Of a stretch of DNA of 64,000 bases, positions 1 to 64,000 are shown piece by piece. The stretch's first letter is position 1. Each line of letters opens with the position of its first letter. Below the pieces are notes generated by a model, which saw only the letters and a list, made by a program, of their open reading frames with translations, was not told the origin of the DNA and did not search any database. Source of the stretch: Dechloromonas sp. ZY10 (lineage in GTDB: Bacteria; Pseudomonadota; Gammaproteobacteria; Burkholderiales; Rhodocyclaceae); assembly GCF_041378895.1 (NCBI RefSeq), contig NZ_CP144212.1:2465501-2529500 (forward strand). The letters run 5' to 3'. Made by a program: the position numbers and the translations under genes.

Positions 1-524
1 CGGAACGGATCAATCTGGAAGGCCATCGCATGCCCGTCCGGACGAATCACTTGCTGCGCCTGCAGATCGACGACCAGCCGATAACCCGGGGTCGCGGCGA
101 TCTGCTGCACCAGCGTTTCGACCTCAGCCGCAGGCAACACGATCGGCAGGATGCCGTTCTTGAAGCAGTTATTGAAGAAAATATCGGCAAAGGACTCGGC
201 AATGATTGCCTTGAAACCGAAGTCCAGAAGTGCCCAAGGGGCATGCTCGCGCGAGCTGCCACAACCAAAATTGGCACGGGTCACGAGGATCTCGGCGCCC
301 TGATAACGAGCCTGATTGAGCACGAAATCTGGGTTCTTCGGGCGCTGCGAGCAATCCTGACCGGGCTCGCCGACATCCAGGTAACGCCATTCGTCGAAGG
401 CGTTCGGGCCGAAACCCGAACGCTTGATCGACTTCAGAAACTGCTTGGGAATGATCGCATCGGTATCCACATTGTTGCGGTCGAGCGGCGCGACCAGTCC
501 GTCGAGACGTTCAAACTTGTCCAT
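1..524 (-). CDS. leuD: 3-isopropylmalate dehydratase small subunit (LeuD), 3' end outside window
   Basis: LeuD is the swivel-domain subunit that pairs with LeuC to isomerise 2-isopropylmalate to 3-isopropylmalate in leucine biosynthesis. About 174 codons are present; the rest lies beyond base 1. The translation starts [20 protein letters not shown] and carries the family motifs [12 protein letters not shown] near residue 20 and [15 protein letters not shown] near residue 85. The ATG at 524 follows a GGAAG ribosome site. It lies 8 bases after the stop of the small lipoprotein gene and on the same strand as leuC, so it is part of the leuCD operon. Because it runs off the window it has no visible stop. 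Identification is safe. Confidence 0.96.
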
Positions 525-532
525 GGGCTTCC

Positions 533-661
533 TTACTTCGTTGCGCGCTGGATGGCCTCGCCACCCTTTTCAATATCCTTGCCGATTCCCTGAATCGTAT
601 TGCAGGCCGACAGCGAAAGCAGGCCTGCTACGGTCAACACGGCAAAAAGCAATTTTTTCAT
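533..661 (-). CDS. entericidin-type small lipoprotein
   Basis: This 42-residue protein begins [20 protein letters not shown], a signal peptide with a lipobox (LSAC), followed by [20 protein letters not shown]. That pattern, with the NTxxGxGxDIxxxGxAI core, is typical of the entericidin EcnA/EcnB family, small membrane lipoproteins of toxin-antidote type in enterobacteria whose role elsewhere is mostly unknown. It sits between leuC (14 bases away) and leuD (8 bases away) on the same strand, so it is very probably co-transcribed with the leucine genes. A good GGAGACGG ribosome site precedes the ATG. Family assignment is confident, function is not. Confidence 0.9.
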
Positions 662-674
662 GTCCGTCTCCGCG

Positions 675-2081
675 TCAGGAAAGCTCGCGCACATCAGCGA
701 AGCGCCCGGCAATAGCCGCTGCTGCGGCCATTGCGGGACTCACCAGATGAGTCCGCCCGCCCGGGCCCTGACGACCCTCGAAGTTGCGATTCGAGGTCGA
801 AGCACAACGCTCGCCCGGCTCCAACCGGTCGGCATTCATCGCCAGACACATCGAACAACCCGGCTCGCGCCATTCAAAACCGGCAGCAAGGAAAATCTGA
901 TCCAGCCCCTCGGTCTCGGCCTGACGCTTGACCAAGCCGGAGCCCGGTACGGCCAGCGCCAGCTTGACGTTGGCCGCAACCTTCTTGCCCTTGACCACAG
1001 CTGCCGCCTCGCGCAAGTCCTCGATCCGGGAATTGGTGCACGAACCGATAAACACCTTGTCGATGGCAATCTCGGTCATCGGCGTATTGGCCTGCAAACC
1101 CATGTATTGCAACGCACGCTCCATGCCTTCGCGCTTGACCGGATCGGCCTCCTGCGCCGGATCTGGCACCCGGCCATCAACCGCCACCACCATCTCCGGC
1201 GAAGTCCCCCAGGTCACCTGCGGACGGATATCATCGGCGTTCAGGGTGACCACCTTGTCGAAATCGGCAGCTGCGTCGGAATGCAAGGTCCGCCAGTAGG
1301 CGACAGCCTTGTCCCAAGCTTCGCCAGTCGGCGAGAACGGACGACCGCGCAGATAGTCGATCGTTTTGTCGTCAACGGCAACAAAACCCATGCGGGCGCC
1401 GGCTTCGATTGCCATATTGCACAGGGTCATCCGCCCTTCCATCGACAGGCTGCGGATCGCGCTGCCGGCGAACTCGATGGCGTAGCCGGTGCCACCAGCA
1501 GTACCGATCTTGCCGATCACTGCCAGGGCAACATCCTTGCCGGTCACGCCTTTGCCAAGCTCACCGTTGACCAGCATCAGCATGGTCTTGGACTTCTTCT
1601 GCACCAGGCACTGGGTCGCCATCACGTGCTCGACTTCAGAAGTCCCGATTCCGTGTGCCATGCAGGCAAAGGCACCATGTGTCGAGGTGTGCGAATCACC
1701 GCAAACCACGGTCATACCCGGCAAGGTCGCCCCGTTTTCCGGACCGACCACGTGCAGGATGCCCATGCGCGGATCCTTGAACGGGAAATAAGCCAAGGCG
1801 CCGGTTTCCCGCACGTTGGCGTCAAGGGTCTCAACCTGCAGGCGCGAAACCGGATCCTTAATCCCTTCGTCCCAGTGATCGGTCGGGGTATTGTGGTCCG
1901 GTGTCGACACGATGGACGACGGGCGCCAGGGCTTGCGACCGGCCAGCTTGAGGCCTTCGAAAGCTTGCGGGCTGGTCACTTCATGCACCAGGTGACGGTC
2001 AATATAGATCAGGGCCGTGCCATCCGCCTCCTGATGGACAACGTGGCTTTCCCAGAGCTTGTCGTAAAGTGTTTTCGCCAT
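675..2081 (-). CDS. leuC: 3-isopropylmalate dehydratase large subunit (LeuC)
   Basis: LeuC is the aconitase-fold subunit holding the [4Fe-4S] cluster of isopropylmalate isomerase. The 468-residue product begins [15 protein letters not shown] and shows [20 protein letters not shown], the cluster-ligand segment [14 protein letters not shown] and the pair in [10 protein letters not shown] near residue 410. Length is normal for the family. I chose the ATG at 2081; a TTG nine bases upstream is possible but less likely. It is followed by the entericidin-like gene and leuD, and preceded by an MFS gene with a 33-base gap, so the operon may begin further upstream. Confidence 0.97.
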
Positions 2082-2114
2082 GAAAATCAAAACAAGGGGC
2101 TGTAAAGCGTTCGA

Positions 2115-3302
2115 TTATTGCACAGGATCGGCGCTTTTTTGCCTTTTTGCCGCGTCGACCGTAGCAACCGCCGGGACTCCACGAGCAATCAACAGGTAGC
2201 CGACCAGAGCTGCTAGCGCCGCCAGGGAAAAAGTCCAGCCCGCCCCCCAGGCCGTCCAGGTATAGCCGCTGATCAGAGCCCCCAACAAGCCCCCGGCGCC
2301 GAAAGACAAACTGGAATAGAGCGCCTGACCACGCGCCTGTGCTGCACCGGGAAACCAGAGGTTGATCGCGGTAATCGCAACGGCATGATAAGCCCCGAAA
2401 GTCAGGCCGTGCAGCAATTGCACCAGAACCGCCAGCAGCAATGAATCCATGCCCCAGCCCATCAAAACAAAGCGCAGTACGGCAGCCGCAAAAGCGAACA
2501 GCAGGATCGCCCGCAACGAATAGCGCCGCCCGAGCCGGGCCATGGCCATGAACACCCCGATTTCGGCAAGCACCCCGAGTGACCACAGAACGCCGGTGGC
2601 ACTGCGACCATAACCATGATCGGCCAGATGAATCGAGAAAAAAACGTAGAACGGACCATGCGCAACCGACATTGCAAAACACGCCGCCAGCAGCGCCCGC
2701 ACCTGCGGGCGGCGCAGAATATCGCTGATACCGACCGTCTCCCGCCCAGCGTGAGCAACACTTGCCTCAGGCAAGCCCAGCGCACAAGCCAGGATACCAA
2801 GCAGAATCGCCGCGCAAACCCACAACACCCCGCTAGCCGGCAGGTGATCAAGCAGGGCACCGGTCACCAGGACCGCCACGATGAAACCGACCGAGCCCCA
2901 CAGCCGGACCCGGCTGTAACGCCCCCGCTCTTCCCGCAAATGATCAAAGGTCAGTGCTTCGACCAGCGGCAGCGCCGCACTCCAGAAAAAGGCCAGCACA
3001 GCCATCGCGAGCAACATCGGCTCAAGACGCTGCCACCAGAAGAAACTCAGAAAGCCCAGACCACTCGCCAACGCTGCCAACCGAATGATCAGCAACCTAC
3101 GGCCATAGCGATCTGCCAGCCAACCCCAGACATAGGGGCCGAGCAGGCGCATCAATTGCATCTGGGACATCAGCAAACCAATATCCCAAGCAGAAAATGC
3201 TAGCGACTGGAGGTAGAGCCCGAAAAAAGGAGAAAAGGCGCCAAGGAATGCAAAGTAGAAAAAGTAATAGCCGGACAGGCGCCAGTAGGGGAAAGCGTGC
3301 AT
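2115..3302 (-). CDS. MFS transporter, HcaT/phenylpropionate permease-like
   Basis: This 395-residue inner-membrane protein has about twelve hydrophobic segments and the MFS loop motif WGWLADRYGRR near residue 64. The start MHAFPYWRLSGYYFFYFAFLG with FSPFFGLYLQSLAFSAWDIG closely resembles the HcaT/3-phenylpropionate permease branch (MFS_1_like). The substrate cannot be told from sequence. The gene stands between a YdcH-type gene and leuC on the same strand with short gaps, so it may be co-transcribed with aroC and the leu genes; the linkage does not by itself indicate an amino-acid role. Confidence 0.85.
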   Translation of the reverse strand: MHAFPYWRLSGYYFFYFAFLGAFSPFFGLYLQSLAFSAWDIGLLMSQMQLMRLLGPYVWGWLADRYGRRLLIIRLAALASGLGFLSFFWWQRLEPMLLAMAVLAFFWSAALPLVEALTFDHLREERGRYSRVRLWGSVGFIVAVLVTGALLDHLPASGVLWVCAAILLGILACALGLPEASVAHAGRETVGISDILRRPQVRALLAACFAMSVAHGPFYVFFSIHLADHGYGRSATGVLWSLGVLAEIGVFMAMARLGRRYSLRAILLFAFAAAVLRFVLMGWGMDSLLLAVLVQLLHGLTFGAYHAVAITAINLWFPGAAQARGQALYSSLSFGAGGLLGALISGYTWTAWGAGWTFSLAALAALVGYLLIARGVPAVATVDAAKRQKSADPVQ

Positions 3303-3337
3303 CCGGCCATTCTACCGGACGCACGCAGTACCGGAAC

Positions 3338-3607
3338 TCAGGTGCCGAGCGCGGCTTGCTGGCCGGCGCGGTAGGCCAGCAGCAGGTGATACAACTCATC
3401 CTTCAACTTCAGGCGCTGCTTCTTCATGTCTTCCAGCGTAAAGTCGGAGACCGGCATATCGTGCTCTTCCAAATCCTCGACCTTGCCGGTCAAGCGCTGG
3501 TAAGAGGCATGCAGGCGGGCGAAATGGGCATTACCCGCCTTCAGCGCAGCGATGGCATCAACCATCTCCGGAAACTCCTGGTGCAGCTCGTGATGCTCAA
3601 CTTGCAT
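3338..3607 (-). CDS. YdcH-type (DUF465) small coiled-coil protein
   Basis: The 89-residue product begins MQVEHHELHQEFPEMVDAI and is almost entirely charged and helical, with HARLHASYQRL-like spacing and the DMKKQRLKLKDELYHLL tail typical of the YdcH/DUF465 family of unknown function. I chose the ATG at 3607 because it follows a strong GGGAGAA ribosome site; a GTG at 3649 would add an unsupported extension. It follows aroC by 57 bases and precedes the MFS gene by 35 bases on the same strand. No enzymatic motif is visible. Confidence 0.85.
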   Translation of the reverse strand: MQVEHHELHQEFPEMVDAIAALKAGNAHFARLHASYQRLTGKVEDLEEHDMPVSDFTLEDMKKQRLKLKDELYHLLLAYRAGQQAALGT

Positions 3608-3664
3608 GGTGTGTTCTCCCTGGAACGACTGAACAAAGCTTGAATTCACTCACTGCAGTAAAGT

Positions 3665-4765
3665 TTAACGGATTTCGCCAGGAATCACCGGGGTGCCAGA
3701 ACGCACATCGGCGCACTGAGCACGATGACGCAGCGCGTGATCAATCAGGACCAGTGCCAGCATCGCCTCGGCGATCGGCGTAGCCCGAATGCCGACACAG
3801 GGATCATGGCGGCCATGGGTTGCCACTTCAATCGCCTGCCCTTGACGATCGACCGAACGACGCGGCTGGGCAATCGAGGACGTCGGCTTGATTGCCATAT
3901 TGACCACGACCTCCTGCCCAGTCGAAATTCCCCCAAGGATGCCACCCGCGTGGTTGCTGGCAAAGCCCTGAGGGGTCATTTCATCGCCATGTTCGCTCCC
4001 ACGCTGGGCAACCGAGGCGAAGCCGGCCCCGATCTCAACGCCCTTGACCGCGTTGATGCTCATCATTGCGTAGGCAATCTCGGCATCGAGCCGGTCAAAG
4101 ACCGGCTCGCCCCAACCAGGCGGCACGCCGCGCGCGGTTACCGTAATTTTTGCCCCAACCGAATCGAGCGACTTGCGCAACTCGTCCATGTAAGTTTCCA
4201 GCTGCGGCACGATCTCGGCATTCGGTGCAAAGAAGGCATTGCCATCAATTTCTTGGTCAGCCACAAAAGGAATTTCGATCGGTCCAAGCGCACTCATCCA
4301 GCCACGAATCTCGATCCCGAAGCGCTCGCGCAACCATTTCCGGGCAATCGCCCCGGCAGCAACGCGGACGGCGGTTTCTCGGGCGGAAGAGCGGCCACCG
4401 CCACGATAATCGCGGAAACCGTATTTCTGGGTGTAGGTGTAATCGGCATGGCCAGGCCGGAAAGTCTCGGCAATATTGCCGTAGTCCTTGCTACGCTGAT
4501 CTTGATTGCGAATCAGCAAGGCAATCGGTGTGCCGGTGGTTTTGCCTTCGAAGACCCCGGAAAGGATTTCAACCGTATCCGGTTCACGCCGCTGCGTCAC
4601 ATGGCGGGACGTCCCTGGCTTGCGCCGATCCAGTTCCAGCTGAATATCGGCTGCGCTCAGCGCAAGTCCGGGCGGACAGCCGTCAACCACGCAGCCGATG
4701 CCCGGCCCGTGCGACTCGCCAAAGGAAGTGACGGTAAAGAGGGTGCCAAAGGTATTGCCGGACAT
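3665..4765 (-). CDS. aroC: chorismate synthase (AroC)
   Basis: AroC converts 5-enolpyruvylshikimate 3-phosphate to chorismate using reduced FMN, the last step of the shikimate pathway. The 366-residue protein begins [20 protein letters not shown] and shows the family signatures [47 protein letters not shown] around residue 105-135 and the C-terminal [19 protein letters not shown]. Length is normal. A terminator-like hairpin (4780-4813) separates it from the CBS gene upstream, so it probably has its own promoter. Confidence 0.98.
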
Positions 4766-4779
4766 GATTGCAAAGCCTG

Positions 4780-4813
4780 AAAAAACAAAGGGGCGATTTT
4801 ATCACGCCCCTTG
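4780..4813 (-). terminator. Rho-independent terminator of the CBS-domain gene
   Basis: On the minus strand an eight-base-pair stem (AAGGGGCG with CGCCCCTT, 4788-4795 and 4805-4812) is followed by TGTTTTTT. It lies 30 bases after the CBS gene stop and just before aroC. Confidence 0.8.
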
Positions 4814-4842
4814 CCCACCGCTTCTGCCCGACCCCTCCAGGT

Positions 4843-5298
4843 TCAGGCAGCCGGGGCCTCACCTTCGCCAGGCCAGTTCTTGATATAGCTTTTGAGCATA
4901 CGGTTCTCGAAGCTTTGCTCTTCGAGAACCGCCTTGGCGACGTCGAGGAAGGAAATCACTCCCTGCAAGGTATTTCCATCCATCACCGGCAGATAACGGG
5001 AGTGCTTCTCGATCATCAGGCGGCGCAACTCGTTGGCCTCCATCGCGGGATAAGCCGTCACCGGGTCGGCAACCATGACCTCGCCCACCTTGATTTCCTC
5101 AGGAGCCCGGTCATGCCGATGCAAGGCCTGAAGGACCTCGCGAAAAGTCAGCATCCCCGCCATCTTGCCATCCTGCATCACCACCAGTGAACCGACATCA
5201 AGCTCGGCCATCACATCGATCGCCGAAGCCAGCGTATGCTCGGGCGTGGTGGTGTACAGCGTGCCCCCCTTCAGGCGAACAATTTCGCGAACCTGCAT
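4843..5298 (-). CDS. CBS-domain pair protein
   Basis: The 151-residue cytoplasmic protein consists of two CBS motifs, about residues 10-65 and 75-130 (LASAIDVMAELDVGSLVVMQ and LRRLMIEKHSRYLPVM). Tandem CBS domains usually bind adenine nucleotides and act as regulatory modules; no catalytic domain is attached. The ATG at 5298 follows a GGAGAG ribosome site, and the region upstream in the same frame is non-homologous, so the longer 215-residue reading is rejected. It ends at a terminator. Specific partner unknown. Confidence 0.88.
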   Translation of the reverse strand: MQVREIVRLKGGTLYTTTPEHTLASAIDVMAELDVGSLVVMQDGKMAGMLTFREVLQALHRHDRAPEEIKVGEVMVADPVTAYPAMEANELRRLMIEKHSRYLPVMDGNTLQGVISFLDVAKAVLEEQSFENRMLKSYIKNWPGEGEAPAA

Positions 5299-5433
5299 CG
5301 GACTCTCCAGCAAAAATGGATTGCAATGGCGTTGCATATTAGAGCATTGAACCGGAATGCGAAAGACAGGACGATTGCAACCAATTTCCGGCTCCGCTAG
5401 TCTTACGTCCAAACAATTCCCTGGAGCCTGACC

Positions 5434-6126
5434 ATGAACTACGACACCCCCTCGATCAACAGCCAAGGCATCGCCCTGTCGCCAGGCCAAAATCGTGTGT
5501 TGCGCAACACCTACCTGCTGCTCGCACTATCCATGCTGCCAACAATAGGCGGCGCCCTGCTCGGCATCCAGCTGAAGTTTTCGTTCTTCGCCGGTAGCCC
5601 GTTCATCGCTTTCCTGGCTTTCCTGGGGATTGCAATGGGCTTCATGTACGGCATCGAGCGCACCAAGAACAGCGGCCTTGGCGTAGCCTTGCTGCTCGCC
5701 TTCACGTTTTTCATGGGGCTGATGCTCTCGCGCCTGCTCCAGGTTGCGCTCGGTTTCAGCAACGGCGGCAGCATGATCGCCCTCGCCGCCGGCGGAACTG
5801 GCGCAATATTCTTCACGATGGCCGGAATCGCCAGCGTCAGCAAGCGCGACTTCACCAATATGGGGAAATTCCTGTTTGTCGGCATGATCGTGGTGCTGCT
5901 GGCCGCCGTCGCCAATATCTTCTTTCAGATTCCGGCCCTGTCGCTAGCCATTTCCGCAGCCGTAGTAATGATCTTTTCAGCCTATATCCTGTATGACATC
6001 AGCCGCATTGTGCAGGGTGGCGAGGATAATTACATCAGTGCAACGCTGGCAGTCTATCTCGACATCTACAACGTCTTTGCCAGCTTGCTGCAACTGATCA
6101 TGGCCTTCAGCGGCGAGCGCGACTAA
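5434..6126 (+). CDS. Bax inhibitor-1/YccA family membrane protein
   Basis: A 230-residue inner-membrane protein with seven hydrophobic segments. The N-terminal LRNTYLLLALSMLPTIGGALLG, the central GIERTKNSG and the C-terminal ILYDISRIVQGGEDNYISATLAVYLDIYN are hallmarks of the BI-1/YccA (UPF0005) family, members of which act as pH-sensitive calcium leak channels or FtsH modulators. A CCTGGAG ribosome site precedes the ATG. It is convergent with rlmD, sharing a bidirectional terminator. Exact role here is unknown. Confidence 0.93.
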   Translation: MNYDTPSINSQGIALSPGQNRVLRNTYLLLALSMLPTIGGALLGIQLKFSFFAGSPFIAFLAFLGIAMGFMYGIERTKNSGLGVALLLAFTFFMGLMLSRLLQVALGFSNGGSMIALAAGGTGAIFFTMAGIASVSKRDFTNMGKFLFVGMIVVLLAAVANIFFQIPALSLAISAAVVMIFSAYILYDISRIVQGGEDNYISATLAVYLDIYNVFASLLQLIMAFSGERD

Positions 6127-6145
6127 GCCTCCCCTCCCCGCCCAT

Positions 6146-6186
6146 CCCTGGAAAAAAGGCGACCAAGGGTCGCCTTTTTTCCAGGG
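6146..6186. terminator. bidirectional Rho-independent terminator
   Basis: A perfect 19-base-pair inverted repeat with a three-base loop (core GGCGACC/GGTCGCC, flanked by A6 and T6) lies between the convergent BI-1 gene and rlmD, so it can serve both strands. Confidence 0.93.
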
Positions 6187-6203
6187 CGGCACAAGCCAGA
6201 GCG

Positions 6204-7559
6204 TCAGTCGTGCTCAAATAGCGCCACCGATTCAACATGCGCAGTATGCGGAAACATATTCACAATTCCGGCGGCCTTCAGGCGATACCCCTTGACCGCT
6301 GTAAGCACCCCCGCATCCCGTGCCAGCGTCGCCGCGTTACATGAAACATACACTAGACGGCGCGGGGCATCTTCGGACAGCGCCTTGACCAGCTCGACAG
6401 CACCTTCGCGCGGCGGATCGATCAGCATTTTGTCAAAATGCCCCAACGCCTTGAGCGACTCCGGCGTACATTCAAACAGGTTGGCCACCCCGAACTCGAC
6501 CTGTGCCGCCAAACCGTTGGCCTGCGCCGTCGCCCGCCCCCGCTCGACCAGCCGGGGACTACCCTCGATACCGAGCACCGAGGCGCCACGGCGGGCAATC
6601 GGCAAGGTGAAGTTTCCTAAGCCGCAAAACATGTCGGCAATCCGCTCGCCCGGCCTCGGGTCGAGCAAGGCCAACGCTTTCGCCACCAGAATGCGGTTGA
6701 CCGTATGATTGACCTGGGTGAAGTCGGTGGGCTTGAATTCGAACTCAAGGCCGAACTCCGGCAAGGTGTAGGACAGGCGCGGCTCAGGCGGATAAAACCG
6801 GTAAATGCTATCCGGCCCCTTAGGCTGCAAATAAAAAACCACGTCATGCCGGTCGGCAAATTCGCGCAGCAAACGCTCGTCATTGCCTGTCAAGGACTGC
6901 AGAATCCGCAATGAAAGCGCAGTGCAGTGCTCTCCCACGGCTATCTCAAGTTGCGGCAAGCGATCGGCCATACTGAGTGCCGAAAACAACGCACGCAACG
7001 GCTCAAGCAGCGCTGAAACATGCGGAGGCAGGACCAGACAGGAACGCAAGTCGGCAATATAGCTACTGCGCCGCTCGTGAAACCCGATCAGCACCCCCCC
7101 CTTGCTGGGCACCAGGCGCACCCCCAGCCGAGCCCGATGCCGGTAGCCCCACGGCGCACCATAAACAGGCGCCAGCATCGTCTCCGGGCGAACGCGTCCG
7201 ACATGCCACAAAGTATCTTCGAGCACCCGCTGCTTGACCGCCACCTGGGTGGCCGGGTCGACATGCTGCATTGCGCAACCACCGCAAATATTGAAATGCG
7301 GACACGGAGGTACAACCCGGGCATTCGACGGCTGCAGAACGGAAACCAGTTGCGCCAGCTCGTATTTCGGCTTGCGGCGAAAACTGGCATATTCCACCAT
7401 CTCCCCCGGCAAAGCACCATCGACGAAGATGGTTTTACCATCCTGACGGGCAATTCCTCTTGCCTCATGATCCAGCGACTCGATGACACCGACAGGCACG
7501 GTCGACTCCCAAAAAGGCGAAATTTTATCAAGCCTCTTCACCGCGCAAACGGAAAGCAC
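6204..7559 (-). CDS. rlmD: 23S rRNA (uracil-1939-C5) methyltransferase RlmD
   Basis: RlmD methylates U1939 of 23S rRNA using S-adenosylmethionine and has a TRAM RNA-binding domain and a [4Fe-4S] cluster. The 451-residue product shows a TRAM domain at about residues 22-80 ([20 protein letters not shown]), cluster cysteines in [14 protein letters not shown] and SCLVLP, the SAM site [17 protein letters not shown], the IDPPREGA motif and the catalytic cysteine in [12 protein letters not shown]. The start is uncertain: the open frame begins with GTG at 7559 and other GTG codons follow before the TRAM domain. Confidence 0.95.
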
Positions 7560-7635
7560 GAGAAAAGTCTCCGATCAAGCGACAATGAATACGTTTACGG
7601 ATAGCCGTTTCTCATACTGCAATGCAACAAGAAAA

Positions 7636-7663
7636 TTCCCTCATTGCAAAAAATTGCTATAAT
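7636..7663 (+). promoter_or_regulatory. candidate sigma-70 promoter of the Met-rich lipoprotein gene
   Basis: A perfect TATAAT (7658-7663) lies 73 bases before the ATG at 7737. The -35 region (about 7636-7641, TTCCCT) is weak. The gene has its own downstream terminator, which fits a single-gene transcript. Confidence 0.5.
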
Positions 7664-7736
7664 CGCACGTTGATCAGGTCGCTCCTGGTCTCCCAACGTT
7701 TCAACATTTTACGTTTCTTATCGATAAGGAAATCCC

Positions 7737-8006
7737 ATGAACAAGTCTATCCTCGCCGCCGCCCTCCTCGCCGTTGCCCTGTCCGCTTGCGGCAAGAAGG
7801 AAGAAGCCGCCCCGGCCCCGGCCCCGGCTCCGGCTGCTGCTCCGCAAGCTGGCATGGCTGGCATGGAAGCCGCCAAGCCCGCCGAGCAAGCTGGTATGGC
7901 TGGCATGGAAGCCGCCAAGCCCGCCGAGCAAGCTGGCATGGCCGGCATGGAAGCCGCTAAGCCTGCCGAGCAAGCTGGCATGGCCGGCATGGAAGCCAAG
8001 AAGTAA
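7737..8006 (+). CDS. methionine- and alanine-rich repeat lipoprotein
   Basis: The 89-residue product begins MNKSILAAALLAVALSACGKKEE: a signal peptide with lipobox LSAC, so it is probably lipid-anchored. An Ala/Pro linker follows, then three full copies of a 14-residue unit, GMAGMEAAKPAEQA, and a partial fourth (GMAGMEAKK). Eight methionines fall in the repeat region. No enzyme or known domain is recognised. It resembles in style, though not in sequence, the secreted methionine-rich peptide at 61419-61754. Its own promoter and strong terminator indicate a monocistronic and perhaps abundant transcript. Possible roles, all inferred, are oxidant scavenging or copper binding. Confidence 0.85.
   Translation: MNKSILAAALLAVALSACGKKEEAAPAPAPAPAAAPQAGMAGMEAAKPAEQAGMAGMEAAKPAEQAGMAGMEAAKPAEQAGMAGMEAKK
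7851..8003 (+). repeat. 42-base tandem repeats inside the lipoprotein gene
   Basis: Units at 7851-7892, 7893-7934 and 7935-7976 are nearly identical, and 7977-8003 is a partial fourth copy. They differ mainly at third codon positions, so the repeat is maintained at protein level and in frame. Confidence 0.95.
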
Positions 8007-8020
8007 TCCTTCTTCGCCAT

Positions 8021-8056
8021 CCAAGAAAAACGGGGCTTCGGCCCCGTTTTTCTTGG
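8021..8056 (+). terminator. Rho-independent terminator of the Met-rich lipoprotein gene
   Basis: A perfect 16-base-pair stem with a TTCG tetraloop (8037-8040) and a GC core CGGGGC/GCCCCG followed by TTTTTCTT lies 15 bases after the stop codon. Confidence 0.95.
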
Positions 8057-8069
8057 CCTGAACGGCAAG

Positions 8070-8096
8070 AAAAACGGCGCCATAGGCGCCGTTTCT
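8070..8096 (-). terminator. Rho-independent terminator of the dapA-bamC operon
   Basis: On the minus strand AAACGGCGCC, a TAT loop and GGCGCCGTTT are followed by TTCTTGCC. It lies about 20 bases beyond the bamC stop. Confidence 0.85.
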
Positions 8097-8117
8097 GATC
8101 TCATTCGGCCAGCAGGA

Positions 8118-9245
8118 TTACTGCAACTGCTGCTGCAACAATCCGAGAATACGGCGCGCGGTTTCGGAACGATCGGCTCCACCCTCGCTGGACAAGACCT
8201 GAACCACACTACCGGCACCGCCATCGCGGATATAGATACGATACTGTGTACGGCTATTTGCCACTGGCTCACTGCCCTTCCAGAACGCAAGCTTCGACAG
8301 CAGGCTATCGGGCTTCTTGTTCATTCCGGCATCCGGGTCAACATAGCGGACAAAATACAAGCCCCGCGAACGATCCCGGTCTTCCACCGTAAACCCGATC
8401 CGGTCAAGCGCCAGTCCGACACGACGCCAAGCTCGATCAAAACGTTCGCTAACCTCAAGCGTCCCCGAACCATCGTTGGCACTTGCCAGGCGAGCACGCG
8501 GCTCGACCTTGGCAGCAGCAATACTGACTTCGGCACGCTTCTCTTCCGTCCCCAGCCGCACCATCAAGCGCCGCAGCATTTCGGCTTCCAGCTCGACATC
8601 CGGCGGCCGTGGCTGCCAGCGCGTTTCATCCTTGGCCGAAGAGGTATAAACCTCCTCCATACCACGATGACTGATGAAAATATCAGTTGTTCCCGGTTCC
8701 GCACCGGGCTCGAAGCGGGTTCTGAACTTGTCCCGCTCACCACTCGAATACAGCGAGTCAAGAAGCTTGCCGAGAGTATTCCGGATGATGTCATCGGCAA
8801 TCTTGGCCCGGTTTTCCGCCCAATCGGTCTCCATCACCCCAGCTTCCGGGCGCTCGATGGAGACGATGAAGCCGGTTTCCTGCCAGAAATCCTTCACCGT
8901 ATCCCATAATTTGTCAGCAGGCATGCCAACCACCAGCCACCGCTGATTTCCCGAACGCTCGACACGAACCTTGTCAACCTGCGGAAGAATCGCGGTATTT
9001 TGGCTCTGCGCCTGCGGCGTGCGATCTGCTGCATAAGCCGAGAAAGTAGCACTCCCCTTGCCGGCAATATCCGGCACCAGAAAGCGATCATCCTTGGCCA
9101 GCTGCGACAAGTCGGGAGGAATCTCCAGCGAAGGCGCCTTGCCCGCCGACTTGTACTCGATCTTCTTCGACTCGGGCAAGACGCTGCAACCTGCCAGCAT
9201 CACGGCGACCAGCGACAGCGCTACCCCGGAGAAACGACATTTCAT
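8118..9245 (-). CDS. bamC: outer membrane assembly lipoprotein BamC (NlpB)
   Basis: BamC is a lipoprotein of the BAM complex, which inserts beta-barrel proteins into the outer membrane. The 375-residue product begins MKCRFSGVALSLVAVMLAGC with a clear lipobox (LAGC), then the unstructured segment YKSAGKAPSLEIPPDL typical of BamC, followed by two helix-grip domains. The ATG at 9245 is preferred over 9266 because it starts the signal peptide. It lies 13 bases after dapA on the same strand, the same order as dapA-nlpB in E. coli, and ends at a terminator. Confidence 0.94.
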   Translation of the reverse strand: MKCRFSGVALSLVAVMLAGCSVLPESKKIEYKSAGKAPSLEIPPDLSQLAKDDRFLVPDIAGKGSATFSAYAADRTPQAQSQNTAILPQVDKVRVERSGNQRWLVVGMPADKLWDTVKDFWQETGFIVSIERPEAGVMETDWAENRAKIADDIIRNTLGKLLDSLYSSGERDKFRTRFEPGAEPGTTDIFISHRGMEEVYTSSAKDETRWQPRPPDVELEAEMLRRLMVRLGTEEKRAEVSIAAAKVEPRARLASANDGSGTLEVSERFDRAWRRVGLALDRIGFTVEDRDRSRGLYFVRYVDPDAGMNKKPDSLLSKLAFWKGSEPVANSRTQYRIYIRDGGAGSVVQVLSSEGGADRSETARRILGLLQQQLQ

Positions 9246-9258
9246 CAAATACCCCTTG

Positions 9259-10137
9259 TCAGGCAAGCAAACCGGCTTGGCGCAAGGCAGCCAGCACTTT
9301 GGCCTGCCCCGCCTCGCCCAGGGTTGTCAGCGGCAGCCGGATACCACCCGGCATCATTCCGAGCTGCTCGACGGCCCACTTGACCGGAATCGGGTTAGCC
9401 TCGCAGAAGAGGTCGCGGTGCAGCCCCAGCAACTTGAAATGAATCTCCCGCGCCTTGGCCACCTCGCCCGCTGCCGCAGCGACGCACATCTCATGCATCA
9501 GACGAGGCGCGACGTTAGCGGTGACGGAAATATTACCGTGGAAGCCCATCATGATTGTCGAGACACAAGTCATGTCATCGCCGCTATACAGAGCAAAACC
9601 CTGCGGCGCGCGAGCAATCAGATCGCAAGCCCGATCAAAATTACCGGTGGCATCCTTGACCCCGACAATCCCGGGCACTTCTGCCAGACGCAAAATGGTG
9701 TCGTTGCTCATGTCGGCAACGGTACGCCCAGGCACGTTGTACAGGAGCACAGGCAATTCCACCGCTTCAGCGATGGTCTTGAAGTGGCGATAAAGGCCTT
9801 CCTGCGTCGGCTTGTTGTAATACGGAACCACTGACAGGGCCATGTCGGCGCCAGCCTTCTTGGCAAAGCGGGTCAACTCGATCGCCTCTGCCGTCGAATT
9901 GGCACCCGTCCCGGCGATCACCGGAATCCGCCCGGCGGCATGCTCGACCGTCACCTTGATCAGTTCGCAATGCTCTTCAACGCTGACCGTTGGCGATTCG
10001 CCGGTGGTTCCGACGATCACGATGCCATCAGTCCCTTCGGCAACATGAAAATCAACCAGCTTGCGCAGGGAGTTCAAATCAAGGCTGCCATCCTCGTGCA
10101 TCGGGGTGACAATCGCAACAATGGATCCAGTAATCAT
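9259..10137 (-). CDS. dapA: 4-hydroxy-tetrahydrodipicolinate synthase (DapA)
   Basis: DapA condenses pyruvate with aspartate semialdehyde in the lysine and diaminopimelate pathway. The 292-residue protein begins [20 protein letters not shown] and has [14 protein letters not shown] (pyruvate-binding threonines), [14 protein letters not shown] with the proton-relay tyrosine, and the Schiff-base lysine in [12 protein letters not shown] near residue 160. Length is normal. I use the ATG at 10137; the frame is open further upstream but not homologous. It is the first gene of a pair with bamC. Confidence 0.98.
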
Positions 10138-10243
10138 GGCCTGACAAAAAGAAAATAATCCCTTGATTGTAACTGAAGCCTCAGCCCCGCGAAATGCCAA
10201 AAGCGGGCATTTCTCGCACCGCCAAAACCTTCGGGCGCCAAAG

Positions 10244-10272
10244 AAAAAGCCCGGAACGAATCCGGGCTTTTT
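10244..10272 (-). terminator. Rho-independent terminator of phaC-phaB
   Basis: A 12-base-pair inverted repeat (10244-10255 with 10261-10272; core AGCCCGGA/TCCGGGCT) has a five-base loop and flanking A and T runs. It lies 26 bases after the phaB stop on the minus strand. Confidence 0.88.
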
Positions 10273-10298
10273 TACGAATCCAGCAGGTCGACCGTGGA

Positions 10299-11042
10299 TT
10301 ACTGGTAGTACAGGCCGCCGTTGATGTTGATGGTGGCGCCGGTGGTGAAGCCGGACAGCTCATCGCACAGATAGGCACAGGCAAAACCGATTTCTTCCGG
10401 CTTGGCCAGGCGCTTCATCGGCACCGAGTCAACGATGGTTTGCAGGATTTCCGGCTTAATGGCCATGACCATCTTGGTAGCAACATAGCCCGGAGCGATG
10501 GCGTTAACCGTCACACCCTTGTTGGCCAGTTCGGCAGCCAGTGCCTTGGTGAAGCCGATGACGCCAGCCTTGGCGGCGGAGTAGTTGGTCTGGCCAGCCT
10601 GCCCCTTGACGCCATTGACCGAAGAGATGTTCACGATGCGACCGAAGCCACGCTCGGCCATCTTGGCGGAGACCTGCTTGGTCATGTTGAACAGCGAAGT
10701 CAGGTTGGTGGCGATCACAGCATCCCAGCCATCTTTTTCCAGCTTGGCGAACATGCGGTCACGGGTGATGCCAGCGTTGTTGATCAGGATGTCGACCTGA
10801 CCGCAGGCGGCTTCCGCTTCGGCAACCATGCGCTGGCAATCTTCGAGGACGGACACGTCGCCGCCAACACAAACGAAGTCGTTGAAGCCGGCAGCAGCCA
10901 TCTCCTTCAGCCACTCTTCCTTGTTGTCGAATTGCGGGTGATAGGCCGCGACCACCTTGTGCCCGGCCTTGGCCAGTTGCTGACAAATGGCGGTACCCAG
11001 GCCGCCCATGGCGCCGGTAACGATTGCAACACGTTGCGTCAT
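10299..11042 (-). CDS. phaB: acetoacetyl-CoA reductase (PhaB)
   Basis: PhaB is a short-chain dehydrogenase that reduces acetoacetyl-CoA to (R)-3-hydroxybutyryl-CoA with NADPH, the monomer for polyhydroxybutyrate. The 247-residue product has the nucleotide motif [24 protein letters not shown], the catalytic serine in NISSVNG and the YSAAK tyrosine-lysine pair near residue 154. The segment [21 protein letters not shown] at the C-terminus is close to characterised PhaB proteins. It follows phaC by 87 bases; no phaA is present in the window. Confidence 0.95.
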
Positions 11043-11129
11043 TTACTTTCCTTCCTATTAAGTGACTACTGCGTTAAAGACTTCCGGCGGCCCAGGCCTC
11101 CCTGGCCGTCGTGAATCGTGAATCCTGCA

Positions 11130-12857
11130 TCAAACAGCGCGTGCCCGCACATAACGCCCCGGCGCCGGCTCGACCGGCTTGTACTTGCTCGAACCGAGCG
11201 CGCGCGGCGCACGTTCCTTGCCCACCAACGGCTGCAGCCAAGCCGCCCAGTCATTCCACCAACTGCCCTTGTGCTCGGAAGCGCCGAGCAGCCAATTCTC
11301 GGCATCGCTCTTTACATCCGGATTAATCCAGTAACTGCGCTTGTTCTTGCTCGCCGGATTGATTACCCCGGCAATATGCCCGGATGCGCCAAGGACGAAA
11401 CGCAAGGCCCCGGAAAGCAGACGGGTACTCCGGTACGCCGACTGCCACGGCACGATGTGATCCTCGCGGGTTGCCAACAGGTAAATCGGCATGTCGAGTT
11501 GCCCGAGATCGACCTTGACCCCGCACATCGACAACTTGCCCGGAATACGCAGGCTGTTCTCGTGATACAGATGGCGCATGTACCAACAGGCAAAAGGCCC
11601 CGGCAGATTGGTCGAATCCGAATTCCAGTACAGCAGGTCAAAGGCAGCCGGCTTCTGCCCCTTGAGATAATTGTTGGTCACATAATTCCAGACCAGGTCG
11701 TTGGCGCGCAGAAACGAGAAGGTATTCTGCAGGTCGCGGGCCGGCAGCAACCCACCCTGACCAATCGCCTGCTCACGCGATGCCAAGGCACTCTCATCGA
11801 TAAACAGACCGATTTCCCCGGTATCCGAGAAATCGAGAAGCGTGGTCAGCAAGGTCAGGGAAGCCGCCGCATCATCGCCACGTGCCTTGAGCACGGCAAG
11901 CGCGGAAGTTGCGATAGTCCCACCGACACAAAAGCCGAGGACATTCGCCTGTTTGACCTTGCAAATCTCACGCACCACGCGCAAGGCCTCGATCGGCCCC
12001 TGTTCCAGATAGTCATCCCAGGTCAACTGACCTTGCGCTTCCTGAGGATTGCGCCAGGAAACCAGAAAAACCGTGTTCCCCTGCTCGACCATGAAGCGGA
12101 TCAGCGAGTTGTCCGGCTGCAAATCCATGATGTAAAACTTGTTGATGCAAGGCGGCACCACCAGCAAAGGCCGCGTCCCGACCTTAGGCGTCAGCGGCGA
12201 ATACTGCAAAAGCTGCATCACCTCATTTTCGAAAATCACCGCCCCCTCGGTAGTAGCGATGTTCTTGCCGATCTCGAATACCGATTCATCGGTCATCGTG
12301 ATCCGCCCTTTTTCGAAATCGCGGATCAGATTATTGATGCCATCCGTGATGCTCTGCCCTTTGGTTTCAAGCGCCAGCTTGATGAACTCAGGATTGGTCG
12401 CAGCAAAATTCGACGGAGCCAGGGCATCGCTCACCTGCCGGGCAATGAAGCGCATTTTTTCCCGCCCCTTGTCATCCACCGCCGGCAAGGTCTCAACCAG
12501 ATCTTTCAGGTAGCGAACATTGAGCAGATAAGCCTGATGCAGATAGTCATACACCGGGCTCTCGCGCCACTCCGGCGCAGCAAAACGACGGTCACCGGGC
12601 TCGGGGCTAACCGAAAATTCACCAGCAGGCTGTTGCTGGTGCTTCCCCATCACGGCTTGCCACAAGGCAAGCTGCTGCTCAGAATATTTTTTCTGCAGCG
12701 CAGTCAAGGACTGCGGATCAACCGCCAGCGGCGGCACATTAGGGTTGCCAGCCTGGCTCAGGGCATCTACGAATTGCTGCAGCATACCTTGGCCGGCCTG
12801 CAGAAACTGCATGGCTGGGCCAAAAAAGGCGTCGTTGTGGTTCGCTCCGGAAGCCAT
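11130..12857 (-). CDS. phaC: class I poly(3-hydroxyalkanoate) synthase (PhaC)
   Basis: PhaC polymerises hydroxyacyl-CoA into storage polyester granules. The 575-residue length and single-subunit form fit class I. Visible features are the N-terminal PHA-synthase region (PVYDYLHQAYLLNVRYLKDLV), the lipase-like box GFCVGGT with the catalytic cysteine, the aspartate region LATREDHIVPWQSAY and the histidine in GASGHIAGVINP. The ATG at 12857 starts MASGANHND. phaB lies directly downstream on the same strand. Confidence 0.96.
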   Translation of the reverse strand: MASGANHNDAFFGPAMQFLQAGQGMLQQFVDALSQAGNPNVPPLAVDPQSLTALQKKYSEQQLALWQAVMGKHQQQPAGEFSVSPEPGDRRFAAPEWRESPVYDYLHQAYLLNVRYLKDLVETLPAVDDKGREKMRFIARQVSDALAPSNFAATNPEFIKLALETKGQSITDGINNLIRDFEKGRITMTDESVFEIGKNIATTEGAVIFENEVMQLLQYSPLTPKVGTRPLLVVPPCINKFYIMDLQPDNSLIRFMVEQGNTVFLVSWRNPQEAQGQLTWDDYLEQGPIEALRVVREICKVKQANVLGFCVGGTIATSALAVLKARGDDAAASLTLLTTLLDFSDTGEIGLFIDESALASREQAIGQGGLLPARDLQNTFSFLRANDLVWNYVTNNYLKGQKPAAFDLLYWNSDSTNLPGPFACWYMRHLYHENSLRIPGKLSMCGVKVDLGQLDMPIYLLATREDHIVPWQSAYRSTRLLSGALRFVLGASGHIAGVINPASKNKRSYWINPDVKSDAENWLLGASEHKGSWWNDWAAWLQPLVGKERAPRALGSSKYKPVEPAPGRYVRARAV

Positions 12858-13025
12858 GGGGTCATCGTCCTTGTGAACGTCAGGGTCTAAGCCTCTCGAT
12901 TCTCCATAGCCCCCGAAAGTGTGTCAACGCATTTGCATGCAGCAACCGGACTCTCCCACCTTCCCCACGCCACAACAGGGCAGAAGCCGATTGCCGGCGG
13001 CACGGCGAATTCCTAAAATGGGCGG

Positions 13026-13244
13026 ATGCACCTTTCCCTGATCATCGTCATCGGCTGGCTCTATGTCACCCTGCTGGTCGCCGCCAATGAGCCGACCCTG
13101 ATTGCCGGCATCGTATCCTTTCTGTTCTACGGCGCCCTGCCCTGCGGATTGATTCTCTATTTTGCCGGCAGCAGGATTCGCCGCGAACGGCGCAGGCATC
13201 GGGAGCTACAGGCCGCTGCAGCACAGCCCAAGCACAAAGAGTAA
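13026..13244 (+). CDS. small hypothetical membrane protein
   Basis: A 72-residue product with two hydrophobic segments (about residues 3-20 and 26-48) and a strongly basic tail (RIRRERRRHRELQAAAAQ). No family is recognised. The ribosome site is weak (GGGCGG directly before the ATG). It lies alone between phaC and the ZIP gene and is convergent with the latter. The hydrophobic pattern and good codon use make it a plausible real gene, but without homology this is only moderately sure. Confidence 0.6.
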   Translation: MHLSLIIVIGWLYVTLLVAANEPTLIAGIVSFLFYGALPCGLILYFAGSRIRRERRRHRELQAAAAQPKHKE

Positions 13245-13256
13245 ACCGACCGTGCC

Positions 13257-14024
13257 TCACTCACCGACTAACGCCTGAACCACCCCGATCGAGGCAATTC
13301 CGGCGCAGATCAACAAGACCTGCTGCACGGTAGCCTTGAGTTCAGTGCGTTTATGCAGCCCCGGGATCAAATCCGCGACTGCCACGTAGATCATGCTGGC
13401 GGCAGCAATCCCCAACAACGAAGGAACCCACTCCGACAATTCAGCCAGAGCAAAATAGGCCAGCAGGGCTCCCACCAGGGTTGCCAGACTGGAAAGCAAA
13501 TTGAACATCAGAGCCTTGAAACGGCTATAACCCGAGTGCAGCAGGATCAGGAAATCCCCGACCTCCTGAGGAATTTCGTGAGCAATGATGGCCAGCGCGG
13601 TAACGATTCCGAGTTCTGTGCTCTCAACAAAAGCAGCCGCAATCAGAATCCCGTCAACAAAGTTGTGGAAGGTATCCCCCACCAGAATCAGCATCCCCGA
13701 GCGCCCGTGATCATGCCCCTCTGCTTGCGCCTCATGTGCCTCGCAGTGGTCGTGATGACAGTGCCGCCATAGCACCAGCTTTTCCAGCACGAAAAAGCCA
13801 AGAATCCCGAACAGCACGGTCATCGCGGTATGGTGCGCATCCCCATGCTCGAGAGCATGCGGCAGGATTTCCAGGAATGCGGCTCCGAGCAATGCGCCGA
13901 TCGCGTAGGAAATCAGCATTCCCACCCGCTGAGCACCAAGCGTTGCTCCCAGCACCGCTGCGGCCGTAACACTCAACAAGCCGCCGGCGAGGGCGACGGC
14001 GATGATCCAGGAAAGCGTGCTCAC
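13257..14024 (-). CDS. ZIP-family divalent metal transporter
   Basis: A 255-residue inner-membrane protein with about eight hydrophobic segments. The ZIP signatures HNFVDGILIAAAF in segment IV and AHEIPQEVGDFLILLHSG in segment V supply the metal-binding histidines and glutamate. A histidine-rich cytoplasmic loop (HCHHDHCEAHEA then EGHDHG, about residues 88-108) is typical of zinc-handling members. ZIP proteins import zinc, iron or related metals into the cytoplasm; the metal here cannot be stated. No operon partner is evident. Confidence 0.92.
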   Translation of the reverse strand: MSTLSWIIAVALAGGLLSVTAAAVLGATLGAQRVGMLISYAIGALLGAAFLEILPHALEHGDAHHTAMTVLFGILGFFVLEKLVLWRHCHHDHCEAHEAQAEGHDHGRSGMLILVGDTFHNFVDGILIAAAFVESTELGIVTALAIIAHEIPQEVGDFLILLHSGYSRFKALMFNLLSSLATLVGALLAYFALAELSEWVPSLLGIAAASMIYVAVADLIPGLHKRTELKATVQQVLLICAGIASIGVVQALVGE

Positions 14025-14079
14025 AAAAATCCGCAGTCAGAAAGGTAACCGTACATTATACGCCTTCTACTGCAGGCGT

Positions 14080-14826
14080 TCACTCCAGGCAGATCAGGGT
14101 CGCCATCCGCCCCGTCTGCCCATCGCGCCGGTAGGAAAAATAGCGTGCAGAATCGTGATAGGTGCATTCGCCTCCACCATAGATCGCTGTCACCCCGAGT
14201 CTATTCAATCGCTGTCGTGCCAACGCGCCAAGATCCGCCAACCACTTTCCCTTTGCTGCGGGAACAAAAGCGCCAGCCGCGGCGGGAGAGTCCTTGACAA
14301 AAGCGATGCGCACCTCGTCACCGACTTCGAATGCCTCCGGGCCAATCGCCGGCCCGAACCAGGCCAGCAGGTTACCGGGAGCGCAAGTCATGGCTGCGAC
14401 GGTCGACTCCAGCACCCCCCCCAGCAAACCCCGCCAACCGGCATGAGCCGCAGCCACCACCGTACCCTGCCGATCACAAAACAGCACCGGCAGACAATCT
14501 GCCGTCATCACTACGCAAACCACGCCCGGGCTGCGCGTCCACGACGCATCTGCCTCCGGAAAATTCTGAGCTTTTCCCGCGTCGACCGTAAGCGTCCCAT
14601 GCACCTGCCGCAACCAGCAGGGCTCAGCAGGCAGACACCCGCGCAAAGCAGCCCGGTTGGCGGCCACCCGCAGCGGATCATCGCCTACGTGGTCACCAAG
14701 ATTGAAGCCAGCCCATGGCGCCGAACTATAGCCACCAGTGCGCAGGGTCTGCCAGGCCCGCACCCGGGATGGGGCTGGCCACTCAGGAATCAGCAAGCCG
14801 ATATCGACCGCATCGACCTCAGGCAT
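14080..14826 (-). CDS. pgeF: PgeF/YfiH family purine nucleosidase-like protein
   Basis: The family (formerly DUF152 or multicopper polyphenol oxidoreductase) includes YfiH, reported to clear mis-incorporated serine from peptidoglycan precursors, and members acting on purine nucleosides. The 248-residue product has LRQVHG, ADCLPVLFCD and the zinc-site histidine and cysteine in AAAHAGWRGLLGGVL and near TYHDSARYFSYRRD. I use the ATG at 14826; a TTG at 14841 would give a longer overlap with rluD. The rluD-pgeF pair next to bamD is the same order as in E. coli. Confidence 0.92.
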   Translation of the reverse strand: MPEVDAVDIGLLIPEWPAPSRVRAWQTLRTGGYSSAPWAGFNLGDHVGDDPLRVAANRAALRGCLPAEPCWLRQVHGTLTVDAGKAQNFPEADASWTRSPGVVCVVMTADCLPVLFCDRQGTVVAAAHAGWRGLLGGVLESTVAAMTCAPGNLLAWFGPAIGPEAFEVGDEVRIAFVKDSPAAAGAFVPAAKGKWLADLGALARQRLNRLGVTAIYGGGECTYHDSARYFSYRRDGQTGRMATLICLE

Positions 14827-15775
14827 ATTCGAGACGCTCAAGCAACTCGCGCATATCTGCGGGCGGAGGCGCCTCCCATTGCATCAAGCGACCGCTCAGC
14901 GGATGCAGCAAACCAAGGCGGGTGGCATGTAGTGCCTGCCGGTGAAATTCGGGCAAACGGGCATGCGGCTTGCCATAGACGGGATCACCGACGAGGGGAT
15001 GACCGATCGATGCCATGTGCACGCGAATCTGATGCGTCCGCCCCGTCGCCAAGGAACATTCAACGTAAGTGCAGTGTGGGTAATAAGCGAGTATGCGGTA
15101 CCAGGTCAGCGCCGGCTTGCCACCACGGCTTTCCGGCACCACCGCCATTTTGGTCCGCTGCACCGGATGCCGGCCAATTGGAGAGTCCACGCCGCCATCA
15201 GCCTTGACCGTGCCAGCGACCAGTGCCAGATAGACCCGGCGCACGCTCCGGGCCTGCAATTGGCGCACCAGATCGGTCTGCGCTTCGAGTGTTTTGGCAA
15301 CTACCATCAGGCCACTGGTATCCTTGTCCAGACGATGCACGATGCCCGCCCGCGGAACCTCCGCAATACCGGGAATGTGGTGCAACAACGCATTCATCAA
15401 GGTTCCGCTCCAGTTCCCGCTCCCCGGGTGTACTACCAGCCCGGGCGGCTTATTGATCACCAGCAGGCATTCGTCCTCGTAGACGATATCCAGCGGAATG
15501 TCTTCCGGCTGCTCGGCGAGCACCTGCGCATCGGGTGGCTCGGCCAGGGACAACTGCTCGCCACCATGCAACTTGCGCTTGGGCTCAGTTTCCACCTGAC
15601 CGTCAATCCTGACCAGGGAGTCACGCACCCAGCCCTGCAGCCGGTTACGGGAATGCTGTGGCAGCAACTCTGCCAGGACCTGATCCAGTCGGCGACCGGA
15701 ACAGGTATCGGGAACGCTCAGGACGAGCGGTTCAGTTCGGCTATAATCGCCGGAGTTTTCCATAGGATCGTTCAT
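14819..15775 (-). CDS. rluD: 23S rRNA pseudouridine synthase RluD
   Basis: RluD makes pseudouridines in helix 69 of 23S rRNA. The 318-residue product has an N-terminal S4 domain (RRLDQVLAELLPQHSRNRLQGWVRD) and the catalytic motif HRLDKDTSGLMVVAKT with the nucleophilic aspartate, then GRTHQIRVHMASIGHPLVGD. The start is either the ATG at 15775 or the one at 15763. The first overlaps the divergent bamD start codon, so the second would be tidier. It overlaps pgeF by eight bases. Confidence 0.95.
   Translation of the reverse strand: MNDPMENSGDYSRTEPLVLSVPDTCSGRRLDQVLAELLPQHSRNRLQGWVRDSLVRIDGQVETEPKRKLHGGEQLSLAEPPDAQVLAEQPEDIPLDIVYEDECLLVINKPPGLVVHPGSGNWSGTLMNALLHHIPGIAEVPRAGIVHRLDKDTSGLMVVAKTLEAQTDLVRQLQARSVRRVYLALVAGTVKADGGVDSPIGRHPVQRTKMAVVPESRGGKPALTWYRILAYYPHCTYVECSLATGRTHQIRVHMASIGHPLVGDPVYGKPHARLPEFHRQALHATRLGLLHPLSGRLMQWEAPPPADMRELLERLEYA
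15742..15747 (+). promoter_or_regulatory. candidate -10 element for bamD
   Basis: A perfect TATAAT lies 27 bases before the bamD ATG and inside the first codons of divergent rluD. No convincing -35 hexamer is seen at the usual spacing, so this is tentative. Confidence 0.4.
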
Positions 15776-16619
15776 GATGCGAAGTTTAGCCGTAATCCGG
15801 AGTTTCTCGCCGTTTTGCCGCAACGCTGCCGGTTTTTTCCGGCTTGCGCCGGTACTGCTGGCCGCCGCGCTAATTGCCGGCTGCGCGAGCAATGAGAAAT
15901 ACGACGAAACCGCCGGCTGGTCGGCAAGCAAACTCTATTCCGAAGCCAAGGATGCGCAGGCCGATGGCGGCTGGGATAAAGCCGCCAAGCTGCTGGAAAA
16001 ACTGGAGGCACGCTACCCCTACGGTCGCTACGCCCAGCAGGCGCAAATGGAACTCGGCTACATCTACTGGAAAGGCGGCGAACCCGGTTCCGCTTTGGCG
16101 GCCTGCGACCGCTTCATCAAACTGCATCCAAATCACCCCGCCGTCGATTATGCCTACTACCTCAAAGGCCTGATCAATTTCAACGAAGACCAGGGTTACG
16201 CCGGCTACATCAGCAAGCAGGATCCGACCGAACGCGACCCCAAGGCGGCCCGCGAAGCCTTCGACACGTTCAAGGAACTGGTCGCCCGCTTCCCGAAGAG
16301 CAAGTACGCACCGGATGCAGCCAAGCGCATGCACTATCTGGTCAATGCACTGGCCTCACAGGAAGTTCACGTCGCCCGCTACTACATGAAGCGCGAAGCA
16401 TATATTGCAGCGGTCAACCGGGCCCAGTTTGCAATCAAGACCTATCCGGAAGCGCCGGCCATCGAGGAAGCACTGTCGATCATGGTCACCGCCTACGACC
16501 GGTTGGGTATGCCGGAACTGCGTGACGACGCAAGCCGCGTCTTGCAAAAGAATTTCCCTGAAAGCCGCTTCACCAGCAGCAAACTGGCGGAAGACAAAGC
16601 CTGGTGGAAATTCTGGTAA
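15774..16619 (+). CDS. bamD: outer membrane assembly lipoprotein BamD
   Basis: BamD is the essential TPR lipoprotein of the BAM complex. The 281-residue product has a signal peptide with lipobox LIAGC at about residue 36, then repeated TPR-like helices (SASKLYSEAKDAQADGGWDK, RYAQQAQMELGYIYWKGGE, YAYYLKGLINF) and the characteristic RFPKSKYAPDAAKRM and EVHVARYYMKREAYIAAVNR segments. A second ATG immediately follows the first. It is divergent from rluD with touching start codons. A terminator follows. Confidence 0.96.
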   Translation: MMRSLAVIRSFSPFCRNAAGFFRLAPVLLAAALIAGCASNEKYDETAGWSASKLYSEAKDAQADGGWDKAAKLLEKLEARYPYGRYAQQAQMELGYIYWKGGEPGSALAACDRFIKLHPNHPAVDYAYYLKGLINFNEDQGYAGYISKQDPTERDPKAAREAFDTFKELVARFPKSKYAPDAAKRMHYLVNALASQEVHVARYYMKREAYIAAVNRAQFAIKTYPEAPAIEEALSIMVTAYDRLGMPELRDDASRVLQKNFPESRFTSSKLAEDKAWWKFW

Positions 16620-16650
16620 TCACCAAACCGGATTTCCCACAAACGAAAAC

Positions 16651-16681
16651 CGCGCCGGCCCAAAAGCCGCGCGTTTTTTTT
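16651..16681 (+). terminator. Rho-independent terminator after bamD
   Basis: The stem CGCG-C-CGGC with GCCG-CGCG has one bulged C and a six-base loop and is followed by a run of eight T. It lies 31 bases after the bamD stop. Confidence 0.85.
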
Positions 16682-16722
16682 AATGCACCAAGCAAGGCTG
16701 ACACGCCAGCCGGAACCCCATC

Positions 16723-19113
16723 TCAACTCCCTTGCTTGATCGCCAGCACAGCCTGGTTCCGCAAGGTGCGCAGCAAAGACAACTCCTTTTCCGGAATCGA
16801 AATTCCACCGGGTTCATCGCGATCCGCATAGATCAAGGCAACCGGGTTGTTTTTGATGTTCAGCGGGAACAACACCATCGACTGCGCCGGCAAGGCTTTG
16901 CGGTACCAACCGGGTACGCGCGGCGCGATTTTTGGATCATTGATGTCGTTGATCAGGATGTCGACACCTTTCGAGGTGGCAACATGAAAGACATCAGCAG
17001 AAAAACTCAGGGGAAAACGGAATGTCTTGACCACCTCAGTTGTGTTTGGCCCGAAACCAAAACGACCGATCATGCTATTGGTCTTGGCATCACGAACACA
17101 GAGGATCACGCGCTTGAAACCCATCGCCCGATACATGGTTTCCAGAATGATGCGCAAGATGTCATTCAGCTTGAAGCCATCGACCAAAGTATTGCTGATA
17201 TCCTGAATCCCGGCAGTTAGAATTGCCTGCGCATCAATCCGGGTATCCAACTCGCGACCATCCTCGCTGACCTCTTCAATGATTCCATAAGCCCCCTCAT
17301 CCTTGAGCACGGTTGAACTGAGGGTGTCTTCGCCGACCCGCGCTCCGCCCGCAACAGCATCTCCCTTGCCGGAGAAGAACTGGCGCATCTGCTTGCCAAA
17401 CGTGGTTTGCTGCAGGTTCAGATGAATGATCCGGGCAAATTCCGCCACCTCCTCAACCGAACGCTGCATGCTTTGCTTGACCTCCTTGTCGGAGAGAGGG
17501 ACTGCAGCGGCGTAGCGGGCCATTATCTTGCGCATTTCCTTGTCCCTGCCTTCGCCGCCAGGCTGGGCGACCAGTTGGCACAACTCGTTGGCCATCCCTG
17601 ACAGCACCCGTTGCCGCTCCTCTGGGGTTACCGGCTTGCGCACCAGGCCATCAGGCAAGCGCCGCATGGCACCAACGATCAGGGGAGGGAACCCCCATTG
17701 GCGGGCAATTTCGATGCCCATTTCCTCGTAGGAAACGCCTAGTACCTGCTGCGAAGCGACATCCTCGGTCAATTCGCGCTGTGCCGCCAGACGCCGAATC
17801 TCCTCCGCTTCTTCAGGGAAATAATACTGCGAAAGCAGGCGCCCGAGATTGTGGAACAAGGCACAGATGAAGCTTTGCTCGAGATCCCGCATCTGGGCTG
17901 CGCCCCCCAACTCCTTGCCCAGAATCCCTGCCAGATTGGCGCGGAGGAACTCCTCCTTGAGCTGGTTGGCATTGGATTTATTCTGCAGGTGCTCAAACAG
18001 CAACACACTGATTGCGATATTGCGCACAACATCAAAGCCAAGGACGATCACCGCACGCGATACGGTGCTGATACTCCCTCCGCCTGCTGGCCTGAAATAG
18101 GCGGAATTAACCAACCGCAGGATTTTGTTGGTCAGTGCAAAATCCTTGAGAATCGAATTCGAGAGCTTGTTTACACTCTCTGTTTCGCTGGCGGCGATTT
18201 TGTTAATCGTAGTAACCGACTCCGACAAGGCAGGAAAATCGCTCTTGTGCCGCATCCGCCGCAACAGGAAATCGATTGTCGATTGCTTTCCCTCACTGGC
18301 TGCAGTCTCGGCCTCCGGTGCAAGGTAGGCGTCGAGCGCCTCAGCAAACTGGTTGGCACTCTGGTACCGCAGGCAGGGATCACGAGCCAGCGCCTTGTTG
18401 AGGATTTCCCCCAGACGCTGATCGACAGCAACGCCGGCAGGCAGGCGAATGTCTTCGTTGGCGACCCGATTCATCACCTGATAGATATTGTCGCCCTGTG
18501 CTGCCCGTTGCCCGGTTAACAGTTCATAGAGGATCAGCCCGGCGGCAAACACGTCCGAACGCTCGCTCAACTGGCGGTGAGCAATATATTCCGGCGCCAT
18601 GTACGCCGGAGTACCGGTGTACTCATCCGGCGACTCGGCCGGGCCATCAACCCGGGCAGCAATCCCGAAATCCATTACCCGTGGCAACCCATTTTCATCG
18701 ATCAGGATATTCGACGGTTTCAGATCCCGGTGAATTACCCCATGCCCATTGGCATAGGCCACCGCATCCAGGATCGGCCGAATCAGCGCGATAGCGCGAC
18801 CCGACGGAAGAGCCCCCGATTCACGCAGGTAAGCGGCAAGATTTTTACCCGGTACATACTCGAAAACCAGGTAAAGATCGCCGGCCTCCTCACCAGCTTC
18901 GAAAATCGGAACGATATTCGGATGGCGGAGCTTTCCGACCGTCCGCGCCTCGTTGAGCAGAGTCTGATTTTGCTGCGGATCCGGTTTGCCGAAATGCAGG
19001 GTCTTGATCGCGATTTCGCGCTGCAACTGCGGATCGAAGCCGAGATAAACGACACTCTGAGCCCCCCGGCCGAGTTCGCCCTTGACGTCAAAGCGTCCGA
19101 TTTTCTTGCTCAT
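16723..19113 (-). CDS. serine/threonine protein kinase fused to HDOD and GAF domains
   Basis: This 796-residue protein joins three modules. Residues 1-270 form a Hanks-type kinase with GRGAQSVVYLGF, the ATP lysine in EIAIK (37), Glu55, HRDLKPSN (128-135), DFG (148-150) and the GTPAYMAPE activation-loop end, so it looks active. Residues about 290-500 are an HDOD domain (LSNSILKDFALTNKILRLVNSAYF and VIVLGFDVVRNIAISVLLFE). The C-terminus, about 630-796, is GAF-like. No transmembrane segment is visible. It is last in an operon after the DUF748 and DUF3293 genes, overlapping the latter by 26 bases. Substrate and ligand are unknown. Confidence 0.92.
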   Translation of the reverse strand: MSKKIGRFDVKGELGRGAQSVVYLGFDPQLQREIAIKTLHFGKPDPQQNQTLLNEARTVGKLRHPNIVPIFEAGEEAGDLYLVFEYVPGKNLAAYLRESGALPSGRAIALIRPILDAVAYANGHGVIHRDLKPSNILIDENGLPRVMDFGIAARVDGPAESPDEYTGTPAYMAPEYIAHRQLSERSDVFAAGLILYELLTGQRAAQGDNIYQVMNRVANEDIRLPAGVAVDQRLGEILNKALARDPCLRYQSANQFAEALDAYLAPEAETAASEGKQSTIDFLLRRMRHKSDFPALSESVTTINKIAASETESVNKLSNSILKDFALTNKILRLVNSAYFRPAGGGSISTVSRAVIVLGFDVVRNIAISVLLFEHLQNKSNANQLKEEFLRANLAGILGKELGGAAQMRDLEQSFICALFHNLGRLLSQYYFPEEAEEIRRLAAQRELTEDVASQQVLGVSYEEMGIEIARQWGFPPLIVGAMRRLPDGLVRKPVTPEERQRVLSGMANELCQLVAQPGGEGRDKEMRKIMARYAAAVPLSDKEVKQSMQRSVEEVAEFARIIHLNLQQTTFGKQMRQFFSGKGDAVAGGARVGEDTLSSTVLKDEGAYGIIEEVSEDGRELDTRIDAQAILTAGIQDISNTLVDGFKLNDILRIILETMYRAMGFKRVILCVRDAKTNSMIGRFGFGPNTTEVVKTFRFPLSFSADVFHVATSKGVDILINDINDPKIAPRVPGWYRKALPAQSMVLFPLNIKNNPVALIYADRDEPGGISIPEKELSLLRTLRNQAVLAIKQGS

Positions 19114-19558
19114 TTTCTAATTCGTTTTCTTTTATCCACAGCAACTGTGGCACAGCATCGCCCCAGCCAACGAGCACCGCCCTCTGACCATGCTCGACGG
19201 CCAGACGGCGCAGCGCGTGCCAGCTCAGCCCCACCGCCAGACAAGTCGGTTCAACCGGCCAGACCGAACCATCGGCGAGGTTTTCCCCCTCTCCGGCAAG
19301 CCAGCCGCCGGCCCGCAGGCCAGCCCGCAGGCGCTCCTGCCGCTCGGCGTTCTCAGCTGCAGAAAGCAAGCGTGAACCAGGATTGTACGCCGTAATGATC
19401 GCAAATTTGTCAATTTCACTTGCCCGCAGCCAGGCGGCAAATGCCGCCTCCGGCGCCCCTACCCGCAGATCAAACACCCGCCCATCAACCTTCACCCGAT
19501 AGGTAGTGGCTTGATAAGCCGCCAGCAACGGGTCGGGAGATGCCGTCGGGATACTCAT
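19088..19558 (-). CDS. DUF3293 domain protein
   Basis: The 156-residue soluble protein contains AIITAYNPGSRLLSAAENAERQ, the signature of the DUF3293 family, whose function is unknown. Its ATG overlaps the stop of the DUF748 gene in an ATGA, and its end overlaps the kinase start, so the three genes are translationally coupled. The C-terminus is acidic and charged. No catalytic residues can be assigned. Confidence 0.88.
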   Translation of the reverse strand: MSIPTASPDPLLAAYQATTYRVKVDGRVFDLRVGAPEAAFAAWLRASEIDKFAIITAYNPGSRLLSAAENAERQERLRAGLRAGGWLAGEGENLADGSVWPVEPTCLAVGLSWHALRRLAVEHGQRAVLVGWGDAVPQLLWIKENELENEQENRTL

Positions 19559-22500
19559 TTCAAGGCAAACTCCACCCCCGGCGCCCGCATTCCGTCCTTG
19601 CCGGTAGCAACCTTGGGGGGCAGCATGAAGATTCGCTCCACCGGCGCCCCCTTGTCGACCAGCCAGGCCTGAACCACCTCGGCCCGGCGACTTGCAAGCA
19701 AGGCCAGATCATCATCGCTCGCTGGCAGATGCGTCAGCAGCAGCTTTTCCATCTCCTCAACCGGCAAATCCTTCTGCAGGCCGATCAGGTTGCGCGGCTT
19801 GGGAAACCTGGCATCACGATAAACCCGCTGCAGATAACGTGGATATTCGTTGTCGGCAATCTCGATATTATCGATAGAACGCCCTTCACCCATTTTTTTC
19901 TGTAATTCGCGAGCCTTCTCAGCCTTCATCAAGCGCTCAATCGCCACCCGCTTCAAGCCCTCGCGGTCAGCCTCGGGATCGGCTCGCCCGAGAATCTCAA
20001 GCTTGAGTCCACTGCGATCCTGCAGGGCACGAGCCAATGCCGACAACTTTTTCTGGCTATCCGAGCTCAAGGAATTTTGCCCTGGTGCAAAGTCGACCGT
20101 GGAAAGCTCCTCTCCTCCGCCAAAAATCGATCCGAGCAGCGCAAATGGCGAAGTGACCGCCTTGACAAAGAGGTTCACGATCACTTTGACTACCAAGCCG
20201 CCGATTGAAAACTGCGGGTCGTCGAGCGAGCCGGAAATCGGCAGATTGAGATCGATTTCCCCCCGGCTATTCTTCAGCAAGGCCAGCGCCAGATTGACCG
20301 GCAGTTTGGTCGCATCCGGACTCTCGACCGGCTGCCCGAAAGTGAGCTGATCAATGAACAGACGATTATCGGCACTGAGTTGGCGGTTTTCCAGCTTGTA
20401 GGCGACGTTGAGCGACAACTTGCCCTTCTCGATCGCATAACCGGCGTATTTGCCGGCATAGGGCGAGAAACCAACCAGATCGACACCAGTCACTTCGGCC
20501 TTGAGATCCAGATAGGGATTGGCGGCCAGCGGATTCAAACGGCCTTCGATCCGGACCGGCGCTGCGTTGGCGTAGGCCCCGCGCAAATCGAGCTCGGCAA
20601 CACTGCCGTCTTGCGAGGAAAGACCGGTAACCCGCCCTCCCAACTTGCCGATATTGACCGAATAATTCGGTTTGACGAAATAGTCGGAGAAATTGACCGT
20701 ACCATTCTGCAAGCTGACCTTGGCGATCTTGATCGGCAGCGGAGCACTCTTGCCCCCGGCCTCTTCAGCCCTTGCAACAGGCTGCACCGAGGTAGTCGGC
20801 ACTACCTGTTGCGGGTTGTCGCTGGCCGGCTTGCGCACGATCTGCTGCAGATTGAGTTGTCCCTGCGCATCGAGAATCAGACGCGAGTAAAAGTCGCTCA
20901 AGGCTATTTCGCCAACCTCGATTGCCAGCGGCTGGGCCCGAAAATCGACCCCCCCGAAATACAGTGATTTCCATTTCAGGAAATCGGCGTTATTGACACG
21001 GTCGACCGCAAGAAAATCACCCAGGGTCAATGCCCCGCGGTAACCGGCCTGAACAGTGCCCTTGGTCTCGCGCACCGTCGCCTCCCCCTTCGCCGAAACC
21101 TGGCCGCGCGTCACCGCAACATTCAGATGTTCGTCGAAATATGCCTGCAAGGGCATCAACGGTAGCGCCTGAGCCTCCAATTTGAGCGCCAGATCCAGCG
21201 GCTGGGCCTGCACGCTGCCTTCAACCCCCAGGCTACCCTTGCGGTTAACCCGTGCCTTGAGCGCGATTCGCCCCTTGCGTCCAGGCTCATTACCGAGGTT
21301 TTCACCATGCAAGCTGAGACCGTCAATCTCCTGGATTGACGTCAGCTTGCCGGAACGATCTTCGAAACGTACTGCCAGATCGTCAATTACCAATTTAGCC
21401 AGCTGCGCCTGCCAGGGTTTTTCCGCAGAGGCCTTACCGGTTGCCGCCGGCCTGGCCGGCGGATTGGCCAGTTGTGGCGGCGACAGCCAGCTCAATTGCC
21501 CCTGCGCATTGCGCAGCACGGCAATCCGGGTCTGGCTGTTGCGCAACTCGCCGATCTGGATGCGCTGGCCGACCAGATCGATCCGCAAATTGCTCAAACT
21601 GACCGGCCCCGACTGCAGCGCGCTACCAAACTGCGGCCGGAACGATAGCTCGCTGATTGCCAGCGGCTCGGCCAAGCGATGATCCAGCCTGCCCACTGCT
21701 AGTTCCAATCCCTGCAACTCGCCCTGCACCGCTGGTGCATTCGATTCATCACGCCAATGCACCAGCCCTTCGCGCAACAGCACGCTGCCGACCGACCACC
21801 GCAACGGCTGGCCGGGAGCTGATGCAGCAGCCTTGCCGCCGGCCGCCGGAGGCACCAGTTGCAGCCAGTTCAACCGCCCTTGCCGATCCACGGTTGCGTG
21901 CACAGTCGGAGCGGTCAGCTTGACCAGGCCAAGGACAAACTCCAGATTCAGAGGATCGACCCGCTCAACCTCGACATCGAGCCGCTGCCACCCCAGCAGG
22001 GGGCGACCGCTGCGTTCCTCAAGCGCAAACTTAGTCAGATGCAGCGCGCCACTCAAACCCAGCGAGTAGACCTGGTCTGCCGATTCACTGAATACCAGCT
22101 TCAACTCCGAATCAAGCACCCCCGAAACCAGCCGGAAAGGCAGCCCGTCCGGCAGATAGGCCTGAACTCCGCTCAGATCGAAACCATCAAGATCAAGATC
22201 CAATTCGCTTTGACGACTATTGGCAAACGGCTTGCTACGCCCCTTGAGATCGATCCGCGAACCATTGAACTCGGCAGCGAACGCCGGCTCCACGAAAATT
22301 TCGGCCTGATAAGGCAAGCTTGAAAGGAACGGAATGCCCAAGCGCAGGCCGGCCACCTGATGCATTCTCCCTTTAAGTTGATCGTCCAGCGTCAAACGGC
22401 CATCTGCAATCTGGATGTTATTCAGCGAAAAGCGCGGCACGCCGCTATCCGGCTCATCCTTGGGCTGCAGCCACTGGTCGAGAAGGTCGGAAATGTCATA

Positions 22501-22914
22501 GCGCCCCTCTGACAGGCGGATCAACGACAGCCTCGGTGCCTGCAGGCGGAGTTCGTCGACTACCAATGCCGCCTTGAACAAGGAAGCAGCAGAGAGATTG
22601 ACGAAGAGTTCGCCAAAGCCGGCAACTTCACGCCCGCTGTGATCACGCAGCGAAGCCTCGGTGATCCGCAACGACAAGGCAAAAGGATTGAACTCAACCC
22701 GACCGACCTGCAAGTCGCGTTGCAAGGCTTTGCCGGCCTGCTCCTGCAGCACCGACTTGAGCACGGGTGGCACAGCCAGATACGCCACCGTCGCAAGCAC
22801 CAGAAGAACCGCGACCAACCATGCCAGGCGCTGCCGCCAGCGTATCCGCTTTACACCGCTGCCGGTGGCCGGATGTGCCGAGTCTGCTGCGGTACCTGCC
22901 CTGTCTTCAGCCAT
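19555..22914 (-). CDS. large AsmA-like DUF748 envelope protein
   Basis: The 1119-residue product has a short cytoplasmic N-terminus, one membrane anchor (about residues 32-53, LAWLVAVLLVLATVAYLAVP) and a long periplasmic region rich in beta strands. The segment VGRVEFNPFALSLRITEASLRD and FGELFVNLSAASLF are typical DUF748 motifs of the AsmA/TamB/YhdP superfamily, which is linked to lipid transfer and outer-membrane homeostasis. The last 180 residues look like a diverged OmpA-type domain (DRSGLKLEILGRADPEADREG). The ATG at 22914 has a GAAGG ribosome site; a TTG at 22929 is rejected. First gene of a three-gene operon. Confidence 0.87.
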   Translation of the reverse strand: MAEDRAGTAADSAHPATGSGVKRIRWRQRLAWLVAVLLVLATVAYLAVPPVLKSVLQEQAGKALQRDLQVGRVEFNPFALSLRITEASLRDHSGREVAGFGELFVNLSAASLFKAALVVDELRLQAPRLSLIRLSEGRYDISDLLDQWLQPKDEPDSGVPRFSLNNIQIADGRLTLDDQLKGRMHQVAGLRLGIPFLSSLPYQAEIFVEPAFAAEFNGSRIDLKGRSKPFANSRQSELDLDLDGFDLSGVQAYLPDGLPFRLVSGVLDSELKLVFSESADQVYSLGLSGALHLTKFALEERSGRPLLGWQRLDVEVERVDPLNLEFVLGLVKLTAPTVHATVDRQGRLNWLQLVPPAAGGKAAASAPGQPLRWSVGSVLLREGLVHWRDESNAPAVQGELQGLELAVGRLDHRLAEPLAISELSFRPQFGSALQSGPVSLSNLRIDLVGQRIQIGELRNSQTRIAVLRNAQGQLSWLSPPQLANPPARPAATGKASAEKPWQAQLAKLVIDDLAVRFEDRSGKLTSIQEIDGLSLHGENLGNEPGRKGRIALKARVNRKGSLGVEGSVQAQPLDLALKLEAQALPLMPLQAYFDEHLNVAVTRGQVSAKGEATVRETKGTVQAGYRGALTLGDFLAVDRVNNADFLKWKSLYFGGVDFRAQPLAIEVGEIALSDFYSRLILDAQGQLNLQQIVRKPASDNPQQVVPTTSVQPVARAEEAGGKSAPLPIKIAKVSLQNGTVNFSDYFVKPNYSVNIGKLGGRVTGLSSQDGSVAELDLRGAYANAAPVRIEGRLNPLAANPYLDLKAEVTGVDLVGFSPYAGKYAGYAIEKGKLSLNVAYKLENRQLSADNRLFIDQLTFGQPVESPDATKLPVNLALALLKNSRGEIDLNLPISGSLDDPQFSIGGLVVKVIVNLFVKAVTSPFALLGSIFGGGEELSTVDFAPGQNSLSSDSQKKLSALARALQDRSGLKLEILGRADPEADREGLKRVAIERLMKAEKARELQKKMGEGRSIDNIEIADNEYPRYLQRVYRDARFPKPRNLIGLQKDLPVEEMEKLLLTHLPASDDDLALLASRRAEVVQAWLVDKGAPVERIFMLPPKVATGKDGMRAPGVEFALK

Positions 22915-22980
22915 GATAACCTTCGTCAAAAAAGAGTTTTTTCGAATTTAGCATACCCCCCACCTGGAGCGAGTCCAACC

Positions 22981-23382
22981 ATGTTGCGCTGGATCATTGA
23001 CGACCTGAAAGACGCCTTTGAGCAATTGAAACGGCCCGAAACCTGGATCGTCATCGGCCTGATTTTCACCTTTATCCTGTTGCTCTACCTGGTTGGCCGC
23101 TTTGCTTTCCGCACCGACGCCATCCTGGTTTTCCATCACGCCACCAGCGGCTACTGCCGGCCCCTCAGCGATTTCGCAATCATCATGCTGTTTTGCGGCA
23201 TGATCTTCTTCTTCTTCTTCGCCACGCTGACACTCGGAGAATTGCAGCAGTATTTCACCCTGAAAGCCCGCAAATTCAAAGGCGAAGCCGAAAAGGCCCT
23301 GCGCGGGGTGATGCTCTGGGGTGGAGCAACCATCGGCATGTCGCTCGGCGCGCTGATTTTTTTCAATAGCAACTGCTCCTGA
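22981..23382 (+). CDS. hypothetical membrane protein
   Basis: A 133-residue product beginning MLRWIIDDLKDAFEQLKRPE, with three hydrophobic segments (about residues 22-42, 60-82 and 103-128). No known family is recognised. The ATG at 22981 follows a CTGGAGCG ribosome site, and the reading upstream in frame is out of context. It is divergent from the DUF748 gene and 25 bases before a CheY-like regulator on the same strand, so the two may be co-transcribed. Confidence 0.8.
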   Translation: MLRWIIDDLKDAFEQLKRPETWIVIGLIFTFILLLYLVGRFAFRTDAILVFHHATSGYCRPLSDFAIIMLFCGMIFFFFFATLTLGELQQYFTLKARKFKGEAEKALRGVMLWGGATIGMSLGALIFFNSNCS

Positions 23383-23407
23383 TCGCTCCTCCGGATTCGG
23401 CTAGGCC

Positions 23408-23827
23408 ATGAACAAGAACAAACGCACTCCGGTACTAATCGTTGACGATAACGACATGATGCGCAGCGTACTGCGCGGCATCCTGCGCGGTGACGAGTAC
23501 GAAGTCATCGGCGAGGGGCGCAACGGCCTCCATGCGGTTGAAATGACCAAGAACCTGCTGCCCTGGATTGTCTGCCTCGATGTCCAGATGCCGGAAAAGG
23601 ATGGCCTAACCGCATTGGCGGAAATCAAGGCCGCACAGCCCAAGGTACAGGTGGTGATGATCACGGCCAGCGCCGATGGGGAGACCGTCAAGCATGCGGT
23701 ACAGTCCGGTGCCAGCGGCTTCATCGTCAAGCCGTTCAACGCGGCAAATGTACTCAAGGCGCTGGAAAAAGCCCGCCAGCGCTATCTTGAACAAGCCACC
23801 GCCAAAACCCCGCCGCCCACCACCTGA
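23408..23827 (+). CDS. CheY-like single-domain response regulator
   Basis: The 139-residue protein is one receiver domain: VLIVDDNDMMR supplies the acidic pocket, CLDVQMPEKDG has the phosphoacceptor aspartate near residue 58, MITAS the conserved threonine and IVKPFN the lysine. There is no output domain, so it probably acts by protein contact, as CheY or a phosphorelay intermediate. No chemotaxis genes flank it. It follows a membrane protein gene by 25 bases. Confidence 0.92.
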   Translation: MNKNKRTPVLIVDDNDMMRSVLRGILRGDEYEVIGEGRNGLHAVEMTKNLLPWIVCLDVQMPEKDGLTALAEIKAAQPKVQVVMITASADGETVKHAVQSGASGFIVKPFNAANVLKALEKARQRYLEQATAKTPPPTT

Positions 23828-24613
23828 TCAGAAGTTGTTTCGCCAAGCTCTCAGGGCCGCAAAAACAGCGACCGGATCATCGCCGACCGCCCCCTGTTGT
23901 CGGGCGGCGGCAACCACTTCCGACTGCTGACAACGCAGAAATGGGTTGGTCGCCTTTTCCTCGGCCAGCGTTGATGGAACGCTGGCCCTGCCATCGGCAC
24001 GCAACCCGGCCACCTGCCGGCAACGCGCGAGCAGCGCCGGATTACCCGGCTCAACCGCAGCGGCAAAGCGCAAATTGGCCTCGGTATATTCATGCGCACA
24101 GTAAATCAGCGTCTCTTCGGGCAGAGCAGCAATCCGTTGCAGCGAAGCTGCCATCTGCGCGGGCGAGCCTTCGAACAGGCGGCCACAGCCGGCACCGAAC
24201 AAGGTGTCGCCGCAAAACAAGGCACCGCGATGGTAATAGGCCAAGTGCCCCAGAGTATGGCCGGGTACCGCCAGTACCGCAAACTCGGCCCCCAGCAATT
24301 CCAGTTGTTCTCCGCCGCGCAGCGGACGATTGCAGCCGGGAACGTTCTCCGTTTGCGGCGCGTAGACCTGGGCTTGCGGCCAGACAGCAAGCAAGTCGGC
24401 CACGCCGCCTTGATGATCTGCATGATGGTGCGTCACTAGAATCGCCGCCAGGCTCAGCCGCCGTTCAGACAAAGCCGCCAGCACCGGGGCAGCTTCGCCG
24501 GGATCGACAACCAGCGCCGACTGCCCATCGTCAAGCAGCCAGATATAGTTATCGCGAAAAGCGGCCAGCCGGCTGACCATCAGGGAACTGACCGCTGATT
24601 GCGGCAGGCTCAT
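23828..24613 (-). CDS. gloB: hydroxyacylglutathione hydrolase (glyoxalase II)
   Basis: GloB hydrolyses S-lactoylglutathione, completing methylglyoxal detoxification. The 261-residue product has the metallo-beta-lactamase motif THHHADHQGG, VPGHTLGHLAYY, FCGDTLFGAGCGRLFEG and the C-terminal YCAHEYTEANLRFA and RFL-like substrate-binding region. I chose the ATG at 24613, which overlaps the stop of the small upstream gene in ATGA; an internal ATG at 24580 is possible. It lies convergent to the CheY-like gene with no gap. Confidence 0.95.
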   Translation of the reverse strand: MSLPQSAVSSLMVSRLAAFRDNYIWLLDDGQSALVVDPGEAAPVLAALSERRLSLAAILVTHHHADHQGGVADLLAVWPQAQVYAPQTENVPGCNRPLRGGEQLELLGAEFAVLAVPGHTLGHLAYYHRGALFCGDTLFGAGCGRLFEGSPAQMAASLQRIAALPEETLIYCAHEYTEANLRFAAAVEPGNPALLARCRQVAGLRADGRASVPSTLAEEKATNPFLRCQQSEVVAAARQQGAVGDDPVAVFAALRAWRNNF

Positions 24614-24798
24614 GGGGTACCCGCAGTAGCCGTGCGGCCACTGCCGCGACGCTCGACCTTGATCGTGTTCTTGCCCAGTTTGGCGGACCACGCAAGGAAG
24701 GTTCCAATCGCCTGTCCCTCGGCCGCCAGCCGTGCGGCTTCGGCGAGATATTCGGCGTAATCCTGATTCAATTGTTTCTGTTCGGCTTCACTGATCAT
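24610..24798 (-). CDS. small conserved-looking protein coupled to gloB
   Basis: This 62-residue protein (MISEAEQKQLNQDYAEYLAE...) is helical, charged and ends in a Ser/Thr/Gly-rich tail. I do not recognise a family. The ATG at 24798 has no strong ribosome site, but the gene ends in an ATGA overlap with gloB, which argues for translational coupling. The longer reading to 24948 would run into the divergent methyltransferase promoter region and is rejected. Confidence 0.6.
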   Translation of the reverse strand: MISEAEQKQLNQDYAEYLAEAARLAAEGQAIGTFLAWSAKLGKNTIKVERRGSGRTATAGTP

Positions 24799-24910
24799 GC
24801 TGCGGATTGTAACCCCGGGACAGGTTAAAATTGCTGCGACCGGCAACGGTCGCAGCGGTCTGTGCCAAGCCTTGCGGTAGCCGCCCCTCACCTCAGGTTT
24901 TTGCTCCCCG

Positions 24911-25672
24911 ATGACCCACCTCCCTCTCCCCCCCACCGACGACGGCATGGATGCCTGGTACGCCAGCGCCCCCGGCTGTTACGCGCTGGCCTGGGAGCAA
25001 GCCGCGATCGACGGCGCAGTCGCCGATGTTTTCGGCTACAACGCGGTGCAACTGGGACTACCACAGCTGGCCGGACTGCGCGGCAGCCGCATTCCGCTGC
25101 GCCAGATCGCCGGCGAACCCGGCCATGCCCCGGGGCGTTTCGACCTGATCTGCGACTTCACCGCCCTGCCCTTCGCGGCCAACAGTCTTGACCTGGCGAT
25201 TCTGCCCCACACCCTGGAATTCGCCGATGACCCGCACCAGATCCTGCGCGAAATCGAACGCGCCCTGATTCCCGAAGGACGGCTGCTGATCACCGGCTTC
25301 AATCCCTACTCTCTATGGGGAGCGCATCGCCGGCTGACCCGCAGCCAATGCTACCCTTGGCACGGCCACTACCTGTCGGCCGGGCGTCTGACCGACTGGC
25401 TGAAATTGCTCGGTTTCGACGTCGACCGTGGCAGCTTCGGCTGCTACGCCCCGCCGCTCAGCCAGGAAAAGTGGCTGCGCCGCTGGCAGTTTGCTGAAGG
25501 CCTGGGGCCCCGCTGGTGGCGCTTCTGTGGCAGCGTCTACCTGCTGCAGGCGATCAAGCGGGCGCCCGGCATGCACCTGATTACCCCGCCCTGGCGTCGC
25601 AGCAAGCTGCGCGCCAAGGCCTTGCGCCCGGTGGCGCAACGCCGCTTACACAAGGAAAACACCCTGGAATGA
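24911..25672 (+). CDS. SAM-dependent methyltransferase, YafS-like
   Basis: The 253-residue protein is a class I methyltransferase of Methyltransf_11 type. It has a diverged nucleotide motif I and the conserved [40 protein letters not shown]. It is divergent from gloB and overlaps rnhA by four bases, giving the order gloB, methyltransferase, rnhA, dnaQ, which matches the yafS-gloB-rnhA-dnaQ neighbourhood of enterobacteria. The substrate is not known. Confidence 0.88.
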
Positions 25673-26130
25673 CCACCCCGAACCCAACCGACCCTCTGAT
25701 CGAAATCTTTACCGACGGCGCCTGCAAGGGCAACCCCGGCCCCGGCGGCTGGGGCGCGATCCTGCGCATGGGCCCGCACGAGAAGGAACTGTGGGGCGGC
25801 GAAAAGGAAACCACCAACAACCGCATGGAACTGATGGCCGCGATCCAGGGCCTGAGCGCGATGAAGCGGCCGATCGTCGGCAAGGTGTACACCGACTCGC
25901 AATACGTGCTCAAGGGCATCAGCGAATGGATTCACGGCTGGAAGCGCAACGGCTGGAAGACCGCCGACAAGAAGCCGGTAAAGAACGCCGACCTCTGGCA
26001 GCAGCTCGATGCGCTCGCCCGCCAGCACAAGCTGGAGTGGATCTGGGTCAAGGGCCACGCCGGCCACCCGGAAAACGAACGCGCCGACGCCCTCGCCAAT
26101 CGCGGCATCGACGAACTGAAGAAAGCCTGA
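25669..26130 (+). CDS. rnhA: ribonuclease HI
   Basis: RNase HI cuts RNA in RNA-DNA hybrids. The 153-residue product begins [20 protein letters not shown] and has the four acidic catalytic residues in [31 protein letters not shown] and ERADALAN. The basic [20 protein letters not shown] handle is present. The ATG overlaps the methyltransferase stop, so the two are coupled; dnaQ follows five bases after the stop. Confidence 0.98.
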
Positions 26131-26135
26131 CCACG

Positions 26136-26858
26136 ATGCGCCAGATTGTCCTCGATACCGAAACCACCGGCATCGACCCGCGCCAGGGTCACCGCATCAT
26201 CGAAGTCGCCTGCATCGAGATGGTCAACCGCCGGCTGACTGGCCGCCATCTGCATAAATACATGCACCCCGAGCGCGACATCGACGAGGGTGCGGCCAAG
26301 GTGCACGGGATCACCCTCGAATTCCTCGCCGACAAGCCCAAGTTCGCCGACATCGTTGATGAACTGATCGACTTCATCAGCGGCGCCGAGTTGATCATCC
26401 ACAACGCGCCCTTCGACATCGGCTTCCTCAACGCCGAATTTGCCCGCCTCGACCGGGTGCCGATCGAAACCCTGTGCAATGGCGTGATCGACACCCTGAA
26501 GATGGCGCGCGAGCAGAATCCGGGCAAGCGCAACAGCCTCGACGCACTGTGCGAACGCCACGGCATCGACAACTCCGGGCGCACCCTGCACGGCGCGCTG
26601 CTCGATACCGAACTGCTCGCCGACGTGTACCTGGCAATGACCCGTGGTCAGAACGCGCTGATGATCGAACCCGACGATGGCCCGGTGCTCAGCCTCACCG
26701 CCGACGGCAAGCCGCGCGTGCGCAAGCCGCTGGTGGTGGTGCGTCCGAGCGAGGCCGAACTCGCCGACCACGACCGCGTCCTCGCCGCCATCGACAAGGA
26801 AACCAAGGGCGGCTGCCTGTGGCTGCCCAAGGCGCCGGAAGACGCTCCGGCCGCCTGA
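26136..26858 (+). CDS. dnaQ: DNA polymerase III epsilon subunit (3'-5' exonuclease)
   Basis: DnaQ is the proofreading subunit of the replicative polymerase. The 240-residue product begins MRQIVLDTETTGIDPRQGHR, giving the Exo I DxE motif; Exo II is IIHNAPFDIGFLN and Exo III is HGALLDTELLADVYLAM. The C-terminal tail contains the polymerase-binding region. It sits directly after rnhA as in many proteobacteria. Start codon and length agree with the family. Confidence 0.97.
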   Translation: MRQIVLDTETTGIDPRQGHRIIEVACIEMVNRRLTGRHLHKYMHPERDIDEGAAKVHGITLEFLADKPKFADIVDELIDFISGAELIIHNAPFDIGFLNAEFARLDRVPIETLCNGVIDTLKMAREQNPGKRNSLDALCERHGIDNSGRTLHGALLDTELLADVYLAMTRGQNALMIEPDDGPVLSLTADGKPRVRKPLVVVRPSEAELADHDRVLAAIDKETKGGCLWLPKAPEDAPAA

Positions 26859-26903
26859 TCCGTGCCCCAAGACACCGCCGCGCCCGCCTGCCGAAAGAAG
26901 CCC

Positions 26904-28235
26904 ATGCCCACCCCGCTTACCGTCGCTCAACGCGCTCCGGCGCAAGACCTGCTCGATTTCATCGACGCCAGCCCCAGCCCCTGGCACGCCGTCGCCACTT
27001 GCAGTGCCCGGCTCGAAGCCGCCGGCTATCGCCGCCTCGACGAGGGCGAACGCTGGTCGCTTGAGGCCGGCGGCCGCTATTACGTAACCCGTGGCGACGC
27101 CTCGCTGATCGCCTTCCGCCTCGGCCGTGCGCCGCTGGCCGAAGCCGGCCTGACCATGATCGGCGCCCACACCGACTCGCCAGGCCTGCGCGTCAAGCCG
27201 CGTCCGGCCGAAGACGTCGCCGGCATGCGCCGGGTCGCGGTCGAGGTTTATGGCGGCCCGATCCTGGCCACCTTTGCCGACCGCGATCTCGGCCTCGCCG
27301 GCCGGGTTTATGTGCGCGACGGCGCCGGCGGCCTGCGCAGCCAGCTGGTGAACTTTGCCGAGCCGCTGCTGCGCCTGCCCAACCTGGCGATCCACATGAA
27401 CCGCGAGGTCAATGAAAGCGGCCTCAAGTTCAACAAGCAGAACGAATTGCCGCTGCTGCTCGGCGTCGCCGACGGCATCCCGGCTGACGACGCCTTCCGC
27501 GCTTTGCTTGCCGAACGCGCCGGTGTCGCCGGCGCGGATTTGCTGAGTTGGGAGCTGGTCGCCAGCGATACGCAAAAAGGCGTTTTTTGGGGTGTCGACC
27601 GTGAATTTGTCGCCAACAGCCAACTCGACAACCTCGCCTCCTGCCACGCCGCGCTCAGCGCCCTGCTCGCCGACGAAGACGCGGCCAAGCAGCAGGCCAC
27701 CTGTGAGCAAAGCGCGCTGGTCGCTTTCTTCGACCACGAGGAAGTCGGCAGCGAAAGCGCCGGCGGCGCCGGCGGCAGCTTCATCGCCGACCTGCTGGCG
27801 CGACTGGCGCTCAGCCAGCAACTCGACGCCGAGGATCAGCGGCGAATGCTGGCCAGGAGCTTTTTCATCAGCGCCGACATGGCGCACGCCTGGCATCCCA
27901 ATTTCCCCAATGCCTACGAGCCCGGCCACCGCGTGCTGGTCAATCACGGCCCGGTGATCAAGCACAACGCCAACCAGCGCTACAGCACCAACGCTGCAAC
28001 CGCCGCCCGTTTTGCCGAGTTCTGCCGCCGCGCCGGCGTGCCCTGCCAGCACTACGCGCACCGTACCGACCTCGGCTGCGGCTCGACCATCGGCCCGATA
28101 GTCGCCGCCCAGCTCGGTATTCCCAGCGTCGACATCGGCAACCCGATGTGGGCAATGCACAGCCTGCGCGAAAGCGCCGGCGCCCTCGATCACACGTACA
28201 TGATCGCCGCGCTGCGCCAGGCGCTCGCCGGCTAA
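26904..28235 (+). CDS. M18 family aminopeptidase
   Basis: The 443-residue product is a zinc aminopeptidase of the aspartyl-aminopeptidase (M18) family. Metal and catalytic segments are GAHTDSPGLRVKP, FDHEEVGSESAGGAGG, SADMAHAWHPNFPN and a late RTDLGCGSTIGPI. The ATG at 26904 follows a GAAG ribosome site; a GTG at 26862 would extend it by 14 residues. It follows dnaQ by 45 bases on the same strand and may share a transcript. Physiological peptide substrate unknown. Confidence 0.93.
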   Translation: MPTPLTVAQRAPAQDLLDFIDASPSPWHAVATCSARLEAAGYRRLDEGERWSLEAGGRYYVTRGDASLIAFRLGRAPLAEAGLTMIGAHTDSPGLRVKPRPAEDVAGMRRVAVEVYGGPILATFADRDLGLAGRVYVRDGAGGLRSQLVNFAEPLLRLPNLAIHMNREVNESGLKFNKQNELPLLLGVADGIPADDAFRALLAERAGVAGADLLSWELVASDTQKGVFWGVDREFVANSQLDNLASCHAALSALLADEDAAKQQATCEQSALVAFFDHEEVGSESAGGAGGSFIADLLARLALSQQLDAEDQRRMLARSFFISADMAHAWHPNFPNAYEPGHRVLVNHGPVIKHNANQRYSTNAATAARFAEFCRRAGVPCQHYAHRTDLGCGSTIGPIVAAQLGIPSVDIGNPMWAMHSLRESAGALDHTYMIAALRQALAG

Positions 28236-28255
28236 ACCTTTCCCCAGAGCCACCG

Positions 28256-28651
28256 ATGCTGGTCCTCGATCACGTCTCGATTGCGGTTCCCGACCTCGCC
28301 GCCGCCCGCCCTTTCTACGATGCGATCATGGCGGCGCTCGGCGTCGAGAAAGTCTATGATCGCCCCGACGCGCTCGGCTACGGCCTGCGCTGTAACGCCA
28401 TCGAGGATTTCCACTCCTGCCTCGCAGTCTATGCCGCCGCCGCAGCCACCAGTGACGACCGTCGCCACTGGTGCTTCAAGGCCAGCACCCGCGCCCAGGT
28501 TCGCGCCTTCCATGCCGCCGGACTGGCCCACGGCGGTCGCGACAACGGCGCCCCCGGCCTGCGTCCGCACTATCACGCCGACTACTACGGCGCCTTCCTC
28601 CACGATCCAGCTGGTAACCGGGTCGAGGCTGTCTGCCATCGGGGCGAGTAA
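28256..28651 (+). CDS. VOC/glyoxalase-like dioxygenase superfamily protein
   Basis: A 131-residue protein with the betaalphabeta fold of the VOC superfamily: LDHVSIAVPDLAAARPFYD at the start, and HYHADYYGAFLHDPAGNRVEAVCH at the end, which supply the usual metal ligands (H, H and E). Members include glyoxalase I, fosfomycin resistance proteins and ring dioxygenases; nothing here identifies the substrate. It lies 20 bases after the aminopeptidase on the same strand. Confidence 0.85.
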   Translation: MLVLDHVSIAVPDLAAARPFYDAIMAALGVEKVYDRPDALGYGLRCNAIEDFHSCLAVYAAAAATSDDRRHWCFKASTRAQVRAFHAAGLAHGGRDNGAPGLRPHYHADYYGAFLHDPAGNRVEAVCHRGE

Positions 28652-28652
28652 A

Positions 28653-29099
28653 GTGAGTAGCACCGCGATCAGCGCCTTGCCCCAATTGCTGGCCAGCCTG
28701 CAGCCGGAGCTTTGTCCCGGGGTATATGTCTATGCCACGCTGCCGCTGACGGCTGATCCCCAGCCCTATACGCCGCTGGCGACGATCCGCGAAACCGAGG
28801 CGCTGACCGTGATCGTGCCCGAAGCCGTCGCCGAGCAGGCCGGGCTGCCGATTCATTTCCGCTGCGCCTGGATCACCCTTCGTGTGCACTCCGACCTCGC
28901 CGCCGTCGGCCTGACTGCCGCTTTTGCCAATACGCTGGGAGCCGCCGGAATCAGTTGCAATGTACTCGCGGGAACCTACCACGATCATTTGCTGGTCCCG
29001 GTCGCCAGCGCGGAAGCCGCCTTGTCCGCATTGCAGCGCCTGCAGTCCGAAGCTGCCGCCGAAACAAAAACGGGCGAAACCCGGGCAAGCGCCTTCTGA
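28653..29099 (+). CDS. ACT domain-containing protein
   Basis: The 148-residue product begins at a GTG one base after the VOC stop. It carries the signature segments ALPQLLASLQPELCPGVYVY and CAWITLRVHSDLAAVGLTAAFANTLGAAGISCNVLAGTYHDHLLVP, typical of a small ACT domain family annotated as binding amino acids. There is no in-frame ATG, so the GTG start is well supported. It probably shares a transcript with the VOC gene. Confidence 0.85.
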   Translation: MSSTAISALPQLLASLQPELCPGVYVYATLPLTADPQPYTPLATIRETEALTVIVPEAVAEQAGLPIHFRCAWITLRVHSDLAAVGLTAAFANTLGAAGISCNVLAGTYHDHLLVPVASAEAALSALQRLQSEAAAETKTGETRASAF

Positions 29100-29118
29100 A
29101 GGCTGCCGCGAGCGCTGC

Positions 29119-29149
29119 TTTTACGGCCTGCGCACGGTCGACCGTAAAA
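29119..29149. repeat. palindromic motif ACGGTCGACCGT in an inverted repeat
   Basis: TTTTACGG (29119-29126) and CCGTAAAA (29142-29149) form an inverted repeat, and the perfect palindrome ACGGTCGACCGT occupies 29134-29145. It lies between two convergent genes, so it may also act as a terminator, but the same core occurs elsewhere in the window. Confidence 0.6.
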
Positions 29150-29169
29150 TTCCGGAAAAATGGCCGGAC

Positions 29170-32115
29170 TCAGGGTTGTGCAGCCGTTTCGGCGGCAGCT
29201 CGCCCCTGCGTCAGATAGGCGTGCAGCAAGGTGTACAGACTCTCCGGCGCAAACGGTTTGGTGACAAAAGCATCCATGCCGGCTGCCAGACAGTGCCGCC
29301 GGTCTTCGGGGAAGGCGTTGGCCGTCATCGCGACGATCGGCATCCTGGCCAGCCCGAGTTCCTCGCGAATGCAACGCGCCGCTTCAAGCCCGTCCATTTC
29401 CGGCATCTGCATGTCCATCAGCACCAGATCGTAGGTCGCAGCCTTCAGACGCTCCAGGCAGGCTTTGCCATTGTCGGCCGTATCGACCAGCAAGCCTGCC
29501 TCGCTGAGGATTTCGCTGGCGATCTCGCGGTTGATCGCTTCGTCATCAACCAGCAACACCCGGAGCCCCTGACAATCGCGTCGTAACCCGGCAAGCGCCG
29601 AAACCGGAGACAAGGCCTCAGCGGCCAGGCAGCCCTCTGCGCCCGACAGATCGGTCCGCGTCAGGGCTTCGCGCAGCATCGTCACCGACAAAGGCTTGAG
29701 CAGCACTTCGGAAAAACCGGCACGCGGCGCATCGTCAAGAATCGACTGATCACCGGAGGCGGTGACCAGCCAGCAACGCGGCGGCGGGTCCAGTGCCAGG
29801 GCCCGGATCGCGGCCAGGGTTTCGAAACCGTTCATGCCCGGCATCTGGAAATCGATCAGGATCAGTGCATACGCCTGTCCGGATGCCGCCGCCAGACGGA
29901 TTGCTTCCACCGCTGCTTCGCCAGCCGGCGAATCATCACAATTCAGCCCGGCAGCCCGCAGCAATTGGGCATGCACCAAGCGGCACACCGGCGTATCGTC
30001 GACCACCAGAGCCCTTGCTCCCGACCATACCGGTGGCAAGGCTGGCTCCGCCAGCGGGTCCTGGCAGCGGAAACGGGCACTCATCCAGAAGGTGCTGCCC
30101 ACCCCCGGGCTGCTCTCGACTCCGGCGGCCCCGCCCATCATCTCTGCCAGACGGCGGGTAATCACCAGACCCAGACCAGTACCACCGTACTGGCGAGTGG
30201 TCGAACTGTCTGCCTGCTGGAAGGCCTGGAACAGCCGCGACAGGGCTTCAGCCTCGATTCCGATGCCATTATCCTCAACCTCGAACTGCAAATACAAACT
30301 CTCGCGATGTTCCTCCAGAACCCGAACGCGCAACGTAATCACGCCTTCCTCGGTAAATTTGACCGCATTACCAAGATAATTCAGCAGAGCCTGGGCCAGA
30401 CGGGTCGCATCGCCAAGCAGAACCCTTTCGCCGATCGCACAATCGATAACCAACTGCAGCTTCTTGGCATGAACCCGGTCAATCACCATGCCGGAAACCC
30501 GCGTCAGGACAGACTCGAGGGTAAACGGCACCGCTTCGAGCACGATTTTGTTGGCCTCGACCTTGGAGAGATCAAGAACATCGTTGATCACCCCGAGCAA
30601 GTGATCGGCCGCCGCTGAAATCTTGTCCAGCCGCGCCAGTTGCTCGGGATTGGCAATACCCTTGCGCAGCAGGTAGGCCATCCCGATGATGGCATTCATC
30701 GGAGTGCGGATTTCATGGCTCATATTGGCCAGAAAGGCGCTCTTGGCCTGATTCGCCGCTTCGGCCTGCAGCTTTGCCTCATGCAACTGGGTTTCAACGG
30801 CCTTGCGCTCACGAATATCCCGGATAAAGGCAAAAAATTCCCCAGCGCCCGGCGTATCGGCCGCCGCCCCCAGATAATACAAAGTCACCTCCACCGGGAT
30901 AGCCTCGCCCTGTCGGGTCAGGTTTACCGTTTCAAAGGAAGCGACACGCTGCTCGCGTAGCGAGCGCACAGCCTCGGAAAAGTCGTGGGCGGGAAAATTC
31001 GGGTCGATATCCGGCACCGACAATTGCAGCATTTCCCTTTCCCCGTAGCCAAGCATTTCGGCCGCCACCCGGTTAACGTAGCGCAGCCTGCCGCTGGCAG
31101 CATCGACCCGATGTACCGCGATCCCGACCCGATCCATTGCAAACTGGATCAGTTCCAGCCGTTCCAGGGTTTGGTTCTTTTCCCGCCAGACACGTTCGCT
31201 GACGCGGACCAGCCGTCCGCCGAAGAATCCGAACAAAGCCAGCGCCAAAATGCTGATCCCCAGCAAGCCGTGCCAACCGGACAAGACCCGTTGATACTCA
31301 CGACCAACGAACACGGTGAATCCATAAGCCGGATGGCGGCGATAGGAATAGATGCGCCGAACCCCATCGGCTGCGCTGGTACCGCTATCGTAGCTGCCGG
31401 CATCGGGCGTTGCCTGAAGCATCGCCTGAGCCGGCAAGGACAGCGCCTGATCGCCAACCTTGACCAAGGTACCGTCCTTGGCACTGCGGGCAACACTGTG
31501 CCAACCAGCGTCGCGCAGCTCGATGACGCTACCGCTGTCGAGTTGAATCTCCTCGAACAAGCGCACCAGATCATCGATGTAAATCGAAGCGTAAACCACC
31601 CCGGCAAACTGGCCATCTGGGGTTTCGTAGCGACGGGCCGCCAGCCACAGCCAACGTTGCGAAATCTTGCCGAACACCGGCGCCGGCATCAGCAGCCCGG
31701 CCGCCGGGTTATCGCGCAGTTCGCGAAAATAATCACGGTCACCCAGGCCAAGCGGCACCGCCGGCAGACCGCGCCCATAAATCACCACGCCCTCGCGATC
31801 GCTGGCCCGCAACAAGCGGATATGCGGAAACCGCTCCTGTTGCCGCTGCATGAAACTCGACAAGGCCTCAGGATCCACCCGCCCTTCCTGCAACTGGTGC
31901 TCGATCTCATCGACCGTCACCTGCAAAGCGTAATCCATGCCTTGCAACATGCTGCCCAGGGTCTGGCCAACCGAATCGGCCAGGGTTCTGGTCTCCAGTT
32001 CGGTATCGGCCAGGGCCCGCTCGTATTCGACCCGTAGAAAGGCCATGCAGCCAAGCACGCAGGCCAGGAAGAGCAGCCAGAAACCCTGCCACCAACCGAT
32101 TTTCTTTTCACTCAT
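29170..32115 (-). CDS. hybrid sensor histidine kinase with two receiver domains
   Basis: A 981-residue membrane sensor. Transmembrane segments at about residues 10-28 and 285-305 flank a Cache-type periplasmic domain (GLGDRDYFRELRDNPAAGLL and GVVYASIYIDDLVRLF). A PAS domain (about 320-440) precedes the kinase core, with the phosphoacceptor histidine in [11 protein letters not shown], and ATPase boxes DNGIGIE and GGTGLGL. Two receivers follow, with LILIDFQMPGMNG and LVLMDMQMPEMDG. No partner regulator is adjacent. The small-molecule signal is unknown; Cache domains often bind organic acids or amino acids. Confidence 0.93.
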   Translation of the reverse strand: MSEKKIGWWQGFWLLFLACVLGCMAFLRVEYERALADTELETRTLADSVGQTLGSMLQGMDYALQVTVDEIEHQLQEGRVDPEALSSFMQRQQERFPHIRLLRASDREGVVIYGRGLPAVPLGLGDRDYFRELRDNPAAGLLMPAPVFGKISQRWLWLAARRYETPDGQFAGVVYASIYIDDLVRLFEEIQLDSGSVIELRDAGWHSVARSAKDGTLVKVGDQALSLPAQAMLQATPDAGSYDSGTSAADGVRRIYSYRRHPAYGFTVFVGREYQRVLSGWHGLLGISILALALFGFFGGRLVRVSERVWREKNQTLERLELIQFAMDRVGIAVHRVDAASGRLRYVNRVAAEMLGYGEREMLQLSVPDIDPNFPAHDFSEAVRSLREQRVASFETVNLTRQGEAIPVEVTLYYLGAAADTPGAGEFFAFIRDIRERKAVETQLHEAKLQAEAANQAKSAFLANMSHEIRTPMNAIIGMAYLLRKGIANPEQLARLDKISAAADHLLGVINDVLDLSKVEANKIVLEAVPFTLESVLTRVSGMVIDRVHAKKLQLVIDCAIGERVLLGDATRLAQALLNYLGNAVKFTEEGVITLRVRVLEEHRESLYLQFEVEDNGIGIEAEALSRLFQAFQQADSSTTRQYGGTGLGLVITRRLAEMMGGAAGVESSPGVGSTFWMSARFRCQDPLAEPALPPVWSGARALVVDDTPVCRLVHAQLLRAAGLNCDDSPAGEAAVEAIRLAAASGQAYALILIDFQMPGMNGFETLAAIRALALDPPPRCWLVTASGDQSILDDAPRAGFSEVLLKPLSVTMLREALTRTDLSGAEGCLAAEALSPVSALAGLRRDCQGLRVLLVDDEAINREIASEILSEAGLLVDTADNGKACLERLKAATYDLVLMDMQMPEMDGLEAARCIREELGLARMPIVAMTANAFPEDRRHCLAAGMDAFVTKPFAPESLYTLLHAYLTQGRAAAETAAQP

Positions 32116-32341
32116 GCCTGCCCCCCTGCCCTCTCCTGAGGCCGCCCCGCGTGAGTCGCCACTCCAGCCGAGGAACTTGAGGGGAACTGTAGACTGCTGC
32201 GAATACGAATAAAACTAGCAGAAATGACAGGCTGCAGCCGCTACACGAAGGTCAGACCAGACGCCGGCTGACTGCGGCGAGTGTGGTCAGGCACGGGATT
32301 TGTATTGTCGGCCGAGCCAACTGAACGGCCTTTTTCGCTGT

Positions 32342-33358
32342 TCAGCCGGTACCGGCCGCTGCTGCCGGCAGCCAGCACAAAAGCCCCCGCCCAGCCCGCA
32401 TCCGGCCAGCCGGCAAGTGGAGTTCCGGGTGCCGGTCTGGCGCCGCGTTCTGCAATTGCCGGGCAAACTCTTCCAGTCGTTCGCTATTCGGCGGCTGCCA
32501 GCCAAGCTGGCGCAGACGGTAACGCAGCAGATTTTTCAAGCGCGCCAGCGGTAGTTGCCGCAACGCCGGCCAGCGCGCGCTGTCACCATCGGCGACCGTG
32601 GCCCAGTCGAGTTCGGCCAGTTGATCGAGCAGTTCGCCAGCTTCGGCACAATGCGCGGCGCTGCGCGCCAGTGCGGCTTCGGCAGCAGGAAAGCGACTGC
32701 CGAGCAGCGGCAGCAATTCGTGGCGCAGATGGTTGCGACTGAAGGCGGTATCGGCGTTGCTCTCGTCCTCGATCCAGCGCAGGCCATGCGCCTGCGCCCA
32801 GGCCTCGATTTCACTGCGGGCGCTGGTCAGCAAAGGTCGCAACAGCGGTCGGGAATGAAACACGCGCTGCGCCGGAATACCTCCCAGACCAGTCACCCCG
32901 CTACCGCGTAACAGGTTGAAAAGCAGGGTTTCGGCCTGGTCGCCGCGATGCTGGCCGAGCAGCAGGGCATCGGCGGCAAAGGCGTCGAGGGCGGCGGCAA
33001 AGGCCTGGTAGCGCGCGTTGCGGGCGGCGGCTTCGAGTCCTTCGCCGTGCGGCGCCACGGCCACGCGGCTGATTTGCAGGGGAATCGCCAGTTCGGCACA
33101 GAGGGCGGTGCAATGCTCGGCCCAGGCATCGGCATTGGGCGACAGGCCGTGATGCACATGCACGGCACAGAGTTCATAGCGTGGCCGCAGGACGGCCAGC
33201 AGATGGAGCAGGACCGTCGAATCGCAACCGCCGGAGAGCCCGACACACAGCTGGGGTGCGCCGGCTCTGGCAGCGATTTGCCCGGCCAGGCGGTCGGCGA
33301 GAAAGTCGCCGACGCGCCTTGCCAGATCAGGCGGCGGACTGTTCCGTGTAGCGGCCAT
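32342..33358 (-). CDS. tilS: tRNA(Ile)-lysidine synthase
   Basis: TilS attaches lysine to C34 of the CAT-anticodon tRNA-Ile using ATP, changing its codon to AUA. The 338-residue product has the PP-loop [19 protein letters not shown] near residue 40, the [17 protein letters not shown] motif and [24 protein letters not shown]. The C-terminal domain is short relative to E. coli TilS. The gene overlaps accA by 32 bases and is probably translated from the same transcript. Confidence 0.95.
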
Positions 33359-34295
33359 AACTCATCAGCCGCTGGTAACGGGTGGCCAGCAATTCCTCGG
33401 TGGTCAAGCCCGCCAGGCGATGCAACGCGGCTTCGAGCGCCGCCTTGAGGTTGCGCGCCATCGCCACGTGATCGCGCTGGGCGCCGCCCAGCGGCTCGGG
33501 GACGACGCGGTCGACCAGGCCGAGATCGTGCAGGCGGTCGGCGGTGATGCCCATGGTTTCGGCGGCAACCGAGGCCTTCTCGGCGCTCTTCCACAGGATC
33601 GAGGCGCAGCCTTCCGGCGAAATCACCGAATAGGTCGAGTATTGCAGCATCTGCACGGTGTCGCCGACGGCAATCGCCAGCGCGCCGCCGGAACCGCCCT
33701 CGCCGATGATGGTGACGATCACCGGCACCTTGAGCTCGGCCATTTCGAACAGATTGCGGCCAATGGCCTCGGACTGGCCGCGTTCCTCGGCGTCGATCCC
33801 GGGATAGGCGCCGGGGGTATCGACAAAGGTCATCACCGGCAGGCCGAACTTCTCGGCCAGCTTCATCAGGCGCAGCGCCTTGCGATAGCCTTCCGGACGC
33901 GGCATGCCGAAGTTGCGGTAGATTTTTTCCTTGGTGTCGCGGCCCTTCTGATGCCCGATCACCATCACCGGATGACCGTTGAAGCGAGCCAGGCCGCCAA
34001 CAATCGCATGGTCATCGGCAAAGGCACGGTCGCCGTGGAGTTCCTGGAAATCGGTGAAGATGTGCTGCACGTAATCGAGCGTATACGGACGCTGCGGATG
34101 ACGGGCCAGTTGGGCCACCTGCCAGGGGCTGAGGTTGGCATAGACCTCGCGGGTCAGTTGCGCGCTTTTGGCTTCCAGCTGGGTGATCTCGTCGGCGAGG
34201 TCGACCGCCGAGTCCTCCTGCATGGTGCGCAGCTCTTCGATCTTGGCTTCGAGATCGGCAATCGGTTGCTCGAAGTCGAGAAAAGTGTTCTTCAT
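33327..34295 (-). CDS. accA: acetyl-CoA carboxylase carboxyltransferase alpha subunit
   Basis: AccA with AccD transfers the carboxyl group from biotin to acetyl-CoA at the start of fatty acid synthesis. The 322-residue product begins [22 protein letters not shown] and includes [47 protein letters not shown] and the oxyanion-type [12 protein letters not shown] chose the ATG at 34295; longer readings upstream are not homologous. tilS follows with an overlap. Confidence 0.97.
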
Positions 34296-34645
34296 GGCGT
34301 ACTCACAGCAAAATTTGTCGCGGATTTTACCGCAAAGGACGCCGCTTGCCCTGCCACTCGCCGCCGGCCCCACTGCGCCCTCCGGCTGGAATTGCACCGA
34401 CCGGGGGCAGAAAGCGGTGCTTTGCCGGCACGTAGCCGGCGCATTCGCCGTCGTTACCCAGGATTCTCGCCACCAGCAAAGATTTCCCCGGGATAAGCGC
34501 TCGCGGGTAAAGCAAGAGGCACTCAGGCAAAAAACCCGCCATTCACGGTCGACCATGGCACAGGGCAAAAATGTCGAGCCCCGGACTTGCGCAACAACCG
34601 GTTGGCGCGCTAAATAAGGCGCCTTGCTTTCATCGCGAACAGCCC
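34296..34645. other. 350-base gene-free region between accA and an acetyltransferase gene
   Basis: This divergent region holds no coding sequence I can support. It contains a short inverted repeat GCCGGC-ACGTA-GCCGGC (34424-34440) and a copy of the CACGGTCGACC motif (34544-34557). Promoters of accA and the acetyltransferase must lie here, but no good sigma-70 hexamers stand out. Confidence 0.6.
34544..34557. repeat. copy of the CACGGTCGACCGTG-type palindrome
   Basis: CACGGTCGACCATG matches the perfect palindrome at 43653-43666 except for one base. Read on the minus strand it continues as GTGAATGGCGGGTTTTTT, similar to the AT-rich flanks of the other copies. Confidence 0.5.
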
Positions 34646-35170
34646 ATGCCCAGCCTGATCCTGCACAGCGACCGTCTCGAACTGTGCCATCCCGAAGCCG
34701 CCGACTTTCCCGAGTTGCACGCCATCCTGGCCGACCCGGAAACCATGGCCCAGGCCTTTGCCGGACAACCGCTGAGCGAGGCCGCCGCCCGCGATTTTTT
34801 CCGCGACCACTTCGACTGGACTCGCACCGGCCGCCGGGCAGGCGTTCTGCGTTGCCGGGGCGGGGCGGAAATCATCGGCTTTGCCGGCCTGCTCCCTTGT
34901 AGCGCACTCGGTGCAGACGACTACGAAATCGGCTTCGTCCTCGCCCGGCGCCACTGGGGCCGTGGTTACGCGCAGGAAATCGGTCACGCCCAACTGGCCT
35001 ACGGCTTCACCCAACTCAACTGTCCCCGAATGCTGGCGCAGGTCGCTCCGGACAACCTCGCCTCGCGCAAGGCGCTGGAAAAACTCGGCATGCACCTGCA
35101 CGGCAGCACGCCGCACCCGCTCCGGGGCGAACGCCTGATTTACCTCAAGCACCGCCCGCCCGGCTGCTAG
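34646..35170 (+). CDS. GNAT acetyltransferase, RimJ/RimL type
   Basis: A 174-residue cytoplasmic N-acetyltransferase beginning [20 protein letters not shown]. The GNAT core is seen in [31 protein letters not shown], where RRHWGRGYA is the acetyl-CoA pyrophosphate site, and [14 protein letters not shown]. Sequence order resembles ribosomal-protein acetyltransferases that act on N-termini or amino groups. The ATG at 34646 follows GCGAAC, a weak ribosome site; a GTG/ATG extension to 34571 is not homologous. Substrate unknown. Confidence 0.87.
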
Positions 35171-35173
35171 CGG

Positions 35174-35791
35174 CTAATACTCCACCGGCACCGGATCGAG
35201 ACTGCGCCACAAATACCAGGTAGCGACCGAGCGCCAGGGTCGCCAGCGCTGGCCCAATTCGACCAACTCGGCCCGCGTCGCCTTGTCGCGATCAAGGTAG
35301 TGCCGGCCGACCGCACGCTGCAAGCCGATGTCGTCCAGCGGATAGACATCGGGACGCATCAGGTTGAAGATCAGGAACATTTCGGCAGTCCACCGGCCAA
35401 TGCCACGCACCGCCGTCAGTTCGCCAATGATCGCGGCGTCGTCAAGTTGCGGCCAATGCCCGGGATCGAGTTGGCCGGAGACAAAATGCCCGGCCAGGTC
35501 AAGCAGGTATTCGCGCTTGCGCAACGACAAACCGCAGCCATCCAGCCCAGCAAACCCGAGCGCCAGCAAGCGTGGCGGCGCAACCTCGCCAACCTGCGCG
35601 ACGAAGCGTGCCCAGACCGAATCCGCAGCCTTGACTGAAATCTGCTGCCCGACTATCGAACGCGCCAGCGTCCCGAATACGTCGCCGCGCGATTGCAGGC
35701 TGACGCCGGGATAGGTAGCGATCAGCCGGGCCAGCACCGGGTCGGCGTCACTCAGTTCGGCACAGGCTGCGCGCCAATACGCAGGTGGCAT
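35174..35791 (-). CDS. DNA-3-methyladenine glycosylase II (AlkA-like)
   Basis: The 205-residue base-excision enzyme has a helix-hairpin-helix GPD motif: SIVGQQISVKAADSVWARF, then LTAVRGIGRWTAEMFLIFNLMRPDVYPLDDIGLQ, including the catalytic aspartate. It is shorter than E. coli AlkA because it lacks the N-terminal beta domain, as in many bacterial members. It is convergent with the acetyltransferase gene, three bases apart. Confidence 0.93.
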   Translation of the reverse strand: MPPAYWRAACAELSDADPVLARLIATYPGVSLQSRGDVFGTLARSIVGQQISVKAADSVWARFVAQVGEVAPPRLLALGFAGLDGCGLSLRKREYLLDLAGHFVSGQLDPGHWPQLDDAAIIGELTAVRGIGRWTAEMFLIFNLMRPDVYPLDDIGLQRAVGRHYLDRDKATRAELVELGQRWRPWRSVATWYLWRSLDPVPVEY

Positions 35792-35835
35792 TTTGCACCC
35801 AGATCAAAGCAGGAGCCTGCATTTTCCCGCATTTT

Positions 35836-35847
35836 CACGGTCCACGG
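35836..35847. repeat. diverged copy of the palindromic motif
   Basis: CACGGTCCACGG in an AT-rich context (CATTTTCACGG) upstream of the glycosylase gene resembles the family core but is not palindromic. Assignment is weak. Confidence 0.3.
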
Positions 35848-35973
35848 CACATTGGCCGAAAAACTTGGCATCCCCGCGATAAGACGATAACGCTGCGCGT
35901 CATTCTCCGTTTACCCGCACAGACGCCAGCAGTTAAGTTTGCTAGGATCGCGCAAAAAACTGAATGATTAGCC

Positions 35974-37131
35974 ATGAACGAACGGCACTACCTGTTCATC
36001 CACCCTCTGCTGGCCACCGACGAAACCTGCGCCGGCTACCGCTGCGACCTGCTGCCCGGAACCGACGCGGCACCGTTGCTGGCCGAACTGACCGCCGACC
36101 CCAACTGGGCAAAGTTTCCCCTACAGGCGCTCTGGCTGGCGCCGGCGATACCGCTGTGCGACAACCAGCCACGACTGACCCCGGTGTTCGTCGCGCCGCC
36201 GGAAGCCGAGGCCGACTGCCAGCGCCTGGCACTGCTGCGCCAGGCCGGACGCAAGACCGTGCTCGCACTGCAGCCCGGCCAGCCGCTGCCGGGCGCCGGC
36301 AACTGGGATTACCTGCTGCTACGCTGCGGCCATGCGCGAACCCTGCCACCGCTGTCTTTGCTCGGGCTCTCCGCACGCAGCACGCTGATCGCCAGCGAGG
36401 TTTGCTCGCATGCTGACCGCGACTGGGTACAGAAGAACGGCTTCACCCTGTGTTCCTGCGAGTACCTGCTGACGCGGTCCGCCAACGGCAACCGCGCCGA
36501 CACCGTGCGTACCCGGCTGCTCCGGCTGCTCGCGCTGATCGCGGAAGACGCCAGTACCGGCGAACTGGAGGCTGTTTTCCGCCAGGAACCGAAGCTGTCG
36601 TACAGCCTGCTGCGCCTGGTCAATTCCGCTGCCGTCGCGCCGCGCGTGCCAATCGCCAGCTTCGGCCAGGCGATCAATCTGCTCGGCCGGCGCCAACTGC
36701 AACGCTGGCTGCAACTGCTGGTCTATGCCGACCCGGACAACGGCCAGCGAGCCAACCCCTTGCTGATCAAGGCGGCTGCTCGCGGCCACCTGATCGAAAC
36801 GCTCAGCCGCGACCTCGAACTGCCGGCAGAACTTGAGCATCCGCAGGATGCGGCTTTCATGGTTGGCAGCTTTTCGCTACTTGATGTCCTGCTCAACCGG
36901 CCACTCCCAGAAATCCTCGAACAGTTGCCCCTGGCGACACCGGTCCGCGCTGCGCTGGCGGAACAGCAGGGAACGCTGGGGAAATTGCTGGCAGCGATCC
37001 AGCATGCCGAAAGCGGCGAACTGGAACAGGCCGAAAACCTGCTCGGCACGCTTGGAATCGAACCTGGCGGCCATCTCGCTGCGCAACTGGCCACCTTGCA
37101 CTGGGCCGGCAGCATCCAGCTCAGCGCCTGA
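35974..37131 (+). CDS. HDOD domain protein with degenerate N-terminal region (YuxH-like)
   Basis: A 385-residue soluble protein. Residues about 1-190 look like a degenerate EAL-type domain without the catalytic EAL motif or metal ligands (VFVAPPEAEADCQRLALLRQAGRKTVLAL, GNWDYLLLRCGH). Residues 195-385 are an HDOD domain (EAVFRQEPKLSYSLLRLVNSAAV, AINLLGRRQLQRWLQLLVYAD). This two-part order is that of the YuxH family, in which the EAL half may be a non-catalytic sensor. No operon partner is evident. It is one of three HDOD proteins in the window. Confidence 0.82.
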   Translation: MNERHYLFIHPLLATDETCAGYRCDLLPGTDAAPLLAELTADPNWAKFPLQALWLAPAIPLCDNQPRLTPVFVAPPEAEADCQRLALLRQAGRKTVLALQPGQPLPGAGNWDYLLLRCGHARTLPPLSLLGLSARSTLIASEVCSHADRDWVQKNGFTLCSCEYLLTRSANGNRADTVRTRLLRLLALIAEDASTGELEAVFRQEPKLSYSLLRLVNSAAVAPRVPIASFGQAINLLGRRQLQRWLQLLVYADPDNGQRANPLLIKAAARGHLIETLSRDLELPAELEHPQDAAFMVGSFSLLDVLLNRPLPEILEQLPLATPVRAALAEQQGTLGKLLAAIQHAESGELEQAENLLGTLGIEPGGHLAAQLATLHWAGSIQLSA

Positions 37132-37144
37132 GGCGGCGCCCACC

Positions 37145-37786
37145 TCAACCGAAGCGACCGCTGAGGAAAGGATTGAACTGGCGCTCTTCGCCAAAGGTGG
37201 ACTGCGGCCCATGACCGGGAATGAAGCTGACTTCGTCGCCGAGCGGAAACAGCTTGTCCTTGATCGAGCGGATCAGCGTCTCGTGGTCGCCGCGCGGGAA
37301 GTCGGTGCGCCCGATCGAGCCCTGGAACAACACGTCGCCGACCTGAGCCAACCGGCTCGGCGCATGGAAGAAGACGACATGGCCGGGGGTATGGCCAGGG
37401 CAGTGCAGCACGTCGAGCTCGACTTCGCCGAAACGGACCTTGTCGCCATCCTTGAGCCAGCGCGTCGGCACAAAGGGCTGTGCTTCGGGGAACCCGAACA
37501 TCCGGCTTTGCTGCGCCATGCCATCGATCCAGAACCGGTCTTCGGCATGCGGCCCCTCGACTGGTACGCCGGTCCGCTCAGCCAGCGCGTGCACCGCCCC
37601 GGCGTGATCGATATGGCCGTGGGTGACCAAGATCAGCGCCAGGGTCAGGCCTTCCTGCTGCAAGGCATGCAGAATGCGGTCGATGTCGCCGCCGGGGTCG
37701 ATTACCGCGGCTTGACGGGTTTGCTCGCACCAGAAAATGGTGCAGTTCTGTTCGAAGGGAGTGACGGGAACGACGAGATAGCGCAT
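37145..37786 (-). CDS. MBL-fold hydrolase, glyoxalase II-like (YcbL type)
   Basis: A 213-residue zinc hydrolase with the metal motif THGHIDHAG, followed by [32 protein letters not shown] and [14 protein letters not shown]. Together these match the YcbL/GloC type II glyoxalase group rather than GloB, because the long C-terminal glutathione-binding domain is absent. It is convergent with the HDOD gene, 13 bases apart. Substrate not certain. Confidence 0.9.
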
Positions 37787-37942
37787 AGCCCAACCTTGGT
37801 GCCGAATCGGAAGCGCGAAACTTTACCAGATAAGCCGGCGCGCTTCGTACCGCCACCACGGCCAAGCGGTCTGCGATAGCCGCATCGCATGCAGTACATC
37901 GGTTATCCTCGTCAGTAGCGACATAAACACATAACTCGAATC

Positions 37943-40900
37943 ATGTCCCCGCCCAAATCGCTCGGCTTTCAGCGCCAGATCGTCCTCCCGGTCGTCGCTG
38001 CCATCGCACTGCTGCAAGCCCTTACGCTGTTCAGCTTCGACCGCTACCTGGATACGCAGATGACCCTGCGCATGACCCAGCTCAGCACCCAGGTCCGCAG
38101 CGGCTGGCACAATCTGGAGGCCGACAGCAGCCGTCAATTGGCGTGGTTCGCTGCCGAAGCTGCGGCCATGCCCGAGTTGCAGCAGGCGATGCGCCAGGGC
38201 CACCCCACCCGCCTGCTGGCCCTGAGCCAGGAGCGGCTGCGAACCCTGAACCATGCGTTCGGGATCAGCCATTGGTATTTCATTACCCCGGAACACAAGG
38301 TCTTGCTGCGAGTCCACGCGCCACTCAACGCCGGCGACCTGATCGAGCGCAGCACGCTGAAACAGGCCGCCAGACTGCAACAGCCATTCACTGGACTGGA
38401 AATCGGCCGCACCGGCGTCCTCACCCTGCGCCACGTTCGCCCCTGGCATGACACCTCAGGCCAACTGCTCGGCTACCTCGAACTGGGTACGGAAGTGCAT
38501 TGGTTCGCCAACAAGATCAAGGAGAATCAGGGGGTGGATATCGCCTCCGGCCTGCGCAAGGAGTACAGCAATGTGGAAGATTTTGCACTGGGCAAGCGCA
38601 CTTTCAACTTCAGCGGTAACTGGGACAGTTACCGCGATCTGGTCATCCTCAACCAGACCCAGGCGGAACTGCCGCCGCCCCTGATCACTGCCTGGCAAGC
38701 TCATCTGCAAGGCAGCGGCAGCGGCGCACAATTGCTGCGGGAAGCGGACAACCACTGGGCCGTCGATTTTGTCGACATCCCCGACACCGATGGCCGACCG
38801 GCGCTCTCGCTGGCCGTGCTGCTCGATCTCAAAGCTCAGACGCAGGCACGGACGCACGATCAGATTCTGCTTTTGCTGCTCACCATTGCTCTAGGCATTC
38901 TGCTGGCATTCGCCCTGTATTGGCGAGTCCGGCAAATTGAAACGCGGGTCGCTGCAGCCGAATCCGACCGGGTCCGGCGCGACCAGGCCACCCAGGTCAA
39001 ATACGCGGTAGCGCACGCCCTGCAGGAATTCGACCTGCCCTTCGCCAAGCGTATCGACCATGCACTGGCGGCACTCGGCCAGATCGAAAGCCGACATCCG
39101 CAAGGCGGCTTCTGGCTCGCAGTCCGGGGGATCGACACCGAGCAGCAGAGTTTCCTGCACGGCGAAGCCCTGTGGCAGGAATGGAACGACCTGCAACCGG
39201 GGGATCACGTCCGCGTGATTGAGCACTGCAGCTTGCGCGAACCGGCCCACGGCCATTATCAGATCGCTCTGCGACACGGCCAGGAAACCTTAGGGTCGCT
39301 GGTCGTCGACACCGTCTGCAATCCGGCCAGCGATACGGTCACCCTGGAAACCCTGGCCCAGATCGGCGACATCTTCGCGCTGGCGATCATCAACGAACGC
39401 ACTGCCGGGCTGCTACTCAAGGCCAAGCTGAAGGCGGAAGCGGCGAGCCGGGCGAAAAGCGATTTCCTGGCCAACATGAGCCACGAGATTCGCACCCCGA
39501 TGAACGGCGTGATCGGCATGTCGCAATTGCTGCTCGACACCAAACTCGACGACGAACAGCGCGATTTCGCGACCATCGTCAAAAACAGCGCCGAATCGCT
39601 GTTGACCGTGATTAACGACATTCTCGACTTTTCCAAGGTCGAAGCCGGCAAGCTCGACATCGAGTACATCGACTTCGATTTGCCGCAGGCGATCGGCCAT
39701 ACCGTCGACACGCTGGCGATCAAGGCCGCTGAAAAAGGCTTGGAACTGATCTGCGACATCGCCCCCGACGTACCGCAACGGGTCCGCGGCGACCCCGGCC
39801 GGCTACGCCAGATCCTGCTCAACCTGGCCGGCAACGCGATCAAGTTCACCGCCCGCGGCGAAGTTGCGATCAGTGTCCGTAACGGCGCGAAACAGGAAAA
39901 CGGACAGTTGCTGACCGTTGCCGTCCGCGATACCGGGATCGGCATCTCGGAAGAACAACGCGAACACCTGTTCCAACCGTTTTCGCAGGCCGACAGCTCG
40001 ACCACCCGCCGCTTCGGCGGCACCGGCCTGGGCCTGTCGATCGCCCGGCGGCTGGCCGAATTGATGGGCGGCGATATCCAGGTCGCCAGCACCGAAGGCG
40101 TCGGCTCGACCTTCACCCTGTCGCTGCAGGTGTTCCCGCCGGAAGACGCGGGCCCGCGCAGCGCCCTACCCCACCCCATCGACCTCAACGGCTGCCGCGT
40201 TCTGGTGGTCGACGACAACCAAACCAATCGCCGCCTGCTCAAGCGCCTGCTGCGAAACTGGGGCTGCCTGGGCAGCGAAGCCGCCTCCGGGCGTGAAGGA
40301 CTGCGCCTGCTGCAAGCGGCGCAAGCCGACGGGCAGGCCTTCGAAATTGCGCTGCTCGATATGAACATGCCGGAAATGGACGGCGAAACCCTGGGCCGGC
40401 TGATTCACGGCGATCCGGCACTGGCAGCAACCAAGCTGGTGATGCTGACCTCGGTCGCACTGCGCGGCGATGCCAGTCGCTTTCACGAGGCCGGCTTTGC
40501 TGCCTATCTGACCAAGCCGCTGAAAGAAGAGAACATCCGCCGCTGCCTGGCCATGCTACGCGCCAGCGAACCGCAAACCACGACCGCCCCGCAGCCGCTG
40601 ATCACCCGCTACACCCTGGAAGAAAATTGCGGCGGCCGGCGTATCCTGGTGGTCGAGGACAATCCGATCAACCAGAAGCTGGCGGTTCTGCTGCTGCAAA
40701 AACAGGGGCACACCGCCGAGTTGGCCGAAAACGGCGAGATCGCCCTGGCCCGGCTGGCGACCGAAGATTTCGACCTGGTCCTGATGGATTGCCAGATGCC
40801 GGTCCTCGACGGCTTCGAGGCGACCCGCCGGCTGCGCCGCGACGGCCAGGTCCGCAATCCGCAGATCCCGGTAATCGCAATGACCGCCAACGCACTCGAA

Positions 40901-41005
40901 GGCGACCGCGAGCGCTGTCTGGCAGCCGGGATGAACGACTATCTGACCAAACCGGTACACCAGCAACACCTGCTTAAGCTGCTTGCCGCCTACCTGCCCG
41001 GCTAA
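37943..41005 (+). CDS. hybrid sensor histidine kinase with double receiver
   Basis: This 1020-residue protein has membrane segments at about residues 12-32 and 312-332 around a long periplasmic domain ([36 protein letters not shown]) of double-Cache or methylesterase-like fold. A GAF-like linker (about 350-490) precedes the kinase core with [15 protein letters not shown] (phosphoacceptor His), DTGIGIS and [16 protein letters not shown]. Two receivers follow, phosphorylated at [12 protein letters not shown] and [13 protein letters not shown]. It is the second such hybrid kinase in the window, and the one most similar to BarA/ArcB-type systems. Signal unknown. Confidence 0.93.
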
Positions 41006-41126
41006 GGCATTTCTGCCATTTCTGGCATGAATATCGCTTTATTCTGCTTAGTCGATTCACCGGCCACGATCCGCTACACAGCGGATGCGGAGGTTTCGGC
41101 TTACTGATGAATAAACGGAACCGATC

Positions 41127-41999
41127 ATGCTCGACCACCCCCTGCCCGAACTCGAAGACTGGATTTTGCTGTTCTCCAACAACAGCCTGCCGGTACTGCG
41201 CGTCACCAAACGCCGACTCGAAGAGATGCGCGAGAACCTGGACGCGGTCGATGTGCGCGAACTGGCGCGGGTGATCCTGCAGGACCCGATCATGACCGTG
41301 CGCGTGCTCGCCTACATCCAGCCGATGCGCGGTCGCTTCCTGCAGCACGACATCACGACCATCGGCGGCGCCATCCTGATGGCCGGGATCGAGCCCTTCT
41401 TTCATCGTTTCGAAAACCTGCCGACGATCGAGGAACAACTGCACGACCAGGATCCGCACGCCCTGCTCGGTGTCCTGCAAGTCATCCGGCGCGCCCAGCG
41501 GGCCGCCGATTACGCACAGGACTGGGCGATCCGCCGCCAGGACATCAACATGGAAGACGTACGGATCGCGGCGTTGCTGCACGACCTGGCCGAAATCCTG
41601 GTGTGGTGCTTTGCGCCCAAGCTGGGTTTGATGATCCATCAGCTGCAGGTGCTTGAGCCAACCCTGCGCAGTGCCGATGCGCAAAAGCGGGTACTCGACT
41701 TCACCTTCCTCGATATTCAGTTGGCACTCTGCGGCGTCTGGCACTTGCCCGAACTGCTCAAGACCCTGATCGACGACGACCATGCCGAACAGGTGCGGGT
41801 CCGCAACGTCACTCTGGCGGTGCGCCTGGCACGCCATTCGGCCCACGGCTGGAACGACCCGGCGCTGCCCGACGACTACCGCGACATCGGCAAGTTGCTC
41901 AATACCACGCCGGCAACGGTCTGCCGTCGCCTGGGGGTCGACGTGCCGGCGCAATTTGCCGAACAGGACGACGAGGACACTCCGGCTCAGCCGCAGTAA
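41127..41999 (+). CDS. HDOD domain protein
   Basis: A 290-residue cytoplasmic protein that is essentially one HDOD domain. It has LPVLRVTKRRLEEMRENLDAVD, ARVILQDPIMTVRVLAYIQ, AAILMAGIEP-like and VRIAALLHDLAEILVWCFAP segments. HDOD proteins lack HD phosphodiesterase metal ligands in most cases and act in signalling; here LLHDLAE keeps the HD pair but its function is untested. It begins 122 bases after the hybrid kinase. The 3' end overlaps a small convergent gene by 13 bases. Confidence 0.88.
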   Translation: MLDHPLPELEDWILLFSNNSLPVLRVTKRRLEEMRENLDAVDVRELARVILQDPIMTVRVLAYIQPMRGRFLQHDITTIGGAILMAGIEPFFHRFENLPTIEEQLHDQDPHALLGVLQVIRRAQRAADYAQDWAIRRQDINMEDVRIAALLHDLAEILVWCFAPKLGLMIHQLQVLEPTLRSADAQKRVLDFTFLDIQLALCGVWHLPELLKTLIDDDHAEQVRVRNVTLAVRLARHSAHGWNDPALPDDYRDIGKLLNTTPATVCRRLGVDVPAQFAEQDDEDTPAQPQ

Positions 42000-42121
42000 C
42001 GCAGGTTGGTCCAGTCAAGCAACAACTCCGGCATCTGGTAGGCGGCAAAAGCTGCCGCCAGCACCAGTACCAGCAAGGTCGCGGCGATACCGGCGATCAA
42101 CCAGCGCCAGCGCCGCTGCAT
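41987..42121 (-). CDS. 44-residue membrane-anchored small protein
   Basis: The product begins MQRRWRWLIAGIAATLLVLVL and ends LLLDWTNLRYCG. It has one transmembrane segment and a periplasmic-facing C-terminus with a terminal Cys-Gly. The ATG overlaps the MFS gene stop in TGATG, so it is probably translated by coupling. I recall similar endings in small proteobacterial proteins but cannot name a family. It is too short for an automatic ORF track. Convergent with the HDOD gene, overlapping by 13 bases. Confidence 0.65.
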   Translation of the reverse strand: MQRRWRWLIAGIAATLLVLVLAAAFAAYQMPELLLDWTNLRYCG

Positions 42122-43326
42122 CACGCCGCCTGCCGCTGCAGCGGCTTTTCATTGATCGGCAAAGAACACAGGGTCGCCAGCAGCGACAGCCCGACGGCGA
42201 TCATCCAGGCCAGATCGTAGGAACCGGTCTGGTCGAAAATGCGACCGCCCAGCCAGGCGCCGAGGAAGCTGCCCAACTGGTGGCCGAGGAAGACGATCCC
42301 GGTCAGCATCGACATGTAGCGCAGGCCGAAAATTTGCGCGACCAGCCCATTGGTCAGCGGCACCGTACCCAGCCAGAGCAGGCCCATTGCGGCGGCAAAA
42401 ACCCAGGCGCTCACGGTCGACAGCGGCACCAGCATGAAAATCACGATCACCACCGCCCGCAGCCCGTAGATCAAGGCCAGCAGGTTTTTCTTGCTGCAGC
42501 GGCCGCCGCCCCAGCCAAACAGGAAAGAGCCGAAGATATTGAACAGCCCGATCAGCGCCACTGCCGTCATCCCGACGTTGGCCGAGAAACCGGCATCGAC
42601 CAGGAAGGACGGCAGATGCAACATCACGAAGGCCGTCTGGAAGCCGCAAACGAAATAGCCCCAGAACAGGTAGTGAAAGCTTTTTTGTCCGCTGGCTTCG
42701 CGCAGTGCTTCGCCAATCGACTGGCCGCTGCTCGCCGCCGGGCGGTGGCCGTCGGCCAGCGCATAGGCCAGCGGTGCGATCAGGCCGGCGCCAGCACCGA
42801 GCAGCACCAGCGCACTCTGCCAGCCGTAGGTGTTGATCAGCATCTGTCCGACCGGGAGCACCGCGAACTGCCCGAAAGAACCGCCGGCACTGGCAATCCC
42901 CAGCGCCAGGCTGCGCCGTTCCGGCGTGGTGTGGCGGCCGATCACCCCCATCACCACCGCAAAAGTGGTGCCAGACAAACCCAGGCCGATCAGCACCCCG
43001 GCCGACAAGTCAAACGCCAGCGGCGTGCTGGCTTGCGCCATCAACACCAGGCCGATGACGTAGAGCACGGCGGCCCCGGCAATCGTCTTGCCAGCGCCGT
43101 GGCGGTCGGCCAAAGCCCCGGCAAAAGGCGAGGCCAGTCCCCAGACCAGGTTCTGGATCGCAATCGCAAAGGAGAAGGTCTCGCGACTCCAGCCGTGCGC
43201 CACCGTCATCGGCTGCAAGAACAGGCCGCCGTTGTGGCGAATGCCCATTGACAGCGTCAGGATGATGCAGCCGGCGACCAGGATCAGGAACGGGGTACGC
43301 CAACCGGCGTTGGGAGTAGAGCTCAT
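42121..43326 (-). CDS. MFS transporter, monocarboxylate/OxlT-like
   Basis: A 401-residue permease with twelve predicted segments. Typical MFS features are GALADRHGAGK near residue 66 and the second half GFQTAFVMLHLPSFLVD and WGGGRCSKKNLLALIYG. The pattern IRHNGGLFLQPMTVAHGWSRETFSFAIAIQNLVWG resembles OxlT/monocarboxylate-type carriers. I chose the ATG at 43326; a TTG at 43344 is weaker. It is 50 bases downstream of uup on the same strand, and its stop is overlapped by the small protein gene. Substrate unknown. Confidence 0.85.
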   Translation of the reverse strand: MSSTPNAGWRTPFLILVAGCIILTLSMGIRHNGGLFLQPMTVAHGWSRETFSFAIAIQNLVWGLASPFAGALADRHGAGKTIAGAAVLYVIGLVLMAQASTPLAFDLSAGVLIGLGLSGTTFAVVMGVIGRHTTPERRSLALGIASAGGSFGQFAVLPVGQMLINTYGWQSALVLLGAGAGLIAPLAYALADGHRPAASSGQSIGEALREASGQKSFHYLFWGYFVCGFQTAFVMLHLPSFLVDAGFSANVGMTAVALIGLFNIFGSFLFGWGGGRCSKKNLLALIYGLRAVVIVIFMLVPLSTVSAWVFAAAMGLLWLGTVPLTNGLVAQIFGLRYMSMLTGIVFLGHQLGSFLGAWLGGRIFDQTGSYDLAWMIAVGLSLLATLCSLPINEKPLQRQAA

Positions 43327-43376
43327 CGGAATTCGGTCCGCCAAACAGTCAATAGAAGGGACTTGGGCAACGCCGT

Positions 43377-45353
<1,977 letters not shown>

Positions 45354-45381
45354 GGCGATCGACCGCTCACAACAAGATCAT

Positions 45382-45411
45382 GAAAAAAGCGGCGCCCCAG
45401 AGGACGCCGCT
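45382..45411 (-). terminator. Rho-independent terminator of the chemoreceptor gene
   Basis: On the minus strand AGCGGCG and CGCCGCT form a seven-base-pair stem around a ten-base loop and are followed by TTTTTT. It lies 61 bases beyond the chemoreceptor stop, just before the uup start. Confidence 0.8.
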
Positions 45412-45471
45412 GACTGGATGGGGGCGATTTTAACAGCCTGCGGTGCTGGCCCGACGCCCCACAAACAAGGC

Positions 45472-47514
45472 TTACACCGAGAATCGGGACAACCGCGCCT
45501 GCAAATCGCTGGCCAGCTGCTGCAATTGCCCGGCCCGCTCGCGGTTGAGAGCCGCCCGTCCGCTATTGCCTTCGGCAACCTGAGCCACGGCACCGACCAA
45601 GCGGGAAATTTCCTGACTGGCTGTACTTTGCTGGCGAGTGGTGTCGGCGATGTCATGCACCACGCCCACGGTCTGCTGCGCATGGGTTTCGATACCGGCC
45701 AGCGCTACCCCGGCGGCGCGAGCCAGATCAACGCTGTCGCGCATGCTGCCACTGACCGATTGCATGCGCGACACGGCCCCCGAGGTCTCACTCAGGATCG
45801 CCTGTACCGTCGCCGCGATCTCCTGAGTCGACAACGACGTGCGCTCGGCCAGCTTGCGCACCTCATCGGCCACCACCGCAAAGCCGCGCCCCTGCTCACC
45901 GGCGCGAGCCGCCTCGATGGCGGCATTGAGCGCCAGCAGATTGGTCTGATCGGCAATCTCGCGAATCACACCAACCACATTGGAAATCTGCTGCGACCGC
46001 TCACCCAGCGCCTCGATCAGCTCGGCAGACTCGCCAATTTCGGCAGCCACACGGATCAACTCCTGCTCGGTTCGCGCCACCACTTCGCGGCCACTGACCG
46101 TGACCTGGCGTGCATCCTCGGAAATGCGCGCCGCCTCGCCCGCATGGTCGGCAACCTGGGCAATGCTGCCCGACAACTGATCGACCGACGCGGCAATGCC
46201 GTTGGCCGACTGCGAAGCCTGAGCCGAACTTTCGAGCGCAGCCCCTGCGGCCTCCTGCAGTTCTTCGGCAGCGCCATGCAATTTTTGCGAGGTTTCGGCA
46301 ACTCCGGCAACCAGTTCGCGAATCTGTACCGCCATGCGGCTGAAAGCCAGGGAAATCACCTCCACTTCATTGCGGCTATCTGCGTCAACCGCAGGCAAGG
46401 CGACCCGCAAGTTGCCCGCGCTTAATGCCTCGACCCGCTCGACCAGGACCGCCAGACCGCGCAGGCGCGTCGCGATCAGGAAGCGCACGACAATCGCCAG
46501 CAATAGCGCAGCCCCGACGCTGACCAGCAGGACCATGTTGCGCAATGCCTTGCTCTCGTCGAGGTATTCATCGACCCAACTGCCGGTAAACACGGTCCAC
46601 CCCCAGGCTGGCGAAGTTGCGGCATAGATCAGCTTCTCGCGCAACAGCCCTTCGGCCTCGGGCAGAACATAGCGATCGGCACCGTTCTTCCGGATCAGCA
46701 ACTCACCAATACTTTGCTTGACCACGGCCGGAGCATCGATCTCGGCCAGGCTCTTGTCCTGGAACCTGGGATGCTGCACGAATTCGCCGCCCCCCTTGTC
46801 ATCGGTAGCCCGCACGATGAAGACATAACCGGTCTTGCCTGCAACGATCTGCCCGAACTGGCTGCGCAAGCGCTTGAGCTCGCTCTCCAGCGACAATCTG
46901 ACCGAGTACGCCCCCCAGGCTTTCCCCGCCGGATCGCGCAGCACCTTGACCGTACTGAAGAAATAGCGGCCGCCGCGAATCGCCAGCCCCTGGTAGTCCT
47001 GCCCGGCGAGCACAGCCCGCGCCACCGGATCACCATCCGGCAAGGGAACCCCGTGCATCGGCTTGCCGTCCTTGTCACGCAACAAGGTCGCCAAGCGGTA
47101 CACCTTGCCTGCATGCAGCACCAGGAATGCCCCCTCCTCGCCAGTCTGCTGACGAAATGCCGCCAGCAGGCGTTCATTGCCATTCAGCAGTTCACTGCCC
47201 AGGCGAACCGGCGGCAGTTCCACCTCACCGGTCTTGACCTGGCCCGCCCCCGGCTCCGGTACGCCACCCAGATATTTCAAAAAGAAATCCGACTGCCGCT
47301 CGCCGCGCGCTTTGACCGACTCAAACAAGGCATCAAGCGTCGAGGCCATCAATTCGGCCTCGTGCTTCAAATTCTGTTCGGCCACGCTCAACGCTGCCCG
47401 GCTGGCCCGCTGCTCGATCAACCAGACCATCCCGCCAAAGACCAACAGCATCGCCAGCAAGATCACCAAAATCAGCTGCTGGGCCAAAGGTCGCTGCACA
47501 AAATGATGTTTCAT
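45472..47514 (-). CDS. methyl-accepting chemotaxis protein with Cache sensor
   Basis: A 680-residue transmembrane receptor. Segments at about residues 13-32 and 335-355 enclose a periplasmic Cache-type domain ([48 protein letters not shown]). A HAMP domain follows ([27 protein letters not shown]), then the signalling core with the hairpin [42 protein letters not shown]. Ligand unknown. A terminator follows, and no chemotaxis genes are close. Confidence 0.94.
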
Positions 47515-47563
47515 ACGCCCCCCGCAAGATTCAACATTTAATCAAGTAATAATATTTCAATCT

Positions 47564-47592
47564 GCCACGCCCTGCCGATAAACCGTTACAAT
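47564..47592 (+). promoter_or_regulatory. candidate promoter of tRNA-Arg
   Basis: TACAAT (47587-47592) lies 26 bases before the mature tRNA start. A -35 hexamer at about 47564 is poor. The assignment is by position. Confidence 0.4.
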
Positions 47593-47618
47593 GCGCGCCG
47601 TCCGCAAGGGACCGCTGC

Positions 47619-47693
47619 GCCTCCATAGTTAAATGGATATAACACGCCCCTCCTAAGGGCGAATTGGTGGTTCGATTCCACCTGGGGGCGCCA
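47619..47693 (+). tRNA. tRNA-Arg (anticodon CCT)
   Basis: The 75 bases, with encoded CCA, fold as a cloverleaf: acceptor GCCTCCA with TGGGGGC and discriminator G; D-arm GTTAAATGGATATAAC; anticodon stem CGCCC/GGGCG around CTCCTAA; T-arm GTGG-TTCGATTC-CCAC. The anticodon CCT reads AGG. It stands alone before a GGDEF-EAL gene. Confidence 0.97.
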
Positions 47694-47803
47694 GCCTGAA
47701 GCCCGGCTACAGGACCCTCGCAAGTATTGATGCAGATCAACCCGGCACCGACGATGCCGTCGGAAAATCGACAGGCTCTAATACTTTCGGACCACCCCTC
47801 CCT

Positions 47804-50800
47804 GTGCTCAAGCCCTACCAGCACTCACAAAGGCTAGTTGTTGCACTGCTGCGCAGCCTCCTGCCGCTCGGCCTGCTGCTGACCAGCCTGGTGCCGTTTG
47901 CCGGCGAGCCCGCCGCCACCTATCGCCTGGCCATTCTTGCGTTTCGCAGCCCGGAACAGACCCTGGCCCGCTGGCAGGCAACCGCGAATGCGCTGGAAAC
48001 CTCGCTACCCCGGGGGAGCCGGCTCGAATTGCGGGTCTTGCGCCAGGACGCCCTCGATCAGGCCGTAGCCCAGCGGGAAGTCGACTATGTCTTGACCCAG
48101 CCGGAGCACTACGTTCTGCTCCGTGAACGGCATGGACTGGCAGCCCTGGTCACCCTGATGCCACTCGCCAGCGGCCGGCCGGTAACCCAGTTCGGCGGGG
48201 TGATATTCACCCGTGCAGAACGGCGGGACCTGAACACCCTCGACGATCTCGCCGGAAAACACCTGATGGCGGTGCACGAACACTCGTTTGGTGCCTTCCG
48301 GATGCAGCAATGGGAATTGCTCAAGCGCGGCCTCCACCTCCCGCGCGATGCGGCCAGCCTGAAATTCAGCGGTCAGCCGCAGGACAATACTGTCTTCGCC
48401 GTACTTGAAGGGCGGGCCGACGCCGGCTTCGTCAGAACCGGTGTGCTTGAGGCGATGGCGGCAGAAGGTAAGCTCAGGCTGGACCAGCTCAAGATACTCA
48501 ACCGCCAGCCGGAAGCCGATTTCCCGCAATTGCTATCCACGGCGCTCTATCCGGAATGGCCGCTGGCTGCAATGCGCGGCACCCCGGAAGCGATCAACAA
48601 GACGCTCACGCTGGCCCTGCTCAACCTCCGCCCGGACTCGGAGGCTGCCCGCCAGGGGCAGTACTACGGTTTTTCCCCACCCGGTGACTACACGCCACTG
48701 GAAGCCGTACTGCTGCGCCTGCGCGTACATCCGAAAGCCCTCAACAGCTTCGAGTTCCGCGATGTCTGGCACAAGTACAGCCAGCCCCTGGCCAGCCTGC
48801 TGGTCTTGTTGTTGTTGCTGGCACTGGCGACGGTCTGGCGCATGCGTCGGGACAGCCGCCTGATTCGCAAGGGTGCCCACGAGCGCAGCCTGTTACTGAG
48901 CAGTCTGGGCGAAGGGGTGTATGGGGTTGATGCCGGCGGTCAGTGCACTTTCATCAACCCTTCTGCGTTACGCATGCTCGGTTTGAACGCGGAGGAATGC
49001 ATCGATCGCAATCCACATCTGCTGTTTCACCATCACCGTCCGGATGGCAGCCCCTATCCGGAAACCGACTGTCCTCTTTACCAGGCATTACGTGCGGGTC
49101 GCCCGTCACGGGGAGAGGAATATTTCTTCCGGGCCGATGGCAGCGGTTTTCAGGTTCGTTTCGACGCCATGCCGATCACCGAAGGTCACCGGATCGTCGG
49201 CGCCGTCGTCTGCTTCCAGGACATCTCCGAAGAACGGGCTGCCGAAGAGGCGCTGCGCTTGGCTGCGGTGGCGTTCGAAACGCAGGAAGCGATCGTCATC
49301 ACCGATGCCGCCAACCGTATCCTGCGGGTCAACCGTGCCTTTACCCAGGTCACCGGCTACAGTCCCGAAGAGGCCATCGGACAAACTACCTCACTGCTCA
49401 AGTCAGGACGCCATGATGCGGCATTTTACCGGCGCATGTGGCAGGAATTGCAGGAGTTCGGACGCTGGCAGGGCGAGGTCTGGAACCGCAGGAAAAATGG
49501 TGAGTTGTACCCGGAGTGGCTAACGATTACCGCAGTCAGAGACGAGCATGGAGCTATCCGGCATTACGTCGCGGCCTTCCTTGACATCACCGAGCGCAAA
49601 CAGGCGGAAGCCAAGCTCGAATACATGATGCTGTACGACAGTCTGACCGGCCTCGCCAACCGCCGTCTCTTCCTTGACCGACTGGCACAGAACACGGCCC
49701 GGCGCAAACAGGGTTTTGGTGCCCTGCTGTTCGTCGACATCGACAATTTCCGGCATCTCAACGATCGCCTTGGACATGCGCAGGGAGATCGCCTGCTGGC
49801 TGAAATCGCCGAACGCCTGCGCGCAGTCAGCGGCGACGAATCCACCCTCGGCCGGGTGGGGGGTGATGACTTTGTGGTTTGTTGCAGCGAACTGGGTTTG
49901 CTCAGCAGCGAAAGCGCCACCCGGGCCGAGCAAAAAGCAGAGGAATTGCTGGCCAGCCTCACCCGCCCCTACAAAGTCGGCGACGAGGACTGCCATTGCA
50001 GTGCCTGCGTCGGAATCACATTGATTGGTGAACACAGTCCGGGTCCCGAAGAACTGCTCAAGCAAGCAGAGTTGGCGATGTACCAGGCCAAGGAAAACGG
50101 CCGCCAGAATGTGCGTTTCTTCGACCCCGACATGCAATCCGCCGTTGCCAGCCGCCTGAGCCTCGAAGCCGACCTGCGCCAAGCCCTGGCCGAGCAGCAA
50201 TTCGTATTGCACTACCAGCCGCAGGTCGATGGCCGGGGCCAGATCGGCGGCGCCGAAGCCTTGGTCCGCTGGCTACATCCCGAACGCGGCATGATTTCTC
50301 CGGGGCTGTTCATTCCCCTGGCAGAAGAAAGCGGCCTGATCGTCCCTCTGGGGCGCTGGATACTCGCCCAAGCCTGTCACCAACTGGCTGAATGGCAGAG
50401 CAACCCAGCCAGCCAAAACTGGACCCTGGCAGTCAATATCAGCGCCCGTCAGTTCCACCGCCCGGACTTTGTCGAACAGGTGACCGAGTTGTTGCTCAGC
50501 AGCGGCGCCGCTGCGCGTGGATTGAAGCTGGAACTGACCGAATCCCTGCTGATCGAGGATGTCGAGGATACGGTGCGCAAGATGTCAGCACTGCGCGAGC
50601 TCGGGCTGACCCTGTCACTCGACGATTTCGGTACGGGTTACTCTTCGCTCTCATACCTGAAACGCCTGCCGCTCTCCCAGCTCAAGATTGATCAGTCGTT
50701 TGTCCGTGACCTCAGCGAAAACGCCAACGATGCGGCAATCGTCAGGGCAATCATCGGGATGGCAGAAAGTCTTGGACTGGAAGTCATCGCCGAAGGGGTT

Positions 50801-50959
50801 GAAACCGCTGAACAATGTGCCCTGCTTCAGGACTGGGGCTGCCAGCACTTTCAGGGTTACCACTTCTATCGTCCGCTGCCGCCGGAAGCCATCGCACGGC
50901 TTGAACATCGCCACCCACCCGCAGTACAGACCGGCAGCAACGGCCAACTTGCCGGATAA
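47804..50959 (+). CDS. PhnD-like sensor, PAS, GGDEF and EAL domain protein
   Basis: A 1051-residue signalling protein. Residues 1-35 are a signal or anchor segment; about 40-300 resemble a phosphate/phosphonate-type periplasmic binding protein (YRLAILAFRSPEQTLARWQ, DDLAGKHLMAVHEHSFGAF, GRADAGFVRTGVLEAM); one transmembrane segment lies near 328-348. Two PAS domains (about 360-480 and 490-605) precede GGDEF and EAL. The GGDEF motif is altered to VGGDDFVV. The EAL domain has EALVRW, NISARQF, ELTESLL, DDFGTGYSSL and EGVET, so phosphodiesterase activity is likely. The start is GTG. Confidence 0.93.
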   Translation: MLKPYQHSQRLVVALLRSLLPLGLLLTSLVPFAGEPAATYRLAILAFRSPEQTLARWQATANALETSLPRGSRLELRVLRQDALDQAVAQREVDYVLTQPEHYVLLRERHGLAALVTLMPLASGRPVTQFGGVIFTRAERRDLNTLDDLAGKHLMAVHEHSFGAFRMQQWELLKRGLHLPRDAASLKFSGQPQDNTVFAVLEGRADAGFVRTGVLEAMAAEGKLRLDQLKILNRQPEADFPQLLSTALYPEWPLAAMRGTPEAINKTLTLALLNLRPDSEAARQGQYYGFSPPGDYTPLEAVLLRLRVHPKALNSFEFRDVWHKYSQPLASLLVLLLLLALATVWRMRRDSRLIRKGAHERSLLLSSLGEGVYGVDAGGQCTFINPSALRMLGLNAEECIDRNPHLLFHHHRPDGSPYPETDCPLYQALRAGRPSRGEEYFFRADGSGFQVRFDAMPITEGHRIVGAVVCFQDISEERAAEEALRLAAVAFETQEAIVITDAANRILRVNRAFTQVTGYSPEEAIGQTTSLLKSGRHDAAFYRRMWQELQEFGRWQGEVWNRRKNGELYPEWLTITAVRDEHGAIRHYVAAFLDITERKQAEAKLEYMMLYDSLTGLANRRLFLDRLAQNTARRKQGFGALLFVDIDNFRHLNDRLGHAQGDRLLAEIAERLRAVSGDESTLGRVGGDDFVVCCSELGLLSSESATRAEQKAEELLASLTRPYKVGDEDCHCSACVGITLIGEHSPGPEELLKQAELAMYQAKENGRQNVRFFDPDMQSAVASRLSLEADLRQALAEQQFVLHYQPQVDGRGQIGGAEALVRWLHPERGMISPGLFIPLAEESGLIVPLGRWILAQACHQLAEWQSNPASQNWTLAVNISARQFHRPDFVEQVTELLLSSGAAARGLKLELTESLLIEDVEDTVRKMSALRELGLTLSLDDFGTGYSSLSYLKRLPLSQLKIDQSFVRDLSENANDAAIVRAIIGMAESLGLEVIAEGVETAEQCALLQDWGCQHFQGYHFYRPLPPEAIARLEHRHPPAVQTGSNGQLAG

Positions 50960-50989
50960 TGCCGCCTGTTTCCATCTGCGGTTTTCCCC

Positions 50990-51757
50990 ATGTCTCGCTC
51001 CAAAGCCCCACGCCACGCCATCGACATCAGTGAGGATGCCGGTGTCCGTTATCTCCACTTCGGTTCGGACTGGATTCAAGGGGCGATGCGCATTGCTCGC
51101 CCCTGGTCGCTGGAACTCCCCTACACCCGCGACATGCTGTTCGGACTACTGCTCCGCGAGCCGGCAGAATGGCCGCGCAACATTTTGCAGATCGGGCTTG
51201 GAGCTGCATCGCTGACCCGTTTCATCCACCGTTACCTGCCGCGCAGCCGGCAAACCGTGGTTGAAATCAACCCCCAGGTGGAGTTCGTGGCCCGTCAGTA
51301 CTTCAAGCTGCCGGACGACCCTCCCCGTCTGCACATCGAACATGCTTGCGGTGCCGAGTACTTGCTGGCGGGCGGCCCCACCAGCGAGTTGCTGCTGATC
51401 GACGGATTCGATCCGGAGGGACGCATGGGAGCTCTCGGCACCGAACCCTTTATGCAGGCTGCCCGTGCCCGTCTGGCCGAAAACGGCTTGCTGGCCATCA
51501 ACCTGCTTGGCCGGGACCGCAACTTCAAGGCCCTGCTTGCCCGCATCCGCGAGGTCTTCGCTAACCGGACCCTGGTCCTGCCGCCGTCTGCCAGCGGCAA
51601 CGTCATCGTTCTCGCTCACAACGGCGAGCCCCGCCATTATTCCTTCGCCGATCTGGAACAGCGAGCCCTTGCCCTGAAATCCGACACCCGCCTGGACTTA
51701 CGCCCGACGTTGCAGGAACTGCGGAGCGCCAGCGGCGAGGCAAGCCTGCTCTTTTGA
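50990..51757 (+). CDS. spermidine-synthase-like methyltransferase
   Basis: The 255-residue product has the Rossmann core ILQIGLGAASLTRFIHRYLPRS, VEINPQVEFVARQYF and LLIDGFDPEGRMG of the polyamine synthase fold. It lacks the clear aminopropyl-acceptor residues of SpeE, so it is better described as SpeE-like. It starts 30 bases after the GGDEF-EAL gene and precedes an 88-residue protein. Function not known. Confidence 0.85.
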   Translation: MSRSKAPRHAIDISEDAGVRYLHFGSDWIQGAMRIARPWSLELPYTRDMLFGLLLREPAEWPRNILQIGLGAASLTRFIHRYLPRSRQTVVEINPQVEFVARQYFKLPDDPPRLHIEHACGAEYLLAGGPTSELLLIDGFDPEGRMGALGTEPFMQAARARLAENGLLAINLLGRDRNFKALLARIREVFANRTLVLPPSASGNVIVLAHNGEPRHYSFADLEQRALALKSDTRLDLRPTLQELRSASGEASLLF

Positions 51758-51856
51758 TCCGGCTTGTCCTGAAGGGTAGAGTGGACTACAAACAAGACAG
51801 GTACCGTCGGGGTTTCGGTTGATCATGCCCGACTTGTCCCGCTAAGGAGTTTTCCC

Positions 51857-52123
51857 ATGTTATCGATACAGGACGTGCTGGATTATTGCGATCTTGATCG
51901 CGGCGAAATCGAGGCCATCGCCGAACACGAGCATCTCCCGCTGGCCGTCGCGGCAGAGCTCGGCGAAGCTTTGCTGAGCACACCCGAAGGGGTTTGTCAG
52001 GTGCACACCATGATCATCGAGAACATCCAGCATGCTCTTGATGGCGGCCACTATCAGCATGCGCAGGAACTGGTCACGGTTTACGAACACCTGCAACGCT
52101 GCCACCCGCTTCCACAACACTGA
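51857..52123 (+). CDS. conserved hypothetical small protein
   Basis: The 88-residue protein (MLSIQDVLDYCDLDRGEIEAIAEHEHLPLAVAAELGEALL...) is predicted helical and acidic, with no signal peptide and no known domain. A strong AAGGAG ribosome site precedes the ATG and a good terminator follows, so it is a real, probably single-gene unit. Confidence 0.8.
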   Translation: MLSIQDVLDYCDLDRGEIEAIAEHEHLPLAVAAELGEALLSTPEGVCQVHTMIIENIQHALDGGHYQHAQELVTVYEHLQRCHPLPQH

Positions 52124-52148
52124 GCGGCCAAGACCGGACCCTGCACAC

Positions 52149-52177
52149 AACCCCGGCGCTGCCGGGGTTGGTTTTTA
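52149..52177 (+). terminator. Rho-independent terminator after the 88-residue protein gene
   Basis: AACCCCGGC and GCCGGGGTT form a nine-base-pair stem around a GCT loop and are followed by GGTTTTTA, 25 bases after the stop. Confidence 0.88.
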
Positions 52178-52212
52178 CGTGCGTTCCTACCAGTACCGGG
52201 GAACGCACGTAA
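52175..52212. repeat. 13-base inverted repeat TTACGTGCGTTCC
   Basis: Perfect arms at 52175-52187 and 52200-52212 enclose a 12-base spacer. It lies two bases before the narL stop on the other strand. No T-run follows on either strand, so it is not a typical terminator; it could stabilise the narL transcript end or bind a protein. Confidence 0.8.
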
Positions 52213-52214
52213 TT

Positions 52215-52889
52215 TCAGCCGGCAGCAGCGTTTCGCGCCGGGCCGTAGCCATGCTCGACGGCATAGAGTGCAACCTGTACCCGGCTAGTCATGTTCAGTT
52301 TCTTGAAAATGTTCTGGACATGAATCTTGACCGTACTCTCGGCGAGATCCAGGCGACGGGCAATTTCCTTGTTGCTTTCGCCCTGCGCCAGGCTGGCCAG
52401 GATGTCGCGCTCACGCGGCGAAAAGCGCTCCCGATCCGGCGGATTGTTTTCCTGACGCGGCGGGTTGCGTACGCCAGCGATCAGCTTGGCCGTCATCTGC
52501 TGCGACACCACCGACTCGCCGGCAGCCACCCGACGCACACCGTCGATCAGCATCTCGGTCTCGATATTCTTCAGCAGATAGCCGGAAGCTCCTGCCCGCA
52601 GCGCATCCATCAGATCCTGCGCGTCCTCCGAGACAGTCAGCATCAGGACTCGCACTTCAGGAATCTCTTCAACGATAACCTTCAGCGCCTCCAGCCCCGA
52701 TACGCCGGGCATGTGCAAATCGAGCAAGGCCACATCCGGCTTCAGCGAACGTGCACGCTTGATCCCTTCCAATCCGTCGCCGGCTTCACCGACGACCTCG
52801 AACTCCTCGTTGCGTTGCAACAAGGATTTGATTCCACTGCGAAAAAGGGTGTGATCATCGACCAGCAGCACCCGAATTTTGTCGCTCAT
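52215..52889 (-). CDS. narL: NarL-family response regulator
   Basis: A 224-residue nitrate/nitrite response regulator. The receiver has VLLVDDHTLFRSGIKSLLQ and phosphoacceptor aspartate in ALLDLHMPGVSG; the LuxR-type HTH is at about residues 155-212 (RERDILASLAQGESNKEIARRLDLAESTVKIHVQNIFKKLN). It lies 33 bases after narX on the same strand, forming a two-component pair. Targets are unknown in this window, though nitrate-response sites near the Dms-type cluster would be worth checking. Confidence 0.9.
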   Translation of the reverse strand: MSDKIRVLLVDDHTLFRSGIKSLLQRNEEFEVVGEAGDGLEGIKRARSLKPDVALLDLHMPGVSGLEALKVIVEEIPEVRVLMLTVSEDAQDLMDALRAGASGYLLKNIETEMLIDGVRRVAAGESVVSQQMTAKLIAGVRNPPRQENNPPDRERFSPRERDILASLAQGESNKEIARRLDLAESTVKIHVQNIFKKLNMTSRVQVALYAVEHGYGPARNAAAG

Positions 52890-52922
52890 CTCCTATCGAC
52901 TCCCGAAGTTTGGCGTTTGCGA

Positions 52923-54842
52923 TCATCGCGGACGGCGCAGTGTAACCTGCGTACCGCCGCCAATCTTTGATGTAATCCGACATTCGCCGCCGATCCTCTC
53001 GGCTCGCTCACGCATGATTTTCAGTCCGACATGGCGGTCCGACAAGACCTTGGCCTCATTGACCGGGTCGAAACCGATGCCATCATCTTCAACCACGATC
53101 TCGACCCGCCCCTGGCTGCGGTGCAGGCTGACCTGCACATGCCTTGCCTGGGCATGTTTGCGGATATTCGATAGCGATTCCTGGATGATATGCATCATCT
53201 GGATTTCATCCTCCGGCGCCAGCGGCATGCCACCGCCCTGACAAATAAACTCGCTGGCAACTCCGGTCTGCCGCTGGAATTTTTCCAGGGCACCACGAAT
53301 CGCCGACTCCAGATCGGCCTGATTCAGGCGGGTCCGGAAATGCAACAGCAATTCGCGCACGTAGTCGTAACTTTCCTGCACGCCCTCTCGCAACTGGCCG
53401 GCAATCTGCAGGGACTCGCCCAGATCCTGATGGCGTAGCGAATCCTGCAACAACTGGACCTGGATATTGAGAAAAGCCAGGCCCTGGGCAATCGAATCGT
53501 GCAACTCCTGAGCCAGCAAATTACGCTCTTCGGAAACCGCCAGTTCCTTCTCCCGGGCTTTCAGGCGCTGAGTTTCAATCGCCCCCCCGAGATGCTGGCC
53601 CAAGGTTTCAAGCAAACGTATTTCACGCTCCGAAAGAGCTGCCGGACGTGAAAAATAGAGATTAAAGACACCCAGCTGCTGCTTCTCGCAAACGATATTG
53701 AAGGCGCTGGCAGTCGCAAAACCTTCGCGGACGCAGGTCATCATTTTCATGCCTACCGGTGGGTTGACCGTGTGAAAAGCCACCGGCACACCGCTTTCGA
53801 TCACACCACCGCACAAGCAATCGCCACAATTCATTTCGCCTTCGGTGGCAATGAAGTCTTCCGACAAGCCTTCATGGGCAACGATATAGAGCATTTCCGA
53901 CTGCGGCTGGTAAAGGCGAACAGCACCGCCGTCAGCCCCCAGGGCTTCGCGAATACGGGACAGGAAACCTTTGCACAAGGCCTCCAACGGAGCCGGCTCG
54001 CTGAGAAAGGCCGTCGCTTCATACAAGATTCCGAGTTCACGGTTACGCTCGGCCAGACTCCGGGTTTCGGCCTCCACTCGTTGCTCCAAGGTACCGTAAG
54101 CAATCTGCACATGTTCGGCCATGCGGTTGAAACCATCGGCCAAGCGCCCAAGTTCATCATCGCTGGTCACCGGCAGACGCACTGAAAGATCCTTCCCGGT
54201 CATCCGCAGCATGCCGGCATGCAGGATATTGACCGGCTGGATCACCAGCCGGAAAAAAAAGCTGATCAGCAGCAGCGTGCTCACCATCGACAGAAAAACC
54301 AGTATTGCCTGGAGAGTCCGCAGCAGATTGGTATCGTCGGCATAGCTACGCTCCATCGCCAGCACCAGATGATTGATGTTGCCGACAAAAGGTTCGAGTA
54401 CCAAATCGTACTGATTGAGCAACGACTCGCGCTGCGCCCGGTCGGCCGACAGGAAGAGCGCCACCAAGGGACGCAATTGCGACTCCCACGATGCAGTCAC
54501 GCTGCTCAGGTGCAATTGCACCTTGTCATCGCGCGGAGCGGCCAGCGGACGAGCCGGGTCGCCCTGTTGCAGGTCGAGCAAAACTTGATCGAAACGCTGC
54601 AGTTCCAGAGCCAATTCGTCGATCACCGGCGTACTCGCCTGCTCGCCCTGCATCCGCGACATCAGATGGCTGATCCGGTAACTCCGCATGCGCTGGCTGC
54701 CGGCATCATTGATCGCTGCGGCAACCCCTTCGAGTTGCCAGGAAATAGCCAGCGTCAGGCCAATCGCGGCAGTGGCGACAACAAAAAAAGCGATCAGCGA
54801 ACTGACAATTTTTCGCGATAATTTTCCCGCAGGGAGCAGCAT
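52923..54842 (-). CDS. narX: nitrate/nitrite sensor histidine kinase NarX-type
   Basis: A 639-residue kinase. It has two transmembrane segments (about residues 12-34 and 180-202). The periplasmic P-box INDAGSQRMRSYRISHLMSR, near residue 44, is the nitrate-binding signature. A HAMP (LRMTGKDLSVRLPVTSDDELG) follows, then a GAF domain with a cysteine cluster (NCGDCLCG), and the HisKA_3 core with the phosphoacceptor histidine in LLAQELHDSIAQGLAF and ATPase box EDDGIGFD. Divergent from the two-HD gene. Confidence 0.9.
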   Translation of the reverse strand: MLLPAGKLSRKIVSSLIAFFVVATAAIGLTLAISWQLEGVAAAINDAGSQRMRSYRISHLMSRMQGEQASTPVIDELALELQRFDQVLLDLQQGDPARPLAAPRDDKVQLHLSSVTASWESQLRPLVALFLSADRAQRESLLNQYDLVLEPFVGNINHLVLAMERSYADDTNLLRTLQAILVFLSMVSTLLLISFFFRLVIQPVNILHAGMLRMTGKDLSVRLPVTSDDELGRLADGFNRMAEHVQIAYGTLEQRVEAETRSLAERNRELGILYEATAFLSEPAPLEALCKGFLSRIREALGADGGAVRLYQPQSEMLYIVAHEGLSEDFIATEGEMNCGDCLCGGVIESGVPVAFHTVNPPVGMKMMTCVREGFATASAFNIVCEKQQLGVFNLYFSRPAALSEREIRLLETLGQHLGGAIETQRLKAREKELAVSEERNLLAQELHDSIAQGLAFLNIQVQLLQDSLRHQDLGESLQIAGQLREGVQESYDYVRELLLHFRTRLNQADLESAIRGALEKFQRQTGVASEFICQGGGMPLAPEDEIQMMHIIQESLSNIRKHAQARHVQVSLHRSQGRVEIVVEDDGIGFDPVNEAKVLSDRHVGLKIMRERAERIGGECRITSKIGGGTQVTLRRPR

Positions 54843-54945
54843 GGCGCTTGATCCGGCAACCCAAAACGCGCAACCTTAGACCTGCCATCGAGAAAAACGC
54901 AAGCGCCGCCGACAAAAACAGAATTTATTATTCCCTTAGCCAGTC

Positions 54946-56184
54946 ATGACCACCCAGCCAAGTACCGCCTGCGCCCGCCACATCGTCTACGCACTCTCCG
55001 ATGCCCTTGACCTGGTCGGCATCGACGATATTGCCCACGGCAAACGGGTCGGCATCATGGCAGCCGAATGCGCCCGTCACCTGGGGTGGCCCGACTGGCG
55101 GATCGAACGGATTTTTGACCTTGGCCTGCTACACGACATCGGGGTTTCATCGACCGCAACCCATCGGCAATTGGTCAGCGAATTCGACTGGACCAGTTCG
55201 CAGCAGCACTGCGAAATTGGCTACCGCCTGCTTCGCGAATACCCGCCGCTAGCCGACCTGGCCGAACCGATTCTCTACCACCATACACACTGGCCGGCCC
55301 TGCCTGCCGGACTGCCGCAGGAGACTGCCGAAGCGGCCAACCTGATTTACCTGGTTGACCGTGTCGATGCGCTGGCTGCTCCGTTTCACGCCGAGGGTAC
55401 CCTGCTGCGCCATACCGTCAGCATCCGCGAGCAGGTTTGCCAACATGCCGCCGGTCGCTTCTCGCCAACACTGCTGGCAGCCTTCCTCGCTGCGTCGCGT
55501 CCGGAAGCCTTCTGGCTGACGCTCGAACCACGGGGAATCCGCGTTTACCTCGGCAGCATGCTGTCGGCAACTGCAGAACAGCCTGTCCCGGCTGCCGAAC
55601 TGAAACCCGTGGCCCGAATCCTGTCGCAGATTGTCGATGCCAAGAGCCCATTCACCGCCGAACACTCGCAAGGCGTTGCCGCGCTGGCCCGCCTGCTGGG
55701 CGAACAATGCGGAATTACCGGAGTCAACCTCGACAAGATCGAGATTGCCGGATTGCTGCACGATATCGGGAAATTGCGCGTTCCCGATGAAATTCTCGAC
55801 AAACCGGGGCAACTCGACCACGACGAACGCCAGGTAATGAATGCCCACAGCTTCGAAACCTGGCAAATCCTCCGGCAGATTCCCGGTTGCGAAGAGATCG
55901 CCCCGTGGGCTGCCTACCACCACGAAGAACCGGGCGGTCACGGCTACCCCTTTCATCTGGATGCCACGACCCTGCCACTGGAAGCACGTATCCTGCGCGT
56001 TGCCGACATCTTCCAGGCGATGACCCAGAACCGGCCTTACCGGCGCGGCCTCGACCTGACCTCGGCGGCTGCTTTCATGCGCGAACTGGTCGCTTCCGGA
56101 CGGCTGGATGGCGCACTGGTTGAACGTCTGCTGGACATCCCCGAAGCCGCCCTGGCAGCGGCCCGGGCGGCCCCCTCTGACTGA
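54946..56184 (+). CDS. HD-GYP type protein with two HD domains
   Basis: A 412-residue soluble protein. The first HD domain (about 20-200; HGKRVGIMAAECARH, LLHDIGVSS) is followed by a C-terminal HD-GYP-like half with HSQGVAALARLLGEQ, GLLHDIGKLRVPDEIL, YHHEEPGGHGYPFHLD and RILRVADIFQAMTQNRPYRRG. The GYP is complete (GHGYP). HD-GYP proteins degrade c-di-GMP; the metal ligands of the C-terminal half appear intact, so it is probably active. It is convergent with the TorD gene, eight bases apart. Confidence 0.9.
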   Translation: MTTQPSTACARHIVYALSDALDLVGIDDIAHGKRVGIMAAECARHLGWPDWRIERIFDLGLLHDIGVSSTATHRQLVSEFDWTSSQQHCEIGYRLLREYPPLADLAEPILYHHTHWPALPAGLPQETAEAANLIYLVDRVDALAAPFHAEGTLLRHTVSIREQVCQHAAGRFSPTLLAAFLAASRPEAFWLTLEPRGIRVYLGSMLSATAEQPVPAAELKPVARILSQIVDAKSPFTAEHSQGVAALARLLGEQCGITGVNLDKIEIAGLLHDIGKLRVPDEILDKPGQLDHDERQVMNAHSFETWQILRQIPGCEEIAPWAAYHHEEPGGHGYPFHLDATTLPLEARILRVADIFQAMTQNRPYRRGLDLTSAAAFMRELVASGRLDGALVERLLDIPEAALAAARAAPSD

Positions 56185-56192
56185 GCCAAGGC

Positions 56193-56951
56193 TTACCAGC
56201 TGGCTCCCTGCGGCCCTGGCATGAAATGCAGTGGAGCCACTTCTGCCTTTTCTCTAGCCATTTTCTGCTCGATGCGCAGGCGCAGCACTTCCCGAGCCGG
56301 CTGCGGATAGCCGGCATACTCGCCCAGCAGGTGACGCAGCCGCCCCAGCCACCAATGGGTCAGCCCGGCCAATGCAGCATAGAAGTCGCAGTCGGCAAAC
56401 TGCACCACACGCGCAGCAAACTCGGGAAACCAGTAGCCGACATGCTCGTCGATGAAACAGGCAATTTCCTCCGCCCGCGCCGACAACGGCGCCCGGCCAA
56501 AACGCCGGAGGCTATGTGCCAGGTAATGCAGTTGCGGCACCAGATGATCATCGAAGTATTGCTGCCGGTCGGCCAGCGACAAGCCAGCCTGGGCATACAG
56601 TTCGCGCAATTCGAACATCGGTGCCGCGCAGGCCAGATGGTCGTCCGAGAGCCATACCGATTCGCAGGGTGACGTCCCGTAGCGATGATTCAGATAGATT
56701 GCAGCGTAGTCGGCGGCCAGCCGGTCTAGGCCGGCTGCATCACGCGGCAGGCCCGCAACAGCCCGGGACATTTCACTCAGGACTTGCGCCTCGACCGCCG
56801 CAGCCGGCAGCAAGGCCAGCCCCTGTGGAAATTGCTCGGCCTGCAGCGCGTCGACCGTGGGGAGATCCAGTTCATGCTGATGCAGGCGCACCAGTTGCTC
56901 CAGATCATCGGCCAGGGCAGCAAAAAAGGAAGAAATCACCCCATCAACCAT
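56193..56951 (-). CDS. TorD-family molybdoenzyme chaperone
   Basis: The 252-residue product resembles TorD/DmsD/NarJ chaperones that guide cofactor insertion and Tat export of molybdoenzymes. Key segments are AADYAAIYLNHRYGTSPCESVWLSDD (the E-S-V-W(L) region) and YYFDDHLVPQLHYLAHSLRRF-like helices. It overlaps the iron-sulfur protein by eight bases, and the upstream gene is a DmsA-like enzyme, so this chaperone probably serves it. I prefer the ATG at 56951 over 56978. Confidence 0.85.
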   Translation of the reverse strand: MVDGVISSFFAALADDLEQLVRLHQHELDLPTVDALQAEQFPQGLALLPAAAVEAQVLSEMSRAVAGLPRDAAGLDRLAADYAAIYLNHRYGTSPCESVWLSDDHLACAAPMFELRELYAQAGLSLADRQQYFDDHLVPQLHYLAHSLRRFGRAPLSARAEEIACFIDEHVGYWFPEFAARVVQFADCDFYAALAGLTHWWLGRLRHLLGEYAGYPQPAREVLRLRIEQKMAREKAEVAPLHFMPGPQGASW

Positions 56952-57612
56952 CGACTCGCCCCTTGCTGTGCGGAACAAAAGCCACCGAGGGCTTGGTCAG
57001 TTCGGGATTGGCCATGTTCTTGACCTGTTTGACCGGCTGGTCGTGCGGCCCCATCGCGGTGGTTTTGAGTTTGCCACTCCAGATCTGCTCGATCGGCCCG
57101 ATGTCGAGGACGCGCATCATGCAGGCCATCACGCAGTAAGGCTTGCGCCCAGCCTCCAGTTCGTCGATGCACATGTTGCATTTCTTGACCACCAGTTCCT
57201 GCGGGTCCCACTGCGGTGCTCCGTAGGGGCAGGCAGCTTCGCATTTGCGGCAGCCGATACACAGCGTCGAGTCGATATCGACCACCCCGTTATCGGCCCG
57301 CTTCCAGATCGCACCGGTCGGACAGGTCGGCAGACAGGCCGGTTCGGCGCAGTGGTTGCACGACATGTTGACCTTATAGGCATAGACCTCGGGATAGCTC
57401 CCACCCTCGACGTACATCACGCGCCGGAAGCGCGGCCCCGGCGGCAGGCCGTTCTTGTCCTTGCAGGCAATTTCGCAGGCGCGGCAGCCGATGCAGTCGA
57501 CATTGTGGTGGATGAAGCCGAGCTGGACGGCCGGCTTGACCGGCTCATAGGTCTGCGCCACCTTGCGTTCGATCCCGGCTTTCAATTCCTGTTTATCGAT
57601 TTTCCTGACCAT
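56944..57612 (-). CDS. DmsB-type four-cluster iron-sulfur subunit
   Basis: A 222-residue electron-transfer subunit with four clusters of cysteine motifs: CIGCRACEIACKD, CNHCAEPACLPTCP, CIGCRKCEAACPYG and CNMC...CVMAC. This order matches DmsB/NrfC-type proteins. No twin-arginine signal is present, so it would be exported only in complex with the catalytic subunit. The ATG at 57612 overlaps the molybdoenzyme stop as TGATG. It likely relays electrons from the cytochrome to the molybdenum site. Confidence 0.93.
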   Translation of the reverse strand: MVRKIDKQELKAGIERKVAQTYEPVKPAVQLGFIHHNVDCIGCRACEIACKDKNGLPPGPRFRRVMYVEGGSYPEVYAYKVNMSCNHCAEPACLPTCPTGAIWKRADNGVVDIDSTLCIGCRKCEAACPYGAPQWDPQELVVKKCNMCIDELEAGRKPYCVMACMMRVLDIGPIEQIWSGKLKTTAMGPHDQPVKQVKNMANPELTKPSVAFVPHSKGRVDG

Positions 57613-60185
57613 CACTTGTCCCTCCGGAAGATCACCGAACGCGAAGTCGCCTGGGTATCCCAGCCCGGACGGTGGTTCAGTGTCGTTTTCCTGAAATCGA
57701 CGAGGATGGTGTTGTAGGCAAACGCCCCGGCCGGACTCGGCTGGTCAAGGGTCAGGAAGTCGGGATTGCCGGAACGGTCGGAGCCATCCTTGGCCAGATC
57801 CATCCACGCCCCCTCGTAAAGCACGACCACGCCGGGCATGCAGCGCTCGGTCACATAAACCGGCACTACCACCTTGCCGCGCTCGTTCCAGACCTCGACG
57901 ATATCGCCGGTCTTGAGCCCCTTTTTTGCCGCATCGGCGGCGTTGACCGTGATTTCCTGCTGGTAGGTCTCGCGCAGCCAGGGAATGTTGTGAAAGATCG
58001 AATGCGTCCGCCAACGCGGATGCGGGGTGATCATGTGGAAGGGGAATTGCCGGGCCTTGGGGTGATTCAAGGACTCGAAAGGCTCAATCCATTTAGGAAT
58101 ATACGGTATTTCATAACCGTACTGTGTCCGCGTCCAATCCTTGATTCCGGCAAGATAGCCGGAAAGCACCTCGATCTTGCCCGACTGCGTGGGAAACGGA
58201 ATCCCCTTTTCGATCTGTTCCTGGAAGGCCACATGCGGCCGATCGAACTTGAACTTGTACACCCCGTGCCGCTTGAAGTCATCCCAACTCATCGTCACGC
58301 CCTGATGCGCCTGAACCTTGTGTTTCCACCAGTCGACCAGATAGGCCTCGTCGGTGGCGTCGTTGTCCTGGAAATAGCTGCGCGTTGCCTTGGGGTTGTA
58401 GCGTTTGCCGAAGTCCTTGACGCTCGGGTCGATCTGCTCGATCCGGTAGGCAAGTTCGGTAAATACCTGGAAATCGGTTTTGGCCTCGCCCAGAGGCTGA
58501 ATCGCCTTGGGCCGGTGGATGTAGTAATGCCCTTTGTACCAGGGCAAGGCGACATCGTGGCGCTCGAAGTGGGTGGCAATCGGGAAAAGCACATCGGCCC
58601 ACAGGCCGGACGGGGTGATCGTCGAGTCCATGCAGACCACCAGTTCCAGCTTCTTGATCGCGGCGATTTCCTTGTTGATGTTGGTCAGCTGGTTGAACCA
58701 GTCGGAGCCATGCCAGAAAATCGCCTTGATATTGGGAATCTTGCCGTCCAGCTCGTCATCGCGCGGCCAGCAGCCAATTTCCTCGCGCTTCACGTTGGGA
58801 TAATTCAGCACGCAGTGCGCCCAGCGGTCAGACTTGATCGAGGCGTACCAGACATTGGCGTACTGATCGTAAGGATAGGCCACCGACTCGGCATGCCAGC
58901 CTTTGCCGACCCCCTCGGCGCAACCGCCGAGGACACCGATGTTGCCGGTCATCGCCTGCAAGACTGCAGCCATCCGGTTGTACTGCTCGCCGTAGCTGGC
59001 CCGCCCCGGCGCCCAGCTGGCCTTGAGCGCGGCCGGTTTGGTCAGGGCATACATTTCGGCCAGCTTCTTGATGTCGGCTGCCGGCACACCGCAGATCTGC
59101 TCGGCCCACTCGGGTGTCTTTGGCGTGTTGTCGTACTTGCCCAGGATGTAATCCTTGAAGTTCTCCTTGTCCTTGAAGCGCTCGGGCGTGGTTCCGGCAT
59201 CCATCCCCTGGCAGAAGCGGTCGATGAACTTCTGGTCCTGCCAGTTGTTGGCAAAGATGTGATGCGCCATCCCGGCCAGCATCGCGGCGTCGGTATTCGG
59301 CTTGATCGGAATCCACCAGGCGTCGTAGGCCGCCGCCGAATCGGTGTATTGCGGGTCGATGACGACAAACTTGCAACCGCGCTGCTTGGCCAGCCGCATG
59401 TAGTAAAAAGTATTGCCGCCATGGAAAGTGTAGGCCGGATTCCAGCCCCACATGATGATCAGCTTGGAATGGGCAAAGGCATCGTCCTCATTGCCATCGG
59501 TAATCGTGCCGAAGGTCATCCGCGACGAAAAAGTCGTCCCCTGATAGCTCGGCACCGACCACGAATTGGTGCGGCAGCCGAACATCCCGAGAAAACGCGC
59601 CAGCAAGCCCTCGATCTGGTCCGACTTGTGCAGCACGCCATAAGAAGTGCCGGCATAAGCCTGATCGAGAATCGCGGTCGGGCCATAGGTCTGCTTCAGC
59701 TCGACCATCTTGCGCGCCACGAAGTCAAGCGCCTCATCCCAGGAAACGCGCTTGAACTTGCCCTCGCCCCGCTCGCCCACCCGCAGCATCGGGTAGAGCA
59801 GCCGTTCCGGCGAATACAGCCGGGCGCGATACGAGCGGCCGCGCAAACAGGCGCGCAATTGCGGCACCTGCTCACTTTCGAAACCGAATTTTCCACCCTC
59901 TTGGTAACGTCCGTCATCCGTCGACAGGCGCACGATCACATCGCCCTTCTTGTGCGCCACCAGCATGTGGCGGGAACCGCAGTTGTGATCACAGGAAGTG
60001 ACCACGGTGGTCAACTCGTCATCCTTGGGATAGGGCTCGTAGGCAAAGGCCTGCACCTGTTGCTCGCCACTGCCCAGTTCGACCAGAGTCCCGGCCCCGG
60101 CGACCGCTGCCCCGGCCCCGACACTTTTGAGAAAACTGCGCCGGCGGGGATTAAGCAAATTCAGCCAAGCGTTCTTTTTATCCAT
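57612..60185 (-). CDS. DmsA-like Tat-exported molybdoenzyme (S-oxide reductase-like)
   Basis: An 857-residue catalytic subunit of the DMSO reductase family. A twin-arginine signal is visible (NPRRRSFLKSVGAG, residues 12-25), so it acts in the periplasm. The cluster region aligns with DmsA, including RACLRGRSYRARLYSPERLLYPMLRVGERGEGKF, but the ligand order is Cys65-x3-Cys69-x3-His73...Cys113, so the third cysteine is histidine. NSWSVPSYQGTT carries the probable molybdenum-ligand serine. There is no DmsC; instead the next upstream gene is a pentahaem cytochrome. Substrate not proven: DMSO, methionine sulfoxide or another S-oxide is my inference. Confidence 0.93.
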   Translation of the reverse strand: MDKKNAWLNLLNPRRRSFLKSVGAGAAVAGAGTLVELGSGEQQVQAFAYEPYPKDDELTTVVTSCDHNCGSRHMLVAHKKGDVIVRLSTDDGRYQEGGKFGFESEQVPQLRACLRGRSYRARLYSPERLLYPMLRVGERGEGKFKRVSWDEALDFVARKMVELKQTYGPTAILDQAYAGTSYGVLHKSDQIEGLLARFLGMFGCRTNSWSVPSYQGTTFSSRMTFGTITDGNEDDAFAHSKLIIMWGWNPAYTFHGGNTFYYMRLAKQRGCKFVVIDPQYTDSAAAYDAWWIPIKPNTDAAMLAGMAHHIFANNWQDQKFIDRFCQGMDAGTTPERFKDKENFKDYILGKYDNTPKTPEWAEQICGVPAADIKKLAEMYALTKPAALKASWAPGRASYGEQYNRMAAVLQAMTGNIGVLGGCAEGVGKGWHAESVAYPYDQYANVWYASIKSDRWAHCVLNYPNVKREEIGCWPRDDELDGKIPNIKAIFWHGSDWFNQLTNINKEIAAIKKLELVVCMDSTITPSGLWADVLFPIATHFERHDVALPWYKGHYYIHRPKAIQPLGEAKTDFQVFTELAYRIEQIDPSVKDFGKRYNPKATRSYFQDNDATDEAYLVDWWKHKVQAHQGVTMSWDDFKRHGVYKFKFDRPHVAFQEQIEKGIPFPTQSGKIEVLSGYLAGIKDWTRTQYGYEIPYIPKWIEPFESLNHPKARQFPFHMITPHPRWRTHSIFHNIPWLRETYQQEITVNAADAAKKGLKTGDIVEVWNERGKVVVPVYVTERCMPGVVVLYEGAWMDLAKDGSDRSGNPDFLTLDQPSPAGAFAYNTILVDFRKTTLNHRPGWDTQATSRSVIFRRDK

Positions 60186-60196
60186 GATTTTTGCCT

Positions 60197-61039
60197 TTAT
60201 TGCGGGTTGACCGTGGCAGTCGTGCGGAAGCGTGCTTCCGATTCGGTTGGACGATTCTTTGCCCAGTCCGGCACCTCCGGACTCATTCCTTCCCAGGCAT
60301 GGCGTGGGTAAGGATAGGAAATGCGATACCAGGAACGCCCGCCATGGCAGCCGTAACAAACCTCGGCATCCTTTTGGCCGGCGGCCTCGATAGCGGCCGG
60401 CTTGAGGTAGTTCACCTGATGCCGCCGGGTACGAATCGCGGCGTGGCAGGTCAGGCAGGAGTTCCCGAAGATTTCCCGGCTCTCCTGCCAGGGGCCGGGC
60501 AAGCCCATGATCTGGGTATTCATCTGACCGTGGCATTTGAGACAGGTGGTTTCTGGGTTGACCGCCTTGCGCAGGGTAAAACCCGGATCGCCCTGCGGCG
60601 CAGCCGTTGCTGACGAGCCTTGGGCCTCCTCGCGGGGATCGTGCCCCTGATGACAGGTATTGCAGGAAAGATTCATCAATTCCCGCGCCATCGGCGACAA
60701 CAGATGCCGGCGATGAAAGGTATCCTGCTCACCACTATACGTACTCACCCGCTGATACCAGGCCTTGCTGGTCGCGGCCGCAATCCCGGCCGGAGAACGC
60801 TCGCGGACCTTGTCGTCGAGCACTTCACGATGACAGGCCAGGCATTGGGCATCGGTCGCCTGCTCAATCGCCGGCCTGAAGTGAAGCGGATCGTAACTTG
60901 CCCGCAAATGATCCGGATGCGACTCGGCAAGCACCCGCTCCCGATTATCGCGACTGATCTGCCAGCCGGCCCCGAGGCCAAGCAACAATGCCAGTGCAAG
61001 CAATCCGGCAATCAACCCGGTAGTTCTTGAATTATCCAT
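60197..61039 (-). CDS. membrane-anchored pentahaem cytochrome c
   Basis: The 280-residue product has one N-terminal transmembrane anchor (about residues 7-26, TGLIAGLLALALLLGLGAGW) and five CXXCH motifs: CLACH, CNTCH, CLKCH, CLTCH and CYGCH. It is not NapC/NirT, which has four haems with different spacing. It lies 11 bases before the molybdoenzyme and on the same strand, so it is the likely electron donor to the periplasmic reductase, replacing the quinol-oxidising membrane subunit usually called DmsC. The ATG at 61039 has a GGGAAGAA ribosome site. Confidence 0.9.
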   Translation of the reverse strand: MDNSRTTGLIAGLLALALLLGLGAGWQISRDNRERVLAESHPDHLRASYDPLHFRPAIEQATDAQCLACHREVLDDKVRERSPAGIAAATSKAWYQRVSTYSGEQDTFHRRHLLSPMARELMNLSCNTCHQGHDPREEAQGSSATAAPQGDPGFTLRKAVNPETTCLKCHGQMNTQIMGLPGPWQESREIFGNSCLTCHAAIRTRRHQVNYLKPAAIEAAGQKDAEVCYGCHGGRSWYRISYPYPRHAWEGMSPEVPDWAKNRPTESEARFRTTATVNPQ

Positions 61040-61041
61040 AC

Positions 61042-61359
61042 TCAATTCTTCCCGCTGGCTTTGCCGGCGACATGCAGGCCACGCAGGTCGTAATACCCCG
61101 GCATGTTCGGCCGATTGAACGGGGTATACCAAGCCCCCTGATCCTTCAGGAAGGCCGTGCCATTCGCAGGCAAGCCAAGGCCTCTGACGGCATTAGCCTT
61201 CCATGCCTCGCTCTGTTCGAAACTGACAATCCGCGGCGCCGCAACCGGTCGCCGATCCGGTTGCAAGCCGGCCACCGTAACCTCACGGGCGTCACTGGCC
61301 GAGGCCAGGCCGCAGCCCGCCGCATAGACCAGCACATACCCCAACCAAAACTTCCGCAT
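61042..61359 (-). CDS. small exported protein of unknown function
   Basis: A 105-residue product with an N-terminal signal segment (MRKFWLGYVLVYAAGCGLASAS; possible lipobox AAGC) and a mature part containing SFEQSEAWKANAVRGLGLPA and WYTPFNRPNMPGYYDLRGLHV. I do not recognise a family. The ATG at 61359 follows GGGAGGGGTG. It stands between the methionine-rich peptide and the cytochrome and is probably co-transcribed. Perhaps an assembly or accessory factor; this is only a guess from position. Confidence 0.8.
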   Translation of the reverse strand: MRKFWLGYVLVYAAGCGLASASDAREVTVAGLQPDRRPVAAPRIVSFEQSEAWKANAVRGLGLPANGTAFLKDQGAWYTPFNRPNMPGYYDLRGLHVAGKASGKN

Positions 61360-61379
61360 CACCCCTCCCATCACGCAAA

Positions 61380-61403
61380 GAGGGCGGACCCACGTCCGCC
61401 CTC
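61380..61403 (-). terminator. hairpin between the Met-rich gene and the next gene
   Basis: GAGGGCGGAC and GTCCGCCCTC form a ten-base-pair stem with a four-base loop, but only TTT follows on the minus strand. It may attenuate transcription or protect the 3' end of the methionine-rich mRNA, making the peptide more abundant than the enzymes downstream. Confidence 0.6.
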
Positions 61404-61418
61404 GCCAGACCGGCTGGC

Positions 61419-61754
61419 TTACTTCTTCTTGCCTTCCATACCGGACATCCCGGACATGCCGCTCATCCCCGACATGCCTTTCTGACCTTCCATGCCCGAC
61501 ATGCCGCTCATCCCGGACATACCCTTCTGGCCTTCCATGCCCGACATGCCGCTCATGCCTTGCTGCTTGCCAGCCTTCTTGCCCTCCATGCCCGACATCC
61601 CGCTCATGCCCGACATGCCGGACATGCCACTCATCCCCTTCTGGCCTTCCATGCCGGACATCCCGCTCATGCCCTTCTGCTCAGCGGCCACCGAGCCGCT
61701 CAGGGCAGCCAACGAAACGATAGCAACGGCAGCAATAGTCGACAGCTTCTTCAT
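61419..61754 (-). CDS. secreted methionine-rich repeat peptide (MrpX-like)
   Basis: The 111-residue product has a signal peptide (cleavage near SVAA-EQ, about residue 24) and a mature part of about 87 residues made of GMS and GME repeats in five blocks, each EQKG or QKG then (MSG)n and MEG. I count 21 methionines in the mature part. The only other residues are mainly Gly, Ser, Glu, Gln and Lys. This composition recalls MrpX, the periplasmic peptide that is oxidised by hypochlorite and repaired by YedY1 in Azospira. It follows the predicted sigma-54 promoter and heads the operon. Confidence 0.92.
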   Translation of the reverse strand: MKKLSTIAAVAIVSLAALSGSVAAEQKGMSGMSGMEGQKGMSGMSGMSGMSGMSGMEGKKAGKQQGMSGMSGMEGQKGMSGMSGMSGMEGQKGMSGMSGMSGMSGMEGKKK

Positions 61755-61840
61755 GGGTTACCTCACTGTTGTAGTAGTAGTCATCGTCGCTGCACCAGGC
61801 AGCTGACGGCCCGAGCAAAGGCTGGGGCACAAGCTACTAC

Positions 61841-61855
61841 GCACAAGCCGTGCCA
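61841..61855 (-). promoter_or_regulatory. predicted sigma-54 promoter
   Basis: On the minus strand the sequence is TGGCAC-GGCTT-GTGC. It matches the -24/-12 consensus TGGCAC-N5-TTGC except one base, with the GG and GC pairs at the correct 10-base spacing. Transcription would begin near 61830, about 75 bases before the methionine-rich gene. Confidence 0.8.
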
Positions 61856-61928
61856 AGCAAAAACGAGCAGCCAACCAACTGATTTAAAAGAACTTAATCA
61901 AGCCCACAAAAAATCACAAAGCAACTCT

Positions 61929-61943
61929 CTGACATTTTGACAG
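61929..61943. promoter_or_regulatory. putative enhancer site 1 (CTGACATTTTGACAG)
   Basis: A 15-base element with partial dyad symmetry CTGnCAnnnTGnCAG, about 106 bases upstream of the predicted sigma-54 start. It is nearly identical to the site at 61995-62009. Confidence 0.7.
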
Positions 61944-61994
61944 GACAGAAACAGGCTTACCTGGCAAGTCATTGATTTTCAGGGGAATCACCAA

Positions 61995-62009
61995 CTGCCA
62001 TTTTGACAG
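61995..62009. promoter_or_regulatory. putative enhancer site 2 (CTGCCATTTTGACAG)
   Basis: Matches site 1 at 14 of 15 bases, 66 bases away, about six helical turns, and about 172 bases upstream of the predicted start. Probable binding site of the upstream NtrC-type regulator. Confidence 0.7.
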
Positions 62010-62082
62010 CCCACGCTCACTCCCGCGCGCCAATCTTGCATGCCTCGTCAGGCAGCAAAAAAAACAGCGATCAATCAGAGGC

Positions 62083-63417
62083 TTAATCGCTCAACCCGTA
62101 GTGCTTGATCAGGCGATAGATGTTGCGCTCGCTGATCTCCAGCGCCTGCGCCGCAGCAGCGCGATTCCCGCCGTGACGCAACAGGGCTGTGCGCAGGCAT
62201 TCGCGCTCGACCTCGGCCAGTGTTGGCGACTGCGCAAAACTGAATACCACGGCATCGCTACTCCCGCCTTGCAAGGGGCCAAAATGCTCGGGCCGGATCT
62301 TCTCGTCGCGGCCGGCGAGGATCGCCGCCCGTTCGATCAGGTTACGCAACTCCCGGACATTCCCCGGCCAGTCATAGGCCTGCAGCAGACGCAAAGCCTC
62401 CGGGGTCAGCAGCAACTGCCGGCCACGGGCGAAGCGCTGGAGAAAATGCTGGGCCAACAGGGGAATATCCTCGCGCCGCTCGCGCAGGGGCGGCACCCGG
62501 ATGACGAAGCTCGCCAGCCGGAAATAGAGATCGCTGCGAAACCCGCCATTACGGCTCAACTCGGCCAGATCGCGATTGGTGGCGACCACGAAACGGACAT
62601 CAGCCTTGAGCGTCTTGGTTCCGCCGAGACGGCGGAAAGTCGAGGTTTCGAGGACGCGCAGCAGCTTGGCCTGGTTGGCCGCCGACATTTCGCCAATTTC
62701 GTCGAGGAACAGGGTACTGCCGGCAGCCTCCTCGATCAGGCCTTTCTTTTGCCGCTCGGCGCCGGTGAAGGCTCCGCGCTCATGGCCAAACAATTCCGAC
62801 TCGAACAAGGTTTCCTGCAGGGTGCCGCCATCCACCACCACCAGTTCGCCGGCGTGCCGGGCACTGGCCTGGTGAATCGCCTGCGCAACCATTTCCTTGC
62901 CGCTGCCGGACTCGCCAAGGATCAGTACGGTTGCTTCGGTTGGGGCAACGGCATCGATCATCGCCTGCAGTTCGCGCATCGCAGGGGCCTCGCCAAGCAA
63001 CGGGCCCGGCCGCCGCGATGCCAGTTGCCGCCTGAACAAGGCATTGCTGCGCCGCAGTTCGGCATTGGCCAGTTCGCGGCGCAGGGTCAGTTCGAGTTCA
63101 TCCAGCCCGACCGGTTTGGTCAGATACTCGACCGCCCCCGCCTGGATCAGATCGACCGCATTGCGGATCGAACCGTAGCCGGTGAGGACCACGACCGGAA
63201 ACTGACCGGCCAGGGTCTCGACCAGTTGCGGGGTATCGGCATCGGGCAGGCGCAGGTCAAGAAAGATCAGATCCGGCTCGCTCTCGGCAAGAAAGGCCGT
63301 AGCCTCGGCCCAGTTCAGGGCTCCGTAGGCATCGAAGCCCATCTCGCCGATCTGGTCGACCAGCAGGCGGTTGAAAACGCGGTCATCGTCGACCACCAGA
63401 ATCTGTTTGCGCATCAT
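62083..63417 (-). CDS. NtrC-family sigma-54-dependent response regulator
   Basis: The 444-residue product has a receiver (VVDDDRVFNRLLVD with phosphoacceptor in LIFLDLRLPD and lysine in LTKPVG), a sigma-54 AAA+ domain with GESGSGKE, the GAFTGA loop that contacts sigma-54 (ERGAFTGAERQK), and a Fis-type HTH (GGNRAAAAQALEISERNIYRLIKHYGL). It follows its kinase by one base and precedes the operon with the sigma-54 promoter. The ATGATG start at 63417 follows the kinase stop; longer readings are rejected. Together with the kinase it very likely controls the downstream genes. Confidence 0.95.
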   Translation of the reverse strand: MMRKQILVVDDDRVFNRLLVDQIGEMGFDAYGALNWAEATAFLAESEPDLIFLDLRLPDADTPQLVETLAGQFPVVVLTGYGSIRNAVDLIQAGAVEYLTKPVGLDELELTLRRELANAELRRSNALFRRQLASRRPGPLLGEAPAMRELQAMIDAVAPTEATVLILGESGSGKEMVAQAIHQASARHAGELVVVDGGTLQETLFESELFGHERGAFTGAERQKKGLIEEAAGSTLFLDEIGEMSAANQAKLLRVLETSTFRRLGGTKTLKADVRFVVATNRDLAELSRNGGFRSDLYFRLASFVIRVPPLRERREDIPLLAQHFLQRFARGRQLLLTPEALRLLQAYDWPGNVRELRNLIERAAILAGRDEKIRPEHFGPLQGGSSDAVVFSFAQSPTLAEVERECLRTALLRHGGNRAAAAQALEISERNIYRLIKHYGLSD

Positions 63418-63418
63418 C

Positions 63419-64000
63419 CTATTCCTCGGCTCGCTGCAAATACACCTGGAACACGGTCCCTTCGCCAACCACGCTGGAGACATCGATCCGACCGCCGTAG
63501 CGCTCGACAATGCTTTTGCAGATGGTCAGCCCAAGCCCGGTGCCACCTTCGCCATCGGCCCGGCGGCTGTAAAAAGGGTCGAAAATCCGTGCCAGCACCT
63601 CGGCCGGGATGCCACAGCCACTATCGCGGACCTCGATCAGCGCCAGCTTGCCTACCGCAGCGGTCCGTACCTGCAAACATCCGCCCTCCGGCATGGCATG
63701 GTGGGCGTTCTGTACCAGATTGAGCACCAGCATGCGCAGATCGCTATCGTCGGCCAGCACCTCCAGCACCTCCCCGGCGAGTTCGAGTTGCTGCTCGATG
63801 CGATGGCTGCGGGCGTCGAACTCAAGCAGGGTGACGGTATCCGCAACCGCCGGATTGAGTGCAACCCGCTGCGCCTGCTGCTGCGGCAAGCGCGACAGCA
63901 GCAAGAGGCGCTGGGTGACGCCGGTACAGCGGTCAATTTCGGCACTCATCATTTCCAGATAGCCGCTCAAGCGCTGCGGCTCTGCCTGTCCCTGGCGCAG
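63419..64000 (-). CDS. sensor histidine kinase, N-terminus outside window
   Basis: The C-terminal 193 codons of a kinase are present. The end of the dimerisation domain (MMSAEIDRCTGVTQRLLLLSRLP) and the ATPase domain ([55 protein letters not shown]) are clear; the histidine box and sensor lie beyond base 64000. It ends one base before the regulator start, so the two form an operon. The signal cannot be read from this part. Confidence 0.93.
   Translation of the reverse strand: MRQGQAEPQRLSGYLEMMSAEIDRCTGVTQRLLLLSRLPQQQAQRVALNPAVADTVTLLEFDARSHRIEQQLELAGEVLEVLADDSDLRMLVLNLVQNAHHAMPEGGCLQVRTAAVGKLALIEVRDSGCGIPAEVLARIFDPFYSRRADGEGGTGLGLTICKSIVERYGGRIDVSSVVGEGTVFQVYLQRAEE

Follow-up and report, generated by a model that had tools for sequence, protein, structure and literature searches.

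A DmsA-type reductase subfamily with a histidine at the third FS0 ligand position and an operon of its own

The window analysed here, a stretch of 64,000 nt from Dechloromonas sp. ZY10 (contig NZ_CP144212.1, positions 2,465,501-2,529,500, forward strand; GCF_041378895.1), encodes a DmsA-like molybdopterin enzyme within a gene set whose order in transcription is histidine kinase, sigma-54 regulator, Met-rich protein, small leader protein, pentahaem cytochrome, catalytic subunit, ferredoxin subunit and TorD-like chaperone (Table 1).

Table 1. Features of the gene set, in order of transcription, with their coordinates in the window
Feature	Coordinates	Strand	Remarks
Histidine kinase	63419..64000	-	continues past the window; 621 aa in L133:920-2785
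Sigma-54-dependent response regulator	62083..63510	-	longest ORF; true start probably further in
Sigma-54-type -24/-12 site	61840..61855	-	TGGCACG-GCTT-GTGCG; ~86 nt before ATG of Met-rich gene
Met-rich repeat protein	61419..61754	-	GMSGM/GMEGQK repeats; signal peptide by eye; ~24% Met after leader
Small protein	61042..61362	-	106 aa; leader by eye; no Pfam/NCBIfam match
Pentahaem c-type cytochrome	60197..61039	-	five CxxCH; N-terminal hydrophobic stretch by eye
DmsA-like molybdopterin catalytic subunit	57612..60185	-	857 aa; twin-arginine leader by eye; C65-x3-C69-x3-H73...C113
Codons of C65, H67, C69, H73	59967..59993	-	C65 59991-59993; C69 59979-59981
Codon of H73 (CAC)	59967-59969	-	third cluster-ligand position
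Codon of C113	59847..59849	-	fourth ligand position
Codon of S213	59547..59549	-	aligned with presumed molybdenum-ligand Ser of DmsA
DmsB-like ferredoxin subunit	56944..57615	-	16-Cys pattern; ORF starts GTG 57615, ATG 57612 likelier
TorD-like assembly chaperone	56193..56978	-	PF02613; start uncertain

The translated catalytic subunit reads SC65DHNC69GSRH73 and RAC113LRGR, which bears out the motif C-x3-C-x3-H...C (residues 65, 69, 73 and 113) that an earlier note on this DNA had reported; the interval given there for it, 59945-60000, does hold the codons of C65, C69 and H73, but that of C113 falls outside. The subunit aligns with E. coli DmsA, YnfE and YnfF over nearly its full length at 32-35% identity, and residue 73 falls, with C65-H73 ungapped, on the third cysteine of their CxVNCGSRC motif, a residue that the note had rightly given as cysteine in DmsA and that is cysteine in all three proteins. 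TIGR02166 (DmsA/YnfE) is its best NCBIfam match, at 599.7 bits and under the cut-off of 777.7; in place of the four-cysteine FS0 motif of that subfamily, the third ligand position holds histidine. In the aligned column of the DmsA serine that we take to be the molybdenum ligand stands S213, the probable counterpart of that residue in the DmsA/YnfE subfamily. A second invariant histidine, H67 (C-x-H-N-C), absent from the earlier note, is common to this group and to a cysteine-bearing sister lineage.

The genes around the catalytic subunit form a recurrent set. Among 64 loci, defined as distinct genes of the histidine type with at least 2.6 kb upstream, and with a partner counted when matched at E 1e-3 anywhere in the locus, the cytochrome is present at 63, the ferredoxin subunit at 62, the chaperone at 57, the small protein at 52, the regulator at 37 and the kinase at 36. 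The 16-Cys pattern, found in 100 of 100 distinct ferredoxin partners matching the window's at 300 bits or more, is that of a DmsB-type partner with four clusters, as in the DmsA/YnfE subfamily, and the window's subunit scores 190 against TIGR02951, under the cut-off of 214.1. Five CxxCH motifs occur in 97 of 101 distinct cytochromes, with four in two and six in two others; a PDB sequence search with the window's pentahaem cytochrome gave no match. No DmsC/NrfD-type anchor was seen among the seven window proteins scanned, which are a subset of its ORFs. At one locus (L043), the genes between chaperone and kinase include those of a trihaem cytochrome and an NrfD-type membrane subunit, and in the Rhodobacter xanthinilyticus copy the cytochrome bears an extra class I cytochrome c domain. 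We propose that the catalytic subunit works in the periplasm with the four-cluster ferredoxin subunit, and that the pentahaem cytochrome, its near-constant gene partner, would be anchored in the membrane and serve as the electron source, replacing the usual DmsC/NrfD anchor.

The sensor part of the kinase holds NPVPNQPACVACHG, a haem c motif, and gives a weak Tll0287-like match, below cut-off. At 120 bits or more, 41 distinct kinases match that of the window; each has CxxCH within its first 330 aa, one of them twice, and the motif suggests that these kinases are haem-based sensors. When the best sigma-54-type site 700-2600 nt upstream of the catalytic gene was scored, with weights and a consensus not taken from a database, a score of at least 13 of 15.2 was reached at 37 of the 46 loci that have the Met-rich gene and 4 of the 19 that lack it (Fisher p 1.1e-5), and in 5 of 65 sequences shuffled by two-base blocks. 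The kinase with its haem c motif and the sigma-54 regulator, whose genes accompany this promoter-like site, would switch the set on in response to a presumed signal.

The first gene of the operon proper encodes a leader followed by GMSGM, GMGGM and GMEGQK repeats. It is present at 46 of the 64 loci and was not found at 18, some of them clipped by contig ends; it is therefore no obligatory neighbour, and the idea of a universal one is ruled out. Of those 18, only L099 has strong matches to both regulator and kinase, and L032 and L033 have weak ones (23 and 30 bits). Across 1.38 Mb of the same loci, one such ORF lies away from the operon position. At the level of whole genomes, five or more matches to GMxGMxGMxGM are found in 13 of the 16 genomes that encode the enzyme versus 1 of 353 others (Fisher p 2.6e-20), a cut set after the counts had been seen; a cut of three gives 15 of 16 versus 11 of 353. 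The single genome without the enzyme that reaches five matches (G781) owes them to an unlinked GGM protein, and one to four matches per genome resemble what are presumably GroEL tails. In several genomes (e.g. G870, G912 and G1079) the matches and the enzyme are on different contigs, which makes the association one by genome, not by place. A stricter pattern applied to 60 relatives was found in 8 of 13 genomes with the enzyme versus 2 of 47 without, or in 7 of 13 once an AmtB-like match is set aside. By our own reading of the sequences, the Met-rich pattern also appears at the N-terminus of an AmtB-like transporter (G015), in a lipoprotein away from the enzyme (G020, G023), and, as GMSGM repeats, inside a CopA-like multicopper oxidase beside copper-resistance-like genes (G038). 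In G972, a genome 55% complete in which the enzyme was not found, a repeat gene lies at the edge of a contig, next to an ORF that resembles a kinase and has one CxxCH.

Histidine at position 73 is common to the group as far as it was sampled. All 121 loci that encode a homologue at about 70% identity or higher, N-terminus intact, have it, a count that leaves out one locus whose homologue lacks the N-terminus (L164) and that contains repeats of the same genome (104 distinct genes); C[AD]HNCG[SA]RH was matched in 120 of 120 fetched loci with such a homologue and the motif in reach, and the remaining locus (L163) was read by eye. A sequencing or local artefact is ruled out by these 121 loci. Cysteine at this position in close homologues with the same partners, which the earlier note had named as the finding that would speak against it, was not seen: all 121 have histidine, nearly all beside the same partners. 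The histidine-bearing homologues occur in Alpha-, Beta- and Gammaproteobacteria. Public genomes, when scanned, yielded 295 encoding stretches, of which the best 80 loci were kept. The enzyme is encoded in 13 of 60 genomes of relatives, 16 of 369 genomes of the window genome's class and 5 of 397 in a phylum sample (matches of at least 75% identity), all three counts including the window's own genome, and in 3 of 337 of a class sample centred on G161 (at least 74%; own genome not counted).

No match between 41% and 70% identity was found in the phylum sample or either class sample. The nearest outside lineage, in three genomes at 38-41% identity, reads CGHNCGGRC, with histidine at 67 and cysteine at 73, and all 26 other motif-bearing loci, DmsA-type and sister lineage together, have cysteine at 73. 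The same residue stands in the 23 DmsA-type sequences compared by alignment, a count that is descriptive and circular because the rows were grouped by residue 73; the identity-based locus count and the tree are free of this circularity. A tree of 50 rows places all 21 histidine rows on one side of a single branch with support 100/100, and the three sister rows come next (95/91). The stem of the histidine clade measures 1.74 changes per column, and the tree program flags a meeting of long branches at this point, a situation in which lineages can be misplaced. These data show a single origin of His73, on the long stem leading to a DmsA-type subfamily, and its fixation in every member seen, with no reversal among the sequences at hand.

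What the histidine does is a matter of inference. By alignment, residue 73 stands at a cluster-ligand position, where it takes the place of the third cysteine among the ligands of FS0, the iron-sulfur cluster next to the molybdenum, and most likely ligates that cluster. FS0 would then be a Cys3His [4Fe-4S] cluster that passes electrons to the molybdenum, and a changed FS0 potential is a plausible use of such a ligand. A His-ligated cluster has precedent in subfamily II of the family, whose enzymes have an FS0 with three cysteines and one histidine, that of NarG being listed at -55 mV (PMC8840923, in excerpt). The NarG/EbdA type is alike in having one FS0 histidine, and differs in its place (PMC8840923, in excerpt): in NarG, EbdA and PcrA the histidine is the first ligand, as in the E. 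coli NarG sequence H50-x3-C54-x3-C58...C93, whereas here the first position is C65 and the histidine is third. A third-position histidine ligand was not found described for this enzyme family in the part of the literature covered.

It is doubtful, though a reading of some weight, that H73 is no ligand at all, in which case FS0 would be a [3Fe-4S] cluster or would take H67, water or another residue as its fourth ligand. In DmsA cysteine mutants, the loss of one cysteine can turn [4Fe-4S] into [3Fe-4S], and H67, likewise invariant, is a second candidate. Yet H67 is present also in the sister lineage that keeps cysteine at 73, and therefore did not arise as a replacement for Cys73; and residue 73 is histidine and nothing else in 121 of 121 loci, a pattern that resembles an exchange of ligands. 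Of two structure models, the first (pLDDT 55) was discarded, and the second (mean pLDDT 75, with 67-80 in the blocks of residues 61-90 and 66 in 111-120) served for fold search only.

The earlier note had suggested that the histidine is tied to coupling with a cytochrome, and this idea fares less well than its reading of the motif. Decahaem cytochromes are encoded in 3 of 15 stretches around other family members (L216, L223 and L224), each with a DmsA-type gene about 2 kb away, and L216 and L224 each have one further DmsA-type gene, at about 6 and 10 kb from the decahaem gene respectively; all five keep cysteine at the third position. Multihaem cytochrome coupling thus does not seem to need the histidine, and cytochrome coupling is weakened as its reason. 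Since the change has one origin, the match between His73 and the pentahaem cytochrome is moreover a single event. At the three sister-lineage loci, stretches of 14-15 kb contain no gene for any of the partners. What we take to be Shewanella-type DmsA beside a DmsE-like decahaem cytochrome is like the window enzyme in lying near a multihaem gene, at about 2 kb, and unlike it in the cysteine at the third ligand.

The fold points to S- and N-oxide reductases without settling the substrate. The best Foldseek matches of the second model are DMSO reductase, H. influenzae MtsZ and TorA, all of this type; VIA-align puts TorA first (Z 35.9, rmsd 3.6, 701 residues aligned), with formate dehydrogenases and nitrate reductases a few units behind, and fold alone therefore does not fix the substrate. 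Nor does the subfamily: a wide range of S- and N-oxides is reduced by relatives of DmsA. Among curated models, those of DMSO/selenate and selenate/tellurate reductases score best. We propose that the likeliest substrate is an S-oxide, above all methionine sulfoxide (MetO) in the GMSGM-repeat protein: the Met-rich protein would soak up oxidant, and the reductase would restore it with electrons from the respiratory chain. This reading, in which the MetO reductase would act in the periplasm and serve a methionine sponge, draws on the fold matches and on the precedents of DmsABC, DorA and MrpX. In E. coli, MetSO is a substrate of DmsABC and hypochlorite induces dmsA, though loss of dmsA raised resistance to killing by HOCl in one strain (PMC12096835, in excerpt); DorA reduces protein-bound MetO, and the peptide GAGM(O)Q better than GYM(O)E (PMC7402097, in excerpt); and perchlorate reducers have, in MrpX with YedYZ, a methionine-cycling defence against hypochlorite that uses a molybdenum-dependent MetO reductase (PMC4623255, in excerpt).

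We therefore put forward tentatively, as a call that falls only slightly short of even, a methionine-sulfoxide reductase of the periplasm that is inducible, comes with a methionine sponge of its own and has a Cys3His cluster that would feed the molybdenum. Chief among the observations that speak against it are the 18 loci at which no Met-rich gene was found. More doubtful is the fuller picture of a self-contained methionine redox buffer, comprising a haem-sensing kinase with sigma-54 control, a secreted methionine polymer, a dedicated respiratory reductase and an FS0 with third-position histidine; if it were true, the oxidised methionine polymer would amount to a respiratory electron acceptor made by the cell itself. 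Encoding of a Met-rich protein with the reductase, a feature of the MrpX-MsrP pair, is found at 46 of 64 loci, where the leader predicts secretion. That pair also has its PF00174 (MsrP) reductase encoded with the Met-rich peptide; the window genome has two PF00174 proteins, but their genes are some 88 and 338 kb away from the operon. One of the two may be MsrP, and MetO repair may therefore be covered already.

Other roles for the enzyme and its Met-rich neighbour are less probable than MetO reduction. It is unlikely that the enzyme is a respiratory oxyanion reductase, acting on chlorate, selenate or the like, with the Met-rich protein mopping up hypochlorite-like by-products as MrpX does. The family includes selenate and chlorate reductases, the curated models named above lean the same way, and the MrpX-YedYZ defence belongs to perchlorate reducers (PMC4623255, in excerpt); yet the top Foldseek matches are S- and N-oxide reductases, a chlorite dismutase was found neither in the L130 annotation nor in a scan of seven proteins of the window and nine others, and the first place of the Met-rich gene in the operon would better fit a MetO substrate. 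Less likely still is a Met-rich protein that binds copper or another metal, beside an enzyme acting on an unrelated small S- or N-oxide: the CopA-type-like oxidase of G038, with its GMSGM repeats and adjoining copper-resistance-like genes, and the 18 of 64 loci at which the Met-rich gene was not found are in keeping with it, but long repeats track the enzyme in the class sample (13 of 16 versus 1 of 353 genomes) and the scan of seven proteins of the window and nine others turned up no copper family. An enzyme working as a dehydrogenase that hands electrons to cytochrome c, which a His-raised FS0 potential would suit (cf. dimethylsulfide dehydrogenase) and to which the class I domain in R. xanthinilyticus would lend itself, is very improbable, as its best sequence and Foldseek matches are reductases and the NrfD-type subunit and trihaem cytochrome at L043 suit quinol oxidation towards the enzyme.

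We thus describe a DmsA-type reductase subfamily with a third-position histidine and its own operon logic; within the part of the literature covered, no paper was recognised as describing this operon. If H73 binds FS0, this would be a natural, fixed third-position histidine ligation next to the molybdenum site, with the cysteine-bearing sister lineage as comparison, and the effect of a single ligand on electron transfer would then be directly testable. If the enzyme acts on the repeat protein, the methionine-sponge defence would extend from YedY/MsrP to a DmsA-type respiratory enzyme and span Alpha-, Beta- and Gammaproteobacteria. The MrpX-YedYZ system of perchlorate reducers is regulated by SigF/NrsF; here the reductase is of DmsA type, with no YedY, and sigma-54 and a haem-motif kinase stand in place of SigF/NrsF. 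The two systems are alike in encoding a Met-rich periplasmic protein with a molybdenum-dependent MetO reductase, which for the window enzyme is the proposed activity (PMC4623255, in excerpt).

MtsZ, DorA and TorA are single catalytic subunits that are not known to have an FS0 motif or a ferredoxin subunit, whereas the window enzyme has an FS0-like motif and a ferredoxin partner, and phmmer matches to DMSO reductases start past the FS0 motif, at query residue 122. MtsZ and DorA are still among the best structural neighbours, and MetO substrates are known for this group (PMC7402097, in excerpt). With E. coli DmsA, YnfE and YnfF, the window enzyme shares the twin-arginine leader, three of the four cluster cysteines, the aligned molybdenum-ligand serine, a DmsB-like partner and a TorD/DmsD-type chaperone; it is unlike them in the third-ligand histidine, the pentahaem cytochrome, the lack of a DmsC-type anchor among the seven window proteins scanned, and a C-terminal extension of about 23 residues.

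Besides the histidine at the third iron-sulfur ligand position, the DmsA-like catalytic subunit P0001 has a second invariant histidine, residue 67, within a C-x-H-N-C motif that is common to the Cys-bearing sister lineage as well. Its C-terminal extension (residues 834-857) is also conserved. The small protein encoded in the same operon (106 aa) matches no known family, and its relatives are present at 52 of 64 enzyme-bearing loci.

Several loci carry additional electron-transfer genes. Between its chaperone and kinase genes, L043 encodes a membrane subunit of the NrfD type along with a trihaem cytochrome, a pair that may form a quinol module, and polyferredoxin-like proteins are encoded at four further loci, with 24-28 cysteines counted in those of L063, L072 and L077; the Pfam check covered L063 and L130 only. 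L130 is the Rhodobacter xanthinilyticus plasmid pEJ01, typed as conjugative, which carries the enzyme gene set with a class I cytochrome c domain fused to the set's cytochrome. A Lamellibrachia symbiont (L084) encodes two His-type enzymes at a single locus, each with its own cytochrome.

GMSGM repeats also occur internally in a putative multicopper oxidase with a twin-arginine leader (L136, G038:C5), where, as read from the sequences, copper-resistance-like genes adjoin the oxidase-like gene; this is the same repeat in a different setting.

Coordinates of features at the operon and at other loci
Feature	Location	Strand or position	Basis
Small protein, 106 aa	window 61042-61362	(-)	leader by eye
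NrfD-type subunit + trihaem cytochrome	L043:13005-15210
His-type enzyme genes	L084:7605-10529, 15573-18209
Polyferredoxin-like protein	L063:11889-12905	after chaperone gene	Pfam checked; Cys counted
Polyferredoxin-like protein	L072:12393-13478	after chaperone gene	Cys counted
Polyferredoxin-like protein	L077:7442-8527	after chaperone gene	Cys counted
Polyferredoxin-like protein	L130:12985-13974	after chaperone gene	Pfam checked
Lipoprotein-like protein, GMSGM repeats	L137:8412-8801	away from enzyme	by reading sequence
Lipoprotein-like protein, GMSGM repeats	L139:7043-7555	away from enzyme	by reading sequence
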